From assembly GCA_947476045.1 (NCBI GenBank), contig CANJNZ010000014.1, positions 1 to 64,000 on the forward strand: 64,000 bases of DNA, in the 5' to 3' direction. A program made the translations under genes and the position numbers. The notes under the pieces were generated by a model. That model was not told where the DNA came from and did not search any database. It worked only from the letters and a program-made list of their open reading frames with translations. Source of the DNA: Chthoniobacteraceae bacterium (GTDB lineage: Bacteria > Verrucomicrobiota > Verrucomicrobiia > Chthoniobacterales > Chthoniobacteraceae). Below, piece by piece: positions 1 through 64,000 of the stretch; the first letter of the stretch is position 1; each line of letters begins with the position of its first letter.

Positions 1-224
1 CCATTCGGGTCCGCAAGCTGAGCGCCGACGATGAGGTCATCGATCCCGTCGCCATTGATGTCGCCCGCTCCGCTCACCGAAACGCCGGAGAAGTCGAAGG
101 TCGCTTCGCCGCTGATCTTGAAGCCGTTGTCGCCCGTGAGCCCCGAGAGTTCGATGACGGCGGCTGGCACAATGCGACTTTCGAGGATTTCGATGGTGGA
201 GGTGCGGGCAGTAGCGAGTTTCAT
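1..224 (-). CDS. LEPR-XLL/FG-GAP surface-type protein, N-terminal part (cut by window edge)
   Basis: The frame opens with ATG at 224 on the minus strand and is still open at base 1, so only the first 74 residues are visible. The N-terminus carries IEILESRIVPAA near residues 11-22, a variant of the LEP-SRIAPA (LEPR-XLL-like) motif that also starts two larger proteins in this window. There is no classical hydrophobic signal peptide. From about residue 50 the sequence reads SGAGDINGDGIDDLIVGA, a typical FG-GAP/integrin-alpha repeat with a calcium-binding DxNxDG loop. I infer a secreted or cell-surface beta-propeller or repeat protein. It was probably missed by simple gene calling because the stop codon lies outside the window. 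The specific function is unknown. Confidence 0.75.
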   Translation of the reverse strand, partial: MKLATARTSTIEILESRIVPAAVIELSGLTGDNGFKISGEATFDFSGVSVSGAGDINGDGIDDLIVGAQLADPN

Positions 225-404
225 GGTATAATTATTTGGTTAAAGATGAAGAATCCCGGAACAGCACCACGGCCAACAGCACAGCTATGCGATCCGATAT
301 GTATCACCCTCATCACATCCAAGAACCCCCTCACGTTGTCACACAAAAAAACCTGCTGTTTCCAAATTGTTATAAACCCACCGCCCGGCGGCGTGAGCCA
401 CGGG

Positions 405-1454
405 TCACTCTTCGATGGTGATGGTGCGGCGGATTTCCTCCGTCTTGAAACCGAGCGCGCCTGGCATGATGACGCCGGGGAGAATTGCCACGTCGTAAAG
501 CTCGCGCACGATGCCTTCGATGTTGAGCGAGTGGGCAATGTCGCCGGTGCGCAGGTCCACCACGAGCAGGCCGCAGCGCGGCTGCACGTCTTTCGCGGCG
601 AGTGCGTCGTCGAGCGCGAGGCCGGAGAAGGTGCGGTTCTCGCGGCAGGTGCTGAGGCCGATGACGGCGAAATTCCCCACGATGGCGAGGCCGCGCGCGT
701 AGCCGGGGCAAAAGCAGATCGGCTCGAACTTTCCGCTCGCGAGGTTGACGGTGCCAAACTCGCCCGCGCCGCTGTTGAGCACGTAGAGTTTCCCATCGTG
801 CCATCGCGGAGAGTGCGGCATGGAGAGGCTGCGGCAGATGATTTCGTTTGCCTGCACGTCGATGACGACGCCGCCGTCGCGCCGCTTCTCGCGCCAGCCT
901 TCGTGAACATCTGTCGTGCTCACGGCGGTGACAAATGCGGGCGTGCCGTCGCGGAGGGCGAGGCCGTTCATGTGGCAGCGATCCTCGGCAGCGAGCTTCG
1001 TGATGAAGGGCGGACGCCACACGGGCCGGAAGCTGTGCGATTCGCTCGGCGCGGCGATGCAGGAGAAGAGAGTGTTCACGAAAAGCGGACGCCCCTCGCG
1101 GTCGAGGGCGATGTCGTGCGCGTCCACATCGCCCGTGGTGTAGCCGAGTTGGGGGACGTAAAGCCGGTCGTAGCCACCGGGCGCGGTGGTGCCGCTGGGG
1201 ATTGCATTTTCAAAACGCCAGAGCTGGTAGATGGAAGACATCCAGAGCGTCTTCGCATCCGGCGAAACGGCGAGGCCCATGCACCGCTCGAAGGTGCGCT
1301 CGAAGACCGAGAGCTTGCCGTCGGGCTTGGTGCCGATGAGGAAGAGCTTGCCGGTCTGGTAGGTGGTGAATGCGAGCGAGAGTCGTTGTTCGCGCAACCA
1401 CGAGGTGAAGTTGCGCGAGCCGGCGATCTCGAGTTGCGGTGCAGGTGTGGACAT
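405..1454 (-). CDS. DUF4915/TIGR03032 family conserved protein
   Basis: A 349-aa protein, starting at the ATG at 1454; the frame continues upstream, but that stretch lies in the gap to the divergent gene. It matches my memory of the TIGR03032/DUF4915 family: an opening SWLREQRLSLAFTTYQTGK segment, then short blade-like units such as GLAVSPDAKTLW, DAHDIALDREGRPLFVNT and NGLALRDGTPAFVTA, and RGLAIVGNFAVIGLS near the C-terminus. The repeated blade pattern suggests a beta-propeller. Family members are often linked to TPR or glycosyltransferase proteins, but the catalytic role is not established. No signal peptide is seen. It is divergent from the large LEPR-XLL repeat gene at 1604, with 149 bases between the starts. 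Confidence 0.8.
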   Translation of the reverse strand: MSTPAPQLEIAGSRNFTSWLREQRLSLAFTTYQTGKLFLIGTKPDGKLSVFERTFERCMGLAVSPDAKTLWMSSIYQLWRFENAIPSGTTAPGGYDRLYVPQLGYTTGDVDAHDIALDREGRPLFVNTLFSCIAAPSESHSFRPVWRPPFITKLAAEDRCHMNGLALRDGTPAFVTAVSTTDVHEGWREKRRDGGVVIDVQANEIICRSLSMPHSPRWHDGKLYVLNSGAGEFGTVNLASGKFEPICFCPGYARGLAIVGNFAVIGLSTCRENRTFSGLALDDALAAKDVQPRCGLLVVDLRTGDIAHSLNIEGIVRELYDVAILPGVIMPGALGFKTEEIRRTITIEE

Positions 1455-1603
1455 CAGGCTGCGTCTAGCGCGTCCGGGTTTGACGCGCCAGTCGCAAGTG
1501 AGGGCATTTTTCCGGCTTGAGATCCCGCCCATGATCGCGGTGAAAATGCCGCACCCGAACGAATTCGACGTGAGTTTTTGGCGAACTGCATTACCCACAA
1601 GGG

Positions 1604-4198
1604 ATGAAACGCTCTTTCATCGAACCCCTCGAAAACCGCATCGCGCCCGCCGCGATCCTCACTTTCACCGATGTGGACGGGGACAAAGTGGATGTCGTCT
1701 CCAATAAAACACTGCTAGCCTCGGTGTCGTTCACTGCCGGGCAAAACCCGGCGGAACTCCTCATCACTGGCGCGGGGCTTGATGGCGCGAATCTCGCTGT
1801 GCTCGTGAAACGCGCGCCGACGGGCGATGGCGTGGTGAACATCGGGCGTATCGTTGCCACGGGGCTGGATCTCGGCATTGTGAGCGTGAAAGGCGACCTC
1901 GGTAAAATCGTCTGCGGAAATGCGAACAGTCCGCTGCCCGCGATCAAGTCGCTCACCGTTCGCTCCATGGGCATCCTCGGCACGGATACGCAGGGCGGCG
2001 GCAACCTCGCTTCCTCGATCACCGGCGATGTCGGCGCGATCACCGTCGCGGGTGATGTGCTAGGCGCGCAACTCAACGTGAGCGGAAAAATCGGCTCCAT
2101 CAAAATCGGTGGCGACCTGCGCGGCAGCGCGGCGACATTCAGCGGACGCATCTCGGCGAGCGGAATTACGAGCCTCACCATCGGCGGCGACCTCGCCGCA
2201 GGCGCGGGCGATGAGTCCGGAAAAATCATCGTCTCGGGCGTTCTCGGTAAACTGTCCATCGGCGGCTCGATGTTCGGCGCGGCGGATGCGGTGGCGGACA
2301 CGGCGAACGGCCAGATCACCGTAAGCGGCAACGCGGGGCCGATCTCGATCAAGCGCGACGTCTTTGGCGCGGCCTCGGAGCAAAAGGCGCTGGATCTCCG
2401 CGGCAATGCAGGCGCGATCACGATTGGCGGTTCGATCTTTGGCGGCGGCGGAAAAAACAGCGGCTCGATTTTTGTGTTGGGAAATACCGGCGCGATCTCA
2501 ATCGGGCGCGATCTCAATGGAAGCAGCGGGAACAACAGCGGCTCGCTTTACATCGTCGGCAACACGGGACCCGTGAAAATCGGTCACGACGTGAACGGTA
2601 GCACCGGCCCATACTCTGCGGAAATCCTGATCAACAGCGCGAACGGCTTCACCGTGGAAGGCACCAATGGCGGCTTCGCCATCGGCGGCGATCTGCGCGG
2701 CGGCACCGGCACGTATCAGGACGGCGCAACCGGCGTGCAGGTCACTATCGGTGCCTCCACCGGACCTGTGCGGATCGGCGGCGATGTGATCGGCGGGCCG
2801 ACCTTTGGCTCCGGCATTATTGTGATGCGTTCCGCACCGTCGTTTTTCCTCGGCGGCTCGATCACCGGCGGCGGCATCGAGGTCGCGGGAGTTGGTGTTT
2901 TTCCTGCCGGCACAGTCTTGATGAGCGACGTCGGCAAGGTCACGGTGCAGGGCAGTCTGATCGAGAGCGCGTTTGGCGGCGGGCACCTCATTGCAGGGAA
3001 AGTGGGCAAGCTACTCATCCGCGGCTCGATCATCGAGAACACCACCAGCGCAGCCTTTCAGCCCGCGGGCAGTCCGCTGTCGATCGACAGCCTCACCGCC
3101 GGCCGCATCGAAGGCAGTATCATCGGCACCACCGTCTCCATCAGCACGGAGTTCACCGTCGCCCTCGGGGGCAATATCAAGAGGCTCGAAATCCTCGGTT
3201 CGCTCGACGGCGGCGTGGGCGGCTTTAGCGGCAGCGTGCGCATCATCGGCAGCCCCGCTTTCGTAAAAATCGGCGGTTCCCTCCGCGCCGGTCTCAGCGT
3301 CGATACCGGCGCGCTCACCATTACCGGCCGCGTCGGCGTCCTCGCCATCGGGGGCAGCATCGAGGGCAACACCGGCAGCTTTTCCGTCGCGCAAATCACC
3401 GCCGCATCCTTTGGGAAAGTGACCATCGGCGGCGACCTCATCGGCGGCCCCGCAGGCGGGGGCGAACTTCGCTCGCCCAATGGCGGCTTCGACGCGGTCA
3501 CGATTGGTGGCTCCCTCCACAGCGGCAAAATCACCGCCGCGCGGGGCCTCGGCGTCGTGAAGATCGGCGGCACCATCTTCGGCAGCACCAGCATGAATCA
3601 GGACAGCGTAATCGGCCTCAACGCAAAGAGCATCACCATCGGCGGCGACCTCGTCGCGCGCGGCTCCGGCGGTAATTCACTGCTCAGCATCCGCGAAAGC
3701 GCCGGCATCGTGAAGATCGGCGGCGACATCCGCGGCACCGCCAGCGACCCCGCGCACCTCGTCTTCGCGCTCACTGCCGGTTTCACAAAGTCCGGTTTTA
3801 CCAGCCTCGCGGTGAAAGGCAGCGTCACCAACGGCCTCATCACCGGTGGTATTCGCAGCACCATGGTCGTGGAAAATGCCGACCCCGTCCTCGGCCCCGT
3901 CACCGTCGGCGGCGACTGGATCGCCTCGTCCATCGCAGTCGGTGTGAGCCGCGGTGCAGATATGCAATTTGCCAGCGCAGACGACACCATCGCCGCCACC
4001 GGCACGCCCGCCATCGCGCGCATCACCGCCATCACCATCAAAGGCCAGGCGCTCGGCACCACAGCGGCGGGCGATCACTTCGGCTACATCGCGGAAAGCA
4101 TCGGCCCTGTGAAAATCGCCGGCGTCCTTTACACGGCGAGGGCCACACCGATTGAACTCAGCCTCATCTCAGACGACGTTACACTTCGTCTAGTGTAA
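1604..4198 (+). CDS. LEPR-XLL protein built of beta-helix-like IGGDL repeats
   Basis: An 864-aa protein starting MKRSFIEPLENRIAPAA, the LEPR-XLL-type N-terminal motif, without a hydrophobic signal peptide. Residues from about 100 to 830 are a long series of imperfect units of some 20-50 residues. Each centres on a strand such as ITIGGSIFGG, ISIGRDLNG, VKIGHDVNG, VTIGGDLIGG or VKIGGDIRGT, separated by Gly/Ser/Asn-rich turns. This pattern fits a right-handed beta-helix or another solenoid of stacked strands. No autotransporter barrel, LPXTG, PEP-CTERM or enzyme motif is visible. It is inferred to be a large extracellular structural or adhesin-like protein. It shares only the N-terminal motif with the genes at 1-224 and 38268-42548. 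The specific function is unknown. Confidence 0.85.
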   Translation: MKRSFIEPLENRIAPAAILTFTDVDGDKVDVVSNKTLLASVSFTAGQNPAELLITGAGLDGANLAVLVKRAPTGDGVVNIGRIVATGLDLGIVSVKGDLGKIVCGNANSPLPAIKSLTVRSMGILGTDTQGGGNLASSITGDVGAITVAGDVLGAQLNVSGKIGSIKIGGDLRGSAATFSGRISASGITSLTIGGDLAAGAGDESGKIIVSGVLGKLSIGGSMFGAADAVADTANGQITVSGNAGPISIKRDVFGAASEQKALDLRGNAGAITIGGSIFGGGGKNSGSIFVLGNTGAISIGRDLNGSSGNNSGSLYIVGNTGPVKIGHDVNGSTGPYSAEILINSANGFTVEGTNGGFAIGGDLRGGTGTYQDGATGVQVTIGASTGPVRIGGDVIGGPTFGSGIIVMRSAPSFFLGGSITGGGIEVAGVGVFPAGTVLMSDVGKVTVQGSLIESAFGGGHLIAGKVGKLLIRGSIIENTTSAAFQPAGSPLSIDSLTAGRIEGSIIGTTVSISTEFTVALGGNIKRLEILGSLDGGVGGFSGSVRIIGSPAFVKIGGSLRAGLSVDTGALTITGRVGVLAIGGSIEGNTGSFSVAQITAASFGKVTIGGDLIGGPAGGGELRSPNGGFDAVTIGGSLHSGKITAARGLGVVKIGGTIFGSTSMNQDSVIGLNAKSITIGGDLVARGSGGNSLLSIRESAGIVKIGGDIRGTASDPAHLVFALTAGFTKSGFTSLAVKGSVTNGLITGGIRSTMVVENADPVLGPVTVGGDWIASSIAVGVSRGADMQFASADDTIAATGTPAIARITAITIKGQALGTTAAGDHFGYIAESIGPVKIAGVLYTARATPIELSLISDDVTLRLV

Positions 4199-4306
4199 GC
4201 ACCCTCGGCTTGGTAGTGGCTCAGTTTTTTTTCGCTGCCCTGTTTTCACTCTCATGGCGTCAATTTTGAGTCTTTCTTACTGCTTCATCTATGCAACTAC
4301 CACGCA

Positions 4307-4882
4307 ATGACTTCTGAGCCTGCACCTATCGCACAGCCGCCGTCGCGCTCGGTTTTAGTCACCGCTTTGGCGTGGGTAATGATTGTAGTGGGCGCTGTTC
4401 TTACGCCGATCAGCATCATCTCATTCCTCATGTTGCTGGTGCGCAGTTACGGCACATCCACTGGTGGAGTGCTGGATTGGCTCATCGTCGTCGCGGGGCC
4501 ACCTGTGAGTTTTATGGCAGGCATTGGTTTACTGCGGCGTAAAAGGTGGGCTTGGTTTTACCTCGTGGGGATTCTTTTCTGTCTGTTTGCGTGGCAGGCC
4601 TCGAAGGTCGCGTTCCCTCCGCCGTCCGAAGATAGGACGTTCATAGACCCCAATGACGTGCGAACCACCATCATGGGCGGCGGCCCGGGCACTTCGACGC
4701 CCATCATCGCCCTCACCATCGCCGCGCTCGCTGTTCTCTTCTTGCAGAAATCGCGCGCCGAATTTGCGGCAGCGCCGCTTCCCGTTGCGAAAATGGCGGA
4801 GGCACCAAGCGCACCAAGCAAGCCCGTCGCGCGGAGCGCGGAGATTTTAGGAGCGTTTGCCAGCGCGCTTTTACGTGTGTGA
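4307..4882 (+). CDS. small integral membrane protein of unknown function
   Basis: A 191-aa protein with about four hydrophobic segments: residues ~17-47 (TALAWVMIVVGAVLTPISII), ~58-74, ~83-101 (WAWFYLVGILFCLFAWQA) and ~135-148 (IIALTIAALAVLFL). The N-terminus is Pro-rich and the tail is Ala/Pro-rich and soluble (residues ~150-191). RRKRWAW between segments two and three is typical of a cytoplasmic loop and would place it inside by the positive-inside rule. No known domain is recognised. It lies between the LEPR-XLL repeat gene and thrS in the same direction, 61 bases ahead of thrS. It could share a transcript with thrS, but nothing else connects them. Confidence 0.65.
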   Translation: MTSEPAPIAQPPSRSVLVTALAWVMIVVGAVLTPISIISFLMLLVRSYGTSTGGVLDWLIVVAGPPVSFMAGIGLLRRKRWAWFYLVGILFCLFAWQASKVAFPPPSEDRTFIDPNDVRTTIMGGGPGTSTPIIALTIAALAVLFLQKSRAEFAAAPLPVAKMAEAPSAPSKPVARSAEILGAFASALLRV

Positions 4883-4943
4883 AGAGAGGCACCGCTCCGC
4901 TCTTGCTGCCCGGCGTGCTTCCGCTAGCTTCGCGCCCCATTTT

Positions 4944-6992
4944 ATGTCCGACGAACGCAAATCTCTCGAACAACGCAACGCGATGACCGACATCGAACGG
5001 CTCCGCCACAGCGCGGCGCACGTGCTCGCCACGGCCATCCTGCGCATCTGGCCGGATGCACAATTCGCAGCGGGGCCGCCGGTGGAGAACGGCTTTTACT
5101 ACGACCTCGATATGGCGCACCGCATCACGCCGGAGGATTTCCCGCGCATCGAAGAGGAGATGAAAAAGGAGATCAAAGCGAACAACGTCTTCGAGCGCAC
5201 GGCCGTGACGCGCGCGGAGGCAATCGCGATGGCGGAAAGCGGACGGCTCGGCGGCTTGAGCGAACGGCCGGGGAATGTGAGCAAATTTAAAATCGGCAAT
5301 CTCGCGGACATCCCCGAGGGCGAGGAAATCTCGCTCTTCCGCAACGGCGATTTCCTCGATCTGTGCGCAGGGCCACACGTGATGCGCACGGGCAACATCG
5401 GCGCGTTCCGCCTCACGCACGTCGCGAGCGCCTACTGGAAGGGCGATGAAAAAAACCCGCAGCTCCAGCGCATCTACGGCACGGCATTCAAAAACAAGAC
5501 GCAGCTCGAAGAGTATTTCACGATGCTCGAAGAGGCGAAAAAGCGCGACCACCGCAAGCTCGGCAAGGAGATGGAGCTATTCACGTTCGACGACGACGTA
5601 GGCCCCGGCCTCCCGCTGTGGCTGCCAAACGGCACGGTGCTCATTGAGGAATTGGAAAAGCTGGCGAAAGAAACGGAGTTCGCCGCCGGATACGATCGCG
5701 TGCGCACGCCGCACCTCGCGCGGGAGAACATGTATCTCACGAGCGGACATCTGCCGTATTACGAGGAAAGCATGTTCCCGCCGATGGAACTCGACGAGGA
5801 ACGCGGGCAGCGTGAGCCCATCGTGAAAATGCGAGCCGAAGCGTTGAGCGTGCTCGCGCTCTATATCCGCGACCAACTCGAAGAGACGCGCAATATTTCA
5901 CCCGAAGACCCCGAGATGCTCGCTCGAATCAAAGCCGGGATTGATGCCGACACAGCGTCCGCCGAGGTGAAGGAGGCTTTTCAGAATCTGCAAAAAGCGG
6001 ACTCACAGCTCAGCTTCACCGCCGCGCCGAAGAAGTATTACCTCAAAGCGATGAACTGCCCCCATCATCACAAAATTTTCGGCGCAGTGCCGCGCAGCTA
6101 TCGCGATTTGCCGCTGCGTCTCGCCGAATACGGCACCTGCTACCGCTACGAGCAATCGGGCGAATTGATGGGCCTCATGCGCGTGCGCTCGATGCAGATG
6201 AACGATGCCCACATTTACTGCACCGAGGCGCAGTTCGAGGACGAATTCCGCGCGGTGAACGAGATGTATTTGAAATACTTCCGCATCTTCGGCTTTGAAA
6301 AATACCAGATGCGCTTCTCCACACACGACCCGGCCAAGCTCGGGCAGAAGTTTGTGGACGAGCCCGCGCTTTGGAAAAAAACCGAGGACATGGTGCGCAG
6401 CGTCCTCATCAAATCCGGCATCAACTACGTCGAAGTGGCGAACGAAGCTGCGTTCTACGGGCCGAAGATTGACGTGCAGGTGTGGAGCGCCATCGGCAAG
6501 GAATTCACCATCGCCACGAATCAGGTGGACTTCGCCGTGCCCGCGCGTTTCGGGCTCAACTACCGCGCCAGCGACAACACGCAGCAGACGCCGCTCTGCA
6601 TTCACCGCGCGCCGCTCGGCACGCACGAGCGTTTCATCGGCTTCCTCATCGAGCACTACGCCGGCAATTTCCCGCTCTGGCTCGCGCCGGAGCAGGTGCG
6701 CGTGATCACCATCGGCGTCGAGGAACCGCTCGTCGCCTACGCACGCGGCATCGTCGAAGAACTCCGCGCACAGGGCGTCCGCGCCGTGGGCGATTACGGC
6801 ACCGACCCGATGAAGGCGAAAATCGCCGACGCCGAGCAGCGCAAAGTCCACACGATGCTCGTCATCGGCGGACGCGACCTCGAAGCCGGCAACGTCAGCC
6901 TCCGCCTCCACGGCAAGGGCAACATCGGCGCAAAGCCCCGCAACGAAGCCATCGCAGACATCCTCACAGCGATCAAAGAACGCCGGGCGTAA
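4944..6992 (+). CDS. thrS: threonyl-tRNA synthetase lacking the TGS domain and carrying an insert
   Basis: A 682-aa class II aminoacyl-tRNA synthetase that charges tRNA-Thr in the cytoplasm. The start is the ATG at 4944. The protein begins directly in the second additional (editing) domain: RHSAAHVLATA at residues ~21-31 supplies the HxxxH metal motif, and DLCAGPHV near 139 gives the further editing Cys/His. The catalytic core starts around residue 220. MNCPHH at 370-375 holds the zinc-binding Cys, and the anticodon-binding domain follows after ~585. Two things differ from E. coli ThrS (642 aa, from memory): the N-terminal TGS domain is absent, and about 75-80 extra residues lie between the MFPPME element (~277) and MNCPHH. 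The rest is intact, so it should be functional. Confidence 0.96.
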   Translation: MSDERKSLEQRNAMTDIERLRHSAAHVLATAILRIWPDAQFAAGPPVENGFYYDLDMAHRITPEDFPRIEEEMKKEIKANNVFERTAVTRAEAIAMAESGRLGGLSERPGNVSKFKIGNLADIPEGEEISLFRNGDFLDLCAGPHVMRTGNIGAFRLTHVASAYWKGDEKNPQLQRIYGTAFKNKTQLEEYFTMLEEAKKRDHRKLGKEMELFTFDDDVGPGLPLWLPNGTVLIEELEKLAKETEFAAGYDRVRTPHLARENMYLTSGHLPYYEESMFPPMELDEERGQREPIVKMRAEALSVLALYIRDQLEETRNISPEDPEMLARIKAGIDADTASAEVKEAFQNLQKADSQLSFTAAPKKYYLKAMNCPHHHKIFGAVPRSYRDLPLRLAEYGTCYRYEQSGELMGLMRVRSMQMNDAHIYCTEAQFEDEFRAVNEMYLKYFRIFGFEKYQMRFSTHDPAKLGQKFVDEPALWKKTEDMVRSVLIKSGINYVEVANEAAFYGPKIDVQVWSAIGKEFTIATNQVDFAVPARFGLNYRASDNTQQTPLCIHRAPLGTHERFIGFLIEHYAGNFPLWLAPEQVRVITIGVEEPLVAYARGIVEELRAQGVRAVGDYGTDPMKAKIADAEQRKVHTMLVIGGRDLEAGNVSLRLHGKGNIGAKPRNEAIADILTAIKERRA

Positions 6993-7048
6993 TCCTTAAG
7001 CCTGAGTTCTCCGGATACTTGTTTATTGCTTGGATTCTCAGGGTGCGT

Positions 7049-7070
7049 GCAACCCGAGGAGGTTGCTTTA
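7049..7070 (+). terminator. possible hairpin terminator after thrS
   Basis: A perfect 6-bp stem (GCAACC at 7049-7054, GGTTGC at 7061-7066) with a 6-base loop is followed by TTTATAG. It lies 57 bases after the thrS stop. The T-run is short, so efficiency is uncertain. Confidence 0.4.
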
Positions 7071-7117
7071 TAGACAGGTCTTGAAGCGTTCACCTGGACG
7101 ACCGTCTTGAATTCGCG

Positions 7118-7165
7118 ATAAAAAAAGTGCGGCTACCCGCAGCCGAAAGGCTAACGGAGAGCCGC
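7118..7165 (-). terminator. intrinsic terminator of the TauE/SafE-like gene
   Basis: Read on the minus strand, GCGGCT (7165-7160) pairs with AGCCGC (7134-7129). It encloses a smaller AGCC-TTTC-GGCT hairpin, and a run of T residues follows (the A-run at 7120-7126 on the plus strand). This is a strong rho-independent terminator about 85 bases downstream of the gene that ends at 7251. Confidence 0.75.
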
Positions 7166-7250
7166 TGTTCCCCCCAGAACACTTATAAAATTTCGCATTC
7201 GCTTCCGAACGCTGCGCAAACCATAGACGGTGGCGTGGAAACCGCAAGAA

Positions 7251-7676
7251 CTATTTTAAGTTTTTTGAATACTCAGTCGGTTTTTCCGATTTATCATCTA
7301 TTGATAATTTTTGCTTATCATAAGACTGCACCCACATTGCTACTCCAAACAGTATAATCAGGGTGGCGAAAAGCCGTGTCAGGGTGACATCCTGGAATTT
7401 TTTTAACCAGTCCGCGGCAAACCATCCTACGATGGCACCAGCGATACCGGCGGGCACTGCAACATCCCATCGAACAAAGCCGTTGCCCTGATTTTTTACA
7501 CTCGTTGCGATTGCGGTGAAAACAATCGCTGCCAGCGATGTCGCTACGGCGGCTTTTTGCCCCATTTTTAACAGAAATACGAATGCAGGCACCATGACTA
7601 CGCCGCCGCCGACCCCGCAAAGGGCTGCAACCACGCCGCTAACGGCGCCAATGAGAATGGGAATGAACGCTTCCAT
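7251..7676 (-). CDS. half-size TauE/SafE-family membrane transporter
   Basis: A 141-aa integral membrane protein with four predicted helices (residues ~3-33, ~42-60, ~69-87 and ~96-115) and a hydrophilic tail. ALCGVGGGVVMVPAFVFLL near residues 18-36 is the glycine-rich signature of the TauE/SafE (DUF81) family, associated with export of sulfite, sulfonates or other anions. Typical full-length members are about 250 aa with two such repeats. This one contains a single repeat, so it probably dimerises. A strong terminator follows at 7118-7165. It lies downstream of trxA on the same strand, but a second terminator (7714-7750) separates the two. The substrate cannot be predicted from the sequence. 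Confidence 0.8.
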   Translation of the reverse strand: MEAFIPILIGAVSGVVAALCGVGGGVVMVPAFVFLLKMGQKAAVATSLAAIVFTAIATSVKNQGNGFVRWDVAVPAGIAGAIVGWFAADWLKKFQDVTLTRLFATLIILFGVAMWVQSYDKQKLSIDDKSEKPTEYSKNLK

Positions 7677-7710
7677 GAAACATGTGATCGCTGATGCGCA
7701 CGGATTTGCA

Positions 7711-7750
7711 AAAACAAAACCGCTGTCCCCTTTCAGAAACAGCGGTTTGT
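7711..7750 (-). terminator. intrinsic terminator of trxA
   Basis: On the minus strand ACAAACCGCTGT pairs with ACAGCGGTTTTGT (10 perfect pairs, 7748-7739 with 7726-7717) around a 12-base loop. TTTTGTTTTTGC follows. It starts 25 bases past the trxA stop. Confidence 0.8.
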
Positions 7751-7774
7751 TAAATCTTAGATGGCGTGGGTCTC

Positions 7775-8104
7775 TTACGCCAGACCGTCGAGTTTATTCA
7801 GTATTTCGGCCTTGGGCTGGCGACCGACGAGCTGCCCGGCTGGCTGGCCTCCTTTGAAAAAGATGAGTGCAGGGATGCTGTTTACGCGGAATTGTCCGGC
7901 GAGCGCCGGGCTCTCATCCACATTCACCTTGCCAATCTTTGCTTTTCCAACGCGCTCGTTGGCAATTTCATCAATGACAGGTGAAAGCTGGATGCACGGA
8001 CCACACCAGGGTGCCCAGAAGTCCACGAGGACGGGCACGGATGAGTTGAGCACTTCGCTGGTGAAGTTGGATTCGGTGAGATTAATTACGTTCGGATTAG
8101 CCAT
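7775..8104 (-). CDS. trxA: thioredoxin
   Basis: A 109-aa protein spanning one complete thioredoxin fold. The redox-active WCGPC lies at residues ~33-37 inside VLVDFWAPWCGPC, and the conserved cis-proline is in NSIPALIFF (~76). It has no signal peptide, so it acts as a cytoplasmic disulfide reductant, for example for ribonucleotide reductase, PAPS reductase or methionine sulfoxide reductase. The length matches the family (105-110 aa). The ATG at 8104 is preceded by CACGCC and lacks a Shine-Dalgarno sequence. The gene for a Pro-rich tail-anchored protein lies 44 bases upstream on the same strand, so the two may be co-transcribed; a terminator follows trxA. Confidence 0.96.
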   Translation of the reverse strand: MANPNVINLTESNFTSEVLNSSVPVLVDFWAPWCGPCIQLSPVIDEIANERVGKAKIGKVNVDESPALAGQFRVNSIPALIFFKGGQPAGQLVGRQPKAEILNKLDGLA

Positions 8105-8148
8105 GGCGTGAGATTTGAGCGCCTGCGGGGAACGTTATTCCAGTTGAA

Positions 8149-8943
8149 TCAGCGCGGAAACACTGCCGGCACTGGCGGCTTCTCCGCCTGCATCTTATCA
8201 ACCCAGGAAGGCAATTCTGCCGATTTCCAAACAGTGTAAGTGAACCAGAGAGCTGTGCCGGATGCCACAAAAGCAAGAATGCTCAGCACCAATGTCCACG
8301 TGTCAGTTTTACGCGGCGAGCTGCTCGCTGCTGCTGCAACGTTTACTTGCGAGGTCGAAGCCAGAGGCTGCGAGCGGGTGCCGGAAACCGGTCCTTTGGA
8401 AAGCGGCTGCGTTTGCTGCATTTTCACCGTGGCCTTTGGCAAAGCAGGTGCGTTGCTCTTCGGGGCTTCGCTCGGAAGACTGATGCGGGCGGTTTCTTTT
8501 TTAGGCGAAACGGGTCTTGCAGCGATGCCCGATGGGGCTGCCGCTGCGGGCGGAGGAACTACACCACTCGGCGCGCTTGGACGAAGTGGCACGGTGGGAC
8601 GGCCACTGAGTGGCGGCGGCTTTGGTGGTGGCGTTGCGCTGCTCAATGGCTTTGTCGCGGGACCAGTTGGAGCCGCTGGTGGTGCACTGCTGAGCGGTTT
8701 TGTCGCAGGCCCTCCGATAGGCGCCGGAGGAGGCGTGCCACCCTGGGGAAGTGTAACTTTGGAGGTTTCTTTTTTGGGCACGGAACTGAGCGGCTGGCTC
8801 TGTGTGCCTGGAACGTTGATGCGAACGGTCTCACGCTTTGCGCCGGGCGCGTCGCTCTTCGGCGGCAGCGTGATGCGGATGGTTTCTTTTTTCGTAGAAT
8901 CATCGTCCTGCGGCGGGTTCGTAGCGGGATTTTCGTCGGCCAT
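8149..8943 (-). CDS. Pro-rich tail-anchored protein with repeated KKETxRIxLP motifs
   Basis: A 264-aa protein starting at the ATG at 8943. Residues 1-210 are low-complexity Pro/Ala/Ser/Thr sequence, probably disordered. Within it a short motif recurs: KKETIRITLP at 18, KRETVRINVP at 36, KKETSKVTLP at 57 and KKETARISLP at 148, with a weaker KATVKM copy near 174. A second motif of the form T-K/Q-PLSS occurs about five times between them. One hydrophobic helix at ~213-237 (TWTLVLSILAFVASGTALWF) is followed by a short tail, so the long N-terminal part probably faces the cytoplasm. No enzyme domain is seen. It lies 44 bases upstream of trxA on the same strand. I do not recognise the family; the repeated motif looks like a multivalent docking site (inference). 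Confidence 0.75.
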   Translation of the reverse strand: MADENPATNPPQDDDSTKKETIRITLPPKSDAPGAKRETVRINVPGTQSQPLSSVPKKETSKVTLPQGGTPPPAPIGGPATKPLSSAPPAAPTGPATKPLSSATPPPKPPPLSGRPTVPLRPSAPSGVVPPPAAAAPSGIAARPVSPKKETARISLPSEAPKSNAPALPKATVKMQQTQPLSKGPVSGTRSQPLASTSQVNVAAAASSSPRKTDTWTLVLSILAFVASGTALWFTYTVWKSAELPSWVDKMQAEKPPVPAVFPR

Positions 8944-9089
8944 AATCGTGGGTAGTTGTGAGTGAAGTTCGTCTATCTCAGCCTGCGCCCAGAGTGTCAA
9001 CGGGGTTTTCGGTGAAAATGCCGTTCTCTTTCGCGATTCACACAAACTCCACCTTGCCCACGCCCCCTGTCGGCCAATAGCGTGAACGC

Positions 9090-10037
9090 ATGAAAATCCT
9101 CGTGACCGGCGGTGCCGGATTCATCGGCTCGCACTTCGTTGAAAAATGCCTCGCGCTCGGCCATTCGGTCGCCGTCGTGGATGAATTCAATGATTTCTAC
9201 GACCCCGCCATCAAGCGCGCCAACGTCGCCGGCTTCGCAAAAGACGCACCTGTCCACGAAGCCGACATCCGCGACGCCGACGCCATGCTCCGCATCGTGA
9301 AAGACGGTCGCTTCGACAGCATCGTGCATCTCGCGGCGCGGGCGGGCGTGCGACCTTCGATCAAAGACCCCCGTCTATATGTCGAGACGAACATCCTCGG
9401 CACCCTGAACCTCCTCGAAGCCGCCAAGCAGGGAAACGTCCCCCGTTTCATCTGCGCGAGCAGCAGCAGCGTGTATGGCGTGTTGAAGACGCTCCCCTTC
9501 CGCGAAGACCTCGCGCTCACGCAGACCATCTCGCCCTACGCCGCCACGAAACTCGCCGGCGAACAAATCTGCTCGAACTTCTCCCACCTCTTCGGCCTGC
9601 GCACGATCAACCTCCGCTTTTTCACCGTCTATGGCCCGCGCCAGCGTCCCGACCTCGCCATCCATTCGTTCACAAAAGCAATCCACGAAGGCCGAAGCAT
9701 CCAGCAATTCGGCGACGGCTCCACGCGCCGCGACTACACATACATTGACGACATCATCCAAGGCATGACCGCCTGCCTCGCCTACGAAGGCCAGCTCTGC
9801 GACGTCTTCAACCTCGGCGAAAGCCAGACCACCACGCTCAGCGACCTCATCGCCACCATCGAGCGTGCGCTCGGAAAAAAAGCAGTCATCGAAAAGAAAC
9901 CCGACCAGCCCGGTGACGTGCCCGTGACGTATGCCGACATCACGAAAGCCAAAGCCCTCCTCGCCTACGACCCGCACACAAAAATCGCCGAGGGCATCCC
10001 TCGTTTTGTCGAGTGGTTCCTCGCTTCGCGAAAATAG
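9090..10037 (+). CDS. NAD-dependent sugar-nucleotide epimerase (UDP-glucose/UDP-glucuronate 4-epimerase type)
   Basis: A 315-aa extended short-chain dehydrogenase acting on nucleotide sugars. The NAD-binding GGAGFIGS lies at residues 7-14, and the catalytic pair is Ser/Thr in CASSSSVYG (~124-132) and YAATK (~149). RDYTYIDDIIQGM near 215 and the substrate-domain motif TVYGPRQRPDLAIHSF near 180 resemble UDP-glucuronate 4-epimerases (CapI/GAE type) most. The product would feed cell-surface polysaccharide synthesis. It stands alone here, with no glycosyltransferase cluster beside it. Its stop codon lies 3 bases from the end of a convergent gene. The exact substrate (glucose, glucuronate or another sugar) remains open. 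Confidence 0.9.
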   Translation: MKILVTGGAGFIGSHFVEKCLALGHSVAVVDEFNDFYDPAIKRANVAGFAKDAPVHEADIRDADAMLRIVKDGRFDSIVHLAARAGVRPSIKDPRLYVETNILGTLNLLEAAKQGNVPRFICASSSSVYGVLKTLPFREDLALTQTISPYAATKLAGEQICSNFSHLFGLRTINLRFFTVYGPRQRPDLAIHSFTKAIHEGRSIQQFGDGSTRRDYTYIDDIIQGMTACLAYEGQLCDVFNLGESQTTTLSDLIATIERALGKKAVIEKKPDQPGDVPVTYADITKAKALLAYDPHTKIAEGIPRFVEWFLASRK

Positions 10038-10040
10038 CAC

Positions 10041-10403
10041 CTACCTTTTCATCGCACCCATGCCGTGCAATTCAGCAATGGTCGCCTCGATCTTGCTCTT
10101 CGGATCACGCCCGGCCTTCGCCTCTTCGATGGCCTGATTCAAACGTTCCATCGCATCCTGCTTGCGATCCACAGCCTCGGCGCGGATCGCGCCCTTCGCT
10201 CTCGGACCAACAGCCAGCGCCCCCGGCTTGGCGCGATAAGTCTTCAACTCCTCCTTCGCCTTGTGGAGCAAAGGCAGCGGCTCCGTTGATTTGATGGCCG
10301 CGTGGAGAATATCCACGATTTTCTCCACGCGAGCCGGTTCGGCCTGCGAACTGATGGTCAAAAACAACGATGCAACGATGGTGATGAGTGTCTGGAATTT
10401 CAT
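10041..10403 (-). CDS. small exported protein of unknown function
   Basis: A 120-aa protein with a clear signal peptide (MKFQTLITIVASLFLTISSQA) and probable cleavage after SQA. The mature part is about 100 residues, mostly helical and rich in Lys, Ala and Glu (KIVDILHAAIKSTEPLPLLHKAKEELKTY and later SKIEATIAELHGMG, quoted as separate pieces). No known domain is recognised. It probably acts in the periplasm. It is convergent with the epimerase, with 3 bases between stop codons, and divergent from the M20 peptidase gene. Confidence 0.7.
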   Translation of the reverse strand: MKFQTLITIVASLFLTISSQAEPARVEKIVDILHAAIKSTEPLPLLHKAKEELKTYRAKPGALAVGPRAKGAIRAEAVDRKQDAMERLNQAIEEAKAGRDPKSKIEATIAELHGMGAMKR

Positions 10404-10505
10404 TGTGAAATGAGTCTTTCACCAACCAACACCGCCGTCTGCAATTTTTAGGACAATTCTTGCTCCGCATTGCAGTCGCCCCGCATCCCCGCATAGATTC
10501 GCCGC

Positions 10506-11624
10506 GTGGAAATCAAAACCGCCACCGCACTGCTCCAATCGCTCATCCAAATCCCGAGCGTGAATCCCGAAGGCGAACCCGGCACGCCACACACCGGCGA
10601 ACAATCCATCGCCGAATGGCTCGTCTGCTGGCTCCGCGAAACATTTCCAAAGGCGCGCGTCGAACTGCGCGACGTGCTCCCCGGTCGCCCAAACGTCTTC
10701 GCATCCTTCGGCGAAAATGATCGCGCCAACAAAAAGCCACGCATCCTCCTCGCACCGCACACCGACACCGTCAGCGTCGGCGGCATGAGCATCGAGCCGT
10801 TCAGCGGCGAACTGCGCGACGGCAAAATCTGGGGCCGCGGCGCGAGCGATACCAAAGGCTCAATGGCCGCGATGCTCTGGGCGCTCCGTGAATTGCGCGA
10901 CGTCCTGCCCACACTCGGCCACGAAGTCTGCTTCGCCGGACTGTGCAGCGAGGAGGCCGGCCAGCACGGCGCCATCGCACTCGCCGGACAAGAACGTTTC
11001 GATTTCGTCATCGCCGGCGAGCCCACGGGCCTCGACGCCGTCATCGCCCACAAAGGCGCACTCTGGCTCACACTCACCACACGCGGACGCGCCGTCCACG
11101 CCGCCCAGCCCGAGCGCGGCGAAAACGCCATCTATAAAATGGCCGACATCATGCGCCACATCCGCGACGAACTCGCCCCTGCCTTCGGTGAAAATTCGCA
11201 CCCGCTGCTTGGCCGCACCACCATCAGCGCAGGCACCATCAGCGGCGGAATCAAAACCAACATCGTCCCCGACCTCTGCCGCGCCGAAGTGGACATCCGC
11301 TACCTCCCCGGCGAAAACCCGCTGCCCCCCATCAGCGCAAACCTCCGCACCATCTGCCCCGATTTGGAAATCACCCACGTCCAGTCGCAGCCCATGCTCA
11401 CCGACGAAGCCCACCCCCTCATCACCTTGCTAAAAAAATGCGGCTCCCGCTGCATCGGCGCACCGTGGTTCAGCGACGCCGCCATCTTCGCCCAGCGCGG
11501 AATGCCCGCCATCGCCCTCGGCCCCGGCTCCATCGAACAGGCCCACACGCGCGACGAATTCATCACCGACGCCGACCTAGAAAAAGGCGTCACCTTCTTC
11601 CGCGACTTCCTCGCCCGGCTGTAG
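10506..11624 (+). CDS. M20-family metallopeptidase/deacylase (ArgE/DapE type)
   Basis: A 372-aa cytoplasmic M20 amidohydrolase with a GTG start. Metal-binding residues are visible in order: LLAPHTDTV (His and Asp, ~81-87), GRGASDTKG (Asp, ~118), and CSEEAG (catalytic and bridging Glu pair, ~150). AGEPTG supplies the next ligand (~174), and a His near the end (QAHTRDEF) supplies the last. A dimerisation insert (HKGALWLTLTTRGRAVHAAQ) lies in the middle. Family members cleave N-acyl amino acids (acetylornithine, succinyl-diaminopimelate) or dipeptides. I cannot separate ArgE, DapE and peptidase roles from sequence alone, and no lysine or arginine genes are adjacent. A hairpin terminator follows at 11686. 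Confidence 0.88.
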   Translation: MEIKTATALLQSLIQIPSVNPEGEPGTPHTGEQSIAEWLVCWLRETFPKARVELRDVLPGRPNVFASFGENDRANKKPRILLAPHTDTVSVGGMSIEPFSGELRDGKIWGRGASDTKGSMAAMLWALRELRDVLPTLGHEVCFAGLCSEEAGQHGAIALAGQERFDFVIAGEPTGLDAVIAHKGALWLTLTTRGRAVHAAQPERGENAIYKMADIMRHIRDELAPAFGENSHPLLGRTTISAGTISGGIKTNIVPDLCRAEVDIRYLPGENPLPPISANLRTICPDLEITHVQSQPMLTDEAHPLITLLKKCGSRCIGAPWFSDAAIFAQRGMPAIALGPGSIEQAHTRDEFITDADLEKGVTFFRDFLARL

Positions 11625-11685
11625 CGCATCTCTCTGTTCACATTTTCGGCAAAGCGCACACACGGCCTCCGCCCCGATGGCAGCT

Positions 11686-11710
11686 CACTCGCGCGCGGGA
11701 GTGTTTTTCT
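11686..11710 (+). terminator. intrinsic terminator after the M20 peptidase gene
   Basis: CACTC (11686-11690) pairs with GAGTG (11699-11703) around a GC-rich loop, followed immediately by TTTTTCT. It is 61 bases after the peptidase stop codon. Confidence 0.55.
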
Positions 11711-11780
11711 GAAATAGACGCCGCATTCGAGTGAAGGGCGTTACTCTCTTAGGAAATCGCAGTGCTATTCTCTTCGTCGG

Positions 11781-12680
11781 CTATGCGTTAGTCTGATCCA
11801 CAGTATCAGGATACTGCTCACGAACGTATTGCATTACACGCGCAGCATCTTCCTCTTTCACTTCCACCTCTGCAGCCAAATTCCTCCCCTTCACTTTAAA
11901 GTTGATGACGTGCTTAACTGTCGTCTTTGAGGCCGATGTTTTCACCCTCCGCTCCAAGGTAATTCCAGCAATTTCATTACGAGCAAAAATAATCAAACAT
12001 GGTTCCCAAACGATCAGCCATGACGGGGCGAACGTGATCGGCAAGACCTTTCCAGGACCACCCTGTGCAGAAAGTTCCGCATCAATTGCAGCCATGACTA
12101 GATGCGGGGAGCCGTAGCTTTTTAGGCGACGAATGGCCCATGTATTCTGAGGCTTCGCTACACGCCACAGTCCAAAGGCCAACAAGACGAGTGCCAACGG
12201 GAGAACCAGCGCGGTCAGCCAGACAAATAAATTTGTATGAATACGATAGTCGATTTCGACAACCATCCATGGGTAAAACAATGGTGTGGATTTTAATTCC
12301 TCCGGTAGTTCTTCGAGTCTCCCCTGCACCGTGTTGCCTGTAAAATTCGCTGGAACTTTCACCACAACAAAGCGCCCGTCCAACGCAAGCATCATGTAAT
12401 CGGCAGATTTGGATTCGTCGATTTTGAGCCCTTTGAACTTTAGTGTCGTTTGCTGAGTCGCTCCAGTTGGAATCAGCTTCCCCTCTACTGTAACAAATTC
12501 GCGCGCCCCAGGATCAGTAGCCAGCGCAGCAGTTAGCGGAACTGGACCGGAGAAGAGGTTGTATACGTATCTCCAGTTGAATCCCAGAACGATCAAACAC
12601 AGAACAATGAAGACGATTGCTAGATTTACGGTGCTTTTTGCGCTGTCTCGTGCCGCACAAAGAATGATGCCATCTTTCAT
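11781..12680 (-). CDS. two-helix membrane protein of unknown function
   Basis: A 299-aa protein starting at the ATG at 12680; a TTG 33 bases upstream would add 11 residues but is less convincing. Hydrophobic helices lie at ~17-37 (LAIVFIVLCLIVLGFNW) and ~153-175 (LFVWLTALVLPLALVLLAFGLW). The loop between them (~115 residues) is soluble and probably extracytoplasmic. The C-terminal ~115 residues are cytoplasmic, ending in a charged Lys/Glu segment (EVEVKEEDAARVMQYVREQYP as adjoining pieces). Codon use is less GC-rich than in neighbouring genes. I do not recognise the family. A second short minus-strand gene lies upstream. Confidence 0.65.
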   Translation of the reverse strand: MKDGIILCAARDSAKSTVNLAIVFIVLCLIVLGFNWRYVYNLFSGPVPLTAALATDPGAREFVTVEGKLIPTGATQQTTLKFKGLKIDESKSADYMMLALDGRFVVVKVPANFTGNTVQGRLEELPEELKSTPLFYPWMVVEIDYRIHTNLFVWLTALVLPLALVLLAFGLWRVAKPQNTWAIRRLKSYGSPHLVMAAIDAELSAQGGPGKVLPITFAPSWLIVWEPCLIIFARNEIAGITLERRVKTSASKTTVKHVINFKVKGRNLAAEVEVKEEDAARVMQYVREQYPDTVDQTNA

Positions 12681-12752
12681 AGCGTGCTTTTTACAGAATT
12701 TCTGAATTTCCAAAAACTAAAAATAGCTGTGTAGATAAGTTTTTTGGCCGGA

Positions 12753-12992
12753 TTACCGCACAGGACGGGGGGACGCAGACCTGAGCCAGTCAGAGAAAAA
12801 AGCCGCGAGCGCCGCCTTGTCCGCAATCGAAACGGTTGCGCGTCCTGTTTCGACGAAGCCGAAGTCTGCGCCCCATGTTGCGCCGTTCACCACGCACGCA
12901 TCGGTGTGACACTCGGCAATCTGCCGCCCCGCGACTTTCTCTCGATTGTAAAAAATCGCAACAAATCGAAAGATTTTTGAAAGATCGATCAT
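12753..12992 (-). CDS. short hypothetical protein
   Basis: A 79-aa frame with codon use like the neighbours and an ATG at 12992, 21 bases from the start of the divergent A2M gene. It contains AECHTDACVVNGATWGADFG and ends ALAAFFSDWLRSASPRPVR. No domain can be assigned. The NGATWGADF piece followed by an acidic helix is faintly reminiscent of the end of a phospholipase D-like repeat, which is too weak to claim. It may be a real small protein or a decayed remnant. Confidence 0.4.
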   Translation of the reverse strand: MIDLSKIFRFVAIFYNREKVAGRQIAECHTDACVVNGATWGADFGFVETGRATVSIADKAALAAFFSDWLRSASPRPVR

Positions 12993-13013
12993 AGGCAGCT
13001 CGTTCTTTCCCCC

Positions 13014-16000
13014 ATGTCACAACCATCCTTTCTTCGCCCGCTCGCATTTCTCACCCGTTTCACCCGCCGCGCACTGAGTTCCATTTTTGGCTCCGCACAC
13101 ATCGCGTGGTCGCCGCCGCCGTGGCTCCATGTGCTCGCACGCAACTGGCGGCGCACCGCCCTCGTCCTCGTGCTCATCGCCACCACCGCCTACGGCAGCG
13201 TGCGCTCGTGGAAATCGCATACCGCCCACAAACGCACCGTGACCGCGGCAAAAACCATCTGCGCACCTTCGGAAAAAACCGCCCCGCAACTCACGGTTCA
13301 AGCCGCTCCCGTAAAGGCTGTCCCTACCGCAACTCCGACGCAGCCTTCTGATCCCGATGTGCGCGACACAACCAAGCGGGCAAAGCGAACGCTCGAAGCA
13401 TGGGTGCAGTGGGCGCAGCCCAGCTGGAACGAGCAGACGCAAAAAGTATCCGGCTTCCCGCTCGCCATTCATTTCAGCGGAGCAGCGGCGCCCGTGGGTC
13501 TCGTCGGCAAACCCGCGCTCGCAGGCACCGTGACAGTCTCACCGGAAGTCCCCGGCGTTTGGAAATGGACTTCATCCGAAACACTCACCTTCGAGCCACA
13601 AGGCGGCTGGATGCCTCCGCGCGCCTACGATTTCAAACTCGGCGCAGACACCTTTGCGCCCGACTGCACCATTTCGTGGCGCAACCGCGACTGGAATGAT
13701 TGGCGCACACCTCGACTCACCGCTTCCTTTGGAGAAAAAAGTTTCTACGTCGATCCCACGACACCCGCGCTCCAGCAAACAGTCGCGACCGTCACATTCA
13801 GCCAGCCCGTTTCACGCGAGGAAATCGTCCACCATCTCGCCGTTGTGAACATGAGCGAGACGCCGCTCTTCGCGCCCGGCGGAAAGCCACAGGTGATCGC
13901 CGACGAGAAAAACCCGCTGCGCTTTTTCCTCCGCTCCCCGCTCATCAAGCCCGGCGAAAAAGAAGACCTCATCCGCTTTCAAATCGCGCCCGGCCTCCGC
14001 GCGATGTCCGGCGGCGATCCTACGAGCGAAGAGATCGTCACGAAAATCACATCGCCCTCGCGCTACTCCGCATTCTTTTTCAAGGAAGCACGCGCGCAAC
14101 TCGTGACCGACAAGGAGGGCGAGTCACGCCAGTTCATCTTCCTCGAAAGCAGCACCGCCGCGAGCGGCACGACCAACGCAAAGGCCGCGCTCGCGTGGCA
14201 ACTCCCGCCGCCGATGAAAAACAAAGAAGGTGAGGAAGAGCCATGGACGCCCGACAATGTGACGCCCGACGTGCTCGCGAAATCCAAGCGCGTGCAGCTT
14301 GAATTTGTCCCCGGCGAAAACGCGCCGCCGACCGCGAGCGTGTTCGGCTTCCGCCTCGCGCCGCAATCGCCAGCACGGTTGTGCGTTCGCATTCCAAAAG
14401 AAACCCCGGCGCCCGGCGGCTTCGTCACGCGGGAGGATTTCACCGCCATTGTGGATGTGCCGATGTTTCCGCGCGAGGCACGCGTGCTCGGCCACGGCGG
14501 CATCCTCGCGCTCAACGGCGAGCGCAAACTGAGCATCAAATCGCGCGGCTACGAAAATCTGCGCTTCACGCTCGCTCGCGTGCCCGCCGGGCAAATCAAC
14601 CACCTCGTCAGCCAGACCGAGGGACGTTTTGAAGCGCCCGAGTTTCAGGGAGCGTTCGACTGGTCGGACATCGCGCACTTTCACCACTCCGTGCAACCCA
14701 TCGCGAAAAAGAACGAGCACGAGGCAAACTATTCCGCGTTCGATTTCGGCCCCGCGCTCGCACAGGCCGATCCTGCGAACGAAGACGCACAGCGCGGACT
14801 TTTCTATCTCAGCGTCGAAGGCGTCCGCCGACGGACATCAGACGACGCAAAGCCGACCGACAAAGACCCGGACTCCGAGTGGATCGCGATGGCCAACACC
14901 AAAACTCACGAACGCCAAAACAACAGCCATCGCCGTTACCACGGAGAGGAAGACGAGGAAGAAACCGTGAATCGCGGAGACAGCAGCGAATCGCGCTTCG
15001 TGCTCATCACCGATCTCGGCCTCATCGTGAAACGCAACGCCGACGGCACACGCGATGTGTTCGTGCAGTCGTTCAAAGAGCGCGCGCCCATCGCTGGCGT
15101 GAAACTCACGGCGCTTGCCAAGAACGGCGACACGCTCGGCGAGGCAGAGACCGACGCACTGGGTCGCGCCGCTCTGCCTGCGCTCGATGGATTGAAACGC
15201 GAAAAGAAACCCGTCGCCATCGTCGCGCGCAAAGGCAGCGACCTCGCTTTCATCCCGTGGGCGCGTGAAGATCGCCAGGTCGAGTTGTCGCGCTTCGACG
15301 TGGGCGGCGTCCCGGCGAGCCAAACCAACGCGCTCGACGCATTCCTCTTTACCGAGCGCGGCATCTACCGCCCCGGTGATCCCATTCAACTCGCCGCCAT
15401 CGTGCGCCAGCGCGACTGGGCGGGCACGCTCGGCGGACTGCCCGTCGAGGTCGTCGTGACCAACGCGAAGGAGGAAGAGGCCGGACGCTACCCCGCGAAG
15501 CTGCCGCCCGACGGCTTCCTCACGATCACTTTGCCGACCACCGAAACTTCGCCGACCGGCGTGTGGCGGATCGAGTTACGCCGCCCCGAGGACGGGAAAA
15601 AGAAAAAGCGCACCGAGGAGGACGACGAGGATGCGACAGACACACACCACCTCGGCCACACGCTTGTGCGCGTCGAGGAATTCCAGCCCGACCGCCTCAA
15701 GCTCACGGCGAAACTCGAACCCTCTGCGGATGCCGCATGGCTTTCGCCGGAAAATCTGAACGCCAACGCCGAAGTGCAAACGCTCTTCGGCATCGCCGCC
15801 GCCGATCGCCGCATGACGGCAAAACTGCGCATCGCACCCGGCTCGCCATGTTTTGAGCAATGGCCAGGTTGGACTTTCGGCCTTCCAAAACACGAACGCT
15901 TCGATCCTCGCGAAGTCGAACTCGGCGAAACAAAGACCGACGAAAATGGTCGTGCAAAATTCTCGCTCCCGCTCGAAGCCTACTCCGCGCCGTTGCTGCG

Positions 16001-19000
16001 GGTGTCGGTGGACTTGGAGGCATTCGAGGCGGACGGCGGACGTGGTGTTCGCGGAGCACTCGGCACGCTCGTCTCGCGCCAGGCATTTCTCATCGGCTAC
16101 AAATCGGACGGCGATCTCGATTTCGTTCCGCGCGATGTTGTGCGCACTTTCCAAATCACCGCTATCGGCCCCGACGCGAAACCCGTCGCAGCGCCCGGCC
16201 TCAAGCGCGTTCTCATCGAAACACGCCACGCCTCCGTGCTCACCAAGCAGGACAACGGCACGCTCGCCTACATCTCACGCGAGCAGGACAAGGAAATCGA
16301 AACCGTTGACGGCTCACTCCCCGCGAGCGTGGTGAAAATTCCGCTGCCCGTGAAAAACGCGGGCCGCTTCCGCTATGAATGGCGCGATGCATCGGGCGTG
16401 GTTTTGTCCACCATCGCTTTCAATGTCGTCGGCCCCGGCGACCAGACGCGCAGCCTCGAGCGCGACACCGAACTCGAACTCACGCTGCCCGACAAAGTGT
16501 GGAAGCCGGGCGAGCAACTCGAAGTTTCGCTACGCGCTCCGTATGCGGGCGCGGGGCTCATCACCATCGAGCGCGAAAAGGTGCTGGCTGTGCAGTGGTT
16601 CAAATCCGACACCGCATCGAGCGTGCAGCACATCACCGTGCCCGAGGGCATTGAGGGCGGCGCGTATGTGAACGTCGCCTTCGTTCGCGCGCTGGATTCG
16701 GCGGAAATTTTCACCAGCCCGCTCAGCACCGGCGTTGCTCCATTCAAGGTCGCTCACGATCGCCGCCAGCTCGCAGTCACACTCGACGTGCCGGAGCGCG
16801 TGCGACCCGGCGAGCGTGTGTCCATCGGTTTCTCCACGCCGCGTCCGGCCCGCGTGATCATATGGGCCGTGGACGAAGGCATCCATCGCGTCACCAGCTA
16901 CAAGGCGCCACAGCCGCTCGTATCGCTCATCCGCAAGCCTTCGCTCGAAGTCGGCACATGGCAGCTTCTCGATCTGCTGCTGCCGGAGTTTTCACTGCTG
17001 AAAAATGCGAAGGCATTTGGCGGCGACGGCGACGAGCCGCCGGAACTGAAGCTCGGCCTCAATCCATTCAAGCGCCGCCGCGCTGCGCCGGTGGTTTTCT
17101 GGAGCGGCATCGTCGAGAGCGGCCCGGAGCGCCGCGAGGTCTTTTACGAAGTGCCCGATTATTTCGCCGGGCGTCTCAACATCATGGCAGCGGCAGTAGC
17201 GCCAGATGCGATCGGCGTCGCGGAAAAACAGACCATCGTGAAAGGCCCGTTCGTGCTCACTCCGAACGCGCCGTTTTTCGCCACGCCGGGCGATGAGTTC
17301 ACCGCTTCGCTCACCGTCGCCAACCAGCTCGAAGGCGCGGCTATGACGGACCAAATCACCATCGCAGCGGAGACAATCGGCGGACTCGAAATCATAGAGA
17401 AGCCGCAGACGCCGATCACCGTCGCCGTCGGCAAGGAAGTCACAGTGCGCTTCCGCGTCCGCGCAAAGTACGCGCTCGGAAACGCGGAGCTTAAATTTTC
17501 CGCAACCTCAGGAAACGAGCGCGTCGAGCAGCGCGCCACGATGAGCGTGCGCCCTGCGTCGCCACGTGTGGCTTTGGTGCAGAGCGGGTGGTTCCGCAAG
17601 GACTCGCACGATGTCCCGATGCAGCACGATTTCTACGCCGAGTTTGCGAAACGCGAGGCGGTCGTCTCCACGACACCGCTCGGCCTAGCTCGCGGGCTGG
17701 CGTCGTATTTGCGCGAGTATCCGCATGGATGCAGCGAGCAAATCACCAGTCGCGCATTCCCGTGGCTCGTGCTGCGAGACGATGCGGACTTCGGCCTCGA
17801 AAAAGCGGAGGCGGAAAAAACCATCCGCGACACGATCGCCATGCTGCGCACGCGGCAGCAAAAGAACGGCGGTTTCGGCTATTGGAGCTACGCCGGGGAC
17901 GACGAGGGCTTCGACTACGTGAGCGTGTATGTGACGTTCTTCCTCACGGAGGCGAAGGCGAGCGGCTTTGCAGTTCCCGCTCCCATGCTCGATGCCGCGT
18001 TGCGCCGGTTGCGGTTGATGGCGGATGCGAAACTGCCGGAGCCGGAGGGGCATGATTGGTGGCGCTACAGCTACACGCGCTCTTGCGCGAATACACAGGC
18101 CGCCGCGATTTACCTGCTCACTCGCAACGAAGAGGTGACGACGAACTACGCGCTCAAAATGCGCGATTCCCTCGACGCGAAGGTGCCGAAGGAATTGTGG
18201 CAGCGCGATCCGTCTGCTGCATGGCTGGCCGCGACGTGGCGACTGCTGAAAAAGGACGACGAGGCAAAGAAACTGATCGCCCTCCATCGCAGCGCGCGCG
18301 CAGCCGAGCAGAGCCTGCACGAGAATCGCTGGTGGTGGGACTACTACTACGAGACGCGGCTCACGCGTGAAGCGATGACGTTCACCGTGCTCTGCCGGCA
18401 CTTCCCGGAAATCGCGGGCAATTTCGGCTACGATGAACTGCGCCCGATCACGGAGTCTCTGGAGCGCGGTGATTTTCATACGCTCTCCGCCGCGTGGACG
18501 GTAATGGCGCTGAAATCCTACGCCGGACTTGCGAAGGCGAGCGGTGTGCAGGCGGGCATTTCCGAGGTCACAGGCGCGGACGCGAAGATACTCGCCGGGC
18601 CGCGCGCGGGAATGACAACAGCGAAGCTGGCGAGCGGCGGCGGTGTCGCGCGCTTCTTCCTCACACGTCCGGATAATTCGCCGAGGATCGGCGCATGGTA
18701 TCAGGCTGTTGAGACGGGTTTTGATCGTGCACTCCCGGCGAAGGCCGAGGCGCGCGATATCGAGGTCTTTCGCCAGATCCTCGACGAGCATGGCAACGCG
18801 GCGGAGATGGCAAAGGTCGGCGAGACGCTGCGAATCCGCGTTCGTGTCCGCAACATCAGCAAGACCGCGCAGCCACACCTCGCGGTGACGGAACTTCTGC
18901 CCGGCGCGTTCGATTTCGCGCCCGCCGGCGAAGACCGCGCACTGCGTCCCGGCCTCGGCACTCTGCCCGGCACGGAATACGTGGACGTTCGCGAAGACCG

Positions 19001-19175
19001 CGCGCTGCTCTTCTGCGATCTCGCGGAAAATGAGACGAAGACGTTCGAGTATTCCATCCGTCCGACGTGCGCCGGGTCATTCACCGTGCCGCCTGCCTAC
19101 GCGGAAAGTATGTATGACCGCGCCGTGCGCAGCCGTGGCTTCGCGGCGAAATTCACCGTGCTTCCACGCGAATGA
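13014..19175 (+). CDS. bacterial alpha-2-macroglobulin family protein (YfhM-like)
   Basis: A 2053-aa envelope protein of the bacterial alpha-2-macroglobulin family, thought to trap proteases in the periplasm and protect cells with damaged walls. An N-terminal membrane anchor lies at ~48-63 (TALVLVLIATTAYGSV), where E. coli YfhM has a lipobox. A series of macroglobulin domains follows, with SRFDVGG and FTERGIYRPGD (~770-790) marking the usual MG core. YPHGCSEQITS places the thioester Cys at 1573 and Gln three residues later. TRQQKNGGFGYW (~1620) is in the alpha-helical thioester domain, and a receptor-binding-like domain ends the protein. Two highly charged inserts (~615-660 and ~860-880) are unusual. 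The gene overlaps pbpC by ATGA, so translation is coupled. Confidence 0.93.
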   Translation: MSQPSFLRPLAFLTRFTRRALSSIFGSAHIAWSPPPWLHVLARNWRRTALVLVLIATTAYGSVRSWKSHTAHKRTVTAAKTICAPSEKTAPQLTVQAAPVKAVPTATPTQPSDPDVRDTTKRAKRTLEAWVQWAQPSWNEQTQKVSGFPLAIHFSGAAAPVGLVGKPALAGTVTVSPEVPGVWKWTSSETLTFEPQGGWMPPRAYDFKLGADTFAPDCTISWRNRDWNDWRTPRLTASFGEKSFYVDPTTPALQQTVATVTFSQPVSREEIVHHLAVVNMSETPLFAPGGKPQVIADEKNPLRFFLRSPLIKPGEKEDLIRFQIAPGLRAMSGGDPTSEEIVTKITSPSRYSAFFFKEARAQLVTDKEGESRQFIFLESSTAASGTTNAKAALAWQLPPPMKNKEGEEEPWTPDNVTPDVLAKSKRVQLEFVPGENAPPTASVFGFRLAPQSPARLCVRIPKETPAPGGFVTREDFTAIVDVPMFPREARVLGHGGILALNGERKLSIKSRGYENLRFTLARVPAGQINHLVSQTEGRFEAPEFQGAFDWSDIAHFHHSVQPIAKKNEHEANYSAFDFGPALAQADPANEDAQRGLFYLSVEGVRRRTSDDAKPTDKDPDSEWIAMANTKTHERQNNSHRRYHGEEDEEETVNRGDSSESRFVLITDLGLIVKRNADGTRDVFVQSFKERAPIAGVKLTALAKNGDTLGEAETDALGRAALPALDGLKREKKPVAIVARKGSDLAFIPWAREDRQVELSRFDVGGVPASQTNALDAFLFTERGIYRPGDPIQLAAIVRQRDWAGTLGGLPVEVVVTNAKEEEAGRYPAKLPPDGFLTITLPTTETSPTGVWRIELRRPEDGKKKKRTEEDDEDATDTHHLGHTLVRVEEFQPDRLKLTAKLEPSADAAWLSPENLNANAEVQTLFGIAAADRRMTAKLRIAPGSPCFEQWPGWTFGLPKHERFDPREVELGETKTDENGRAKFSLPLEAYSAPLLRVSVDLEAFEADGGRGVRGALGTLVSRQAFLIGYKSDGDLDFVPRDVVRTFQITAIGPDAKPVAAPGLKRVLIETRHASVLTKQDNGTLAYISREQDKEIETVDGSLPASVVKIPLPVKNAGRFRYEWRDASGVVLSTIAFNVVGPGDQTRSLERDTELELTLPDKVWKPGEQLEVSLRAPYAGAGLITIEREKVLAVQWFKSDTASSVQHITVPEGIEGGAYVNVAFVRALDSAEIFTSPLSTGVAPFKVAHDRRQLAVTLDVPERVRPGERVSIGFSTPRPARVIIWAVDEGIHRVTSYKAPQPLVSLIRKPSLEVGTWQLLDLLLPEFSLLKNAKAFGGDGDEPPELKLGLNPFKRRRAAPVVFWSGIVESGPERREVFYEVPDYFAGRLNIMAAAVAPDAIGVAEKQTIVKGPFVLTPNAPFFATPGDEFTASLTVANQLEGAAMTDQITIAAETIGGLEIIEKPQTPITVAVGKEVTVRFRVRAKYALGNAELKFSATSGNERVEQRATMSVRPASPRVALVQSGWFRKDSHDVPMQHDFYAEFAKREAVVSTTPLGLARGLASYLREYPHGCSEQITSRAFPWLVLRDDADFGLEKAEAEKTIRDTIAMLRTRQQKNGGFGYWSYAGDDEGFDYVSVYVTFFLTEAKASGFAVPAPMLDAALRRLRLMADAKLPEPEGHDWWRYSYTRSCANTQAAAIYLLTRNEEVTTNYALKMRDSLDAKVPKELWQRDPSAAWLAATWRLLKKDDEAKKLIALHRSARAAEQSLHENRWWWDYYYETRLTREAMTFTVLCRHFPEIAGNFGYDELRPITESLERGDFHTLSAAWTVMALKSYAGLAKASGVQAGISEVTGADAKILAGPRAGMTTAKLASGGGVARFFLTRPDNSPRIGAWYQAVETGFDRALPAKAEARDIEVFRQILDEHGNAAEMAKVGETLRIRVRVRNISKTAQPHLAVTELLPGAFDFAPAGEDRALRPGLGTLPGTEYVDVREDRALLFCDLAENETKTFEYSIRPTCAGSFTVPPAYAESMYDRAVRSRGFAAKFTVLPRE

Positions 19176-21367
19176 AGAAACTCCGCCGCTGGCTGAAACG
19201 CATCGCGGGCTGCCTCGCACTGCTCACCGCCGTGCTGTGGATCGTGTGGCTGCTGCTGCCGAAACCGGAGTTGCTGCCGCCGGGTGCGGAGTTTTCACAC
19301 GTGATGCTCGACCGCGATGGGCGTGTGCTTTTCATCACGCTCACCAGCGATGGAAAATACCGGCTGCCCGCGAAGCTCGATGAGCTTTCTCCTGAGTTGC
19401 TCACAGCAACTTTGGAAATGGAGGACCGGCGTTTCTTTTCGCACCACGGTGCGGATCCGCGCTCGCTTGCGCGCGCGACGTGGGGCGTGGTTTCGGGCAA
19501 ACGCCTCGGCGGTGGATCCACGCTGACGATGCAGTTTGCGCGGCTGCGCTGGGGGCTGGAGACGCGCTCGATGTGGGGAAAGCTCACGCAGCTTTTCCGC
19601 GCAGTGCAAATCGAGCGGCACTACGGCAAACAGGAAATTGCGGAGGCATATTTTACGTTCGCGCCCTACGGCGGGAATGTGGAGGGCGCTACCGCTGCGA
19701 GTCTGCTGTGGTGCGGCAAGGCCGCGAAGGAACTCTCGCTGCGCGAGGCGGCGGCGCTGAGCGTGCTGCCGCAGAGCCCGACGAAGCGTCGCCCACGCGT
19801 AGGTGAAAATCCCTCGCTCGCGGCGGCGCAGGGGCGGCTGATGGCGCGGTTGCGCGCGGCGCGCGGTGAGGAGTCCAGCGCGCTGGATGCGGAATTTTCT
19901 CTGCACCCGGCGCAGGTTCCGCGATTCGCCCCGCACTATGCGCGGCGGGTGATTGCGCAGGGCGATGTTTTGCAAACCGCTCATCGCACAACGCTCGATC
20001 TCCGCCAGCAACAGACGGTCGAGCGCAGCATCACGGACTTCATTTCGCGCTGGCACGCCGAGGGGCTTCGCAACGCGGCGGCGATTCTCGTTCACGCGCC
20101 AACGCGCGAGGTGCGCGCCTACGTGGGGTCGGCGGGTTTTTTGAATGACGCAATCCAGGGACAGGTGGATGGAGTGATTGCACGTCGCTCGCCGGGATCG
20201 GCGCTGAAGCCGTTCATCTATGGGCTGGCGTTTGATGCGGGGCTGATTCAGCCGCGCACGCTGCTCGACGATGCGCCAAGACGTTTCGCGGGCTACAATC
20301 CGGAAAATTCCGACCATGGTTTCCTCGGCCCCATCCCGGCTGCCGAGGCGTTGCGCAGGAGCAGGAATGTTCCGGCGGTGGAATTGCTCGCGCGCCTGCC
20401 GGGCGGGGGACTGGATAGCTTTTTGCGCGACGCAGGCGTGCAACTCGCGAAGCCACGCGGTGAATACGGACTGTCACTCGCGCTCGGCGGTGCGGAGGTT
20501 TCGCTGGAGGAAGTGGCGATGCTTTATGCGGGGCTGGCGGATGGGCAAGCGGGGACGCCTGCCCGACCACGACAGGCGGGACGCCTGTCCTACTCTGCTT
20601 GCTGGCTCACACTGGATGCGTTGCGCGGGAACGAGGGGCCGTCGGGGCTGGCTTGGAAGACGGGGACTTCGCACGGCTTCCGCGATGCGTGGGCGTGCGG
20701 GGTGATGGGCGATTGGGTGCTTTGCGTGTGGGTGGGAAATTTCGACGGCAAACCGATGCCGGGGCTTTTCGCGCGCGATACTGCGGCACCTCTGCTTTTT
20801 CAAACCGTCACACGACTCGGACTGCGTGCAAAACCAACTCCGCGCCCGTCGGAAATTGTGGATGTGAAGCTGTGCGTAATCACCGGCGAACTTGCCGGGC
20901 CGCACTGCGCGCATTGCACGACAGGTAAATTTATCGCGGGCGTGTCGCCCATCGCGACTTGCACCGTGCATCGCGAAGTCACTCTCGCGAATGGCAGCCA
21001 CGCCGTGCGTGAATTTTGGCCCGCGCACCGGCTGGAGCAATTTCGCCGTGCAGGGCTTCCGCGCTACGCCGCGCGAGACGACACGGGCGTGGCATCAGGC
21101 CCTGCCCCGCGCATCGTTTCGCCGCAACACGCAATCACCTACGTGCTGCGTCCGGGTGCAGGTGCGAAAAATTCCATCGCGCTCGAAGCTGAGACGGCAC
21201 CCGGTGTGAAACGTCTGCACTGGTTCGCCGGTTCGCGCTACCTCGGTTCAGGCACACCACAGCAACCGCTCATGTGGCAGCCGGAAGTTGGTCATTGGAC
21301 GATTCAGGCGCTGGATGACGCAGGACGTTCTGCGTCCATTTCGCTCACTGTGGCGGCGCTGCCGTGA
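19172..21367 (+). CDS. pbpC: penicillin-binding protein 1C (bifunctional glycosyltransferase/transpeptidase)
   Basis: A 731-aa inner-membrane enzyme of peptidoglycan synthesis. It has one membrane helix at ~13-28, then a GT51 glycosyltransferase domain with catalytic Glu in MEDRRFF (E84) and GGSTLTMQ. The transpeptidase domain has S343-A-L-K346, S397-R-N and K496-TGTS, all intact. The C-terminal ~150 residues match the BiPBP_C region typical of PBP1C, with paired cysteines around 575-590. The start overlaps the A2M stop (ATGA), the same order as yfhM-pbpC in E. coli, and the pair is thought to act in wall repair and defence. A palindromic repeat is embedded in frame at about residues 460-474, between SRN and KTG. 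Confidence 0.95.
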   Translation: MKKLRRWLKRIAGCLALLTAVLWIVWLLLPKPELLPPGAEFSHVMLDRDGRVLFITLTSDGKYRLPAKLDELSPELLTATLEMEDRRFFSHHGADPRSLARATWGVVSGKRLGGGSTLTMQFARLRWGLETRSMWGKLTQLFRAVQIERHYGKQEIAEAYFTFAPYGGNVEGATAASLLWCGKAAKELSLREAAALSVLPQSPTKRRPRVGENPSLAAAQGRLMARLRAARGEESSALDAEFSLHPAQVPRFAPHYARRVIAQGDVLQTAHRTTLDLRQQQTVERSITDFISRWHAEGLRNAAAILVHAPTREVRAYVGSAGFLNDAIQGQVDGVIARRSPGSALKPFIYGLAFDAGLIQPRTLLDDAPRRFAGYNPENSDHGFLGPIPAAEALRRSRNVPAVELLARLPGGGLDSFLRDAGVQLAKPRGEYGLSLALGGAEVSLEEVAMLYAGLADGQAGTPARPRQAGRLSYSACWLTLDALRGNEGPSGLAWKTGTSHGFRDAWACGVMGDWVLCVWVGNFDGKPMPGLFARDTAAPLLFQTVTRLGLRAKPTPRPSEIVDVKLCVITGELAGPHCAHCTTGKFIAGVSPIATCTVHREVTLANGSHAVREFWPAHRLEQFRRAGLPRYAARDDTGVASGPAPRIVSPQHAITYVLRPGAGAKNSIALEAETAPGVKRLHWFAGSRYLGSGTPQQPLMWQPEVGHWTIQALDDAGRSASISLTVAALP
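20551..20595. repeat. palindromic GC-rich element embedded in pbpC
   Basis: GGGACGCCTG occurs twice, at 20552-20561 and 20578-20587. GACAGGC (20571-20577) and GCCTGTC (20583-20589) form a perfect 7-bp inverted repeat with a 5-base loop. The element translates in frame to Pro/Arg/Gly-rich residues (ARPRQAGRLSYS) that do not look like PBP sequence. It resembles small dispersed palindromic elements; a second copy was not noticed in this window. Confidence 0.5.
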
Positions 21368-21431
21368 TGGACGTGCAAAAATTCGCAAGTGGACTTTGCG
21401 CGCAACTTCCTCAATACGGATTTGCTTCGTG

Positions 21432-22736
21432 ATGGCCCTGCTCCTCTACCGCTTGCTTTACCCGCTGGCTTTTCTGCTTGCCGCGCCATTTTATGTGGCC
21501 CGACTTCGCCGGCGCGAGCGCGGGCGTAGTTCCCAAGCAAAGCCGGACGGCTACCACCTCGGTATCGCGCAACGCTTTGGACGCTATGATCCAGAATTGC
21601 GCGCCCGGCTCGCGGACGGATCCGCGCCCATATGGCTGTGCTCGATCAGCGTTGGCGAAACGATTGTCGCGCTAAAGCTCGCGCGTGCGTTTCGGCAGCA
21701 GAATCCTGCGGCGCGGATCGTCATCAGTGTCACGACAAGCACAGGCTACGAATTGCTGCTGCGCGAGAAAACCGACTGGCTCATCCCAATCTACAACCCG
21801 CTCGATTTTCGCTTCGCAGCCCGCGCGGCATTGAATGCTGTTCGACCAAAATCGCTCGTTCTTATCGAGGGCGGAATCTGGCCCAATCTTCTCTCACTCG
21901 CCCGCGCCCAAGGAGTTCGCACCGTGCTCGCGAGCGCGCGGCTTTCCCCGCGCAGCGAACGACGCTGGCAGAAATTCCGATGGCTCGCCGGGCCAGTGTG
22001 GCGGCTCTTTGATCTCGTCTGCATTCCCACGGACGAGGATGCGGTGCGCTTCACAAATATCGGAGTGCCGGTGGATCGCTTGAAGCAGACCGGCAACATC
22101 AAATTCGACAACGCAGGCGGCGATGCTCCTTCGCGCGAGGTGGAATTTCGCACACTCATCGAGCCGCTGGGTTTCCGTGGTGAAATCATCGTCGCCGGCA
22201 GCACGTGGGCTCCGGAGGAAAAGGCGCTCGCCGCTGTGCTTGGGGAGTTGCGCAGTGAGTGGCCCGATTTGCGTCTCATCATCGTCCCGCGCCATGTGGA
22301 GCGTGCGGATGAAATCGCCCGCTCGCTCGCACCGCTCCGTGTCGCACGCCGCAGCCAGCCATTCACAGGCGAGGCCGACGTGCTGCTCGTGGATACCACG
22401 GGAGAACTGCGCGACTGGTATCGTCTCGCGACGGTCGTCTTTGTCGGCAAGAGCCTCCCCGGCATCGCTGAGGTTGGCGGGCAAAATGTCGGCGAGCCAG
22501 CCGCGCTAGGCCTGCCAGTGGTCTTCGGCCCGCACATGGAAAACTTCCGCGACCTCACCGCGCAACTCCTCGCAAGCAATGCAGCCATTCAGGTGAGCGA
22601 AACGAAGTCACTGGTCACTGCCGTGCACACCCTGCTTTCGGATCCCAATGAGCGCACAGTGATGGGGGCGCGTGCGAAAGAAACACTAACCCCCCACCAG
22701 GGAGCAACAGCCCGCACGGCTGCGCTGTTAGGCTAG
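21432..22736 (+). CDS. waaA: 3-deoxy-D-manno-octulosonic acid (Kdo) transferase
   Basis: A 434-aa glycosyltransferase (GT30) that transfers Kdo from CMP-Kdo to lipid A precursors at the inner membrane. An N-terminal hydrophobic anchor (ALLLYRLLYPLAFLLAAPFY) precedes the first Rossmann domain, which has WLCSISVGE (catalytic Glu, ~75) and IVISVTTSTGYE. The second domain has IVAGSTW (~250), LIIVPRHVER, KSLPGIAEVGGQNVGEP (~335-352) and GLPVVFGPHMENF, all signatures of KdtA. The ATG at 21432 is favoured because upstream in-frame codons lie within the pbpC end region. Its stop codon overlaps the convergent lptD stop by four bases. Its presence shows that the cell makes LPS. Confidence 0.95.
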   Translation: MALLLYRLLYPLAFLLAAPFYVARLRRRERGRSSQAKPDGYHLGIAQRFGRYDPELRARLADGSAPIWLCSISVGETIVALKLARAFRQQNPAARIVISVTTSTGYELLLREKTDWLIPIYNPLDFRFAARAALNAVRPKSLVLIEGGIWPNLLSLARAQGVRTVLASARLSPRSERRWQKFRWLAGPVWRLFDLVCIPTDEDAVRFTNIGVPVDRLKQTGNIKFDNAGGDAPSREVEFRTLIEPLGFRGEIIVAGSTWAPEEKALAAVLGELRSEWPDLRLIIVPRHVERADEIARSLAPLRVARRSQPFTGEADVLLVDTTGELRDWYRLATVVFVGKSLPGIAEVGGQNVGEPAALGLPVVFGPHMENFRDLTAQLLASNAAIQVSETKSLVTAVHTLLSDPNERTVMGARAKETLTPHQGATARTAALLG

Positions 22737-25033
22737 CGATTCTTGCTGCTGCCGCTGCCTGTGCTGCTCGGGTCTATGCTGATGGGCAGCTTCACATCCG
22801 GAAGATCCTTCAGGGTGAAAGTCAGGACGACTCCATAGTCGTTTACATTTTTTCCTCCCGCACTGTTGTTGCGGGCGAGAACACCAAGACTGGCAACCCA
22901 GCTGGACAGGTCGCGATGGAGTTCATAACGCTGGTTTTCAAGCACCCCGTCGTTCAGTTCATAGGTCTCCCGGAAGCTGAATCCCCAGTTGTCGTTCAGG
23001 CGAAAATACGCGCCGAAATCCATCAACGAACTGTCCCGGAAGAGCACGTTGCCTTGTAAGTAGCGATGGCCAATGTTGACCTGCACTTTGTCGTTCACAA
23101 AAAAATTCGCGCGTGAATTCACCTCCGTAAAACCCTGATCCAATATGGGGAACTGGCTGTCCAAAGTGAAGGATACCCACGTAACTGGAGACCAGCGGAG
23201 GCGGTTCACAATGTTGCTGAAGGTGCCAAGGTCGGGCTCCAACCCGAAGTCCGGTCGATCAAAACGAACGTCGAAGAACGTATCCATTTCGAACCAGTTA
23301 ATGGTGGCATTGTCGCGCCGCGTCTGAAGGCGATTGCGCATTCCGAGGCGGAGGATGTTCCAGTCCTGGATCGAATCAATCGCGCTGAACGCCGGAAAAC
23401 CAATCGGTGACGGCTGAGTCGAACGCTGGATGCGATCGAACTGCAAAATATCCCTCCCGTCCTCGCCCGCGCGCACAAAGCTCAAATCCAAATAAGGCTG
23501 CACGACATGACGAAGACCATCGAGTCCCAGCGTGCGATTCTGCACCTGCTCAAATGCCTTGGACGCTTTGAAGGACATTTCGACGCCGGCATTCGCTGCC
23601 GGACGAAAAACCGATCCTTCTTTCACAAGACGTTCCGTGACGCGCTTGATGATGCGCGTTGTGCCGTCTGCGAGCCTGAGGGTGACATCATCTTCAAAAG
23701 GAGTGATGACCCCGCTTTCAGAATACCAGGTGCCTCGAACACCCAGACGCGGCACCACGCTCAGCCAGCCGCCAAATGTGTGGGGCATCAGAAATTGATG
23801 GAACGTATCAAAACGCGTGGCGTTGTAGTCCTCATAGATTGAACCATCAGCATAGTTCCGATTGTAATGCCCGATGCTCGTCTCGCCTTCGTAAAACACC
23901 TTTGATCCGAAGAGCGGCTGACGGGTGATATCCAGCGACAGTTCAGGCAACCGCTCGGTGCCATCGAAGAAACTGTTCAGTTGGTTGCGGACCAAAAATG
24001 TCATCTCGTAGTCATCACCGAGCTTTGTCAGGGAGAGAGCGTTGTCCGGATTTGGATTTTCTCGAAAGTCGCCTTCGTAAAAATCCTGCAAAAGGCGCGC
24101 ATCACTCAGCTTGTTGATATCCACCGTCGCATAAATGTCCTCGGTGAAATATTGTCGTGCCTGAAAGCTCACGCGGTAGCGGCCGGAATCAACAGACTCA
24201 CGCGCAAGAGCTGTGCGGTTTTCGCCGGGCGTCGCATCATCCAAAACGTAGCTCTTGAAACGGCCCCAGTTCTGTTTCTTTTCACCATCTTCCCACTCTG
24301 TCTCGAAGCCTAGCGCTACACCGCGCGTGCTGCGCATATCCAGGCGGATCGTGCCGCCCATGGTATCCGAAATGGGGAATGTGTAATTAGTAAGTGCGTA
24401 GGCTCCCCACAATGAGCTGTATCCGGGCGTGATCGTGAATGCATTCGCCTTGTTCAGCGACTGGTAGAGATAGGGAAACCAAAACACTGGCGTGTTGCCT
24501 ATGTAGAGTTTCATGTCCTGAAAAACGACGTGGTCCTTTGGATAAATGCGTGCGCGTCTCGCCCGCACCGACCAGTCGGGATTCGCCGAATCACTAGTCG
24601 TAAAAATTCCCTCTTTCACCAAATAACCCGTCCCGCCGGGGATGTTTTGGAAACTCGTGCCGGAAAATTTGAACGGTTGCGACTCTCCGCGCGATGATGC
24701 GGCAATGATGTCCTTCGTTTCTAGATTATAGACCGCCCGCTCCGCAGTCACGAGCTGGCCCTCTCGGTAAATACGCACGTTTCCAGTCACGACCACATCG
24801 CGCGAGTTCGGGTCGTATTGCGCCTCGTCGCAGTAGATCGTCGTCGCGCCGTAGGTGATTTGGACATTTCCGGACGCCGTCGAGAGTTGCCCGGAGGCAC
24901 CCATGCGCTCGGCGGCGATATCAATCGGGATATCCGAGAATTTTCCGAAAAGGTCATCCTCCCCCGCTGGTTGCTGCGCGAACGCGGCACCGACGAGGCC
25001 GAAAATAGCGAGGGCGAGGGCGGTATATTTCAT
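22733..25033 (-). CDS. lptD: LptD-like LPS assembly outer-membrane protein
   Basis: A 766-aa protein with a signal peptide (KYTALALAIFGLVGAAFAQ); the ATG at 25033 is chosen over a TTG six bases upstream. Residues ~35-140 form an OstA/LptA-like beta-jellyroll (SGNVQITYG, EAQYDPNSRDVVVTGNVRI, AERAVYNLETKDI). The remainder is a large beta-barrel rich in alternating aromatic strands such as VFWFPYLYQSL, GYSSLWGAYALTNYTF and FGAYFRLNDNWGFSFRETY. It would place LPS in the outer leaflet. The C-terminal Ser/Gly tail is unusual. It is convergent with the Kdo transferase gene and divergent from cdsA. No LptE gene is seen nearby. Confidence 0.88.
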   Translation of the reverse strand: MKYTALALAIFGLVGAAFAQQPAGEDDLFGKFSDIPIDIAAERMGASGQLSTASGNVQITYGATTIYCDEAQYDPNSRDVVVTGNVRIYREGQLVTAERAVYNLETKDIIAASSRGESQPFKFSGTSFQNIPGGTGYLVKEGIFTTSDSANPDWSVRARRARIYPKDHVVFQDMKLYIGNTPVFWFPYLYQSLNKANAFTITPGYSSLWGAYALTNYTFPISDTMGGTIRLDMRSTRGVALGFETEWEDGEKKQNWGRFKSYVLDDATPGENRTALARESVDSGRYRVSFQARQYFTEDIYATVDINKLSDARLLQDFYEGDFRENPNPDNALSLTKLGDDYEMTFLVRNQLNSFFDGTERLPELSLDITRQPLFGSKVFYEGETSIGHYNRNYADGSIYEDYNATRFDTFHQFLMPHTFGGWLSVVPRLGVRGTWYSESGVITPFEDDVTLRLADGTTRIIKRVTERLVKEGSVFRPAANAGVEMSFKASKAFEQVQNRTLGLDGLRHVVQPYLDLSFVRAGEDGRDILQFDRIQRSTQPSPIGFPAFSAIDSIQDWNILRLGMRNRLQTRRDNATINWFEMDTFFDVRFDRPDFGLEPDLGTFSNIVNRLRWSPVTWVSFTLDSQFPILDQGFTEVNSRANFFVNDKVQVNIGHRYLQGNVLFRDSSLMDFGAYFRLNDNWGFSFRETYELNDGVLENQRYELHRDLSSWVASLGVLARNNSAGGKNVNDYGVVLTFTLKDLPDVKLPISIDPSSTGSGSSKNR

Positions 25034-25142
25034 GAACAAGGCGCGGAGGCTAGCCGTGACTCAATGCGCAAGGCAATCGAGAATACGCACCCTGTCTCCA
25101 CGCTCGACACCTGACGTGCTCACAGCCACGTTCCGCGACCCG

Positions 25143-26021
25143 ATGACCGACGCACAACGCACTTTCATTCGCCGTTTCAGCAGCACAGCCGTGCTGTGGA
25201 CTGCGTTGCTTTGGACAATTTTTACCGGCTGGGAGCCCGGCTTTGTCCTGCTCATCGCAGGGCTGGGGCTGGTCGGACTTTGGGAATATTACTGCATGCT
25301 CGATGCGGGAAAACGTCCGTCTTTCAAAATGTTCGGCATGTTTTGCGGGGCGCTCATGCTCGGCGGCTCATTCTACTGGCTCGCGTGGGCGAAGCAAAAA
25401 CCCGAGGGGCTCTACGATTTTGAAGTCGGCACATTGCTGCTTTTCCTCCTCGTCGTTTTCGGGCGGCAGATGTTTCTCAAGCGCCCCGATCTCGTCCCGC
25501 TGGAGACGATGGCCTTCACACTGTTCGGGCTTTTCTATGTGCCGTGGCCATTCAGCTACGTCGCCAAAATCGTCTATCTCACCCCGGCGGTGGACGGCCA
25601 TGTCACCGGCCATTGGTATGTGCTCTTCCTCGTGCTCGTCACGAAATTCAGCGACATGGGCGCGTATCTCACCGGATCGCTTATCGGCAAACACCAGCTC
25701 GTCCCTCACATTTCGCCGAAGAAAACGTGGGAGGGTTTCTTTGGTGCACTCGCATTCAGCGTCGGCGGCGGCTGTGGACTTGTCGCGCTGATGCCACAAA
25801 AACTCGCGCTCATCGGCTACGCCAACGCCATCGTGCTGGGCCTCGTGCTCGGGCTTGCGGCTGTCATCGGCGATCTAGCCGAATCGCTCATCAAACGAAG
25901 CTGCGCCGTGAAAGACAGCGGACGCTTCCTCCCCGGAATCGGCGGCGCGCTCGACCTCATTGATAGCATCCTTTTCACAGCCCCCATGATGTATTTCTAC
26001 ATGCGTTTCATAGTGAGATGA
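25143..26021 (+). CDS. cdsA: phosphatidate cytidylyltransferase
   Basis: A 292-aa polytopic inner-membrane enzyme making CDP-diacylglycerol from phosphatidate and CTP, the branch point of phospholipid synthesis. About eight hydrophobic segments are visible. The family signature appears as KRSCAVKDSGRFLPGIGGA near residues 248-266, followed by LDLIDSILFTAP. DMGAYLTGSLIGKHQL and SPKKTWEGFFGA are further conserved blocks (~172-205). The start is taken as the ATG at 25143. The stop overlaps dxr by ATGA, so it is the first gene of a cdsA-dxr-rseP-ispG cluster. Confidence 0.94.
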   Translation: MTDAQRTFIRRFSSTAVLWTALLWTIFTGWEPGFVLLIAGLGLVGLWEYYCMLDAGKRPSFKMFGMFCGALMLGGSFYWLAWAKQKPEGLYDFEVGTLLLFLLVVFGRQMFLKRPDLVPLETMAFTLFGLFYVPWPFSYVAKIVYLTPAVDGHVTGHWYVLFLVLVTKFSDMGAYLTGSLIGKHQLVPHISPKKTWEGFFGALAFSVGGGCGLVALMPQKLALIGYANAIVLGLVLGLAAVIGDLAESLIKRSCAVKDSGRFLPGIGGALDLIDSILFTAPMMYFYMRFIVR

Positions 26022-27193
26022 GCAAACGCCGCGTCGTCATCCTCGGAAGCACGGGCAGCATTGGTGAAAGCGCGCTTAAAGTTGCGCGCGACATCCCCGA
26101 GCGAATGGAAATCGTCGGCCTTGCAGCCGGAAAAAACGCCGCCCGCCTCGCCGAGCAAGTGCGCGAATTTTCCCCAAAGGCCGCCGCGCTCGGAGATTCT
26201 TCGTCAGCAGAAATTCCTCATCCGTCATTCACCTGCCCTCTCCATTTTGGCGAAGCCGGTCTCATCGAACTCGCCACGCTCCCCGAAGCCGATCTCGTCC
26301 TCATCTCAATCGTCGGAACCGCCGGACTGCGCCCTGCGCTCGCAGCAATCGAGGCGGGGAAAGACATCGCCGTCGCGAGCAAAGAAATCCTCGTCATGGC
26401 TGGCGAGACCATCATGACTGCGGCCCGCAAACGCGGAGTGAAAGTGCTGCCCGTGGACAGCGAGCACAACGCCATTTTCCAATGCCTCGAAGGCCGCAGC
26501 AGCGATCAAGTGCGACGCATTATCCTCACCGCGAGCGGCGGCCCGTTTCGCCAAAAACCCGCCGCCGAATTGGCGAGCGTGACGCCCGAACAGGCGCTGA
26601 AACATCCCACTTGGAACATGGGCGCGAAAATCACCGTGGACTCCGCGACGCTCTTCAACAAAGGGCTGGAGATGATCGAGGCGCGCTGGCTTTTCGACGT
26701 GGAAATGGCGCGCGTGGACGTAGTCGTGCATCCGCAGAGCATCGTCCATTCGATGGTTGAGTTTGTGGACAACTCCATCCTCGCCCAACTCAGCGCGACC
26801 GACATGTGCTTTCCCATCCAATACGCCGTGACGTGGCCCGAGCGCCTGCCGAACCGCCTGCCGCCGCTTGATTTCGCCGCGCTAGGCGCACTCACCTTCG
26901 AGCCGCCGCGTTGCGCAGACTTTCCCGCTCTCGACCTCGCCCGCTGGGCTGGCGAAACCGGCGGCACACTCCCCGCCGTCCTCAACGCCGCCAACGAAAT
27001 CGCAGTCGCCGCCTTCCTCGAACGCCGCTGCTCCTTCCCCGCCATCTGGCAAACCGTCGAGCGCGTGATGAAAACACACACCCTCATCGCGCACGCCACG
27101 CTCGAAGAAATCCTCGCCGCCGACCAATGGGCACGCACCTGCGCGAGCGAACTAATGAACAAACCGTGTGAAACTCTGTCCACAACTGCGTAA
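26018..27193 (+). CDS. dxr: 1-deoxy-D-xylulose 5-phosphate reductoisomerase
   Basis: A 391-aa NADPH-dependent enzyme of the MEP isoprenoid pathway (DXP to MEP). The NADPH motif GSTGSIGESAL lies at residues 10-20. Metal and substrate ligands are in PVDSEHNAIFQ (~146-156). The lid and catalytic region TASGGPFR (~172) and MGAKITVDSATLFNKGLE (~203-220) are intact, as is the VVHPQSIVHSMVEF block. The length matches the family. Its start overlaps cdsA by ATGA and it lies 12 bases ahead of rseP. The co-location with ispG two genes later strengthens the assignment. Confidence 0.97.
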   Translation: MSKRRVVILGSTGSIGESALKVARDIPERMEIVGLAAGKNAARLAEQVREFSPKAAALGDSSSAEIPHPSFTCPLHFGEAGLIELATLPEADLVLISIVGTAGLRPALAAIEAGKDIAVASKEILVMAGETIMTAARKRGVKVLPVDSEHNAIFQCLEGRSSDQVRRIILTASGGPFRQKPAAELASVTPEQALKHPTWNMGAKITVDSATLFNKGLEMIEARWLFDVEMARVDVVVHPQSIVHSMVEFVDNSILAQLSATDMCFPIQYAVTWPERLPNRLPPLDFAALGALTFEPPRCADFPALDLARWAGETGGTLPAVLNAANEIAVAAFLERRCSFPAIWQTVERVMKTHTLIAHATLEEILAADQWARTCASELMNKPCETLSTTA

Positions 27194-27205
27194 ATAACCA
27201 TCCAT

Positions 27206-28891
27206 ATGTTTTTCAGCGTCCTCAAATTTATCGGCATCTTTCTCGAAGTGGTGCTGTTGTTTAACTTCGTCATCTTCTTCCACGAACTCGGCCACTTCCT
27301 CGCTGCAAAATGGCGCGGACTCATCGTGGAAGAGTTCGCAATTTGGTTTGGAAAACCCATCTGGCGGAAAAAAATCGGCGGCGTCTGGTTTGCGCTAAAC
27401 TCCATTCCATTCGGCGGATACGTCAAGCTACCGCAACTAGCGAATGGCGACATCGAAGGCTCAACGGAATATCCAGCGGGGACGATTCCCGTCGCAAAGC
27501 CGAAGGACAAAATCATCGTCGCCGCAGCCGGGCCGCTGTTCTCTTTTTTGCTGGCGTGCATTTTCGCAGTCATCGTCTGGCAAATTGGCTACCCGATGCG
27601 CGAGGAGGCGAGCACGACTGTCATCGGTTTTGTCGCTAAGGATTCGCCTGCGGAAAAGGCGGGTATGAAAGCGGGCGACAAGATCGTCTCGATTGATGGC
27701 ATCCCAGTGAAACGTTGGATTGGTCAGGGGAATGACGCGATCATGTGGCGCGTCGTGCGCAGCGAAGGCGACACGGTGCCGGTGGTAGTCATCCGTGACG
27801 GAAAAGAACTGAAACTGGACACCTCACCAACCCGCCCGGAGAAGACTATTTTAACGCGGCGGAAAACTCGTGAACTCGGAATCGCACCAGCGACCACGCC
27901 GTTCGTCAGCAAAGTGGATCTGAACAGCCCCGCTGCGACTGCAGGACTTTTGCCCCGCGATTTTATCACGCATGTGAACGGCACTGAACTGGTCACACCA
28001 ACCGGCATCTCCGACTATCTCGCAGAAAATCCATCCGATGAATTGGAACTGACAGTCGAGCGCGGCACGAAGAACAACGCCAAAATTCTCAAAGTCCCTT
28101 TCCGCCCAAACCTTCCGATCATCGGCCATATCGAGCCTGACAGCCCGGCAGAGCGCGTAGGTCTAAAGAAAAATGACATCGTGCTGAGCATAGACGGCAA
28201 GCCACTCAAATCCTCGACAGCACTTTTGAAATACGTGCAGGGGCAGAAAAAGGAGCCGATGAAATTTATCGTGGAGCGTGATGGAAAAGCGCTGCCAGAA
28301 ATCGCCGTGACGCCCGCCGAAGCAAAGCTGGAGCAAGGCGGCACCAAGCCCCGCATCGGGATCGCATTCGATGACAAATTCGGGATCACCTACGATCCTT
28401 ACGGAAAAGGCGACACACGACATCCGGGTCCGGTGGAACAAATCCGTGCGAGCGCGACCGCGATTTTCAACACATTCGGCGCAGTCACGAGCAGCAAGAG
28501 CGACTTGAGCATCCAGCATCTCGGTGGGCCGGTGATGATGATGCGCGTCTATTATCTTTTGTTTGAGCAGACAGATGGCTGGAAGCTCGCGCTGTGGTTC
28601 TCGGTCGTCCTCAACGTGAATCTCGCTTTGATGAACCTGCTTCCGATTCCTCCGCTCGACGGCAGCCACATTACCTTTGCGACCATCGCCGCGCTGAAAG
28701 GCAGACCCGAAGCCGCCGACGAACTTGCCAACAGCAAACCCGTGCAATGGTTCGTCACCGCCGGAACAATGCTCATTCTCGGCTTCATGCTCTACGTGAC
28801 TTTCTTCGATTTGCAGGACGTTTTCGGCGGACGAAAGTCGGACAAATTCCCATACGCCGACAAAGCCCAGGCCGATGCCCCGGCCAAGTAG
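27206..28891 (+). CDS. rseP: RseP-type site-2 membrane protease with three PDZ domains
   Basis: A 561-aa intramembrane zinc metalloprotease (M50B). H26-ELG-H30 is in the first helix, and the third zinc ligand Asp is in LLPIPPLDGSH (~478), where most relatives have LDGG. Between the catalytic helices three PDZ-like units can be read: VIGFVAKDSPAEKAGMKAGD (~140), FVSKVDLNSPAATAGLLPRD (~233) and IIGHIEPDSPAERVGLKKND (~309). E. coli RseP has two and is about 450 aa. Family members cleave anti-sigma factors and remnant signal peptides. No sigma-E genes are adjacent. It lies between dxr and ispG in the same direction, as in other lineages where rseP follows dxr. Confidence 0.95.
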   Translation: MFFSVLKFIGIFLEVVLLFNFVIFFHELGHFLAAKWRGLIVEEFAIWFGKPIWRKKIGGVWFALNSIPFGGYVKLPQLANGDIEGSTEYPAGTIPVAKPKDKIIVAAAGPLFSFLLACIFAVIVWQIGYPMREEASTTVIGFVAKDSPAEKAGMKAGDKIVSIDGIPVKRWIGQGNDAIMWRVVRSEGDTVPVVVIRDGKELKLDTSPTRPEKTILTRRKTRELGIAPATTPFVSKVDLNSPAATAGLLPRDFITHVNGTELVTPTGISDYLAENPSDELELTVERGTKNNAKILKVPFRPNLPIIGHIEPDSPAERVGLKKNDIVLSIDGKPLKSSTALLKYVQGQKKEPMKFIVERDGKALPEIAVTPAEAKLEQGGTKPRIGIAFDDKFGITYDPYGKGDTRHPGPVEQIRASATAIFNTFGAVTSSKSDLSIQHLGGPVMMMRVYYLLFEQTDGWKLALWFSVVLNVNLALMNLLPIPPLDGSHITFATIAALKGRPEAADELANSKPVQWFVTAGTMLILGFMLYVTFFDLQDVFGGRKSDKFPYADKAQADAPAK

Positions 28892-28895
28892 CGCA

Positions 28896-30668
28896 ATGGA
28901 ATACTGCCCTTCGCCCTACAGCTACCGGCGGCGGAAATCGCGCGTCGTCCTCGCCGGCGGAGTCGCCATCGGCGGCGAAAATCCCGTGCGCGCGCAGAGC
29001 ATGATCACGTGCGACACGATGGACACCGCCGCGTCCATCCAGCAGACACTCGACCTCGTCGGCGTCGACTGTGAAATCGTCCGCATCACCGCACCCACCG
29101 TCAAAGACGCCGCGAATCTCCAGCACATCGTCGCCGGACTCCGCGAGCGCGGCTGCAACGTTCCCATCGTCGCCGACATTCATTTCAAACCCGAAGCCGC
29201 GATGGAGGCCGCGAAGTGGGTGGAGAAAATCCGCATCAATCCCGGCAACTACGCCGACTCGAAAAAATTTGCGGTCAAGGAATACACCGACTCCGAATAC
29301 GAAGCCGAGCTGGGCCGCATTCGCGAACGCTTCGCGCCGCTCGTGAAATTTTGCAAAGAGCACGGACGCGCGATGCGCATCGGCACAAATCACGGCTCGC
29401 TTTCAGATCGCATCATGAACCGCTACGGCGACACGCCGCTCGGCATGGTCGAAAGCGCGCTGGAATTCGCCCGCATCGCCCGCGAACTCGACTATCACGA
29501 ATTCGTCTTTTCGATGAAATCGAGCAACCCGAAGGTGATGATCGAAGCGTATCGCTTGCTCGTGGCGCGGCTGGCGCAGGAGGGAGCGGACTGGAATTAT
29601 CCTATTCATCTCGGCGTCACCGAGGCTGGCGATGGCGAAGATGCGCGCATCAAGAGCGCCATCGGCATCGGCTCGCTGTTGCTTGATGGCATCGGTGACA
29701 CGATTCGTGTTTCGCTCACCGAGGACAGCGTTCACGAGATTCCCGTCGCAAAAAAGTTAGTCGCCTGTGCATCGGGCATCGCGCCGACTTCGCCAAAAAT
29801 CGAACCAACACCAAGGCACGATCCTTTCACTTACCGCCGTCGCGAGACACAGCCCGTGACCGTCGCAGGCACGGAGATCGGTGGCGAGCACGTGATGAAA
29901 GTTCTCACCACGCCGGGAATTTTCGCCGCGCTCGCACATAAGATCGATCAACTCGGTGACTACAAACCCGACGGCGTGCTCGATCGCGCACGCAACGCAA
30001 CCGGTGTCGTCGAAGTAGATCCAGAAGACGACGCAGCCATCGCCACACTCAACGCCTCGCCCGAGCCAAAGCTCGTCACCGTCCGCCCGCTTTCGCGCCT
30101 CACACACCCCACCGTCGCCTTTCGCACGCTCGCTGCGAAACTCGATGAACGTCATCCCATTCTCCTCACTGAAGACCTCTGCCCACGCGATGAACGCGGC
30201 ACGCAGCCGGACTTCGTGGACTACCTCCTCGAAACTTCCGCAACGCTCGGCAGCCTCATTTGCGACGGCATCGGCGACGCCGTGCTACTCACCCGCTGGG
30301 ATGGCCCCGGCCAGCTCCTGCGCGTTTCTTTCAATCTGCTACAAGCCGCCGGAGCGCGCATCTTCAAGACCGACTACGTCGCCTGCCCGAGCTGCGGTCG
30401 CACATTGTTCAATTTGCAGGAAACGACCGCGCTCATCAAAGCCGCCACCTCGCATCTCAAGGGCGTGAAAATCGCGATCATGGGCTGCATCGTCAATGGC
30501 CCCGGCGAAATGGCCGACGCGGATTTCGGCTACGTCGGCGGCGCGCCTGCGAAGATCAATCTCTACGTCGGAAAGAAGCCCGTGAAGTTCAACATCCCGC
30601 AAGCCGAGGCTGTCGCGCGACTCGTGGATTTGATCAAAGAGCACGGCAAGTGGGTCGATCCGGCATAA
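28896..30668 (+). CDS. ispG: 4-hydroxy-3-methylbut-2-enyl diphosphate synthase, three-domain form
   Basis: A 590-aa iron-sulfur enzyme converting MEcPP to HMBPP in the MEP pathway. An N-terminal TIM barrel (PVRAQSMITCDTMDTAAS, ADIHFKP, IRINPGNY, RIGTNHGS) is followed by a long middle domain (~260-470). The C-terminal cluster domain has CPSCGRT with C497 and C500, then GCIVNGPGE with C531. The cluster ligands are complete. The middle insert makes this the long plant/chlamydia/Bacteroidetes-like form rather than the ~370-aa E. coli form. The ATG at 28896, five bases after the rseP stop, is preferred. An upstream ATG at 28875 would overlap rseP and add seven residues. It ends the cdsA-dxr-rseP-ispG cluster. 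Confidence 0.96.
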   Translation: MEYCPSPYSYRRRKSRVVLAGGVAIGGENPVRAQSMITCDTMDTAASIQQTLDLVGVDCEIVRITAPTVKDAANLQHIVAGLRERGCNVPIVADIHFKPEAAMEAAKWVEKIRINPGNYADSKKFAVKEYTDSEYEAELGRIRERFAPLVKFCKEHGRAMRIGTNHGSLSDRIMNRYGDTPLGMVESALEFARIARELDYHEFVFSMKSSNPKVMIEAYRLLVARLAQEGADWNYPIHLGVTEAGDGEDARIKSAIGIGSLLLDGIGDTIRVSLTEDSVHEIPVAKKLVACASGIAPTSPKIEPTPRHDPFTYRRRETQPVTVAGTEIGGEHVMKVLTTPGIFAALAHKIDQLGDYKPDGVLDRARNATGVVEVDPEDDAAIATLNASPEPKLVTVRPLSRLTHPTVAFRTLAAKLDERHPILLTEDLCPRDERGTQPDFVDYLLETSATLGSLICDGIGDAVLLTRWDGPGQLLRVSFNLLQAAGARIFKTDYVACPSCGRTLFNLQETTALIKAATSHLKGVKIAIMGCIVNGPGEMADADFGYVGGAPAKINLYVGKKPVKFNIPQAEAVARLVDLIKEHGKWVDPA

Positions 30669-30718
30669 AACCGCCGCTCTTGCATCGCGGAGCACGCATC
30701 CTGCATTCTCCCGCCTCC

Positions 30719-32062
30719 ATGCTGCGTCGTTTAGCCATTCTTTGTGCGTCTGTTTTTGCGCTCACCGCATGTGACCGCAAACCCGCAACCGTTCCCTCGA
30801 CGCCCACGCCGACACCGGCTCCAACGCCAACACCCGCACCAACACCAAAGCCAACTCCGACTCCGGTGCCCACGCCAACACCGACACCGACGCCGTTTGT
30901 GCCGATGAAGAGCTTGCTGACGGGGAATATTTTCAGCGGCATTCATTACAAAGCGAACCTCGAAACAAGCATCGGCACGACCGCGACGACGGAACGCAAC
31001 ACGACTGATGCCTACACCGTGGAAGTGAACGTGAAGGTGAAAGTTCCAAAGGCACATCAGCTACTCGATGAACTGCAAAAGCTGAACGACAAACTCGGGA
31101 CCATGCTGCCGGGACTTGCTGAGATGCTGACGACCGCGAAGGTATCGCCGGAGTTTGAGGAATTGTATCGCAACAAAATCACCTCTTTACGGTCGAATTT
31201 GAATCGGCTCGATCAACTTCTCTCGCGGCACAATTTCTACGACTGCGAAACGATCCTCGACCTCCAGCATCCAGTCACCAAACGCAAAGCCGTGCTCATT
31301 CAGGCCGACATGGATGTGGACACGGACGGCTCCGACGGCGACCGCATCCTGCCCGCCGACGGAAGCTCACGGACATTCCAGCCTTTCACCAACTACCATT
31401 GGGATAAGAAAACACCGGTGCCCAATCCGTGTGTGGCAGTTTGGGAAAAACGCATCGCGGAGAATGAAGCAAAAATCAAAGACCCCAAGAACGCGACTGA
31501 CGCACCCAAACTGAAAGCCGACATCGCACGCCTACGCTCGGAGATTAAGGACATGCAGATGTTCAGCTATCTCGTAGGCGTGGCAGATCCATTCATCGTG
31601 CTACCGACAGCGATGTTCGGAAAAAGTCGCGACGGCTTTACGCCAACCATCGGCGACTACTGCGTGGTGATCGTGGAAGGGGTTTTATATCCCGCAATCA
31701 TCGGCGACAAAGGCCCGCCGACAAAAATGGGCGAAGCTTCGCTGCGCATCTGCAAACAAATCAGCGCAAAAGCAAATGGCGGAAATCGCCCCGTAAACGA
31801 CCTCAAGGCGACGTATCTCATCTTCCCCGGCACCGCCGAAAAACTCGCAACACCCAACCTCACCCAATGGCGCACCCGCTGCGAATCGCTGCTGAACGAA
31901 GTCGGCGGAATAGGAGGCGAACTTTTCACCTGGCAGGACATCACCCAGCCCTCCGTGCCGCCTACACCACCACCCGCTCCGCCCACGGCCCCGGCGACCC
32001 CGGCAACCCCTAGTCCGCCCGCACCCGCTCCATCAGCAGTTCCTGCAAATACGGCGCGGTGA
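30719..32062 (+). CDS. lipoprotein with Pro/Thr linker and GH75 chitosanase-like domain
   Basis: A 447-aa predicted lipoprotein: a signal peptide ends in FALTAC with Cys at 18, followed by a ~40-residue PTPTPAPTP linker. Residues ~195-370 resemble the fungal-type chitosanase family GH75. They include ADMDVDTDGSDGDR, a QPFTNYHW block, FIVLPTAMFG, DYCVVIVEGVLYPAIIGDKG and KMGEASLRICKQI. D330 and E339 are the plausible catalytic pair by analogy. A helical region (~80-165) precedes the domain and a second Pro/Ala-rich tail ends the protein. It would be anchored in the envelope and may cut chitosan-like glucosamine polymers (inference). GH75 assignment comes from recalled motifs and is not certain. 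Confidence 0.72.
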   Translation: MLRRLAILCASVFALTACDRKPATVPSTPTPTPAPTPTPAPTPKPTPTPVPTPTPTPTPFVPMKSLLTGNIFSGIHYKANLETSIGTTATTERNTTDAYTVEVNVKVKVPKAHQLLDELQKLNDKLGTMLPGLAEMLTTAKVSPEFEELYRNKITSLRSNLNRLDQLLSRHNFYDCETILDLQHPVTKRKAVLIQADMDVDTDGSDGDRILPADGSSRTFQPFTNYHWDKKTPVPNPCVAVWEKRIAENEAKIKDPKNATDAPKLKADIARLRSEIKDMQMFSYLVGVADPFIVLPTAMFGKSRDGFTPTIGDYCVVIVEGVLYPAIIGDKGPPTKMGEASLRICKQISAKANGGNRPVNDLKATYLIFPGTAEKLATPNLTQWRTRCESLLNEVGGIGGELFTWQDITQPSVPPTPPPAPPTAPATPATPSPPAPAPSAVPANTAR

Positions 32063-32115
32063 ACTTCATATTGCATTTAGCGACTAGCTACCTAGGCTGA
32101 CTTTGTTTTCAGAGA

Positions 32116-32529
32116 ATGAAGCCTCCTATTTCCATTTTTTCCCGCAGCCAATGGGCGATAGTTTTTATGGCCATTCTGTTTTTTTTCGCTGGCGTTTCAG
32201 AGGTTTTAGCGGTGCGCCCTTATGCCCCTAAAACAACGGAAAAACAAAGAATTGGCCTGAAGCCAACGACTTCATTGAAAACAAAAAGTTTTCTCCGTTT
32301 TGACCGCCGGCAGGTTGTAAGCTCCAAGTTCAATAATCCCCAAATATACAGCCCGCAATTGCTGCGCCGCCAGACATACGCCCCAAATAGAAAGGGCGCA
32401 CAACAACTGAGCGATAATCAATCATATCGCAGGAAAGGCCGGATCGGCGGATCGAATAACGGTTCGATTAACAGTTCGTCCAACAGATACAGATACCACA
32501 ACCCATCTGAATTTTCGCAGACGCGGTGA
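32116..32529 (+). CDS. small exported basic protein of unknown function
   Basis: A 137-aa protein with a signal peptide or anchor at ~13-32 (WAIVFMAILFFFAGVSEVLA). The mature part is strongly basic (many Lys, Arg, Gln, Asn and Ser) and ends with a Ser/Asn-rich stretch, SSSNRYRYHNPSEF. It has no acidic cluster and no known domain. The gene is clearly more AT-rich than its neighbours, which may indicate recent transfer or weak constraint. It lies after the GH75-like lipoprotein and ends one base from the end of the convergent CHASE2 gene. Confidence 0.6.
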   Translation: MKPPISIFSRSQWAIVFMAILFFFAGVSEVLAVRPYAPKTTEKQRIGLKPTTSLKTKSFLRFDRRQVVSSKFNNPQIYSPQLLRRQTYAPNRKGAQQLSDNQSYRRKGRIGGSNNGSINSSSNRYRYHNPSEFSQTR

Positions 32530-32530
32530 T

Positions 32531-33772
32531 TTAAAAAGCGATGATTCGCTGAGCGCGCTTTGCCATCATGCGGAGCAATAGCAACCACAAAGCAAGTCCG
32601 AGTGGCAACACGGCCGGGAGCGCGAGGAGCTTTGCCTTAAAAATGGCGAGTGCGATCAGGAGGTAGGCGACCTCGAACACGACGACGATGAGGGCCAGCC
32701 GTTTCGCTTTTCCGCGCGAAAGCCAGGGTGACGCCGAAGCGACTACAATCACAAACAGCCAGTCAAACCATTCGCCGATACGGTGTGGGTGTGCGCTGGA
32801 TTGAATGGTGGCAAGCGCTGCGGCGGTAAGTTCACCAGTCGATATTTTTTCCCCTGTTGGAGTAATGACAGAACGTGCAGACGGGTCGGTGCGCGCGAGG
32901 AATAGGAGCCTGGCTTTGAAGTAGTCCGGCGGGCTCGCGGTTGGTTCGCCTTTATCGGTCTGCTCCCGTGTGAGCACGAGGTTGTCGAATGAAGTCCGTG
33001 TGTAAGGAGCGCCAAAATTTACGAGCATTCGTCCTGCATCATCGATCGGCACACGAACGCGCGGGCCGACGGCAATGTGGGAGCCGAGGACGACCTCAAT
33101 TTCATCCATTGTGATTTTTTCCCACAGCATTGCGAGTTGGAGGACGATGGATGGGACCGGCTGCCCTCGATAACGGAAGATGAGCGGACATTTCCCGCGC
33201 GGGCTGGGGATTTCGGGTAGATTGCTCCAGCCGGGTTGGGTGGAGAGCCGATAGACCTCCTCAGCCCATGCCTCTACGACGGTGAACTCGGGCAGACGGC
33301 GCAGGTCGCCATGCACGTGGCGTAGCACCGGCATGGGCTGAACTGCTTGAACCACGTCCGACTCCTGAGACCAACCCAGACGCCCGCCGAGCACAAGTTT
33401 TGGCGCGCGGAGAATTCCGTCGTGGAGCATCCGTTCATTCACCTCATCACGCTCGCCGCCTGCGAGCACACCGCGCTCAAATGCGAGCACGGGCTCGATG
33501 CCGATCACCGCTGGCTCAAACGGCAATGCCGCATTGAAGAATAACGCGAAGTCTTCGACGGCCCATGGCCACGAATGCCTCGTGAGTGTGTCGTCGCTGA
33601 TTTCCACAAGCGTTACGGGCGACGCGCCCTCAACACGACCGATTCTCTTGGCAAGCACTCCGCCCCAAGCTTCTTCCGCCTGCACAAGAAGCCCGACTGC
33701 CGCCTCGCGAATGAGCGAGGAACCGGCAATCAGCACGAGAAACGGGAAAAGTAGCACGCCAGGGCGAAGCAT
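32531..33772 (-). CDS. CHASE2-domain membrane protein without an output domain
   Basis: A 413-aa protein starting at the ATG at 33772. An N-terminal helix (~4-16, VLLFPFLVLIAGS) leads into an extracytoplasmic CHASE2 sensor domain. Its typical first block VTLVEISDDTLTRHSWPW is at ~50-67, followed by AVIGIEPVLAFERG, and near the end by a segment ending in TPTGEKISTGELTAAALATI. Two or three C-terminal helices follow (~345-405). Most CHASE2 proteins continue into a kinase, cyclase or GGDEF domain. Here the protein stops about eight residues after the last helix (MAKRAQRIIAF), so no output is encoded. It may work with a separate partner. It is divergent from the PPC-protein gene. Confidence 0.78.
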   Translation of the reverse strand: MLRPGVLLFPFLVLIAGSSLIREAAVGLLVQAEEAWGGVLAKRIGRVEGASPVTLVEISDDTLTRHSWPWAVEDFALFFNAALPFEPAVIGIEPVLAFERGVLAGGERDEVNERMLHDGILRAPKLVLGGRLGWSQESDVVQAVQPMPVLRHVHGDLRRLPEFTVVEAWAEEVYRLSTQPGWSNLPEIPSPRGKCPLIFRYRGQPVPSIVLQLAMLWEKITMDEIEVVLGSHIAVGPRVRVPIDDAGRMLVNFGAPYTRTSFDNLVLTREQTDKGEPTASPPDYFKARLLFLARTDPSARSVITPTGEKISTGELTAAALATIQSSAHPHRIGEWFDWLFVIVVASASPWLSRGKAKRLALIVVVFEVAYLLIALAIFKAKLLALPAVLPLGLALWLLLLRMMAKRAQRIIAF

Positions 33773-33906
33773 GGCCTTGGAGGTTGCGAGAATAGAAGCG
33801 GTGCTGGAAAGGAGAAAGAGGGCCAAACTGCCAAAGTTTCCTATTTCGGCAGTCGAGTCGTTGCAGCTAAGACCTGTCTTCCGATTGTATTACTTTCAGC
33901 GTCACC

Positions 33907-36312
33907 ATGTCTCCGCCCATGAAAATAAGCGCCATCTTCACAGCGGCCATTCTCCTAAATGCTATCGCGCTCGCAGGTTCGCCGGGAGTGCTCGCTATCG
34001 TGCCGGCCGCTGCTCAACGCGGGACTGAAATCGAAGTCGTCGTCAAAGGCGCGAGGCTCGATGATGCGCGCACGCTATTGTTTGACCAACCGGGCATCGA
34101 GGTCGTCGGCGTGAGTGCGGTGGAAAAAGAAAAGTTCACCGCTAAACTCAAAGTTGCTCCCGATGCGCGCATCGGAGAATACGCGTTTCGTGCAGTGACA
34201 GCCTCCGGCATTTCGGACGTGCGGCTTTTCTACGTGACGCCCTATCCGCTAGCGAAGGAAGCAGACGAGGACAAAGCTGACGCAGGCAAACTGCAAAGCG
34301 TGCCATTGGGCGTGACGATCTATGGCAGCGCACCCGGCGAGGATCAGGATCGTTTCGAGGTGGAACTCAAGAAAGGACAGAGGCTCAGCGTGGAGGTGGT
34401 CGGCGTGCGGCTTTCATCGTCGCAACAACAGATATTTGATCCGCAATTGAGCATCGCAAAACCGGACGGCACGGTGCTCGCGACGATGGACGACTGTTCT
34501 TTTACGCGACAGGATCCCGCTGTCAGTCTCATCGCTCCTGAGGATGGAAAATATTGTGTGACTCTGCGTGAAGCTACGAACGGCACGCAGGGTGCGAGCA
34601 ATTATCTCCTGCACATCGGCAGTCACCCACGCCCGATGGTCGCCTTCCCCGCTGGAGGGCAGGCAGGCACGGAATTGAAAGTAACCATGCTCGGCGATGC
34701 CGGCGGATCTTTTGAACAGACGGTGGCGCTACCTGACGCGCCGGATTCGCGATTTGATCTGCTCGCGCAAAAGGACGGATTCATAGCGCCGCAGCCGAAT
34801 TTTCTGCGAGTCGTTGATTTTCCAAACTTGCTCGAAGCTGCCGAGCCCAACAACGACATCGCCACAGCCACCGTTGCGACAGGGCCGCTGCCAGTGGCTT
34901 TCAACGGCATCATCCAGACGAAGGACGATGTGGATTATTTCAAGTTCAACGCGAAGAAGGGACAGGTGTTCGATTTCACCAGTCATTCGCGCGAGATGCG
35001 TTCACCGATTGATACGATCATCAACATCCAAAATTCAAAAGGCGCAAATCTCGCAGGCAATGACGATCAGGGCGGGCCCGACAGCTACCTGCGCTGGACG
35101 GCCCCGGAAGATGGCGATTTTTTCCTGAGTGTGAGGGATCATCTCAAGCGCGGAGGTCCGCTTTTCGTCTACCGAATCGAAGCGCAGATCGTGCAGCAAA
35201 AGTTGCTCAGCTACATCCCCGAGACGGTGCAAAATAGTTCGCAGGAGCGTCGCGCCGTGCCTGTGCCAAAGGGTAATCGCTACGCCACGCTTCTGCGTGT
35301 GAAGCGCGTGGATGTCGGCGGCGATGTGGTCATCGAGCCGAAAAATCTGCCCGAAGGTGTGACTGCCAGCACGGTAATAATGGATAAGTCCGTGGACGCA
35401 GTGCCGGTCGTCTTCTCCGCCTCAGCAGATGCGCAAGCTGCCCAGCGGACGTTTGAGCTTTTGCCAAAACTCGTTGTGCCGAGCGATGGCGCAAAAGTCT
35501 TTTCCAAGGTCGAGCACCGCGTCGAAGTGGCGGAAAACGGCAACCAGCGCGCCTATTACGGAATCACCGAGGACACTCTGTCCATCGCCGTGACTGACGA
35601 AGTGCCAGTCACGCTCAGCGTCGCGCAACCCAAAGCGTGCGTTTTTCAAAACGGCTCGATAAATTTGAAAGTCATCGCCGGGCGCAAGAACGACGCCGAC
35701 GGCAAGCCGCTCTACAAAGGCCCGATCCAAATTCAACTACTCTATGCCCCGACCGGCATCGGCACGCCGGGAATCGTCACCATCCCCGAGGGGCAAAGCG
35801 AAGGAACCATCACACTCAGCGCCAACGGAACCGCCACTCCCGCGAATTGGAAAACCTGCGTCATCGGCAGCGCTGCGATGGGCAAGGGCGCGGTATGGAT
35901 CAGCAGTGAACTCTTCGTTCTCGAAGTAGCCGCGCCATTCGTCATCGGCACATTGGTGCGCGCGAACGTGGAGCAAAACAGCACCGGCAGCATGACGCTG
36001 AAGCTCGATCAAAAAGTTTCGTTCGACGGAAAGGCGAAGGTCGCCCTAGTCGGCCTGCCGCAAGGCATCACCGCCGATGAGTATGAAATTACCAAGGACG
36101 ACAAGGAGGTGAAATTTGCAATCAGGGCAGATGCGAACGCACAAACCGGCCAGCACAAGACGCTCTTTGCCTCATTTACACTGCTTCGCGACGGAGAGCC
36201 TGCGAGCAGCACCATCGCCAGCGGCGGCATTTTGCGCGTGGAGAAGGCCGCATCAAAGGCAAGCGAGCCGAAAAAGCAGGCCGCCGGACCCATCAATCTC
36301 ATGCTACTTTAA
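33907..36312 (+). CDS. exported PPC-domain repeat protein
   Basis: An 801-aa secreted protein with a signal peptide (KISAIFTAAILLNAIALAG); ATG 33919 is an alternative start. Residues ~25-110 form a TIG-like domain (IVPAAAQRGTEIEVVVKGAR). Two pre-peptidase C-terminal (PPC) beta-sandwich domains follow. The first is at ~130-240 (EDQDRFEVELKKGQRLSVEV, SLIAPEDGKYCVTLRE) and the second at ~305-425 (EAAEPNNDIATAT, DDVDYFKFNAKKGQVFDF, WTAPEDGDFFLSVRD). The rest is Ig-like. Such proteins are abundant in Planctomycetes and Verrucomicrobia, often beside DUF1549/DUF1553 cytochrome-type proteins, which are absent here. The last nine bases overlap the end of the convergent pseudopilin gene. Confidence 0.82.
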   Translation: MSPPMKISAIFTAAILLNAIALAGSPGVLAIVPAAAQRGTEIEVVVKGARLDDARTLLFDQPGIEVVGVSAVEKEKFTAKLKVAPDARIGEYAFRAVTASGISDVRLFYVTPYPLAKEADEDKADAGKLQSVPLGVTIYGSAPGEDQDRFEVELKKGQRLSVEVVGVRLSSSQQQIFDPQLSIAKPDGTVLATMDDCSFTRQDPAVSLIAPEDGKYCVTLREATNGTQGASNYLLHIGSHPRPMVAFPAGGQAGTELKVTMLGDAGGSFEQTVALPDAPDSRFDLLAQKDGFIAPQPNFLRVVDFPNLLEAAEPNNDIATATVATGPLPVAFNGIIQTKDDVDYFKFNAKKGQVFDFTSHSREMRSPIDTIINIQNSKGANLAGNDDQGGPDSYLRWTAPEDGDFFLSVRDHLKRGGPLFVYRIEAQIVQQKLLSYIPETVQNSSQERRAVPVPKGNRYATLLRVKRVDVGGDVVIEPKNLPEGVTASTVIMDKSVDAVPVVFSASADAQAAQRTFELLPKLVVPSDGAKVFSKVEHRVEVAENGNQRAYYGITEDTLSIAVTDEVPVTLSVAQPKACVFQNGSINLKVIAGRKNDADGKPLYKGPIQIQLLYAPTGIGTPGIVTIPEGQSEGTITLSANGTATPANWKTCVIGSAAMGKGAVWISSELFVLEVAAPFVIGTLVRANVEQNSTGSMTLKLDQKVSFDGKAKVALVGLPQGITADEYEITKDDKEVKFAIRADANAQTGQHKTLFASFTLLRDGEPASSTIASGGILRVEKAASKASEPKKQAAGPINLMLL

Positions 36313-37029
36313 ACCCGGACGTAACAACTTGGACGTGCCGCCGACTGGATCGATCATCCATGTGATAAAATTCGGTGGTGCAGTGACTCCATTGGTTTTT
36401 GTATCCGCAATGTTGTGAATTGTGATGAACCATTTTCCTCCCTCCGATGCCCTGCCGGTTGTTCCGGTCGGGGACAGGCTCGTTTTTCCATCAGGCAGAA
36501 AGCGGAAAAAGACATAGTCATAATTTTTCTTCACGCCGCGGGGCAGTTCGGGATCGGGCTCCTTGAGGGCCGCGCTCAAAACCACGCCGATATTAAACTT
36601 AACCGATTCACCAAGCAGAGAGGAAAGCGTGGAGGTCGTATATGAGTTAAAACTTCCCATTCCTGAGTTCATCACAATTGAATCCGGGAGCCGCTTAAAT
36701 TTTCCAGCAGGCAGGACGGCTCCATTATCCGCAACCTCGAAAAATTGGAACGCACGGAAATTGCCCGTGGATGGAGTGGCCAGCGTTTCACCCGGCACCT
36801 CGGGGTCCGCAAAGCGATAAATGCGAAGCTCGACGATGCGGCTCTTGGTAAGCGCGTGCTGGCGGGCGAGATTGACCTCGTCAAACAGAATATTTGCCCC
36901 TGAATTCAAGGCCGATCCCTTGAGCATTCCCCTTACGGCAGGCACAGCAAACGAGCTGATGATGCCGATGATGGTGATGACAATAAGCAACTCGACGAGC
37001 GAGAAGGCGGAGCTTTTACGTGAGTTCAT
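36304..37029 (-). CDS. type II pseudopilin, Verru_Chthon cassette protein D-like
   Basis: A 241-aa prepilin-like protein. The N-terminus is SSAFSLVELLIVITIIGIIS, with the conserved Glu at +5 and a hydrophobic helix at ~10-32. The residue before the mature Phe is Ala instead of the usual Gly. The rest reads like Verru_Chthon cassette protein D: GANILFDEVNLARQHALTKS, a RAFQFFEV block, KRLPDSIV, and a C-terminal WFITIHNIADT followed by PPNFITWMIDPVGGTSKLLRP. In other genomes this family sits in a four-gene cassette (A-D) of prepilin-like proteins. No A, B or C gene is present in this window, so this is an orphan copy. It overlaps the end of the convergent PPC gene. Confidence 0.8.
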   Translation of the reverse strand: MNSRKSSAFSLVELLIVITIIGIISSFAVPAVRGMLKGSALNSGANILFDEVNLARQHALTKSRIVELRIYRFADPEVPGETLATPSTGNFRAFQFFEVADNGAVLPAGKFKRLPDSIVMNSGMGSFNSYTTSTLSSLLGESVKFNIGVVLSAALKEPDPELPRGVKKNYDYVFFRFLPDGKTSLSPTGTTGRASEGGKWFITIHNIADTKTNGVTAPPNFITWMIDPVGGTSKLLRPGLK

Positions 37030-37216
37030 GGCGTATGTTGGGCGTTTGGTCCGATAAGTGAAAAAGTGTGTATTATTGAGTAGATGTCAGAGAGGCGGCA
37101 GGGATTGCATTTACTATGTAACTGCATTGTCGCCCTGCAAATGATTTTTATGAAGTGATTTCTTCGTTAGCATTTCCGCCTCGACACCGCGTGCTACTCA
37201 CGGAAAAGACCCGCAT

Positions 37217-38254
37217 ATGCAAATACTCCCCGTCGCCCAACTCAAACGCGCTGCAACTGAAGGACGCATCGAAGCTCTTGTCCATGCCCAGATCGAGGCA
37301 CTGACGCGAAAAGACGCGAGCAATGGGAAACCCTACTTCGAAGTGACGCTGGCTGATTCAGAGGCGAAGTTTTCGCTCAAAGCCTGGAACGATTCACCTG
37401 CGTTTTCGTTTTGTGAACGGGCGAGCGTGGGCGTTTTCGTGGAGATTGCGGGTGATTTTTCGAGCAGCAAATTCGGTATCGAGTCGAACCGATGGACCGT
37501 GCGCGAATTGAAAGCTAATGAGCGCGAAACGCTACTGGCCGGTTCTCCTGCGCTGCGGGAAAAACAAACTGACGACTATGCTTTTATCGAGCAAAGCGTG
37601 GCAGCACTCAACGATCCCCGCCTTGCGACACTGTGCCGTGCGTTTCTCGCGGAGTTTGGCGACCGTTTCCGCCGGGCTGCCGCCGCACGCAATAACCATC
37701 ATGCGCGACGCGGTGGTCTCGTCGAACACGTCGCTCAGATGATGCGATCGGCCATCGCCATCGCGGGTGTTTATCCGCAATTGAACCGCGATCTTCTCGT
37801 GGCCGGCGTTCTATTTCATGACTGCGGAAAGATGTGGGAAAATCAGCTCCCCGCTGATGGCTTCTCGATGCCATACAACGAGAGCGGCGAACTGCTCGGC
37901 CACATCACCATCGGCATCGAACTGGTGAACAATCTTTGGCGCAAAATGACGACAAGTGACGAGTGGAAGACATGGCTGCCGCTTGATCCCGCCAGCGAAG
38001 ATGTGCGCCTTCACCTGCTCCACCTCATCGCCTCGCATCACGGTGAATTGCAGTTCGGCAGCCCGATGGTGCCGAAGACGCCCGAGGCCATCGCACTTCA
38101 CTACGTGGACAATCTCGACGCGAAATTGGAAATGTTTGCCAACGCCTACGCAAACGCGAAGGCGCTGGCACCGCGCATTCAGGAAAAAATGTGGCCGCTG
38201 CCGGGCAACGAAGTGCATCCTTTGGGACATTTCCCAGCGCCTGTCTCGCCGTAA
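37217..38254 (+). CDS. YhaM-like 3'-5' exoribonuclease (OB-fold plus HD domain)
   Basis: A 345-aa protein. An N-terminal OB-fold nucleic-acid-binding domain (residues ~15-105; GKPYFEVTLADSEAKFSLKAW) is followed by an HD metal-dependent hydrolase domain. In the HD domain, NNHHARRGGLVEHVAQM (~160-176) and LFHDCGKMWE (~196-205) contain the His and His-Asp pairs; IASHHGELQFG and ALHYVDNLDAKLEMF supply further ligands. The order and length match Bacillus YhaM, which degrades RNA and single-stranded DNA from the 3' end. It lies alone, upstream and convergent to the giant LEPR-XLL gene with 13 bases between stops. Confidence 0.88.
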   Translation: MQILPVAQLKRAATEGRIEALVHAQIEALTRKDASNGKPYFEVTLADSEAKFSLKAWNDSPAFSFCERASVGVFVEIAGDFSSSKFGIESNRWTVRELKANERETLLAGSPALREKQTDDYAFIEQSVAALNDPRLATLCRAFLAEFGDRFRRAAAARNNHHARRGGLVEHVAQMMRSAIAIAGVYPQLNRDLLVAGVLFHDCGKMWENQLPADGFSMPYNESGELLGHITIGIELVNNLWRKMTTSDEWKTWLPLDPASEDVRLHLLHLIASHHGELQFGSPMVPKTPEAIALHYVDNLDAKLEMFANAYANAKALAPRIQEKMWPLPGNEVHPLGHFPAPVSP

Positions 38255-38267
38255 ATGTAGCCCGCCC

Positions 38268-41200
38268 TTACGCCGTGAATGTGAACGCTGCACGGCTGCC
38301 CGTTACGCTGCTGAGCACCTTCGCGAGCAGGAATCCGTCCACCGGCAGGCCGGTGCCGGGACTCGCGGTCGCGCCGTCGAACACACCATCGTTATCCACA
38401 TCATAGCCGATCAGGTCCGCCTTTACGTTGCTTACTTTTTCAGCGGCTCCAAAGACGCCACTACCACGCAAAGTCGCACCGATTGCGGAGATCTGTCGGG
38501 CGAGCACACCGGTCACACTGCCGTTCACACCCGCTGTTGTGCCAGCACCGCCACGGCCTACAAAGAGGCCTTGCTCATGGAGCAATTCATTAAAGGCTCC
38601 AAGTTTCGTAGTGCCATCGGTTGGCTTGCCGATGAAGCCGACGGTGCGGACGTTCAATACGCTTCCGCCCTTGCCACCAAAACCACCAGCGCCCGTGGCG
38701 TCTCCACCACTGCCTGCGGTGATCGCACTAATGGAACTGAAAATATCCTTGGTCAGCGAAACGCCATTGATATCACCACCAGCACCGCCCTTGCCGCCCG
38801 CACCGCTGGCCGATCCACCTATACCGGAGAAAAGGACGATGGGTTCGCCGAGTGTCGTTTGCACGCCCATTGCGTCCAGTTTTCCCGGAGGTGCGTTGAA
38901 ATTGAGCCCCATCAGCACGCCGCCGCCACCGCCGGCCGCGACGCCATTGCCGCCATTGCCGGCGATAACGAAAATTGCGTTATCGAACACCGAGGAAACG
39001 GTCGCCAGCGTGCTGGACTTTACCGCACCGCCAGCGCCACCCTTTAAGCCAACGCCGCCGTTGCCCGCGACCGCGTAGAGCAGACCTGCCTCCACGCCGA
39101 GATGCAGTCCGGTGACGTCCCCTCCCTTTCCTCCATCGCCCGTCACGCCAGCGCCGCCGTTGCCGCTGTAAAATTCTGCACCGCCGAGCATCGTGCGCCC
39201 GACTAAAGTAACACCACCGTCGACACTCGCTCCAGGCTCGCCAAACTCGGAGTTGTTCGCCGTCACAGCGGTGACCGATCCACCAGCGCCGCCTTTAATC
39301 GAACCGCTGCCACCATTACCGCTTACAATGCGGAGCGGGGTTCCCGTTGGGTTGGTCACTGGAATAGTTGCGTCGGGATCAAAATAAGTCAGGCCGATGA
39401 ATCTGCCTGCCGTAAATGAACCACCATCGCCGCCATTTCCAGCGGTGCCATTACCGCCGTCTCCAAGGAAAACATCCGCCACAGCATAGGCGAGCAGGAC
39501 TGATCCATTTTCGTGGGACTGATCATGGACTATTGTAACTTTGAGATTCGATGTGCCGCCTCCTTTTCCTCCTATGATGCCATCGCCACCTTCGCCAAGT
39601 GCCAGTGAAAAACGGAATGTGCTGTCGACATGCGCGTCCGTCCTTGGAGGTGCCGCGATTGGGTTATCGTAACTGCGGTCCGGCGCATCCACACTAAGCG
39701 TCATGTTTTGTGCGCCGCCACCGGCGCCGCCTGTGCCTTGCGTCGAATTGCCGCCATTACCTGCAGTCAGCGTAGCGAAATAACTGGATTCAATTTGCTC
39801 TGCCTCTTTGTCACTCAAAAGTGTGTAGCTGAGACCATTGATGCCTCCACCTGCGCCACCTGTAAATTTACCGACTGTAGCGTCGCCTCCATTGCCCGCG
39901 GAAAGAGTGAGATTGCCCCCTTTGTTGGTAAATGTGCCTCCATTCACGCTGCCGCCAGCACCACCCGCAGCACCCTTACCAATGCCACCATTGCCAGCGA
40001 TGACACTGATTTGGCCTGTCTTCAGCGTGCCGGTGATTCCGATGACTCCGCCACCCGCACCACCCGATGCAGTCTTGCTGCCAACTCCGGTCGGCGAACC
40101 GCCGTCCCCGGCAGTAAATATGAGCGTCGTCTCCGCATCGATCTTGGGAACAATCGACAGGCCCGCTGGCGTAAACATCGTCGCGCCGTTGGCCACCGAA
40201 CCGCCTGCACCACCACCACCATTAAACGCATCCCCGCCTTTGCCCGCAGTCACAGTCAAATCGGTGGCAACTGCATTCAGTCCCACGATGCTTCCGCCTG
40301 CGCCGCCTTTGCCGGCGATAGTTCCGACATCAATTCCCGTCCCGCCATCGCCAGCGAAAAGGAATACGCGCTTCCCGGTGAACGGCAGTGAGAAATCTAC
40401 GAAGTCCGCGCTATTCAGACTGTAAGAAATTTGGTTTAGAGCGGCTCCAAGAGCTGCATAACCCTGGAATGAATCCGCAGAATTCGTAGCCACAAAATTT
40501 TTCAGCGGATTCAACGAATTCAGGCTGAGCGGCGCACTCCATGAAAGTGCGGGATTAATCGGATCCGAGCCGCTCGTAACGGTGAACTTATCGATCCGTG
40601 AGTTCCCGCCGCTGCTGAACAACACTGCGAGATCATCCGGCGTATTTACATCGGTGTCGTGCGTAAAGTGTGCGACAAGTGCCTTGCCTGCTGCGGGGAG
40701 CACGGGTGCGTTGAGCGGCATCAAGTCGGTGCCGGTGACATTATAAACCCGTAAATCGCGTCCACTCGTGCCGAGTGCTGCAAGCACTTTCCCGCTGCTG
40801 TCGAGATCGAGTTGTCCCACACCACCGGGGACGCCGATTCCTGCGTCGTGAAGGAGAAGGGCGCTGCCGCGGACGGTTCCTACGTGACCATTCTTAAAGC
40901 CAACAAACATGTTCAGATCATTCGGATCGCTGCCGTAGGCCACCGTTGTTGCCTCCGACGGGTAAACTCCAAGATCCGCGCCTGCTTCCCAAATCTCACT
41001 ACTGCGATCGAGGGACAAAATCGAAACGACCTGATGCACAATCGTTTTGCCGGGGCGCACCTCAACGAGCACATAGTCCAGGCCGGAGCTGCCACCAAAC
41101 TCCGCAGGGATGATGAAGGAAGGCGTGAACTGGTAATTGAAGCTCTGGACGCTGTAGGCGGCATTCGTGATATTCCAAAATACACCTCCACCCTGATTAT

Positions 41201-42548
41201 TGAATATACCTACGCTGTTGCTGTTTTTGTAGGATACATAGATATCGAGCTTGCCATCGTGATCCATGTCTGCAACGGCCACATCGGATGGAGTGTTGCC
41301 TGCGGGCGAAATAAAGACCTCCGTCAGATCGTGCTGAATAATCGGTGTGAAGTTCGTGCCGGTGCCGTCATTCTGCATGATCACCATTTTGCCCGTGGCC
41401 GAGTCCACGATGAGGAGGTCATCCACTCCATCGCCGGTGAAATCCGCCGCACGCACGATCCCGCCGGTCGTGGTGAGATTTGTAAAATTGCTCGTGATGA
41501 TGCTGCCACCCGCACCTGCCGGTGCACCATTGCCGCCATTGCCGGCGTGAAATTCGTAGCGGGTGCTGTCACTGCGCATTTCTAGCAATCGTAGCGAGCC
41601 TCCTTCGCCGCCTTTTCCACCGCTGCCAGCGCCGCCATTGCCTGCAGTGTAAAACACGCTGCCGACTGAACTTTCTTCAATCACAGTTGCGATGTCGCCG
41701 CCCTTGCCGCCCGTCTTGCCGTCACCACCGCTGCCAGACTTGAGTTGATAGCTCGGCGTGCTGCCGCTGCTGAGTGTATCCAGAAATGCGCTCTTGATCG
41801 TAAGGTTTACAATATCGCCACCGGGAGCGCCGGCTTTGAGCGGGTCTGGCACCGCTCCGCTTGGATTTCCTCCGCCCGTGAAAATTTCCAACTCCTTGCC
41901 GATTCCGATGACTGCATTTCTCACGCTCGCGCCCGCTTTCATTAGTGAGGTCGCCTTTGTGAATGTAAAATCATCCTGCACTCCGGCGGTGAGCGGATTC
42001 ACATCAAAGCCAATGCTGCTCACCACGCTTCCTAGATTGAGCGCATCGGAATCCGTATCGAAAACACCGTCGCCAGTATAAATGCCCTCGATTTGCCCGT
42101 TAATGTTTAAATTTCCCGCCCCGCCACCCGTAATCAAATAGCGAAAGCCGCCTTTCTGCGTGGCAAACTGAAGCATTTTCAGCCCGGCTAGATCGTTAGG
42201 AAGAAGGATGTTTCCGTCTTCGCCATTCACGGGGTCGCCATCCAAATCGCTGAGCCGCCCATCTGGTCCGAGATTGCCCACGATGTCGCCCAACACATCG
42301 CCGTGAATTTCAAAGTTAGCCCCCTGCCCGAAAGAGACGCTCGCGATGTTGCCATCCTGATACCAGACGATGACCTGGCCGGTGAGGACCTTGACGAGTG
42401 TGACGCTGTTATCACCCAAAGACATTTCGCCCGTGGCAGGATTACCAGCGCCCAGTAGGTTGGGTCCATTGACAAGAATTGCAGGCGCGATGCGGGATTC
42501 GAGCGGTTCTATCGAGGGACGAAAAGTGCGTTTGGGTGTGTGTTTCAT
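38268..42548 (-). CDS. giant Gly-rich FG-GAP protein with LEPR-XLL N-terminus
   Basis: A 1426-aa protein. The ATG at 42548 gives MKHTPKRTFRPSIEPLESRI, followed by APA, the LEPR-XLL-type motif; another ATG at 42575 is possible. Residues ~20-240 are beta-rich. From ~245 to ~355 and again from ~800 onward the chain is packed with GGNGGAGSGGKGGEGG-like glycine repeats, alternating with short strands such as LTVTAGKGGDAF or FVIAGNGGNG. Between ~360 and ~790 there are FG-GAP-like repeats with calcium loops (DFTGDGVDDLLIVDSATGK, DMDHDGKLDIYVSY), a probable beta-propeller. The final ~90 residues end with DNDGVFDGATASPG and a short conserved-looking strand region. There is no enzyme motif or barrel. 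It is inferred to be a very large secreted or surface protein. It is divergent from the CbiX gene. Confidence 0.85.
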   Translation of the reverse strand: MKHTPKRTFRPSIEPLESRIAPAILVNGPNLLGAGNPATGEMSLGDNSVTLVKVLTGQVIVWYQDGNIASVSFGQGANFEIHGDVLGDIVGNLGPDGRLSDLDGDPVNGEDGNILLPNDLAGLKMLQFATQKGGFRYLITGGGAGNLNINGQIEGIYTGDGVFDTDSDALNLGSVVSSIGFDVNPLTAGVQDDFTFTKATSLMKAGASVRNAVIGIGKELEIFTGGGNPSGAVPDPLKAGAPGGDIVNLTIKSAFLDTLSSGSTPSYQLKSGSGGDGKTGGKGGDIATVIEESSVGSVFYTAGNGGAGSGGKGGEGGSLRLLEMRSDSTRYEFHAGNGGNGAPAGAGGSIITSNFTNLTTTGGIVRAADFTGDGVDDLLIVDSATGKMVIMQNDGTGTNFTPIIQHDLTEVFISPAGNTPSDVAVADMDHDGKLDIYVSYKNSNSVGIFNNQGGGVFWNITNAAYSVQSFNYQFTPSFIIPAEFGGSSGLDYVLVEVRPGKTIVHQVVSILSLDRSSEIWEAGADLGVYPSEATTVAYGSDPNDLNMFVGFKNGHVGTVRGSALLLHDAGIGVPGGVGQLDLDSSGKVLAALGTSGRDLRVYNVTGTDLMPLNAPVLPAAGKALVAHFTHDTDVNTPDDLAVLFSSGGNSRIDKFTVTSGSDPINPALSWSAPLSLNSLNPLKNFVATNSADSFQGYAALGAALNQISYSLNSADFVDFSLPFTGKRVFLFAGDGGTGIDVGTIAGKGGAGGSIVGLNAVATDLTVTAGKGGDAFNGGGGAGGSVANGATMFTPAGLSIVPKIDAETTLIFTAGDGGSPTGVGSKTASGGAGGGVIGITGTLKTGQISVIAGNGGIGKGAAGGAGGSVNGGTFTNKGGNLTLSAGNGGDATVGKFTGGAGGGINGLSYTLLSDKEAEQIESSYFATLTAGNGGNSTQGTGGAGGGAQNMTLSVDAPDRSYDNPIAAPPRTDAHVDSTFRFSLALGEGGDGIIGGKGGGTSNLKVTIVHDQSHENGSVLLAYAVADVFLGDGGNGTAGNGGDGGSFTAGRFIGLTYFDPDATIPVTNPTGTPLRIVSGNGGSGSIKGGAGGSVTAVTANNSEFGEPGASVDGGVTLVGRTMLGGAEFYSGNGGAGVTGDGGKGGDVTGLHLGVEAGLLYAVAGNGGVGLKGGAGGAVKSSTLATVSSVFDNAIFVIAGNGGNGVAAGGGGGVLMGLNFNAPPGKLDAMGVQTTLGEPIVLFSGIGGSASGAGGKGGAGGDINGVSLTKDIFSSISAITAGSGGDATGAGGFGGKGGSVLNVRTVGFIGKPTDGTTKLGAFNELLHEQGLFVGRGGAGTTAGVNGSVTGVLARQISAIGATLRGSGVFGAAEKVSNVKADLIGYDVDNDGVFDGATASPGTGLPVDGFLLAKVLSSVTGSRAAFTFTA

Positions 42549-42686
42549 GACTTGCGAATAGACTGATTTGGACATTTGCAAGCAGGGGCTAGAGCAGGGC
42601 TGATGCCCGTCGCGTTTAGTTTGTTGCTGATGATGCTCTGAAAACCGTTCGACAGCCTGCGACTCTGTGCGTAGCGATCCGCTGCC

Positions 42687-43496
42687 ATGTTTTCCAAACC
42701 GGACAGCGCACTCGTCATCGTGGGCCACGGCTCCACACTGAATCCCGACAGCAGCGGGCCCACGTGGGAGCACGCGGACGCCATCACTCAACTCGGTGCA
42801 TTCGGCGAAGTGCACTGCGCATTCTGGAAGGAAGAGCCGAGCCTGCGACAAGTGCTTCACTGCGTGAACAAGCGCGAAATTTACGTGGTGCCGAATTTCA
42901 TCAGCGAAGGGTATTTCACGCAGACCGTCATACCGCGCGAACTCGGTCTCAACGGCCCGCTGACGGAAATCGCAGGCCGCACGGTGAAATATTGTGCGCC
43001 AGTCGGGAACCACTCGCGCATGTCCGACCTTCTCTTAAAAAGAGCGGCGTCGATCGCGCCCGGCGTTTCACCAAAAGAGACGAGCCTTTTCATCGTCGGA
43101 CACGGCACGGGGCTGAATGACAACTCAGCCGTCGCTGCAAAACGCGAAGTGGAGCGCATCCGTTCACTCGGGCTCTACGGCGAAGTGATTGCTGCATATA
43201 TGGAGGAGGATCCGCTCATCGCAAAATGGGACGAACTTTCAACTCAACCCAACGTCGTCGTGGTGCCTTTCTTCATCGCGGATGGATTGCACAGCTATGA
43301 AGACATCCCCGTCCTGCTCGGCATCGCAAGCACATCGCCCGGCGCGGCGAGCGCGACTGGCGCGGGTGTGTTCACTCAAAATCCGTATCGCCTGCGCGGG
43401 CGGACGCTTTTTTACGCAAACTCGATTGGCACCGAGGAAGGATTTGCGGAGGTCATCCTGGATCAGGTGGCGGCATTCGACGCCGCGGCGGCGTGA
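42687..43496 (+). CDS. CbiX/SirB-like tetrapyrrole chelatase, two-domain
   Basis: A 269-aa protein with two CbiX halves. Each half opens with a strand and the metal-binding histidine motif: LVIVGHGSTLN at ~9-19 and LFIVGHGTGLN at ~135-145. PNFISEGYF (~71) and PFFIADGLHSYEDI (~194) are the matching second motifs with His or aromatic residues. Such proteins insert cobalt or iron into sirohydrochlorin. The closest arrangement I recall is Deinococcus DR2241, where a chelatase part is joined to an Fe-S part. Here the Fe-S part is the next gene, overlapping by GTGA. No other cobalamin or siroheme gene is in the window. Confidence 0.82.
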   Translation: MFSKPDSALVIVGHGSTLNPDSSGPTWEHADAITQLGAFGEVHCAFWKEEPSLRQVLHCVNKREIYVVPNFISEGYFTQTVIPRELGLNGPLTEIAGRTVKYCAPVGNHSRMSDLLLKRAASIAPGVSPKETSLFIVGHGTGLNDNSAVAAKREVERIRSLGLYGEVIAAYMEEDPLIAKWDELSTQPNVVVVPFFIADGLHSYEDIPVLLGIASTSPGAASATGAGVFTQNPYRLRGRTLFYANSIGTEEGFAEVILDQVAAFDAAAA

Positions 43497-44122
43497 AGAT
43501 GGATACTAACGCAGCACTCGCCAACTGGCTCGAAAAAGGCGGACGGCATATCGGGCAAATCGCCATCGCAAAAAAAGACGACGGCTGGGAATTGCGCCAT
43601 GCCGACGACGCGGGGCGCGATGATCTGCAGCTTTATACAAAAACTGCCGATGCACGTTCTCTCGCAAATCTCGACGATGCCAGCGCCTATCGTGCGCTGA
43701 AGACCGCACCGAATCTCCGCCATGGCTGGCGACTGATCCTGCCGGATGTGGCATCCGTTCGCAACGCGCTGGATGCTTTCTACCCCGCAATGCTCGGCGT
43801 GCACCTCGCCCGCGAACGAGGCGAAATCGTCCCGGTTAATTTGCGCGACACGCTTGCACGGCAGACAGGCATGTATCGCATCACTCAGAAGCTCACGGAT
43901 GCGCAGTCACAGGCGCTTATCGCCAAGTCCTGCCGGCTCGACGGCGGGTGCTTGAAAACGATCCTCTGGCGCATCTCGCCGGAATTGCCGGTCAACTCGC
44001 TGCCTGCGGAAAAATTCACAACTCCCGGCGGCGGCGAGTGGCCGCTGCTCTGTCACGAGGCGTGTAATATTCTCGTGGCAGAAGCGAGGAAAGTGGTGAA
44101 GGGGGAAGTGAAAGAAGGATGA
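43493..44122 (+). CDS. putative [4Fe-4S] partner of the CbiX-like chelatase (DR2241 C-terminal type)
   Basis: A 209-aa protein with a GTG start overlapping the chelatase stop (GTGA); an ATG at 43499 is an alternative. The N-terminal ~120 residues form a mixed alpha/beta domain (GGRHIGQIAIAKKDDGWELR). Four cysteines cluster near the C-terminus at 147, 153, 187 and 191 (SCRLDGGCLKTI and LLCHEACNI), i.e. C-x5-C-x33-C-x3-C. This matches the cluster spacing of sulfite and nitrite reductases that bridge a 4Fe-4S cluster to siroheme. It resembles the Fe-S/stabilising part of DR2241. I infer an iron-sulfur protein that works with the chelatase. The stop overlaps the amidohydrolase start by ATGA. Confidence 0.7.
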   Translation: MKMDTNAALANWLEKGGRHIGQIAIAKKDDGWELRHADDAGRDDLQLYTKTADARSLANLDDASAYRALKTAPNLRHGWRLILPDVASVRNALDAFYPAMLGVHLARERGEIVPVNLRDTLARQTGMYRITQKLTDAQSQALIAKSCRLDGGCLKTILWRISPELPVNSLPAEKFTTPGGGEWPLLCHEACNILVAEARKVVKGEVKEG

Positions 44123-45336
44123 TTTTCCGTGCGCGCACCGTAATTACAAACGCCGGCGCGCCCATCGAGGATGGCGCGGTCGTCATTGCGGGGAATCGCA
44201 TCCTGGCCGTCGGGGCATTTTCCGAAATCAGCACAGCCCATGAAGGTGAAATGATCGATCTCGGCGAGCAGGTGCTCATGCCCGGCCTCGTGAATGCGCA
44301 CTGCCATCTCGACTACACGATGATGCGCCGCTCGATTAATCCGCAGCGCAGCTTCACGGAATGGATCATCCGCATCAACGCGCTCAAACGCAGCCTCGAC
44401 AAAGACGACTACCGCGCAGCAATCGCAAAGGGCTTTGCCGAATTGAAGCAATGGGGCACGACAACCGTGGCCAACATCGAATCGTTCCCCGAATTGCTCC
44501 CGGACATGCCAGCGCCCCCAATTCGCACCTGGTGGTTTTTTGAAATGATTGATGTCCGGCATCGTCTTGCCGGGGAGGAGACCATTGCGGGTATGCTCGA
44601 TTTTTTTGAACTTCACCCGGGCTGGCTGGGTGGTTTCGGCCTCAGCCCCCACGCACCCTACACAGCCAGCGGGACGCTCTACGAACTTACGTCTGCGGCA
44701 GCAGAGAAAATGGCGATGCCCGTGACCACACACGTCGCCGAGTCGCGCGAGGAATGGGACATGTTCCGGCATGGGCGCGGCGAACTCCTCGGGTTCATGC
44801 AGAAACTCGGGCGCTGGATGTTTGACAAACAGATCGAGCGCACGCCGCTCGCGCATGTCGCCGCGCATGCCCGCCTCGGTCCGAAGTGGCTGCTCGCTCA
44901 TATGAACGAATTGGATGAATCAGACTTTGCATTGCTCGCCGCGATGCCGCAGCCACCGAGTGTGGTGCATTGCCCGGGCAGCCATCGCTATTTCCGCCAC
45001 CGCGCTTTTCCACTCGCGAAACTGAGGAGCGCCGGCGTGAACATCTGCCTCGGCACAGACAGTCTCGCGAGCACACTGACACTCTCGATGTTCGATGAAA
45101 TGCGCATTCTTGCGCGGCAGGAACCGTCGTTGCATCCGGAGGAGATTTTGAAAATGGCGACCCTGAACGGCGCGCTGGCTTTGGGAATTGATGCAGGGAA
45201 AATCACGCCCGGCGCATTGGCTGACTTGATCGCCCTGCCTCTCACTGCTAATGAAAGGGAAGTCCACGCAGCGGTGCTCGAAAACCGGGAGCCGATCACG
45301 TGGATGATGCTCAATGGTGAAATTCTTTCCCAATAA
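44119..45336 (+). CDS. metal-dependent amidohydrolase (deaminase/chlorohydrolase type)
   Basis: A 405-aa cytoplasmic enzyme of the TrzN/AtzA/cytosine-deaminase-like amidohydrolase superfamily. Ligands visible: NAHCHLDYT with H61 and H63, LSPHAPYT (~180), TTHVAESREEW (~198) and CLGTDSLAS (~311), with Asp of GTDS last. The N-terminal beta-sandwich opens RARTVITNAGAPIEDGAVVI. Family members deaminate guanine, adenosine derivatives, S-adenosylhomocysteine or aminodeoxyfutalosine. The last would fit menaquinone synthesis, given mtnP and ubiE elsewhere in the window, but the residues do not prove it. It overlaps the Fe-S gene by ATGA and the D,D-carboxypeptidase by 23 bases, so all four genes are one operon. 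Confidence 0.85.
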   Translation: MIFRARTVITNAGAPIEDGAVVIAGNRILAVGAFSEISTAHEGEMIDLGEQVLMPGLVNAHCHLDYTMMRRSINPQRSFTEWIIRINALKRSLDKDDYRAAIAKGFAELKQWGTTTVANIESFPELLPDMPAPPIRTWWFFEMIDVRHRLAGEETIAGMLDFFELHPGWLGGFGLSPHAPYTASGTLYELTSAAAEKMAMPVTTHVAESREEWDMFRHGRGELLGFMQKLGRWMFDKQIERTPLAHVAAHARLGPKWLLAHMNELDESDFALLAAMPQPPSVVHCPGSHRYFRHRAFPLAKLRSAGVNICLGTDSLASTLTLSMFDEMRILARQEPSLHPEEILKMATLNGALALGIDAGKITPGALADLIALPLTANEREVHAAVLENREPITWMMLNGEILSQ

Positions 45337-46336
45337 AACTCTCCGCATTCTGGTCGCCCTGCTGCTGCTCAGCGGGATGAGTTTTGGCGCGACGAAGAAA
45401 TCATCGAAAACTTCGAAATCGTCGAAAGCAGCGGTCGTAAAAACCAAATCGAAAAAATCGCCGCCCAAACCATCAGCGAAAAAGGCAGTGGTCAAAAAAG
45501 TCGAGCCGCCAGCACCGCCACCTGCCCCGCTCGCGCCGGGAGAACTTCCTCTCGCAGCACGCGCCGCACTTTGCCTCGATCTGAAAACCGGCAACGTGCT
45601 CTATGAAAAAGAGGCCGACGGGCTGGAGTATCCTGCCAGCGCCACCAAAATCCTGACCGCACTTGTGGTGATCGAAAGCGGAAATCTGGATCAGGCTGTG
45701 GAGGTCCAACTCGAAGACACCAAGGTCGAACCCAGCGCACTTGAATTTAAGCCAGGGGAAAGCTACGCGCGCCGTGACCTGCTCTACGCTCTGCTGCTCA
45801 AAAGCGCGAACGATGTGGCCCTCGCCCTCGCAAGGGACAACGCAGGCAGCGTCGAGGCATTCGCCGAAAAAATGAACAAGCGCGCCAGTGAACTCGGTGC
45901 AGACTCGTCGCACTTCGTAAACCCCCACGGTTTGCATGATCCTCATCATTTCACCACAGCGCGCGACCTGGCGAAAATCACCCGCGCGGCGATGCAGAAC
46001 CCAATCTTCCGGGAAATTGTGGGCACTTTGGAAAAACGCATGATGCGCGGCGAAGAGGAAGTGCTGCTGCGAAACCACAATAAATTACTCGGCAAACTTC
46101 CAGGCTGCACGGGTATCAAAACGGGCTTCACGCGGCAGGCGCAACAAGTTCTTGTCAGCGGAGCGAAGTGCGAAGGTTGCGAAGTGATCTCCGTAGTGCT
46201 GCACACAAACCACCCCGGCATCTGGGAGGATTCGAAACTGCTTCTGGCTGACGGATTGGAAAAGCTCGGTGCGCCAGGCGAGCAAAACGCCGCTGCCTAT
46301 CCAAGGCCGAAAAGCGAAGAGACGGTATCGAAGTAG
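45314..46336 (+). CDS. D-alanyl-D-alanine carboxypeptidase (low-molecular-weight PBP)
   Basis: A 340-aa periplasmic serine carboxypeptidase trimming peptidoglycan stem peptides (S11 family). A signal peptide or anchor (LRILVALLLLSGMSFGA) is followed by ~45 residues rich in Lys, Ser and Pro (KKSSKTSKSSKAAVV, then PPAPPPAPLAPG). This is an unusually basic linker that could bind the wall or anionic polymers. The catalytic domain has SATK (~108), SAND (~166) and KTGFT (~263) in the right order, with EYPASATKILTALVV and NPHGLHDPHHFTT. The C-terminal beta domain of PBP5 is missing or very short. The start lies inside the amidohydrolase gene (23-base overlap), so it is the last gene of the operon. 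Confidence 0.9.
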   Translation: MVKFFPNKTLRILVALLLLSGMSFGATKKSSKTSKSSKAAVVKTKSKKSPPKPSAKKAVVKKVEPPAPPPAPLAPGELPLAARAALCLDLKTGNVLYEKEADGLEYPASATKILTALVVIESGNLDQAVEVQLEDTKVEPSALEFKPGESYARRDLLYALLLKSANDVALALARDNAGSVEAFAEKMNKRASELGADSSHFVNPHGLHDPHHFTTARDLAKITRAAMQNPIFREIVGTLEKRMMRGEEEVLLRNHNKLLGKLPGCTGIKTGFTRQAQQVLVSGAKCEGCEVISVVLHTNHPGIWEDSKLLLADGLEKLGAPGEQNAAAYPRPKSEETVSK

Positions 46337-46394
46337 AACGGGGTTAACGCATTATCCGGATACACTCGAAGCAGGGCATCTTGGCGGTGTTTCC

Positions 46395-46459
46395 GAAATG
46401 AGAATAGAAATGCCGCACTTTTGCCTTTCCATTTCTCAGGTCTGAAATAGTCTCATTTC
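46395..46459. promoter_or_regulatory. nested inverted repeats upstream of the NtrC-type regulator
   Basis: GAAATGAGA (46395-46403) and TCTCATTTC (46451-46459) form a perfect 9-bp inverted repeat that encloses GAAATG (46407-46412) and CATTTC (46430-46435). It ends 42 bases before the start of the regulator. It could be an autoregulatory operator or a leader hairpin. There is no T-run after it. Confidence 0.4.
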
Positions 46460-46501
46460 CGCGAACCCCCATCGCAATCAGCCCAAACAACCATTTCAGC
46501 C

Positions 46502-47881
46502 ATGGCAAAAATCGTCATCATTGACGACGAACCGAATATCGTCGAACTCGTCGTCACCGCTTGCAAAGAACTCGGTCACGAAGCCTTTCCTTTCGTCAAC
46601 AGTGCCAAGGCGCTGGAGCAATTGGAGAGTATCGCGCCACAACTGGTCATCTCGGACATCAAGATGGGAAAAGTGGACGGCTTTGAAATTCTCCGGCGCG
46701 TCAAGAGCACGCTGGAAAATTGTCAGGTGATTTTGATGACCGGATTCGGCAACGAAGAAATCGCGGAAAAGGCCATCGGCGAAGGCGCGCGCTACTATAT
46801 CCGCAAGCCTTTCAAGATCGCCGAAATGCAGACCCGGGTGAAGCACACCATCGAATTCACCGATACCGCCAAGGAGCGCGACACTCTCAAGAAAGTGGTG
46901 AAGCGCTCGGCAAATCCCGAAAACATCATCGGGACTTCGCCGAAGATGGATGAAGTGTATCACCTCATCCGCAAAGTAGCCGATACGGACTCCACGATTT
47001 TGATCCAGGGCGAAAGCGGCACGGGCAAGGAACTGGTCGCTCGAGCACTGCACTTCAACAGCAGCCGCCAGCACCAGCCTTTCGTCGCGATCAACTGCTC
47101 GGCATTGCCGGAGAATCTGCTCGAGTCCGAATTGTTCGGCCACAAAAAGGGCGCGTTCACCGGCTCGGTGGCGGACAAGGCGGGTCTATTTGAAGAAGCA
47201 GAGCGCGGCACCATCTTCCTTGATGAAGTAAACTCGATGGCGCTCTCGCTTCAAACAAAGCTGCTGCGCGTGTTGCAGGAGCGCCAGCTCCGCCGCGTGG
47301 GTGACAACAAGACAGTGCCCATCAATGTGCGCGTGCTGGCGGCAACCAACAGCTCCCTGCTGGAATTGGTGAAAGAAGGGAAGTTCCGCGAGGATCTTTA
47401 CTACCGGCTCGCTGTGATCCCCATCGAAATGCCTGCGTTGCGCGAACGCTCGGAGGATATTCCATTGCTTGTGCAGCACTTTTTGAAAAAGACAACCACC
47501 GGCGGCGAGCCGGGGGTGAAAATCGAGCCAAAAGCCGTCGAGGCGCTCCAAACTTATTCATGGCCGGGCAATGTTCGTGAATTGGAAAACGCCATCGAGC
47601 GCGCCTGCGCATTATGCGAGGATTCCAACATCCGCATCAGCGATCTGCCACCGCAAGTCATCAAAATGTCGGGCGTCGGAATCGGCAGCGGCGGAGGCGC
47701 GATGCCGGTGGGTAAAAAACTCGACGACTTCATTCAGGAGCAAGAGCGGCGGTTTATTGACGAAACCATCAAGGCCAATGCGGGCAACCGTGAAAAGGCC
47801 GCGAAGATGCTTAGCGTAAGCATGGCGACGCTTTACCGCAAAATCGATGTGAAGACGCCAAAGGCGGCCAAGGCTAAATAG
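46502..47881 (+). CDS. NtrC-family sigma-54-dependent response regulator
   Basis: A 459-aa regulator. The receiver domain (1-120) has D8, D9 and phospho-acceptor D52 in VISDIKMG, and a Lys in YYIRKPF. The AAA+ domain (~140-380) has Walker A GESGTGKE at 170-177, Walker B GTIFLDEV, and arginine-finger blocks FREDLYYRLAVIPIEMPALR. The sigma-54 contact loop reads GAFTGS (217-222), where nearly all relatives have GAFTGA. A C-terminal Fis-type helix-turn-helix (ANAGNREKAAKMLSVSMATLYRKI) ends before a basic tail. It would activate sigma-54 promoters when phosphorylated. No kinase gene is adjacent, so the signal is unknown; the REC-HK-REC gene at 55136 is a possible partner. Confidence 0.94.
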   Translation: MAKIVIIDDEPNIVELVVTACKELGHEAFPFVNSAKALEQLESIAPQLVISDIKMGKVDGFEILRRVKSTLENCQVILMTGFGNEEIAEKAIGEGARYYIRKPFKIAEMQTRVKHTIEFTDTAKERDTLKKVVKRSANPENIIGTSPKMDEVYHLIRKVADTDSTILIQGESGTGKELVARALHFNSSRQHQPFVAINCSALPENLLESELFGHKKGAFTGSVADKAGLFEEAERGTIFLDEVNSMALSLQTKLLRVLQERQLRRVGDNKTVPINVRVLAATNSSLLELVKEGKFREDLYYRLAVIPIEMPALRERSEDIPLLVQHFLKKTTTGGEPGVKIEPKAVEALQTYSWPGNVRELENAIERACALCEDSNIRISDLPPQVIKMSGVGIGSGGGAMPVGKKLDDFIQEQERRFIDETIKANAGNREKAAKMLSVSMATLYRKIDVKTPKAAKAK

Positions 47882-47905
47882 CCTGCAAGGCGCGCCGAAA
47901 TCCCG

Positions 47906-48838
47906 ATGCGTCTCGACCAGCCGCTCACTTTCCGCCCGCTCTACATGGAGCGCGTTTGGGGCGGTCGTCGTCTGGCGGAAAAATTTGGCAGGACGATTCC
48001 CGATGGAGCACCCATCGGCGAAAGTTGGGAACTGGTAGATCGTGAAGACACACAGAGCGTGGTGGAAAACGGACCGCTCGCCGGAAAGACGCTGCACGAA
48101 CTGTGGACGAAAATGCGCGAGCCGGTGTTTGGGCGCGTGGCGGATTCGCCGCGATTTCCATTGCTGGCAAAAATCCTCGATGCCCGCGAGACGCTCAGTG
48201 TGCAAGTGCATCCACCAGCAAGCATGGCGACGGAATTGAACGGCGAACCGAAAACAGAAATGTGGTTCCTGCTCGACTCGGAGCCGGACGCAGAATTGTT
48301 CGCAGGATTCCGGCGCGGAACGACGCGTGCAAAATTTGAACAAGCACTTGCGGAAGGACACGCGGCTGACTTGCTGCACCGACTGCCAGTGCAAGCGGGC
48401 GATGCGATTTTCATTCCCAGCGGACGCTGCCACGCCATCGGTGCCGGCTGCTTTATCGTAGAGATGCAGCAGAACAGCGACACGACTTACCGCGTCTTTG
48501 ATTGGAATCGAGTCGGCCTCGACGGAAAGCCGCGCCCGCTACATGTGCGCGAGTCGCTGCTTTCGATTGATTTCACAGACCACGAGCCATCTCTCGCGCA
48601 ACGCGAAGGTGAAAGTGTCGTAAAGTGCGAGTATTTTAAAGTCGAACACTGGGATCTCGAACGCGCCCGAACCGACACCAGCGAGGGTTGCGCGATTTTC
48701 ACCGTGCTGAGTGGTGCGCTCACTTGCGGCGGACTCACTTTCAAAGCTGGTGATTTTTTCCTACTCCCCGCCGCGACGACGAACCGCACGCTCACGCCGA
48801 CGCAGCCGTCAACGAGCGTGCTGCGAACGACGCTCTGA
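47906..48838 (+). CDS. manA: class I mannose-6-phosphate isomerase
   Basis: A 310-aa zinc-dependent cupin isomerase interconverting mannose-6-phosphate and fructose-6-phosphate, feeding GDP-mannose for surface sugars. The typical blocks are RPLYMERVWGGRRL, GESWELVDRE, SVQVHPP (His of the zinc site, ~99), KTEMWFLLDSE (Glu, ~113) and GDAIFIPSGRCHAIGAG (His, ~178). The second cupin half ends with a GALTCGGLTFKAGDFFLLPA block. The length fits the short bacterial ManA type. It lies 24 bases after the NtrC-type regulator gene and ends 4 bases from the convergent DUF971 gene. Confidence 0.93.
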   Translation: MRLDQPLTFRPLYMERVWGGRRLAEKFGRTIPDGAPIGESWELVDREDTQSVVENGPLAGKTLHELWTKMREPVFGRVADSPRFPLLAKILDARETLSVQVHPPASMATELNGEPKTEMWFLLDSEPDAELFAGFRRGTTRAKFEQALAEGHAADLLHRLPVQAGDAIFIPSGRCHAIGAGCFIVEMQQNSDTTYRVFDWNRVGLDGKPRPLHVRESLLSIDFTDHEPSLAQREGESVVKCEYFKVEHWDLERARTDTSEGCAIFTVLSGALTCGGLTFKAGDFFLLPAATTNRTLTPTQPSTSVLRTTL

Positions 48839-48842
48839 CCGA

Positions 48843-49148
48843 CTACGGCGCAAGCTTGCGCAGATAGGTAAAATTATAGAGCCCGGTGGCGTGACCATCG
48901 CCCCACGTCGGCTGGATTGCGTAGCCGCCGATCAAGTTCCAACCGCGCAGCTCGAAACTCGACGGCTGATACTGCACCTCGGGCGCAAGCACATTGCCGA
49001 GCGCATCCGGCTCGCCGCAGCACGCGGCGCACGGGCAGGAGCGGCGGAGCGACTCGAAGGAAATATAAGTCTCCCGACCATCGCTCCACGCGATGGCGAG
49101 TTCGTTGCCGATGGCGGCGATGTTGCTCGGAGTAAGGCGCTCGTTCAT
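48843..49148 (-). CDS. DUF971 (GBBH-like N-terminal) domain protein
   Basis: A 101-aa cytoplasmic protein made of one DUF971 domain: LAIAWSDGRETYISFESLRR followed by SCPCAACCGE (~37-46), and the C-terminal NLIGGYAIQPTWGDGHATGL block with YNFTYLRKL. The cysteine group suggests metal or Fe-S handling; related domains occur at the N-terminus of gamma-butyrobetaine hydroxylase and beside Fe-S carrier proteins. The ATG at 49148 directly abuts the stop codon of the YggS-like gene (zero spacing), so the two are co-translated. The role is not established. Confidence 0.88.
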   Translation of the reverse strand: MNERLTPSNIAAIGNELAIAWSDGRETYISFESLRRSCPCAACCGEPDALGNVLAPEVQYQPSSFELRGWNLIGGYAIQPTWGDGHATGLYNFTYLRKLAP

Positions 49149-49877
49149 TTAATCATCAAAGCCGGTTGCCTCCGGCTTCCAAGTCTTACCGCTCCGCTCG
49201 CCAAAAATAGCCGTGCCCACGCGCACAAGCGTCGCCCCTTCTTCGATGGCTACGGTGAAGTCACCGCTCATCCCCATCGAGAGTTGAGGCAGAGGCACAC
49301 GAAATTCCATCTGCAAACGATCGCGCAGTTCGCGAAGCGCGATAAAAAAACCGCGCGCCATTACCGCTTTGGGCTGGGGGGGAGGAATGCACATCAGGCC
49401 GTCAATGTTCAGACGACCCAATGCCAGCAGATCTTCCATCTGTGCGCGCAACATATCCGGCGTGAAACCAAACTTTGTCCCCTCACCCGCCACGTTCACT
49501 TCCAGCAACACGCGCGGAAAAGCACCGGTCTCGCCCGCGATGCGATCAATATCGCGAGACAACTCCAAAGAATCTACGCCATGCAACATCTCGAACAATG
49601 GCAGCGCATGACGGATTTTATTTTTTTGCAAATGCCCTACGAAGTGCCACCGCGCGCGAGCCGGGACGAGCGGCACCTTAGCACGGGCCTCCTGCACACG
49701 GCTTTCGCCGAAAATAAACTGCCCCGCATCCAGCGCATCGATCACGGCTTCGGGAGGATGAGTTTTGGATACAGCGACGAGAGTAATTTCTTCGACCGCC
49801 CTTCCAGAACGAGCCGCAGCATCAGCCATAAGGCCGCGCACGGTATTCAAGCGGTCTAATAATGATTTATTATTCAC
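49149..49877 (-). CDS. YggS/PLPBP-family pyridoxal phosphate homeostasis protein
   Basis: A 242-aa single-domain TIM-barrel PLP-binding protein. LVAVSKTHPPEAV at ~33-45 holds the PLP lysine (K38). FGESRVQEARAK (~57), WHFVGHLQKNK (~77), LLEVNVAGEGTKFGF (~123) and LSMGMSGDFTVAIEEGATLVRVG (as successive pieces, ~199-221) are all family blocks. It lacks enzyme activity and balances free PLP. The start is a GTG at 49877. The genes YggS and DUF971 form a two-gene unit. It is divergent from the LysR regulator across an AT-rich gap. Confidence 0.94.
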   Translation of the reverse strand: MNNKSLLDRLNTVRGLMADAAARSGRAVEEITLVAVSKTHPPEAVIDALDAGQFIFGESRVQEARAKVPLVPARARWHFVGHLQKNKIRHALPLFEMLHGVDSLELSRDIDRIAGETGAFPRVLLEVNVAGEGTKFGFTPDMLRAQMEDLLALGRLNIDGLMCIPPPQPKAVMARGFFIALRELRDRLQMEFRVPLPQLSMGMSGDFTVAIEEGATLVRVGTAIFGERSGKTWKPEATGFDD

Positions 49878-49955
49878 CTTGTTTTCTTATAATTTCTCTT
49901 TTCAATAGCAACTGCATACAATAACCGTCGTATTATTACGTAGAAATCACTGCAT

Positions 49956-49991
49956 AATAAACCTTCAAACTTAACCAATAAACCTTCAAAC
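49956..49991. repeat. 15-bp direct repeat in front of the LysR-type gene
   Basis: AATAAACCTTCAAAC occurs perfectly at 49956-49970 and 49977-49991, spaced 21 bp (two helical turns), ending 3 bases before the start codon at 49995. An AT-rich dyad TATTAT (49931-49936) and ATAATA (49954-49959) lies just upstream. Position and spacing suggest an operator for autoregulation or a duplicated 5' untranslated segment. Confidence 0.55.
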
Positions 49992-49994
49992 AAT

Positions 49995-50879
49995 ATGTAT
50001 ATCGATTCACTCAAAGTCTTCTCCGATTTGGTAGAAACCAGCAGTTTCTCAAAATCAGCGACGATCAACAACATCACCCAAAGCGCAGTCAGTCAACAAG
50101 TGCGCAGCATGGAAACCCAATTCGACTGCACGCTCGTAGAACGCGGTCGGCGCAATCTTTCACTCACTCCCGAAGGCACAGCTTTCCTGAAGACGTGCAA
50201 AAGCATCGTTTCTATCTGGAATGATTTTGAGGGGCGTCTCAAAGAAATCAAAAATGTTGTCGAAGGCGAGGTTCGGGTTGCTTCGATCTACAGCATCGGC
50301 CTGCATGAACTGCCAGCGCGTCTGAAAGCGTTTAGCGAAAAAAATCCGCACGTGAAGGTGCGTGTGGAATATCACCGCGCACAAGACGTCTATGACATGG
50401 TCGAGACGGGAAAAGCCGACCTCGGTCTGGTAGCCTATCCCGTAAAGCATGCGGGTCTGCTGTTCGAGGTTTTTGACGAAGACCGGCTTGTGCTCATCTG
50501 CAATCCAAACCACCCGCTGGCATCGAAAAAGAAAATTACACTCAGCGCCATCAAGGGCGAAAGGTTCATTTCCTTCGAAGCCGATACGCCAACGCGAAAA
50601 GTCATCGACCGCAGTTTGCGCGCCGCAAAGGTGAAAGTAATCAATGCAGCGGAATTCGACAACGTCGAGACGGTGAAACGCGCAGTCGAAATCGAAAGCG
50701 GCATCTCCATCGTGCCCTCCTACACGGTGACGGAGGAGCTTAAAAACGGTCAGCTCGCCGTGCTGGAGATCGAATCACCGAAACTTACGCGCCCGCTTGG
50801 GCTTATTTTCAGCCGCACCCGCTCGCGCCCGCCAGGGCTGAAGGAACTGATGGCTTCACTCAAGGAATCCGCGAAGTAA
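49995..50879 (+). CDS. LysR-type transcriptional regulator
   Basis: A 294-aa DNA-binding regulator. The winged helix-turn-helix is at 1-60 (LVETSSFSKSATINNITQSA, then VSQQVRSMETQFDCTLVERG). A linker helix and a two-lobed substrate-binding domain follow (~90-290), with GEVRVASIYSIGLHELPARL, ADLGLVAYP and VEIESGISIVPSYTVTEEL. It resembles CysB/CysL-like members, but the inducer cannot be told. The first ~60 codons and the promoter are AT-rich. Two 15-bp direct repeats immediately precede the start. It is divergent from the YggS-like gene, a usual arrangement for LysR regulators and targets, so YggS-DUF971 is a candidate target. Confidence 0.92.
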   Translation: MYIDSLKVFSDLVETSSFSKSATINNITQSAVSQQVRSMETQFDCTLVERGRRNLSLTPEGTAFLKTCKSIVSIWNDFEGRLKEIKNVVEGEVRVASIYSIGLHELPARLKAFSEKNPHVKVRVEYHRAQDVYDMVETGKADLGLVAYPVKHAGLLFEVFDEDRLVLICNPNHPLASKKKITLSAIKGERFISFEADTPTRKVIDRSLRAAKVKVINAAEFDNVETVKRAVEIESGISIVPSYTVTEELKNGQLAVLEIESPKLTRPLGLIFSRTRSRPPGLKELMASLKESAK

Positions 50880-50924
50880 TTCCGGCCTTTTCATAGGAGG
50901 CTTGCGTCTGCTTCTCTCCGCGCC

Positions 50925-51779
50925 ATGGAAGCAAACATCGGCATCATCGGCGGCAGCGGGCTTTACCAAATCGAGGGACTCACTGACGTCTGCGAACACC
51001 AGTTGGAGACACCGTTCGGAAGACCGTCTGATGCAATCATCGGCGGAAAACTCGGCGGACGGCAGGTTTTCTTTTTACCAAGGCACGCACGCGGTCACCG
51101 TATCCTGCCGCACGAGCTTCCCCACAAGGCAAACATTTGGGCGTTGCGTTCGCTGGGCGTGCGATTCGTGGTGTGCGTGACTGCCGTTGGATCGTTGCAG
51201 GAAAAATACGCGCCTCGACATATAGTGCTGCCGTCGCAGTTTTTCGACCGAACATCGCAGATCCACACGTTTTTCGGCGGTGGAATCGTCGCGCATGCCT
51301 CGTTTGCCGAGCCGGTATCTGCGGCATTGCAGCAGATCATTTTCGAAGAAGGAACTGAACTGGGCTGCACGATGCACAAGGGCGGCACCTATGTGAATAT
51401 GGACGGCCCTCAATTCAGCACACGCGCGGAAAGTGAAACCAATCGCAAGCTCGGCTTCGACGTGATCGGCATGACGAACCTCGCCGAAGCGAAGCTCTGC
51501 CGCGAAGCGGAAATCGCCATGGCGACACTCGCGATGATCACCGACTACGACTGCTGGAAAGTCGAGGAGGAGCCGGTGACCGCGGAAGCCGTCATCTCAC
51601 ACCTGCTTGCAAACGCAGATACCGCCAAGCGCATCCTCGCACGCGTAGTCCCGCGCATTCCCACAAAGGCGGAATGGCCCGAGCACCGTGCGCTCGACAT
51701 GGCGCTCGTGACAGACCGCAAGCTATGGCCTGCGAAAACTGCGGAGAAACTCAAACCCATCCTCGGGCGTTTTTTGTAA
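50925..51779 (+). CDS. mtnP: S-methyl-5'-thioadenosine phosphorylase
   Basis: A 284-aa purine nucleoside phosphorylase (PNP/UDP family 2) that phosphorolyses methylthioadenosine to adenine and methylthioribose-1-phosphate. GIIGGSGLYQIEGL at ~6-19 (phosphate loop), FFLPRHARGHRILPHELPH as adjoining pieces (~49-67), VVCVTAVGSLQEKYAP (~82) and TYVNMDGPQFSTRAES (~155-170, substrate binding) are typical, with IGMTNLAEAKLCREAEI (~182). An AGGAGG lies at 50895-50900, 24 bases before the ATG, too far for normal use. It could alternatively act on futalosine-type nucleosides. Downstream a hairpin lies before a convergent lipoprotein gene. Confidence 0.94.
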   Translation: MEANIGIIGGSGLYQIEGLTDVCEHQLETPFGRPSDAIIGGKLGGRQVFFLPRHARGHRILPHELPHKANIWALRSLGVRFVVCVTAVGSLQEKYAPRHIVLPSQFFDRTSQIHTFFGGGIVAHASFAEPVSAALQQIIFEEGTELGCTMHKGGTYVNMDGPQFSTRAESETNRKLGFDVIGMTNLAEAKLCREAEIAMATLAMITDYDCWKVEEEPVTAEAVISHLLANADTAKRILARVVPRIPTKAEWPEHRALDMALVTDRKLWPAKTAEKLKPILGRFL

Positions 51780-51800
51780 AACAGCAGACTTAGAAATTCA

Positions 51801-51822
51801 CATTCCAACCATCGGTGGAATG
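51801..51822. terminator. hairpin between convergent mtnP and lipoprotein genes
   Basis: CATTCCA and TGGAATG (51801-51807 with 51816-51822) form a 7-bp stem with extra CC/GG pairing inside. No T-run follows on either strand, so it is at best a weak bidirectional terminator. Confidence 0.35.
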
Positions 51823-51839
51823 ATGGCGTTTAAGCCCGC

Positions 51840-52163
51840 TTATTTTTCTTTGGCGTCAAGATCGAAAAGCCATGCGGGTTTATCCACGGACTGCCGGACA
51901 ATATTCGGCCCGACAACCGTCGTGCGCCAGCCGTTCGGATATTTGTTCACCACTTCATTCGGCGGGCCGCTGTGACGCTCGACGGCTTTGATTGCATAGC
52001 CTTGATCGACTTTCTTCACGCTGCCTTCGGCGATCCAGTCGGCGATGCGATCGCCCTGATGATCGGTCACAGAGAGTTTGGTGTAGGTCTGGCAACCAGT
52101 GAGAAAGGCGAGAGCTAAGAGCGGCAGAAATTTCACGGTATGGAAGCTGGCAGGACGGTTCAT
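51840..52163 (-). CDS. small predicted lipoprotein of unknown function
   Basis: A 107-aa protein starting at the ATG at 52163; a TTG nine bases upstream is less likely. The signal peptide ends in the lipobox FLTGC, and the lipidated Cys is followed by Gln, which predicts outer-membrane sorting by the enterobacterial +2 rule. The mature part (~85 aa) has TKLSVTDHQGDRIADWIAEG and ends in WLFDLDAKEK. No family is recognised. It is divergent from the TolC-like gene, 88 bases away, and convergent with mtnP. Confidence 0.72.
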   Translation of the reverse strand: MNRPASFHTVKFLPLLALAFLTGCQTYTKLSVTDHQGDRIADWIAEGSVKKVDQGYAIKAVERHSGPPNEVVNKYPNGWRTTVVGPNIVRQSVDKPAWLFDLDAKEK

Positions 52164-52251
52164 CGGCGACAAGGTTCGACTGCGTGCGAAAAGTTTTGTT
52201 CAATGCGCCCGCAACACTAGCAAGCACGACGCTCGCGGGTTGGTTGTTCAC

Positions 52252-53739
52252 ATGTTTCACAAAATATTCCCGTTTCTCTGCGCCACGACTTTATTGGCCG
52301 GCGACGATGCGCCGGGCCGACGCGTGCTGGCGCTCGATATCGACAAGGCCATCCGGTTTGCGCTGGCGAAGAACTTTTCCATCGAAGCTTCGCGCTATGA
52401 ACCGAAGATTGCGAAGGAGCAGGAGCGGACGGCGAAAGGAAAATTTGATCCGAATTTCGACATTAGTTTCCAAAGGGGGGAAGATGTGGTGCGCGATCAA
52501 TTTCGTCGCGACGCGAGCGGTGCTGGTCGCCATTTTTCTTTCGACAGTGTTTCGCAAAGCAGCACTTGGAGCACCGGCGTGAGCGGTGTGACAGTGTGGG
52601 GGCTGGGCTACGATGTCGGCCTGAGTTCGCAACGGCAAAGCGGGACTTTTAACCGCTTCGATGCGGACTACACGAGCGAGGCGTCATTTAGCGTCAGCCA
52701 GCCACTACTGCGAGGCGCGGGGACCGATGCGCAACTCGCCGGGGTGCGCGTGGCGCGGAATAATGTGGTCATCTCGGAGTGGGGGCTTAAGGAGCGGGTT
52801 ATCGCGGTGATCACGGACGTGATTGATGTGTATAATGAACTGCACTTCGCGCACGAAAACCTCGAGGTGGCGAAGCGCACGCGCGGTCTGGCCCAGCAGC
52901 TTTTGCAGGACAACATCAAGCGCGTGGAAGTAGGCGTGATGAAAGCGCTCGATGTGACGACCGCACAAGCGGAGGTCGCAGCACGCGAGGAGGCCGTGAT
53001 CACGACACAGCGTGCGGTGAAAGATCAGGAGAATTTTCTGAAGCAACTCATCACTGCAGACCTGCTGCCATTGCTCGGCACGCGTGTAGAAATCGTGCCG
53101 CCCAAGACGCCGGACTTCGCCGCCAGCGTGATCGCCGGGGTGCGTGAGGCGCTCGAATTGCGGCCCGACTACCGGCAGGCGAAGCTCGATATGGAAAACC
53201 GCCACATCACGATGGCGTTTGAAAAAAATCAGACACTGCCTCGCCTTGATCTAAGGGGAAGCCTCAGTTTGCTGGGGCTGGATGATGATTTTGGCACCAG
53301 CACACAGCGAACGGCAAACCGCGACCAATCCGCATGGAGCGCAGGCGCTACGTTCAGCATTCCTCTTGGTAACCGGACGGCGCGCGGTCGCTACAACGCC
53401 GCCCAACTCGAATCCGCTCAGGCGCTCGTTCGGCTGCAGCAACTCGAACAGGATATCATCGTGCGTGTAGATAACGCGAACGGCGCAGTCATCACTGCCA
53501 AGCAGCGTATCGAGGCCACACGTGAATCGCACCGGCTCGCTAAAGAAAGTCTGGATGCGGGAGAAAAACGGCTCGTCGCCGGAAGCGGCACGGTTTTCGA
53601 GGTGCTGGAACTGCAAAAGAAACTCTCGGAAGCAGAAACCGCCGAGCTGCGCGCGAAGGCTGACTACAACAAGGCAGTCGCTCACTTTCAGCAACAGACG
53701 GGCATAACATTGCGCGCCCATAGCGTAAAAGTGGAGTGA
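52252..53739 (+). CDS. TolC-like outer-membrane efflux protein
   Basis: A 495-aa outer-membrane channel protein of the TolC/OEP family. The ATG at 52252 gives a short exported N-terminus (HKIFPFLCATTLLAG). LDIDKAIRFALAKNFSIEAS is the typical first helix. Long coiled helices with heptad-like Glu/Lys/Leu pattern occur at ~165-250 and ~380-470 (AIT-AKQRIEATRESHRLAKES and SGTVFEVLELQKKLSEAET). QPLLRGAGTDAQL (~141) and SIPLGNRTARGRYN (~362) mark the two beta-strand entries. No periplasmic adaptor or inner-membrane pump gene is adjacent, so it may serve several pumps. Confidence 0.88.
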   Translation: MFHKIFPFLCATTLLAGDDAPGRRVLALDIDKAIRFALAKNFSIEASRYEPKIAKEQERTAKGKFDPNFDISFQRGEDVVRDQFRRDASGAGRHFSFDSVSQSSTWSTGVSGVTVWGLGYDVGLSSQRQSGTFNRFDADYTSEASFSVSQPLLRGAGTDAQLAGVRVARNNVVISEWGLKERVIAVITDVIDVYNELHFAHENLEVAKRTRGLAQQLLQDNIKRVEVGVMKALDVTTAQAEVAAREEAVITTQRAVKDQENFLKQLITADLLPLLGTRVEIVPPKTPDFAASVIAGVREALELRPDYRQAKLDMENRHITMAFEKNQTLPRLDLRGSLSLLGLDDDFGTSTQRTANRDQSAWSAGATFSIPLGNRTARGRYNAAQLESAQALVRLQQLEQDIIVRVDNANGAVITAKQRIEATRESHRLAKESLDAGEKRLVAGSGTVFEVLELQKKLSEAETAELRAKADYNKAVAHFQQQTGITLRAHSVKVE

Positions 53740-53766
53740 ATGCCCGTAGTCACGACTGCAAATCCC

Positions 53767-53805
53767 ACATCTTGTGGCTAAAAAAGTTTGCACCCCACAA
53801 GATGT
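53767..53805. promoter_or_regulatory. 11-bp perfect inverted repeat upstream of dnaN
   Basis: ACATCTTGTGG (53767-53777) and CCACAAGATGT (53795-53805) are exact reverse complements with 17 bases between. Within the first arm CCACA-N3-TGTGG is itself a dyad. The element ends 40 bases before the dnaN ATG and starts 27 bases after the TolC-like stop. There is no T-run, so an operator or leader hairpin is more likely than a terminator. Confidence 0.5.
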
Positions 53806-53845
53806 TCGGTCAAAAGGCGCGGAACTTTACCCGCCCATCTACGCC

Positions 53846-54940
53846 ATGAAATTCAACGTCTCAAAAGAAAAACTCCTTGATGGTCTGCAAACCGTCCAAA
53901 ACATCGTCAGCACGCGCACCACGTTGCCGATACTTTCCAACGTCCTCATCCGCGCCGAAGACGGTGTGCTGCGCTTCACCACAAACGACCTCGACGTGGG
54001 CATGAGCTGCAGCATCGAGGCGAAAGTCGAGAAGGGCGGCGGCACGACACTGCCCGCCCGCCGCCTCGCGAGCATCGTGAAAGAACTTCCATCAGCCGAT
54101 GTGGAAGTCGAAGTGGACGGCAAAAACATCGCATCCATCCGCTGCGGTCAGAGTTTTTTCAAAATGATGGGTCTCGCCGAGGAGGAATTCCCCGCGTTGC
54201 CCAAGCTGGCTGATGCAAAAGTCTTCACGCTCCGCCAAAAAGAACTGAAGGACGCACTGCGAAAAACCGCCTTCGCGATTTCGACGGACGAAACCCGTTA
54301 CGTGCTGAATGGCATCCTGTTTTCCTTTAAAGAGGGCAAACTGACGATGGTGGCCACCGATGGGCGCCGCCTCGCACTCGTGGATCTCGAACTGGAATTC
54401 CCGCGCGGTCAGGAAGTGGATGTGATCGTGCCCGTCAAATGTGTGACTGAACTCCAGCGCCTGCTCGGCGACGAAGGAGAGATCAAGATGAACGTTGGAG
54501 AAAACCAGGTCGGCTTCGATGTGAACGGAAAAGTGCTGGTCTCCAAACTCATCGAAGGCAACTACCCGAATTACAAACAAGTCATCCCGGCTGAGGCCAA
54601 GGAGCGCGTGACCATCGAGCGTGAGTTGCTGCTCACAGCTGTGCGCCGCGTATCGCTGCTTTCGAGCGACAAATCCAATTCGGTGAAATTGATTTTCACA
54701 AAGAACAACCTCGAAATCACCGCGAACACGCCCGAAGTCGGCGAAGCGCACGAATCTCTCGCGGTTAATTTCAAGGGCAAGGAAATGTCCATCGCGTTCA
54801 ACCCCGGCTTCCTTCAAGATCCGCTCCGCAATCTCACCGACGACGAAGTGCACATTGACCTGATTGATGAGATGAGCCCTGGCGTGATTAAAATCGGCAC
54901 ACCGTTCCTCTATGTGCTGATGCCGATGCGCATCTCGTAA
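53846..54940 (+). CDS. dnaN: DNA polymerase III beta sliding clamp
   Basis: A 364-aa protein forming the ring-shaped processivity clamp at the replication fork. Three clamp domains are visible: 1-~120 (MKFNVSKEKLLDGLQTVQNI, TTNDLDVGMSCSIEAKV), ~121-240 (TRYVLNGILFSFKEGKLTMV, ATDGRRLALV) and ~241-364. The C-terminus is PFLYVLMPMRIS, the usual hydrophobic cleft end with the M-P-M-R motif. The ATG at 53846 is chosen because upstream codons (AKKVCTPQD...) overlap the inverted repeat and look non-coding. dnaA, recF and gyrB are not adjacent, so this is not evidence for the origin. Confidence 0.97.
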   Translation: MKFNVSKEKLLDGLQTVQNIVSTRTTLPILSNVLIRAEDGVLRFTTNDLDVGMSCSIEAKVEKGGGTTLPARRLASIVKELPSADVEVEVDGKNIASIRCGQSFFKMMGLAEEEFPALPKLADAKVFTLRQKELKDALRKTAFAISTDETRYVLNGILFSFKEGKLTMVATDGRRLALVDLELEFPRGQEVDVIVPVKCVTELQRLLGDEGEIKMNVGENQVGFDVNGKVLVSKLIEGNYPNYKQVIPAEAKERVTIERELLLTAVRRVSLLSSDKSNSVKLIFTKNNLEITANTPEVGEAHESLAVNFKGKEMSIAFNPGFLQDPLRNLTDDEVHIDLIDEMSPGVIKIGTPFLYVLMPMRIS

Positions 54941-55002
54941 GGTCTGCGACAAATCACTTGCCTCCCCCAGATAGTGAGGCTTTTATCCGCGCCTCTTTCA
55001 TT

Positions 55003-55087
55003 GCTCGCGTGGCGAAACTGGCAGACGCGTATGATTCAGAATCATATGGGGAGACCCATGGAGGTTCGATTCCTCTCGCGAGCACCA
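55003..55087 (+). tRNA. tRNA-Leu (anticodon CAG)
   Basis: An 85-base class II tRNA. The acceptor stem GCTCGCG (55003-55009) pairs with CGCGAGC, followed by A and an encoded CCA (55085-55087). The anticodon stem TATGA/TCATA encloses the loop TTCAGAA, giving anticodon CAG, which reads the leucine codon CTG. The long variable arm ATGGG-GAGA-CCCAT and the T-arm GAGGTTCGATTCCTC are complete. It lies just after dnaN and has its own terminator. Confidence 0.95.
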
Positions 55088-55096
55088 TTTTACAAG

Positions 55097-55127
55097 AAGG
55101 GCTGGCACCACGTGTCCGCCCTTTTTT
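55097..55127 (+). terminator. intrinsic terminator of tRNA-Leu
   Basis: AAGGGC (55097-55102) pairs with GCCCTT (55118-55123) around a 15-base loop, followed by TTTT. It begins ten bases after the tRNA 3' end. Confidence 0.75.
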
Positions 55128-55135
55128 GTGAAGCA

Positions 55136-56725
55136 TTATTTTACAGCTTCACGTATCGCCTTGCGCAGATCTCCAGATGAAACCGGCTTCCCAACAATCA
55201 TATCTATGCCTTTCGGCATTTGACCGTTCACTTTCAGTTCATCTCCAAAACCGGTGAGCAAGATCACCGGTATAGCTGGATTCATTTCCTTAACCACCTC
55301 CCCGAGTTGTATGCCGTTCATTCCGGGCATGGACTGATCGGTGATGACCAAATCGAACTTGCCGTCTGTTAAGGACTGAATTGCTGCTTCTGCGTCCAAT
55401 GTAATAGTAGGCTGGTGTCCGTCAGCGATGAGATGCTCGGAGAGAAGTTCACAAATAATTTCCTGATCATCTACGACCAACACACGCAGTGAACGCATGG
55501 ATTCCTCCACAGACGTCGCGACAACTTCACTAACCTTTTCATTCGTAATCGGAAACAGCAGCGAAAAGGTGGTGCCGCGTCCTTTTTCGCTATCGATTTC
55601 TATACTCCCGCCATGCCGCTGGAGGATACCGTAAGTGACAGCAAGTCCCAACCCGGTGCCGTTTTCGCCCTTTGTGGTAAAGAAGGGCTCCAAACAACGC
55701 GCTTTTTCCTCAGGCGTCATACCGATGCCCGTGTCGCACACGTCCACGCGCACATGATTGGGCAACGCGCGTGTGCGCACGATTATCGAACCCCCGTCGG
55801 GCATTGCATCCACGGCATTAAAAATAAGATTCGTCAGCACCTCGCGTAATTCCGGTGCACTGCCGAGCGAAGGCGGGACTTCCGCGAAATCACCTGTGAC
55901 TTCGATAGCCTTGCCTGCACCACGAGCCTTCCCTTTCCATTTCGGTGTAGTGAAAGCGATCGCCTGCTCGCAAAGCTTGTTCAAATCCACTGGCACACGC
56001 ACATCCGCAGCATCGGCCGGGCGGTAGAAATCACGGAGCCGCCGCACCACATGAGTGGCATCTTGAGCAGCCGATACGATGTGCTTGAGATATTTCTGCT
56101 CTTTTGAATCTGGCGCAGTTTTTTCAAACCAAGGCAGCAACATCTCACCGTAGCCGATCATCATGGTCAGTGTGTTGTTGAAATCATGCGCGACCCCGCC
56201 GGCCATCGTGCCCAGCGCGCTGAGTCGCTCCTGTTTCACGACCTGATTTTGCGTCGCCCGGAGCTGTTCCAGCGCGTGTTCCAATTCAATTGTGCGCTGC
56301 TGGACTTGCTCATCAAGTTTCAGGTTTAGAAATCGATTTTCTAGCAGGTTGCGAATGCGGAGTTGAACTTCGGTGGTATCGAGTGGCTTGGTAATGAAAT
56401 CGCTCGCTCCTGTCGCCAAGGCCTTGCGTCGCGTCTCGGCAGTAATATCCGCCGTAAGCACTACGATTGGTAAAATTGTCCCCTCCGGTATGAGCTGCCT
56501 CAATTGTTCCATCAGCCCGTAGCCGTCGAGATATGGCATGTGCAGGTCGGTGAGCACCAAGTCCGGCTGGAATTCAGCGAATAATGATACGGCCTCGCGG
56601 GGATCCGTCGTTGCGCGATATTCGATTCCTCCAAATAAATCCAACATCCGCTCGAGTAAGCGGACGTTCGATGGCTCGTCGTCTATGACAAGGATTTTAG
56701 CAGGCGAAAGTAAATTGATGGACAT
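55136..56725 (-). CDS. hybrid sensor histidine kinase with REC-HK-REC order
   Basis: A 529-aa cytoplasmic kinase with no membrane segment, starting at the ATG at 56725. The N-terminal receiver (~9-125) has D60 in LVLTDLHMPYLDG and K113. A coiled coil (~135-165, EQVQQRTIELEHALEQLRAT) leads to the dimerisation box GGVAHDFNNTL with phospho-His 180. The ATPase domain follows (NLIFNAVDAMPDGGS, DTGIGMTPEEK, GTGLGLAVTYGILQRHGG). The C-terminal receiver (~412-529) has the acceptor in FDLVITDQSMPGMNG. The missing input domain suggests it is controlled through phosphorylation of the N-terminal receiver. Its ATG and a possible ubiE ATG overlap on opposite strands. The partner is unknown. Confidence 0.93.
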   Translation of the reverse strand: MSINLLSPAKILVIDDEPSNVRLLERMLDLFGGIEYRATTDPREAVSLFAEFQPDLVLTDLHMPYLDGYGLMEQLRQLIPEGTILPIVVLTADITAETRRKALATGASDFITKPLDTTEVQLRIRNLLENRFLNLKLDEQVQQRTIELEHALEQLRATQNQVVKQERLSALGTMAGGVAHDFNNTLTMMIGYGEMLLPWFEKTAPDSKEQKYLKHIVSAAQDATHVVRRLRDFYRPADAADVRVPVDLNKLCEQAIAFTTPKWKGKARGAGKAIEVTGDFAEVPPSLGSAPELREVLTNLIFNAVDAMPDGGSIIVRTRALPNHVRVDVCDTGIGMTPEEKARCLEPFFTTKGENGTGLGLAVTYGILQRHGGSIEIDSEKGRGTTFSLLFPITNEKVSEVVATSVEESMRSLRVLVVDDQEIICELLSEHLIADGHQPTITLDAEAAIQSLTDGKFDLVITDQSMPGMNGIQLGEVVKEMNPAIPVILLTGFGDELKVNGQMPKGIDMIVGKPVSSGDLRKAIREAVK

Positions 56726-56789
56726 GTGCGGAGGGCTATCGCCGCAGGTTTCGTTCGACGCCCTACTAAGCACGGGATATGCCTCGGAC

Positions 56790-57503
56790 GTGACCGATAT
56801 CGCCACAAAGCCAAGTGCCACACCCGAACCCGGAAAGGGACCTGTCGTGCAGCGCCTTTTCGGCGCAATCTCGAAGCGCTACGACCTCGCTAACCATATC
56901 TTCAGCGGTGGTCTCGATTTTCTATGGCGCCGCCGTGCCGCAAAAATCGTCCATTCATGGGCCCCCAAGCGGGTTTTAGACATGGCCACCGGAAGTGGCG
57001 ACCTCGCTCTTGCCATCGCAAAGAAGTGCCCGAATGCGACCATCGTAGGTGCCGATTTTTGTCAGCCGATGCTGGACCTTGCCCGCCGCAAAGGTCTCAC
57101 AAATCTTGTGCTGGCAGACGCCTTGAACCTTCCTTTCGCGACTGGCGAATTTGATGTCGTCACCGTGGCGTTTGGTTTGCGCAACATGGAAAACTGGGAG
57201 CGGGCTCTTGCAGAAATGGCGCGCGTGCTCCGCACTGGAGGGCATTTGCTGGTGCTGGATTTTTCAGTGCCTCGCGCACCACTCAGGGGGCTTTATCGCC
57301 TTTACCTCCATCGCATCGTGCCATTCCTCGCCGGTCTACTCACCGGGGAAAGAGGCGCGTATGAATATCTGGGCGCATCCATAGAAGAGTTTCCACAGGG
57401 CGAAGCGATGAATCAACTCATTGCCCGCGCAGGATTCGATGAAACACAAAGCCAGCCACTCACCGGCGGCATCGTCACACTTTACACAGCACGCCGACTT
57501 TAG
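56790..57503 (+). CDS. ubiE: demethylmenaquinone/ubiquinone C-methyltransferase
   Basis: A SAM-dependent class I methyltransferase of the last step in menaquinone synthesis (demethylmenaquinone to menaquinone). The frame is open upstream. GTG at 56790 yields 237 aa and leaves 64 bases to the divergent kinase; ATG at 56724 would give 259 aa but overlap the kinase start. Motifs: ISKRYDLANHIFSGGLDFLW (start), LDMATGSGDLALAIAKKCP (SAM loop), DALNLPFATGEFDVVTVAFG, and LRTGGHLLVLDFSVPRAPLR, GLYRLYLHRIVPFLAGLLTG, all typical of UbiE/MenG. The C-terminus shares four bases with the convergent DUF4340 gene. Confidence 0.93.
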   Translation: MTDIATKPSATPEPGKGPVVQRLFGAISKRYDLANHIFSGGLDFLWRRRAAKIVHSWAPKRVLDMATGSGDLALAIAKKCPNATIVGADFCQPMLDLARRKGLTNLVLADALNLPFATGEFDVVTVAFGLRNMENWERALAEMARVLRTGGHLLVLDFSVPRAPLRGLYRLYLHRIVPFLAGLLTGERGAYEYLGASIEEFPQGEAMNQLIARAGFDETQSQPLTGGIVTLYTARRL

Positions 57504-59503
57504 GGTTTGGGAGCTGATTCAGGCGCGGGCTTCGCGCCTTGCGAAGGAACTTCCGTAGGCTTAGGTGGCTCGGTCGACTTTGCAGGCTCGATGGTCGCAG
57601 GCAGTGTTATCGCGCTGGCAGGTGGCGTGGCGACGACTCCCTCCCCCGGTTTCACTATACTCGCTGCGGGCTTTGGCGTTTCGACCAGCGCAGCGTTGAG
57701 CGCATCGAAATCTGGTTTGCTCATTAAAAACGTTCCGGACTTACCCTCGATGATTGTGTTCCAGAGTTCATCGGCTGTGTTGCCGCCGACGGTAATCTTG
57801 CCGGTCTTTTTATCAGCTAGTGTATAAGCAACTTCGAGATTCGGTTTTTCAAGTCCCTGCCTGAGCACATCAGTCGCGCCCACCCATCGCACAGCGCGGA
57901 GTGACGTGAGCGTGTTGGCCAACGACTGCGCAGCATTCTGACTCACGACGCTGTCCCCTTTCGCCAGCTTCCATCCTTTTCCTTTTTTAAACACAATATC
58001 TAGCGTGGGTTGTCCGGTGCGCGTGATTTGAAGACTGACTATGTTCTCCTTTTTAAGATCGAGAACTTTCAAGTCCTGCCATTGCAGCGGATCCGACCAA
58101 ACGCCTTCGAGAACAGCTTTTGGAACCGCTACGATGAAAGGCTCATCGTCGAGCTTCGCATACCCGGCATCCCCTTCGAACTTTCCAAACAGCACTTTCT
58201 CGATGGGCTTCTCGCCGGGTTTCGATTCGGGGGTGCCCTCCGTCGAGTAGCTACTCAAAGCCACCGTCACTTGTGGCTGGTCCAGCCCAAAGCCTTTCAA
58301 GTCGCTCGCCATGTCCGCGACAAAGCGTGTGACCTTTGTATTCAGGAGATCGTTGAGTAGTTTGTTCGCGGCACCGCTATTCACTGCGGCCTCGGCCTTG
58401 CCCTCTTGCTTGCGCACCCACGTTTCGCCATTCCGGGCGAGAACGATTTTTTCCTTTCCCGGCGCCTCGATGGTAATGCGATCCACCAGATCGCTCTGCA
58501 CACGCATCAGTCCCTGATCGCGTAGATCGTTTGGCTGCGTATTGATGAGGCTCTCGATGGATGCGGGCACTGTGACCACTCCATCGCGCGTGCTCAGTTT
58601 CACATACACATGAGCAGGCGTGGGTGGTCTTGCCTTTTTTTTGGTCTCCTCCACCTCTTTTTCCTCCATTCTAGGGGTCTTGGAAGCACCCAGTTGCAGC
58701 ACCACGGGTTCCTTCACGCCTTCTGCGGTAAAAGTCAGTGTGGCGCGCGGTTCGATGAGCCCAAATGAACCAAGGTCTTTCGCCTCACTCATAAATTCTT
58801 CGATACGTGCCGTCGTCACATTGGCGATCAGGTCGGAAATTTTCTGATCGTCAGCACGCGCCTTGAGTGGACGCACGAGCGACCAATGAATCCCTTTCTT
58901 TTCCAGTTCAAATTCTCCCTTTGCGCTCTTAAACACGAGCTTCGAGACCTGCGCCTCCGTGAGATCAGCAAGGCGCTTGTCGCGAAAATAGTCGGTGTTC
59001 TTGCCGAGGTCGTCCTTCAGATTTCTGCGGATGACGTGGACGATATTCGAGCCCTCGGCGCGCACATAATTCTTGCCCTCATAAACGGTGTCCTTGCCGA
59101 CGATAATCTCGTGAGCCCTTTTCGACCCGTTGAACTTCACAGCAATGTCGCCCTTGGCAACCCACCATTCCTTCCACTTGTCGCGGTTCTCCTTCGTGTC
59201 CCCGAGTGAGGTTTCGCTGCGCAGTTTTTCGCACGTCGTAAAAAGCTGCGTGATGGCAAACTCCTCGGCCCGGTCCTTCACCGGCGCATCGAGAAACCAA
59301 TGTCCGTCACGCTTGCGAAGTTCAATGGTGCTGGTGGCATTGCGGATGGTGATTGCATCGATTTCATCGCGGTTGAATTCGCTGACAAGACCGGCCTTTT
59401 CCAGCGCTTCGTCGCTGGATGGCCGTTTTTTTTCGACGAACCACACGTAGGCGAACGCCGCCGCCGCGAAAACAAGCAGGATGAAAGTGTGTTTGGTCTT
59501 CAT
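57500..59503 (-). CDS. DUF4340-domain protein of the Gld-type transporter operon
   Basis: A 667-aa protein with one N-terminal helix (HTFILLVFAAAAFAYVWFV) and a large periplasmic part. Repeated DUF4340 units occur: an opening RDEIDAITIRNATSTIELRK and RDGHWFLDAPVKDRAEEF, then SKLVFKSAKGEFELEKKGIH and WSLVRPLKARADDQKISDLI, then VDRITIEAPGKEKIVLARNG and again a late copy near 500-560. The C-terminal ~65 residues are Pro/Lys/Ala-rich. It is the fourth gene of ATPase-permease-GldG-DUF4340, nine bases after the GldG gene. DUF4340 proteins often accompany GldG in Bacteroidetes, Planctomycetes and Verrucomicrobia. The function is unknown, and its end overlaps ubiE by four bases. Confidence 0.88.
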   Translation of the reverse strand: MKTKHTFILLVFAAAAFAYVWFVEKKRPSSDEALEKAGLVSEFNRDEIDAITIRNATSTIELRKRDGHWFLDAPVKDRAEEFAITQLFTTCEKLRSETSLGDTKENRDKWKEWWVAKGDIAVKFNGSKRAHEIIVGKDTVYEGKNYVRAEGSNIVHVIRRNLKDDLGKNTDYFRDKRLADLTEAQVSKLVFKSAKGEFELEKKGIHWSLVRPLKARADDQKISDLIANVTTARIEEFMSEAKDLGSFGLIEPRATLTFTAEGVKEPVVLQLGASKTPRMEEKEVEETKKKARPPTPAHVYVKLSTRDGVVTVPASIESLINTQPNDLRDQGLMRVQSDLVDRITIEAPGKEKIVLARNGETWVRKQEGKAEAAVNSGAANKLLNDLLNTKVTRFVADMASDLKGFGLDQPQVTVALSSYSTEGTPESKPGEKPIEKVLFGKFEGDAGYAKLDDEPFIVAVPKAVLEGVWSDPLQWQDLKVLDLKKENIVSLQITRTGQPTLDIVFKKGKGWKLAKGDSVVSQNAAQSLANTLTSLRAVRWVGATDVLRQGLEKPNLEVAYTLADKKTGKITVGGNTADELWNTIIEGKSGTFLMSKPDFDALNAALVETPKPAASIVKPGEGVVATPPASAITLPATIEPAKSTEPPKPTEVPSQGAKPAPESAPKP

Positions 59504-59512
59504 TTCGGGAAA

Positions 59513-61063
59513 CTAGTAACGCCGCCTCGCCCACACCACGGCTCCGATCATGGCGAAAATCAGCGGCACGACGAGGATGACGGTGAGCGCCAGAATCTTC
59601 AGTTTCCGGGTCTCTTTCTCGGGGTCTTCATCGAGTCGCAATATCTTGGTGGATTTTTCGCGCGGTGCGATGTCTATGAGTTCCTCCCGATCGAGCAGCC
59701 AGTTGAAAATTCCGATGGCAAAAGTTTCGCCTACACCGCTTTCTTCCATAGGACGCGTGGTGAAAATTGAAGAGTTGCCGATGACAACAAGACGCGGTGT
59801 CTCCACCTTCACGGACGGATCAGCAGGCGCACCTTTCACACAGGCAGCAGCAAGCGTGAGCGGACCTTGATGATCCTTTTTAGGATCATAGTAGGGCAGT
59901 TCCTGACTCTTTGGATCCAGATTTACTTTCCCCCAGAAACCATCAGGCGCAGAGATAAGCGGAGTCAATGTGAGTTTGTCCGCCTGCTGCTTGTTTTGAT
60001 CCAGCAAGAGCGACTGCGTGGGCGACACTGTCGGGTCGCCGAGGCGGATGGCGACACCGCCGATAAGCTTGAGGATCGAGATGGGATTCTTGGAAAAGAT
60101 TCCTACCATTTCAAATAGCGCAGGCTCTCCAGTCGCTGTGCGACCACTTTTATTTACCCAGTCATTTTGCGGGCGGATACCCCTGTCGGCTAGCCATCCA
60201 TTGAGTTGTTCCAGAGGTTTTGCAGACCAGCCGGAGCAGACAACAACACGCCCTTTCTTTTCCCAATAATCACCTAGGAGTTTTAGTTCGCGCTCGCTGA
60301 AATCGAAACGCGGACCATTGACCATCACCACGCTCGCGTCGGCTGGCACAGCTTCCACGTTCGCGAGGTTCAGCGTCTCGGCCTTTACGTTTTGCCGCTC
60401 CATCGTCTCGCGGAAATACAGCATCGCTTTGCCGTCCCAATCCGGCTCTCCGTGTCCGGTCACGTAGAACAGTTTGTTCGGCTTTGCATCGTAAAGACCG
60501 AGGAGCGTGCTGGTAATTGCCCGTTCGCCCTTGAAGCCCTTGAGCCTTGCGCTTTCACGGCCCCGTTCAATTTCACCGAGGTCTTTTCCTGTGAGAAATT
60601 TGCTGCGTCCGTCGTATTCGAGAATGAGCACGCTCTCGGTCTCACCAACCTTGTATTTGGTCATCAACTCCTCCGCCCGTTTGCTCTCGGCGTAGGGATT
60701 TACGATCTCGAATTCAAATTTTCCTCCCGAGTTGAGCTGATACTCACGGAGAAGAGTGGTCAGATCCCCCATCACAGCGGCGAAAATCTGTGAATCCGGA
60801 TCCATGAACATCGCCATGTCGGCAGCCCCGTTATTGAAGACCACGTAGGCGTGTGCGGGTTTTTTAAGCGACTTGAGAAGATTACGCGTCTGGCCGGCGA
60901 GCGAGTATTTTGAATCACGCGAAAAATCCGTCCGCTTGAACTGGCGGTAGGAGACATAATTTGCCATGAATACGAGCGCGAACAGGACAACGATCTGAAT
61001 GACGACGTTTGTGCCGATGAGGCCGCGATTGATACCAACGGGTTTGGATGCTGGGTCAGACAT
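59513..61063 (-). CDS. gldG: GldG-family ABC transporter auxiliary protein
   Basis: A 516-aa membrane protein of the GldG/ABC-type uncharacterised transport family. N-terminal helix ~18-40 (GTNVVIQIVVLFALVFMANY), C-terminal helix ~485-508 (LKILALTVILVVPLIFAMIG) with ARRRY. The periplasmic domain contains YSLAGQTRNLLKSLKKPAHA, GGKFEFEIVNPYAESKRAEE, LFYVTGHGEPDW and VVVCSGWSAKPLEQL, all blocks of GldG. It lies three bases after the permease gene. In Flavobacterium GldA-GldF-GldG supports gliding; here no other gliding genes are seen, so the role may be different. Confidence 0.9.
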   Translation of the reverse strand: MSDPASKPVGINRGLIGTNVVIQIVVLFALVFMANYVSYRQFKRTDFSRDSKYSLAGQTRNLLKSLKKPAHAYVVFNNGAADMAMFMDPDSQIFAAVMGDLTTLLREYQLNSGGKFEFEIVNPYAESKRAEELMTKYKVGETESVLILEYDGRSKFLTGKDLGEIERGRESARLKGFKGERAITSTLLGLYDAKPNKLFYVTGHGEPDWDGKAMLYFRETMERQNVKAETLNLANVEAVPADASVVMVNGPRFDFSERELKLLGDYWEKKGRVVVCSGWSAKPLEQLNGWLADRGIRPQNDWVNKSGRTATGEPALFEMVGIFSKNPISILKLIGGVAIRLGDPTVSPTQSLLLDQNKQQADKLTLTPLISAPDGFWGKVNLDPKSQELPYYDPKKDHQGPLTLAAACVKGAPADPSVKVETPRLVVIGNSSIFTTRPMEESGVGETFAIGIFNWLLDREELIDIAPREKSTKILRLDEDPEKETRKLKILALTVILVVPLIFAMIGAVVWARRRY

Positions 61064-61066
61064 GGC

Positions 61067-61834
61067 TTAGGATTTCCACTTCCGTGCCTGGAAGACGTGG
61101 TGAGTGATGAAAAGGAAAAGTGCAGTGAGCGAGAGGTAGAAGACGATGGGCCTCGTATCTATGATGCCTCGGCAGAATGTAGGCAGATGCTCGAAGAACG
61201 AGATGTAGCCGATGAAATGCGTGAGCCACTTTGTTTCCTCCTCATTTTTCCCAACGAAGAAATCCGGCAGCGCAGCGAGGAAAATGAAGAGCACCGTCAT
61301 CACGAGCGACATCGCAGCGGCGTTGATCTGCTCGCGATTCAGCGCGGAAGCCAGACAGCCCATCGAGATAAAAAACATTCCGGCCAGCAACAGCAGCAGA
61401 GCACTTCCCCAATACGGTCCGGCAGCGAACGCGGCGGGGATGCCGGTAAACCATTTGTAGAAGAAAAAATAGCAATACGTCGGAATGAACAGGACGATGT
61501 AGAACACGAGTGCTCCAAAAAACTTCGCCATCACCACCTGCCAGTCTTTCACAGGCGCAGTCGTGAGGGATTCGATGGTTCCCATTCGGAATTCATCCGC
61601 AAAAACGCGCATCGTGAGCAGCGGCATGATGAGGATGAACGGCCAGACGAAAAACGGGCTGAAAAACGTGACGAAGACGACCGATTCATCAGCGGGAATC
61701 TTCGTGAGTGTCTGGACTGCGTAGTAGAAAGCGACGCCGTTGAGCGCGAGGAAGATCACCAGCATCACGTAGGCGATAGGCGAGTAAAAGAAGCTCTTCA
61801 CCTCGCGGGCGGTCAGGTGGAATAGAGTGCGCAT
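61067..61834 (-). CDS. gldF: ABC-2-type permease (GldF-like)
   Basis: A 255-aa integral membrane protein with six helices, including SFFYSPIAYVMLVIFLALNG (~14-33), FFSPFFVWPFILIMPLLTMR (~53-72), LVFYIVLFIPTYCYFFFYKW (~112-131), ALLLLLAGMFFISMGCLASA (~148-167) and SLVMTVLFIFLAALPDFFVG (~177-196). FADEFRMGTIESLTTAPV (~74-91) is the typical coupling segment of ABC-2 permeases. It pairs with the ATPase (three-base gap upstream) and the GldG protein (three bases downstream). The substrate is unknown. Confidence 0.92.
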   Translation of the reverse strand: MRTLFHLTAREVKSFFYSPIAYVMLVIFLALNGVAFYYAVQTLTKIPADESVVFVTFFSPFFVWPFILIMPLLTMRVFADEFRMGTIESLTTAPVKDWQVVMAKFFGALVFYIVLFIPTYCYFFFYKWFTGIPAAFAAGPYWGSALLLLLAGMFFISMGCLASALNREQINAAAMSLVMTVLFIFLAALPDFFVGKNEEETKWLTHFIGYISFFEHLPTFCRGIIDTRPIVFYLSLTALFLFITHHVFQARKWKS

Positions 61835-61837
61835 GGT

Positions 61838-62767
61838 TTAAATATCCGAGTGGGTGAGTTCGACAAAAACATCTTCGAGTGTCGCGCGTTTTCGCACGAG
61901 TTCGCGGACGTTCCATTTGCGGTCTGCGGCGAGGCGAAACGCTTCCTCGGAAACATCTGCGTTTGCATCGAGTCGGAGTGTGAAAGTGGTGAATTCGCCG
62001 TCCTGCTCCACTTGCACATCCTTCACACCAGTCATGCGCCCGAACTCCTCGCGCGCCTCCGGTCCGGCTTTCGCCTCGATGCGTAGTTGTCCGGCAGCGC
62101 GGTGGTTTTTGAGAAGATTCTCCGCCGTGTCGCTTGCGCGGATTTTGCCTTTGTGAATCACGACCACGCGCGAGCACATGATTTCCACCTCCGGCAAAAT
62201 ATGAGTGCTGATCAAAACTGTGCGCCGCTGTGCGAGGTTTTTGATCAATTCGCGCACGCTGCGGATTTGATTTGGATCGAGACCAATCGTCGGCTCATCC
62301 AAAATCAACAAATCCGGATCATGCACCAGTGCATCCGCCAGACCCACGCGCTGGCGGTAGCCCTTCGACAGAGCACCGATCATCTTTTTCTCCACATCGC
62401 GCAACGAGCAAAGCTCGATGGCCTCGCCGACAGCTTCCGAAACTTTCCCGCGCGCGACGCCCTTCAAATGGGCGCGGTAGCGCAGGTATTCGTTCACGCG
62501 CATATCCAGATAAAGCGGTGTGTTTTCGGGCAGATATCCGAGGCGGCGCCGGGCTTCGATGCTCTTTTCGAATACATCAAACCCTGCGATGCTCGCGCTG
62601 CCCGACGTAGGCGGAAGGTAGCCCGTGAGGATTTTCATCGTCGTGCTTTTGCCAGCCCCGTTCGGGCCGAGAAAGCCGACGATTTCGCCCTTCTCCACCT
62701 CGAAACTGATGTCGTTCACCGCGGTGAAGGAGCCGTATTTTTTGCTCAGGTTTTTGACGCTGATCAT
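61838..62767 (-). CDS. gldA: ABC transporter ATPase subunit (GldA-like)
   Basis: A 309-aa cytoplasmic ATPase. Walker A GPNGAGKSTTMK lies at ~34-45, the Q-loop region in LGYLPENTPLY (~76), the signature as ALSKGYRQRVGLADALVHD (~134) and Walker B LLILDEPTIGLDP (~155), with the switch His in LISTHILPEVE. The C-terminal ~85 residues are an accessory domain common in GldA/CcmA-like ATPases of ABC-2 systems. First gene of the four-gene operon; the next gene follows after three bases. Confidence 0.94.
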   Translation of the reverse strand: MISVKNLSKKYGSFTAVNDISFEVEKGEIVGFLGPNGAGKSTTMKILTGYLPPTSGSASIAGFDVFEKSIEARRRLGYLPENTPLYLDMRVNEYLRYRAHLKGVARGKVSEAVGEAIELCSLRDVEKKMIGALSKGYRQRVGLADALVHDPDLLILDEPTIGLDPNQIRSVRELIKNLAQRRTVLISTHILPEVEIMCSRVVVIHKGKIRASDTAENLLKNHRAAGQLRIEAKAGPEAREEFGRMTGVKDVQVEQDGEFTTFTLRLDANADVSEEAFRLAADRKWNVRELVRKRATLEDVFVELTHSDI

Positions 62768-62896
62768 GGGTTTATTCTTTCACAAAGCACTGCCCCGACC
62801 GACATGCGACGCACATCGCCGAAACATAGGGGCGCGAGAAGTATCAGGCCTGCCATGCTTGGCAAGTGACGCTTTGTTATTCACGCGCGTTCAGAC

Positions 62897-62915
62897 ACGC
62901 GAGTCGTCCTCGCGT
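62897..62915 (-). terminator. possible hairpin downstream of ilvC
   Basis: ACGCGAG (62897-62903) and CTCGCGT (62909-62915) form a perfect 7-bp stem with a 5-base loop, 49 bases past the ilvC stop. No T-run follows on the minus strand, so termination there is uncertain. Confidence 0.3.
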
Positions 62916-62963
62916 TGAATAAAATCTCGCTCATTTTGCGGGCATAAAAACCCGCGTCTGCAC

Positions 62964-63986
<1,023 letters not shown>

Positions 63987-64000
63987 AGAAAAGGGGGCGG

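Follow-up and report, generated by a model that had tools for sequence, protein, structure and literature searches.

An in-frame GTAG-type REP dimer in pbpC of a Chthoniobacteraceae bacterium, and RAYT cores read in frame within host genes of its relatives

Results

The pbpC gene contains a two-hairpin element between its SRN and KTG motifs

The window analyzed here is a 64,000-nt stretch of DNA from a Chthoniobacteraceae bacterium (GenBank assembly GCA_947476045.1, contig CANJNZ010000014.1, positions 1 to 64,000 of the forward strand). It belongs to a fragmented genome of 4.37 Mb in 123 contigs, designated G000; the genomes of relatives are designated G001 and so on. The window contains a genuine pbpC, as its product scores 636.6 bits against the TIGR02073 PBP_1c profile (curated cut-off 494.2), has profile matches to Transgly, Transpeptidase and BiPBP_C domains, and retains the catalytic motifs SRN (residues 397-399) and KTG (residues 496-498). 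The closest named pbpC matches are from Spartobacteria, Chthoniobacteraceae and other Verrucomicrobia assemblies. The features of the locus, with the evidence for each in brackets, are as follows.

19172..21367, plus strand: pbpC, penicillin-binding protein 1C, 731 residues, host of the insert (TIGR02073 above cut-off; Transgly, Transpeptidase and BiPBP_C)
20540..20605, plus strand: variable loop in the transpeptidase domain that contains the insert, taken in the alignment as residues 457-478 (alignment and predicted structure)
20543..20593, minus strand: the whole element, about 51 nt, a head-to-tail dimer of two GTRG-tagged REP hairpins (single-stranded DNA fold and the same architecture elsewhere)
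20543..20564, minus strand: hairpin H1, imperfect, GGGCAAGCG-GGGA-CGCCTGCCC, with a 4-nt loop and 8 pairs of 9 (fold)
20567..20570, minus strand: GTGG tag of H1, CCAC on the plus strand, two bases from the H1 stem (sequence and fold)
20571..20589, minus strand: hairpin H2, a perfect 8-bp stem with loop GGA/TCC (sequence and fold)
20590..20593, minus strand: GTAG tag of H2, CTAC on the plus strand, adjoining H2; GTGG in G001 (sequence)

An earlier note on this DNA had placed a palindromic element of 45 bases at 20551-20595. We find that the true unit is longer, about 51 nt at 20543-20593, and that the shorter range drops the left arm of H1. The 10-base direct repeat that the note described is present, with GGGACGCCTG at 20552-20561 and again at 20578-20587, a spacing of 26 nt. 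The inverted repeat is perfect, as had been stated, and its arms are 8 bp rather than 7 (GACAGGCG at 20571-20578 and CGCCTGTC at 20582-20589, around the loop GGA). Folded as single-stranded DNA, positions 20541-20594 form two hairpins, at 20543-20564 and 20571-20589, and this fold is more stable than that of shuffled sequences on both strands (z of -3.85 for the plus strand and -5.16 for the minus strand). Read on the minus strand, the order of the parts is GTAG-H2-GTGG-TC-H1, and the spacer is 13 nt both here and in the G001 copy.

This arrangement has two structural characteristics of the GTAG REP superfamily, namely an unpaired 5' GTAG or GTRG beside a short stem-loop, with a stem of 5-13 bp and a loop of 2-20 nt (H2, 8 bp and 3 nt; H1, 8 pairs of 9 and 4 nt). 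The pbpC insert is a real, in-frame GTAG-REP dimer and a further case of a known kind of event.

The element lies in register with the codons of a variable loop

The plus strand of the element encodes residues 458-474, 17 codons in register with the gene, and lies between SRN and KTG, as had been noted. The reading frame was also said to stay open, and the 731-residue frame at 19172-21367 does run uninterrupted through the element.

An AlphaFold2 model of PbpC, built with a 19-row alignment (mean pLDDT 83.7), predicts that the loop runs from the end of a helix at residues 445-457 into a helix at residues 474-484, ahead of the KTG strand. The pLDDT falls below 50 at residues 463-469, and the loop is predicted to be disordered. 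The expectation of a short loop at this place was half right: loops of 12-14 residues occur in 10 of the 18 other aligned homologues and loops of 27-38 residues in 7; G001 shares the 22-residue length of the window protein. Since homologous loops range from 12 to 38 residues, the loop is naturally variable in length and the insert does not make that of the window protein unusually long.

One close relative shares the insert and another lacks it

G001 carries the same insert at the same pbpC site, and its PbpC pieces are 95% and 92% identical to the window protein. G006 has a pbpC without the insert at this site, with 92% PbpC identity in both pieces. The insert described in the earlier note is real, and the claim that it added about 15 residues does not hold: the element spans 17 codons, and the net gain over the G006 allele is 27 nt, or 9 residues. 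A clean 45-nt insertion was rejected on the same net difference. A classical MITE or IS would bring TIRs and a short direct duplication of its target; the alignment with G006, in which the loop has diverged, shows the 27-nt net difference and no clear duplication. The same residues in PbpC of distant species would have spoken against an insertion; among 29 other loci and 18 other aligned rows, G001 alone has them.

The net gain of 27 nt nearly equals the 26 nt that separate the direct-repeat copies, and native loops often read GRLSPxACW, close to the GRLSYSACW of the element. Both are what one would expect of a local event at a native hairpin, either a tandem duplication of about 26-27 nt or template switching, in place of the insertion of a dispersed element. 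We consider such an event improbable. A 26-nt duplication would break the frame, a single-hairpin intermediate was seen at the site in none of the pbpC loci read, and the spacer, the tags and the H1 type recur in other genomes and genes.

The pbpC of G047, a member of another genus of the same family, is informative in this respect. It contains an in-frame dimer elsewhere in the gene, around window residues 235-250, whose H1 (GCAGGCG GGGA CGCCTGC) is near-identical to that of the window; both encode QAGTPA. At its insert, the G047 segment exceeds the window segment by only about 3 residues, and this insertion is not clean either. The recurrence of H1 at this second pbpC site is the strongest indication that H1 is part of the element.

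The history of the insert at the window site appears to be more complex than a single gain followed by simple vertical descent. Such a scheme is insufficient, as G006 appears nearer to the window than G001 in most, though not all, of the stretches compared. In the C-terminal part of pbpC, G006 differs from the window at 112 of 1225 positions and G001 at 146 of 1224, and over 9.4 kb downstream G006 is 90% identical to the window versus 87% and 85% for G001; beyond this, both are at 79%. The N-terminal PbpC piece is nearer in G001 (95%) than in G006 (92%). Within the insert, a single one of 54 sites distinguishes G000 from G001, fewer than the divergence of the flanks, about 12%, predicts (P about 0.009), and the insert sits in an 86-nt run identical in the two genomes, the longest of the compared stretch. 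On these sequence comparisons, loss in G006 or an exchange between G000 and G001 would be at least as likely as one simple gain.

The low divergence of the insert relative to its flanks (1 of 54 sites versus about 12%) could also indicate that the REP is kept in pbpC for a function of its own, for example by tuning pbpC expression as an mRNA hairpin or a DNA site, or by encoding a peptide of use to the cell. We find this as unlikely as a local event, since a recent exchange would account for the identity just as well, the model shows a disordered loop, and the insert is absent at the site from G006 and from every other pbpC locus read except G001.

The element belongs to a dispersed REP-like family

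Within the window and its own genome, the motifs of the element are at chance level when mismatches are allowed. In the window, CAGGCGGGACGCCTG with up to 3 mismatches has 4 matches versus 3.43 expected, and GGGACGCCTG with up to 1 mismatch has 2 versus 5.36 expected; neither is in excess. A census of window hairpins with a stem of at least 8 and a loop of 3-5 found 2, versus 1-7 in 12 Markov copies, and the window contains no exact core (defined below) besides the pbpC copy. Across the own genome, two counts with mismatches gave 115+119 versus 119+115 for the reversed-pattern control, which is no excess, and 39+52 versus 64+60, which is below the control. We accordingly dropped the own-genome mismatch count as an argument. 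The copy count that the earlier note proposed as a check gives one exact copy of its 19-mer in the own genome, a figure that is misleading if used alone; its 10-mer, counted in the window only, shows no excess.

Exact matches among relatives give a different result. The 15-mer core CAGGCNGGANGCCTG occurs in 172 exact copies in 22 of 38 genomes, the own genome included, versus 7 for reversed-pattern controls. It is most abundant in G008 (71 copies; control 1), followed by G005 (23; 0) and G003 (14; 0), and has 3 copies in the own genome (0 in the reversed control). A few genomes are not above the control (G009, 2 versus 2; G037, 1 versus 1; G014, 0 versus 1). The tagged 24-mer CGACAGGCNGGANGCCTGTCCYAC, with up to 1 mismatch, has 27 matches in 8 of 40 genomes and none for the controls. 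The search pattern left both loop-closing letters free, yet these letters pair in 26 of the 27 matches (16 T-A, 8 A-T, 2 G-C), which indicates that the hairpin itself is conserved and not its letters alone.

To describe the architecture, we sampled 60 stretches around exact-core copies, 9 of them from G008, which together with the window contain 75 exact cores. An upstream hairpin at 24-27 nt accompanies 18 of the 75, versus 9 of 1220 random positions. The letters at the tag position are GTAG in 14, GTGG in 15, GGAA in 16, including most of the G008 copies sampled, and others in 30. With the GTRG tag in just 29 of 75 cores, the wider core family is mixed, and the window copy is of the GTRG type. 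An exact tandem-dimer pattern with a spacer of 4-12 nt matches 48 times across 10 of 54 genomes, with G008 contributing 30, and never in the reversed controls; its one match in the own genome is the copy on contig C21. The window and G001 copies were missed because their 13-nt spacer exceeds the allowed 12 nt.

In G008, 56 of the 71 core copies form 28 inverted pairs, 26 at 94 bp and 2 at 84 bp. Two further inverted pairs occur in G047 and one in G045. These pairs, in which dimers frequently form the ends, resemble REPINs. A REPIN would have an inverted partner; none stands in the 260 nt upstream of the window copy, and we read this copy as the solo end of a REPIN-like pair.

Recurrence across relatives, far above chance, places the pbpC element in a dispersed REP-like family. 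That nothing was inserted, and that the usual codon choice of a GC-rich loop produced the repeats and hairpins by chance, is very improbable: the chance-level counts in the window and, with mismatches, in the own genome are what this reading predicts, whereas exact tagged hairpins and tandem dimers recur across genomes with no control matches, G001 has the insert and G006 does not, and a near-identical H1 stands at the other pbpC site in G047.

Other copies of the family lie in frame in genes

The 60 stretches were filtered for open reading frames spanning the element by frame openness and codon-position GC, and such frames were found in 15. The filter is incomplete, as it missed the pbpC of G001. 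In 12 of the 15, representing 11 gene families in 7 genomes, the element lies within or between Pfam or NCBIfam matches (for L127, this is based on the positions of the earlier match stretches). One of the others, L146, has no match beyond the element, and L122 and L143 have no Pfam match. The genes with in-frame copies are as follows.

FtsX/ADOP permease: own genome, contig C21 (ADOP match below cut-off)
ispG: G005 and G003 (Pfam/NCBIfam match around the element)
PSD-domain protein, heavy-metal P-type ATPase, DpdE and sugar-acid dehydratase (Pfam/NCBIfam)
S15 peptidase, DnaE/PolIV fusion, class IV aminotransferase and S9 peptidase (Pfam/NCBIfam)
PVC heme protein (right-hand match weak)

RAYT transposases are widespread and are also read in frame within host genes

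The proposed movers of GTAG REPs are RAYT/TnpAREP HUH transposases, which would act on single-stranded DNA (PMC3733652, PMC6006769). A profile search found Y1_Tnp in 33 of 38 genomes, among them the own genome with two matches. The hairpins flanking the own RAYT on contig C85 differ in sequence from the pbpC element. Among the first 25 RAYT loci, 6 have a GYRG-tagged hairpin of at least 7 bp and none has the pbpC-element core; in 20 further RAYT stretches, hairpins with GGA or GAA loops occur in 8 and are mostly of other families.

Several Y1_Tnp matches lie in long open frames. From 20 stretches taken around such matches, 21 matches were read in their frames. In relatives, 17 cases place a RAYT core in frame inside a gene or ahead of one.

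RAYT in ClpB: G008, G014 and G002; G005 partial
RAYT in RecG: G008, G025, G020 and G037
RAYT in AlaRS: G002 and G005
RAYT in ThrRS: G008
RAYT in ValRS: G028
RAYT in CarB: G032
RAYT in a methylase-type protein, named by reading: G024 and G003
RAYT ahead of a RecF-like gene: G008 and G003

In Pfam searches on 9 of the 17, host domains flank the RAYT on both sides in 8 and on one side for RecF, and Y1_Tnp is over the cut-off in 8. For AlaRS of G002, Y1_Tnp came from the genome-wide profile search; ClpB of G002 and G005 and AlaRS of G005 came from host-gene searches. RecG of G025 and G020, both methylase-type proteins and RecF of G003 were identified by reading and not by profile. In G008, the one thrS locus over the cut-off is the RAYT hybrid, and the one alaS locus of G002 is interrupted by a RAYT. 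Among 57 genomes there are 3 complete ClpB hybrids and a partial one. The G005 assembly, with 7% contamination, has in addition a ClpB fragment in which the site is uninterrupted by a RAYT. That the cases come from many genomes speaks against assembly error, though the assemblies are drafts.

REP-like cores (up to 1 mismatch) lie within 60 residues on both sides of the RAYT in 3 of the 17 (CarB of G032, ValRS of G028 and the methylase-type protein of G003) and on one side in another 3, one of them without the closing pair; 11 have none. As a crude test of homing between genomes, we compared RAYT with host identities. The two track each other roughly in RecG (50-70% versus 46-70%) and ClpB (56-74% versus 61-86%) and do not in AlaRS, where the RAYT identity is 54% versus 78% and 74% for the host. 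A RAYT tree unites the four ClpB RAYTs in a single clade; the RecG rows are not united in this way, and the AlaRS pair does not group. The RAYT in ThrRS of G008 is sister to that in the methylase-type protein of G003, which suggests movement between genes. In this tree 8 of 16 inner branches are drawn open. The ends of the RAYTs were placed by a fixed rule, and the row for ClpB_G005 was cut longer than the others.

Discussion

We think it highly probable that the pbpC insert is an intragenic REP of the GTAG type, made up of two head-to-tail hairpins that correspond to one end of a REPIN-like inverted pair of the relatives, and that it landed in a length-tolerant loop of PbpC. This reading draws on the two GTRG-tagged hairpins, the dispersed family with the same architecture, presence and absence among close relatives, the open frame and the intact motifs, together with a loop position that is predicted. 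The suggestion of the earlier note, a mobile palindrome tolerated in a surface loop, is thereby supported in substance.

Several observations count against the reading. The own genome has only 3 exact cores, and the GTRG tag stands at 29 of 75 sampled cores. The element is about 51 nt long and the net gain 27 nt, the G047 insertion is not clean either, the hairpins of the own RAYT differ, and 11 of 17 RAYT-in-gene cases are without a core within 60 residues. The relatedness of G006 and G001 to the window and the low divergence of the insert, described above, also count here.

As a mechanism, a RAYT (TnpAREP) HUH transposase may have mobilized the pbpC REP in trans via single-stranded DNA; the step from membership of a REP family to movement by a RAYT is inferred. 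Persistence in pbpC would be favored by a stop-free frame, a net length that is a multiple of three and a tolerant loop, and the encoded peptide, GQAGTPARPRQAGRLSY, probably has no selected function.

The species written O. terrae below is presumably Opitutus terrae. Intragenic GTAG REPs have already been published, O. terrae (Verrucomicrobia) included (Di Nocera et al. 2013, PMC3733652). Like the pbpC element, the families described there have an unpaired GTAG or GTGG tag at one end, a stem of 6-9 bp and a 3-nt loop, lie in frame inside genes of a verrucomicrobium, and occur as dimers and with RAYTs in the same genomes. Unlike them, a head-to-tail dimer with a period of 24-27 nt is common here. 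The likeness to the 24 GTAG REP families of that study is one of description, not of consensus sequence. REPINs (Bertels and Rainey 2011, PMC3116915) resemble the inverted REP pairs of the relatives, mostly about 76-136 bp apart where measured, but differ from the window copy, which has no such partner in the upstream stretch searched. Rickettsia palindromic elements (RPE) are also palindromes in frame in coding genes, but are about 150 bp long with a conserved peptide (MITE review, PMC10969869); the two were set side by side by description. In TnpAREP subclass 2.4, REPs are inserted without frame disruption within tnpAREP genes (PMC6006769), whereas the host here is pbpC, and in the relatives the reverse is also found, with a RAYT in frame in host genes.

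It is this RAYT-in-gene pattern that could be new. Our search of the open literature, judged on titles and the starts of abstracts, found no report of RAYT genes in frame in housekeeping genes. A 2018 TnpAREP survey set aside a small number of 'unexpectedly long' proteins, taking them for fusions or errors of annotation (PMC6006769). We tentatively propose, as a reading that falls somewhat short of an even chance, that the REP/RAYT system is coding-resident in this verrucomicrobial order. In-frame REP dimers and REPIN-like pairs would be accompanied by complete RAYTs that form translated internal domains of ClpB, RecG, ThrRS, AlaRS, ValRS and CarB, to some degree like non-splicing inteins. Some would have been inherited with the host gene, as for the four ClpB RAYTs of one clade, and others would have moved between genes. 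The HUH motif is kept in the frames read, so the hybrids would probably be functional as both enzyme and transposase, and the pbpC insert would be the smallest form of such residence.

The pbpC element is a clear case of a REP inserted in frame: close relatives provide both filled and unfilled alleles, and another genus has a further insertion in the same gene family. It is useful for understanding how REPs enter coding sequence, and the wider RAYT pattern matters more. RAYTs translated inside essential proteins, of which two checked cases are apparently single-copy, would be a new route to expression and retention for a mobile gene. The RAYT-in-gene proteins would then offer natural hybrids for direct tests of RAYT activity and of host-enzyme tolerance.

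RAYT cores within housekeeping genes of related genomes

Transposase cores of the TnpAREP type (RAYT) were found in frame inside ClpB, RecG, AlaRS, ThrRS, ValRS and CarB of related genomes. The stretches fetched around REP copies or RAYT matches that contain these hybrid frames (L-numbers) are listed below.

Housekeeping genes with an in-frame RAYT core
ClpB: L205, L207, L208, L211
RecG: L206, L212, L214, L216
AlaRS: L213, L217
ThrRS: L215
ValRS: L209
CarB: L203 (G032:C14:14000-21500)

In 8 frames scanned with Pfam the RAYT core is bracketed by domains of the host protein; the hosts of the remaining frames were assigned from comparisons of the ClpB and AlaRS loci or by reading. REP-like cores flank the RAYT in carB of genome G032 (L203), and a second REP pair, also in frame, lies further on from it.

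The AlaRS frames in G002:C1, G004:C68 and G008:C149 are open, spanning 1091-1287 aa with a gapped profile match; the G002 frame alone among them was read in sequence. At the position occupied by the RAYT in thrS of G008, the window thrS (4944-6992) encodes an ordinary-looking loop of approximately 70 residues. Genome G005 contains two ClpB fragments (contigs C129 and C368), one with a RAYT and one running through the same site without it. This pair represents either two genes or contamination, which is 7% for G005.

In G008 and G003 (L204; L218 4154-5896) the frame of the RAYT core continues into a RecF-like gene, with Pfam support for the RecF-type domain in L204 only. Separately, ispG holds a REP insertion in two genomes of the genus, G005 and G003 (L104, L127).

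The pbpC locus and the RAYT of its genome

The window pbpC, which carries an in-frame REP hairpin dimer, has the following upstream neighbour.

13014-19175: 2053-aa ORF, presumably an alpha-2-macroglobulin
19172-21367: pbpC, its start overlapping the end of this ORF by 4 nt

An alpha-2-macroglobulin gene is the usual neighbour of pbpC.

The same genome encodes a RAYT as a 243-aa ORF on contig C85 (within L190 969-1893). Inverted GGA-loop hairpins lie on either side of this ORF, and their sequence differs from that of the pbpC element. The C85 RAYT and its hairpins likely constitute another REP/RAYT family.
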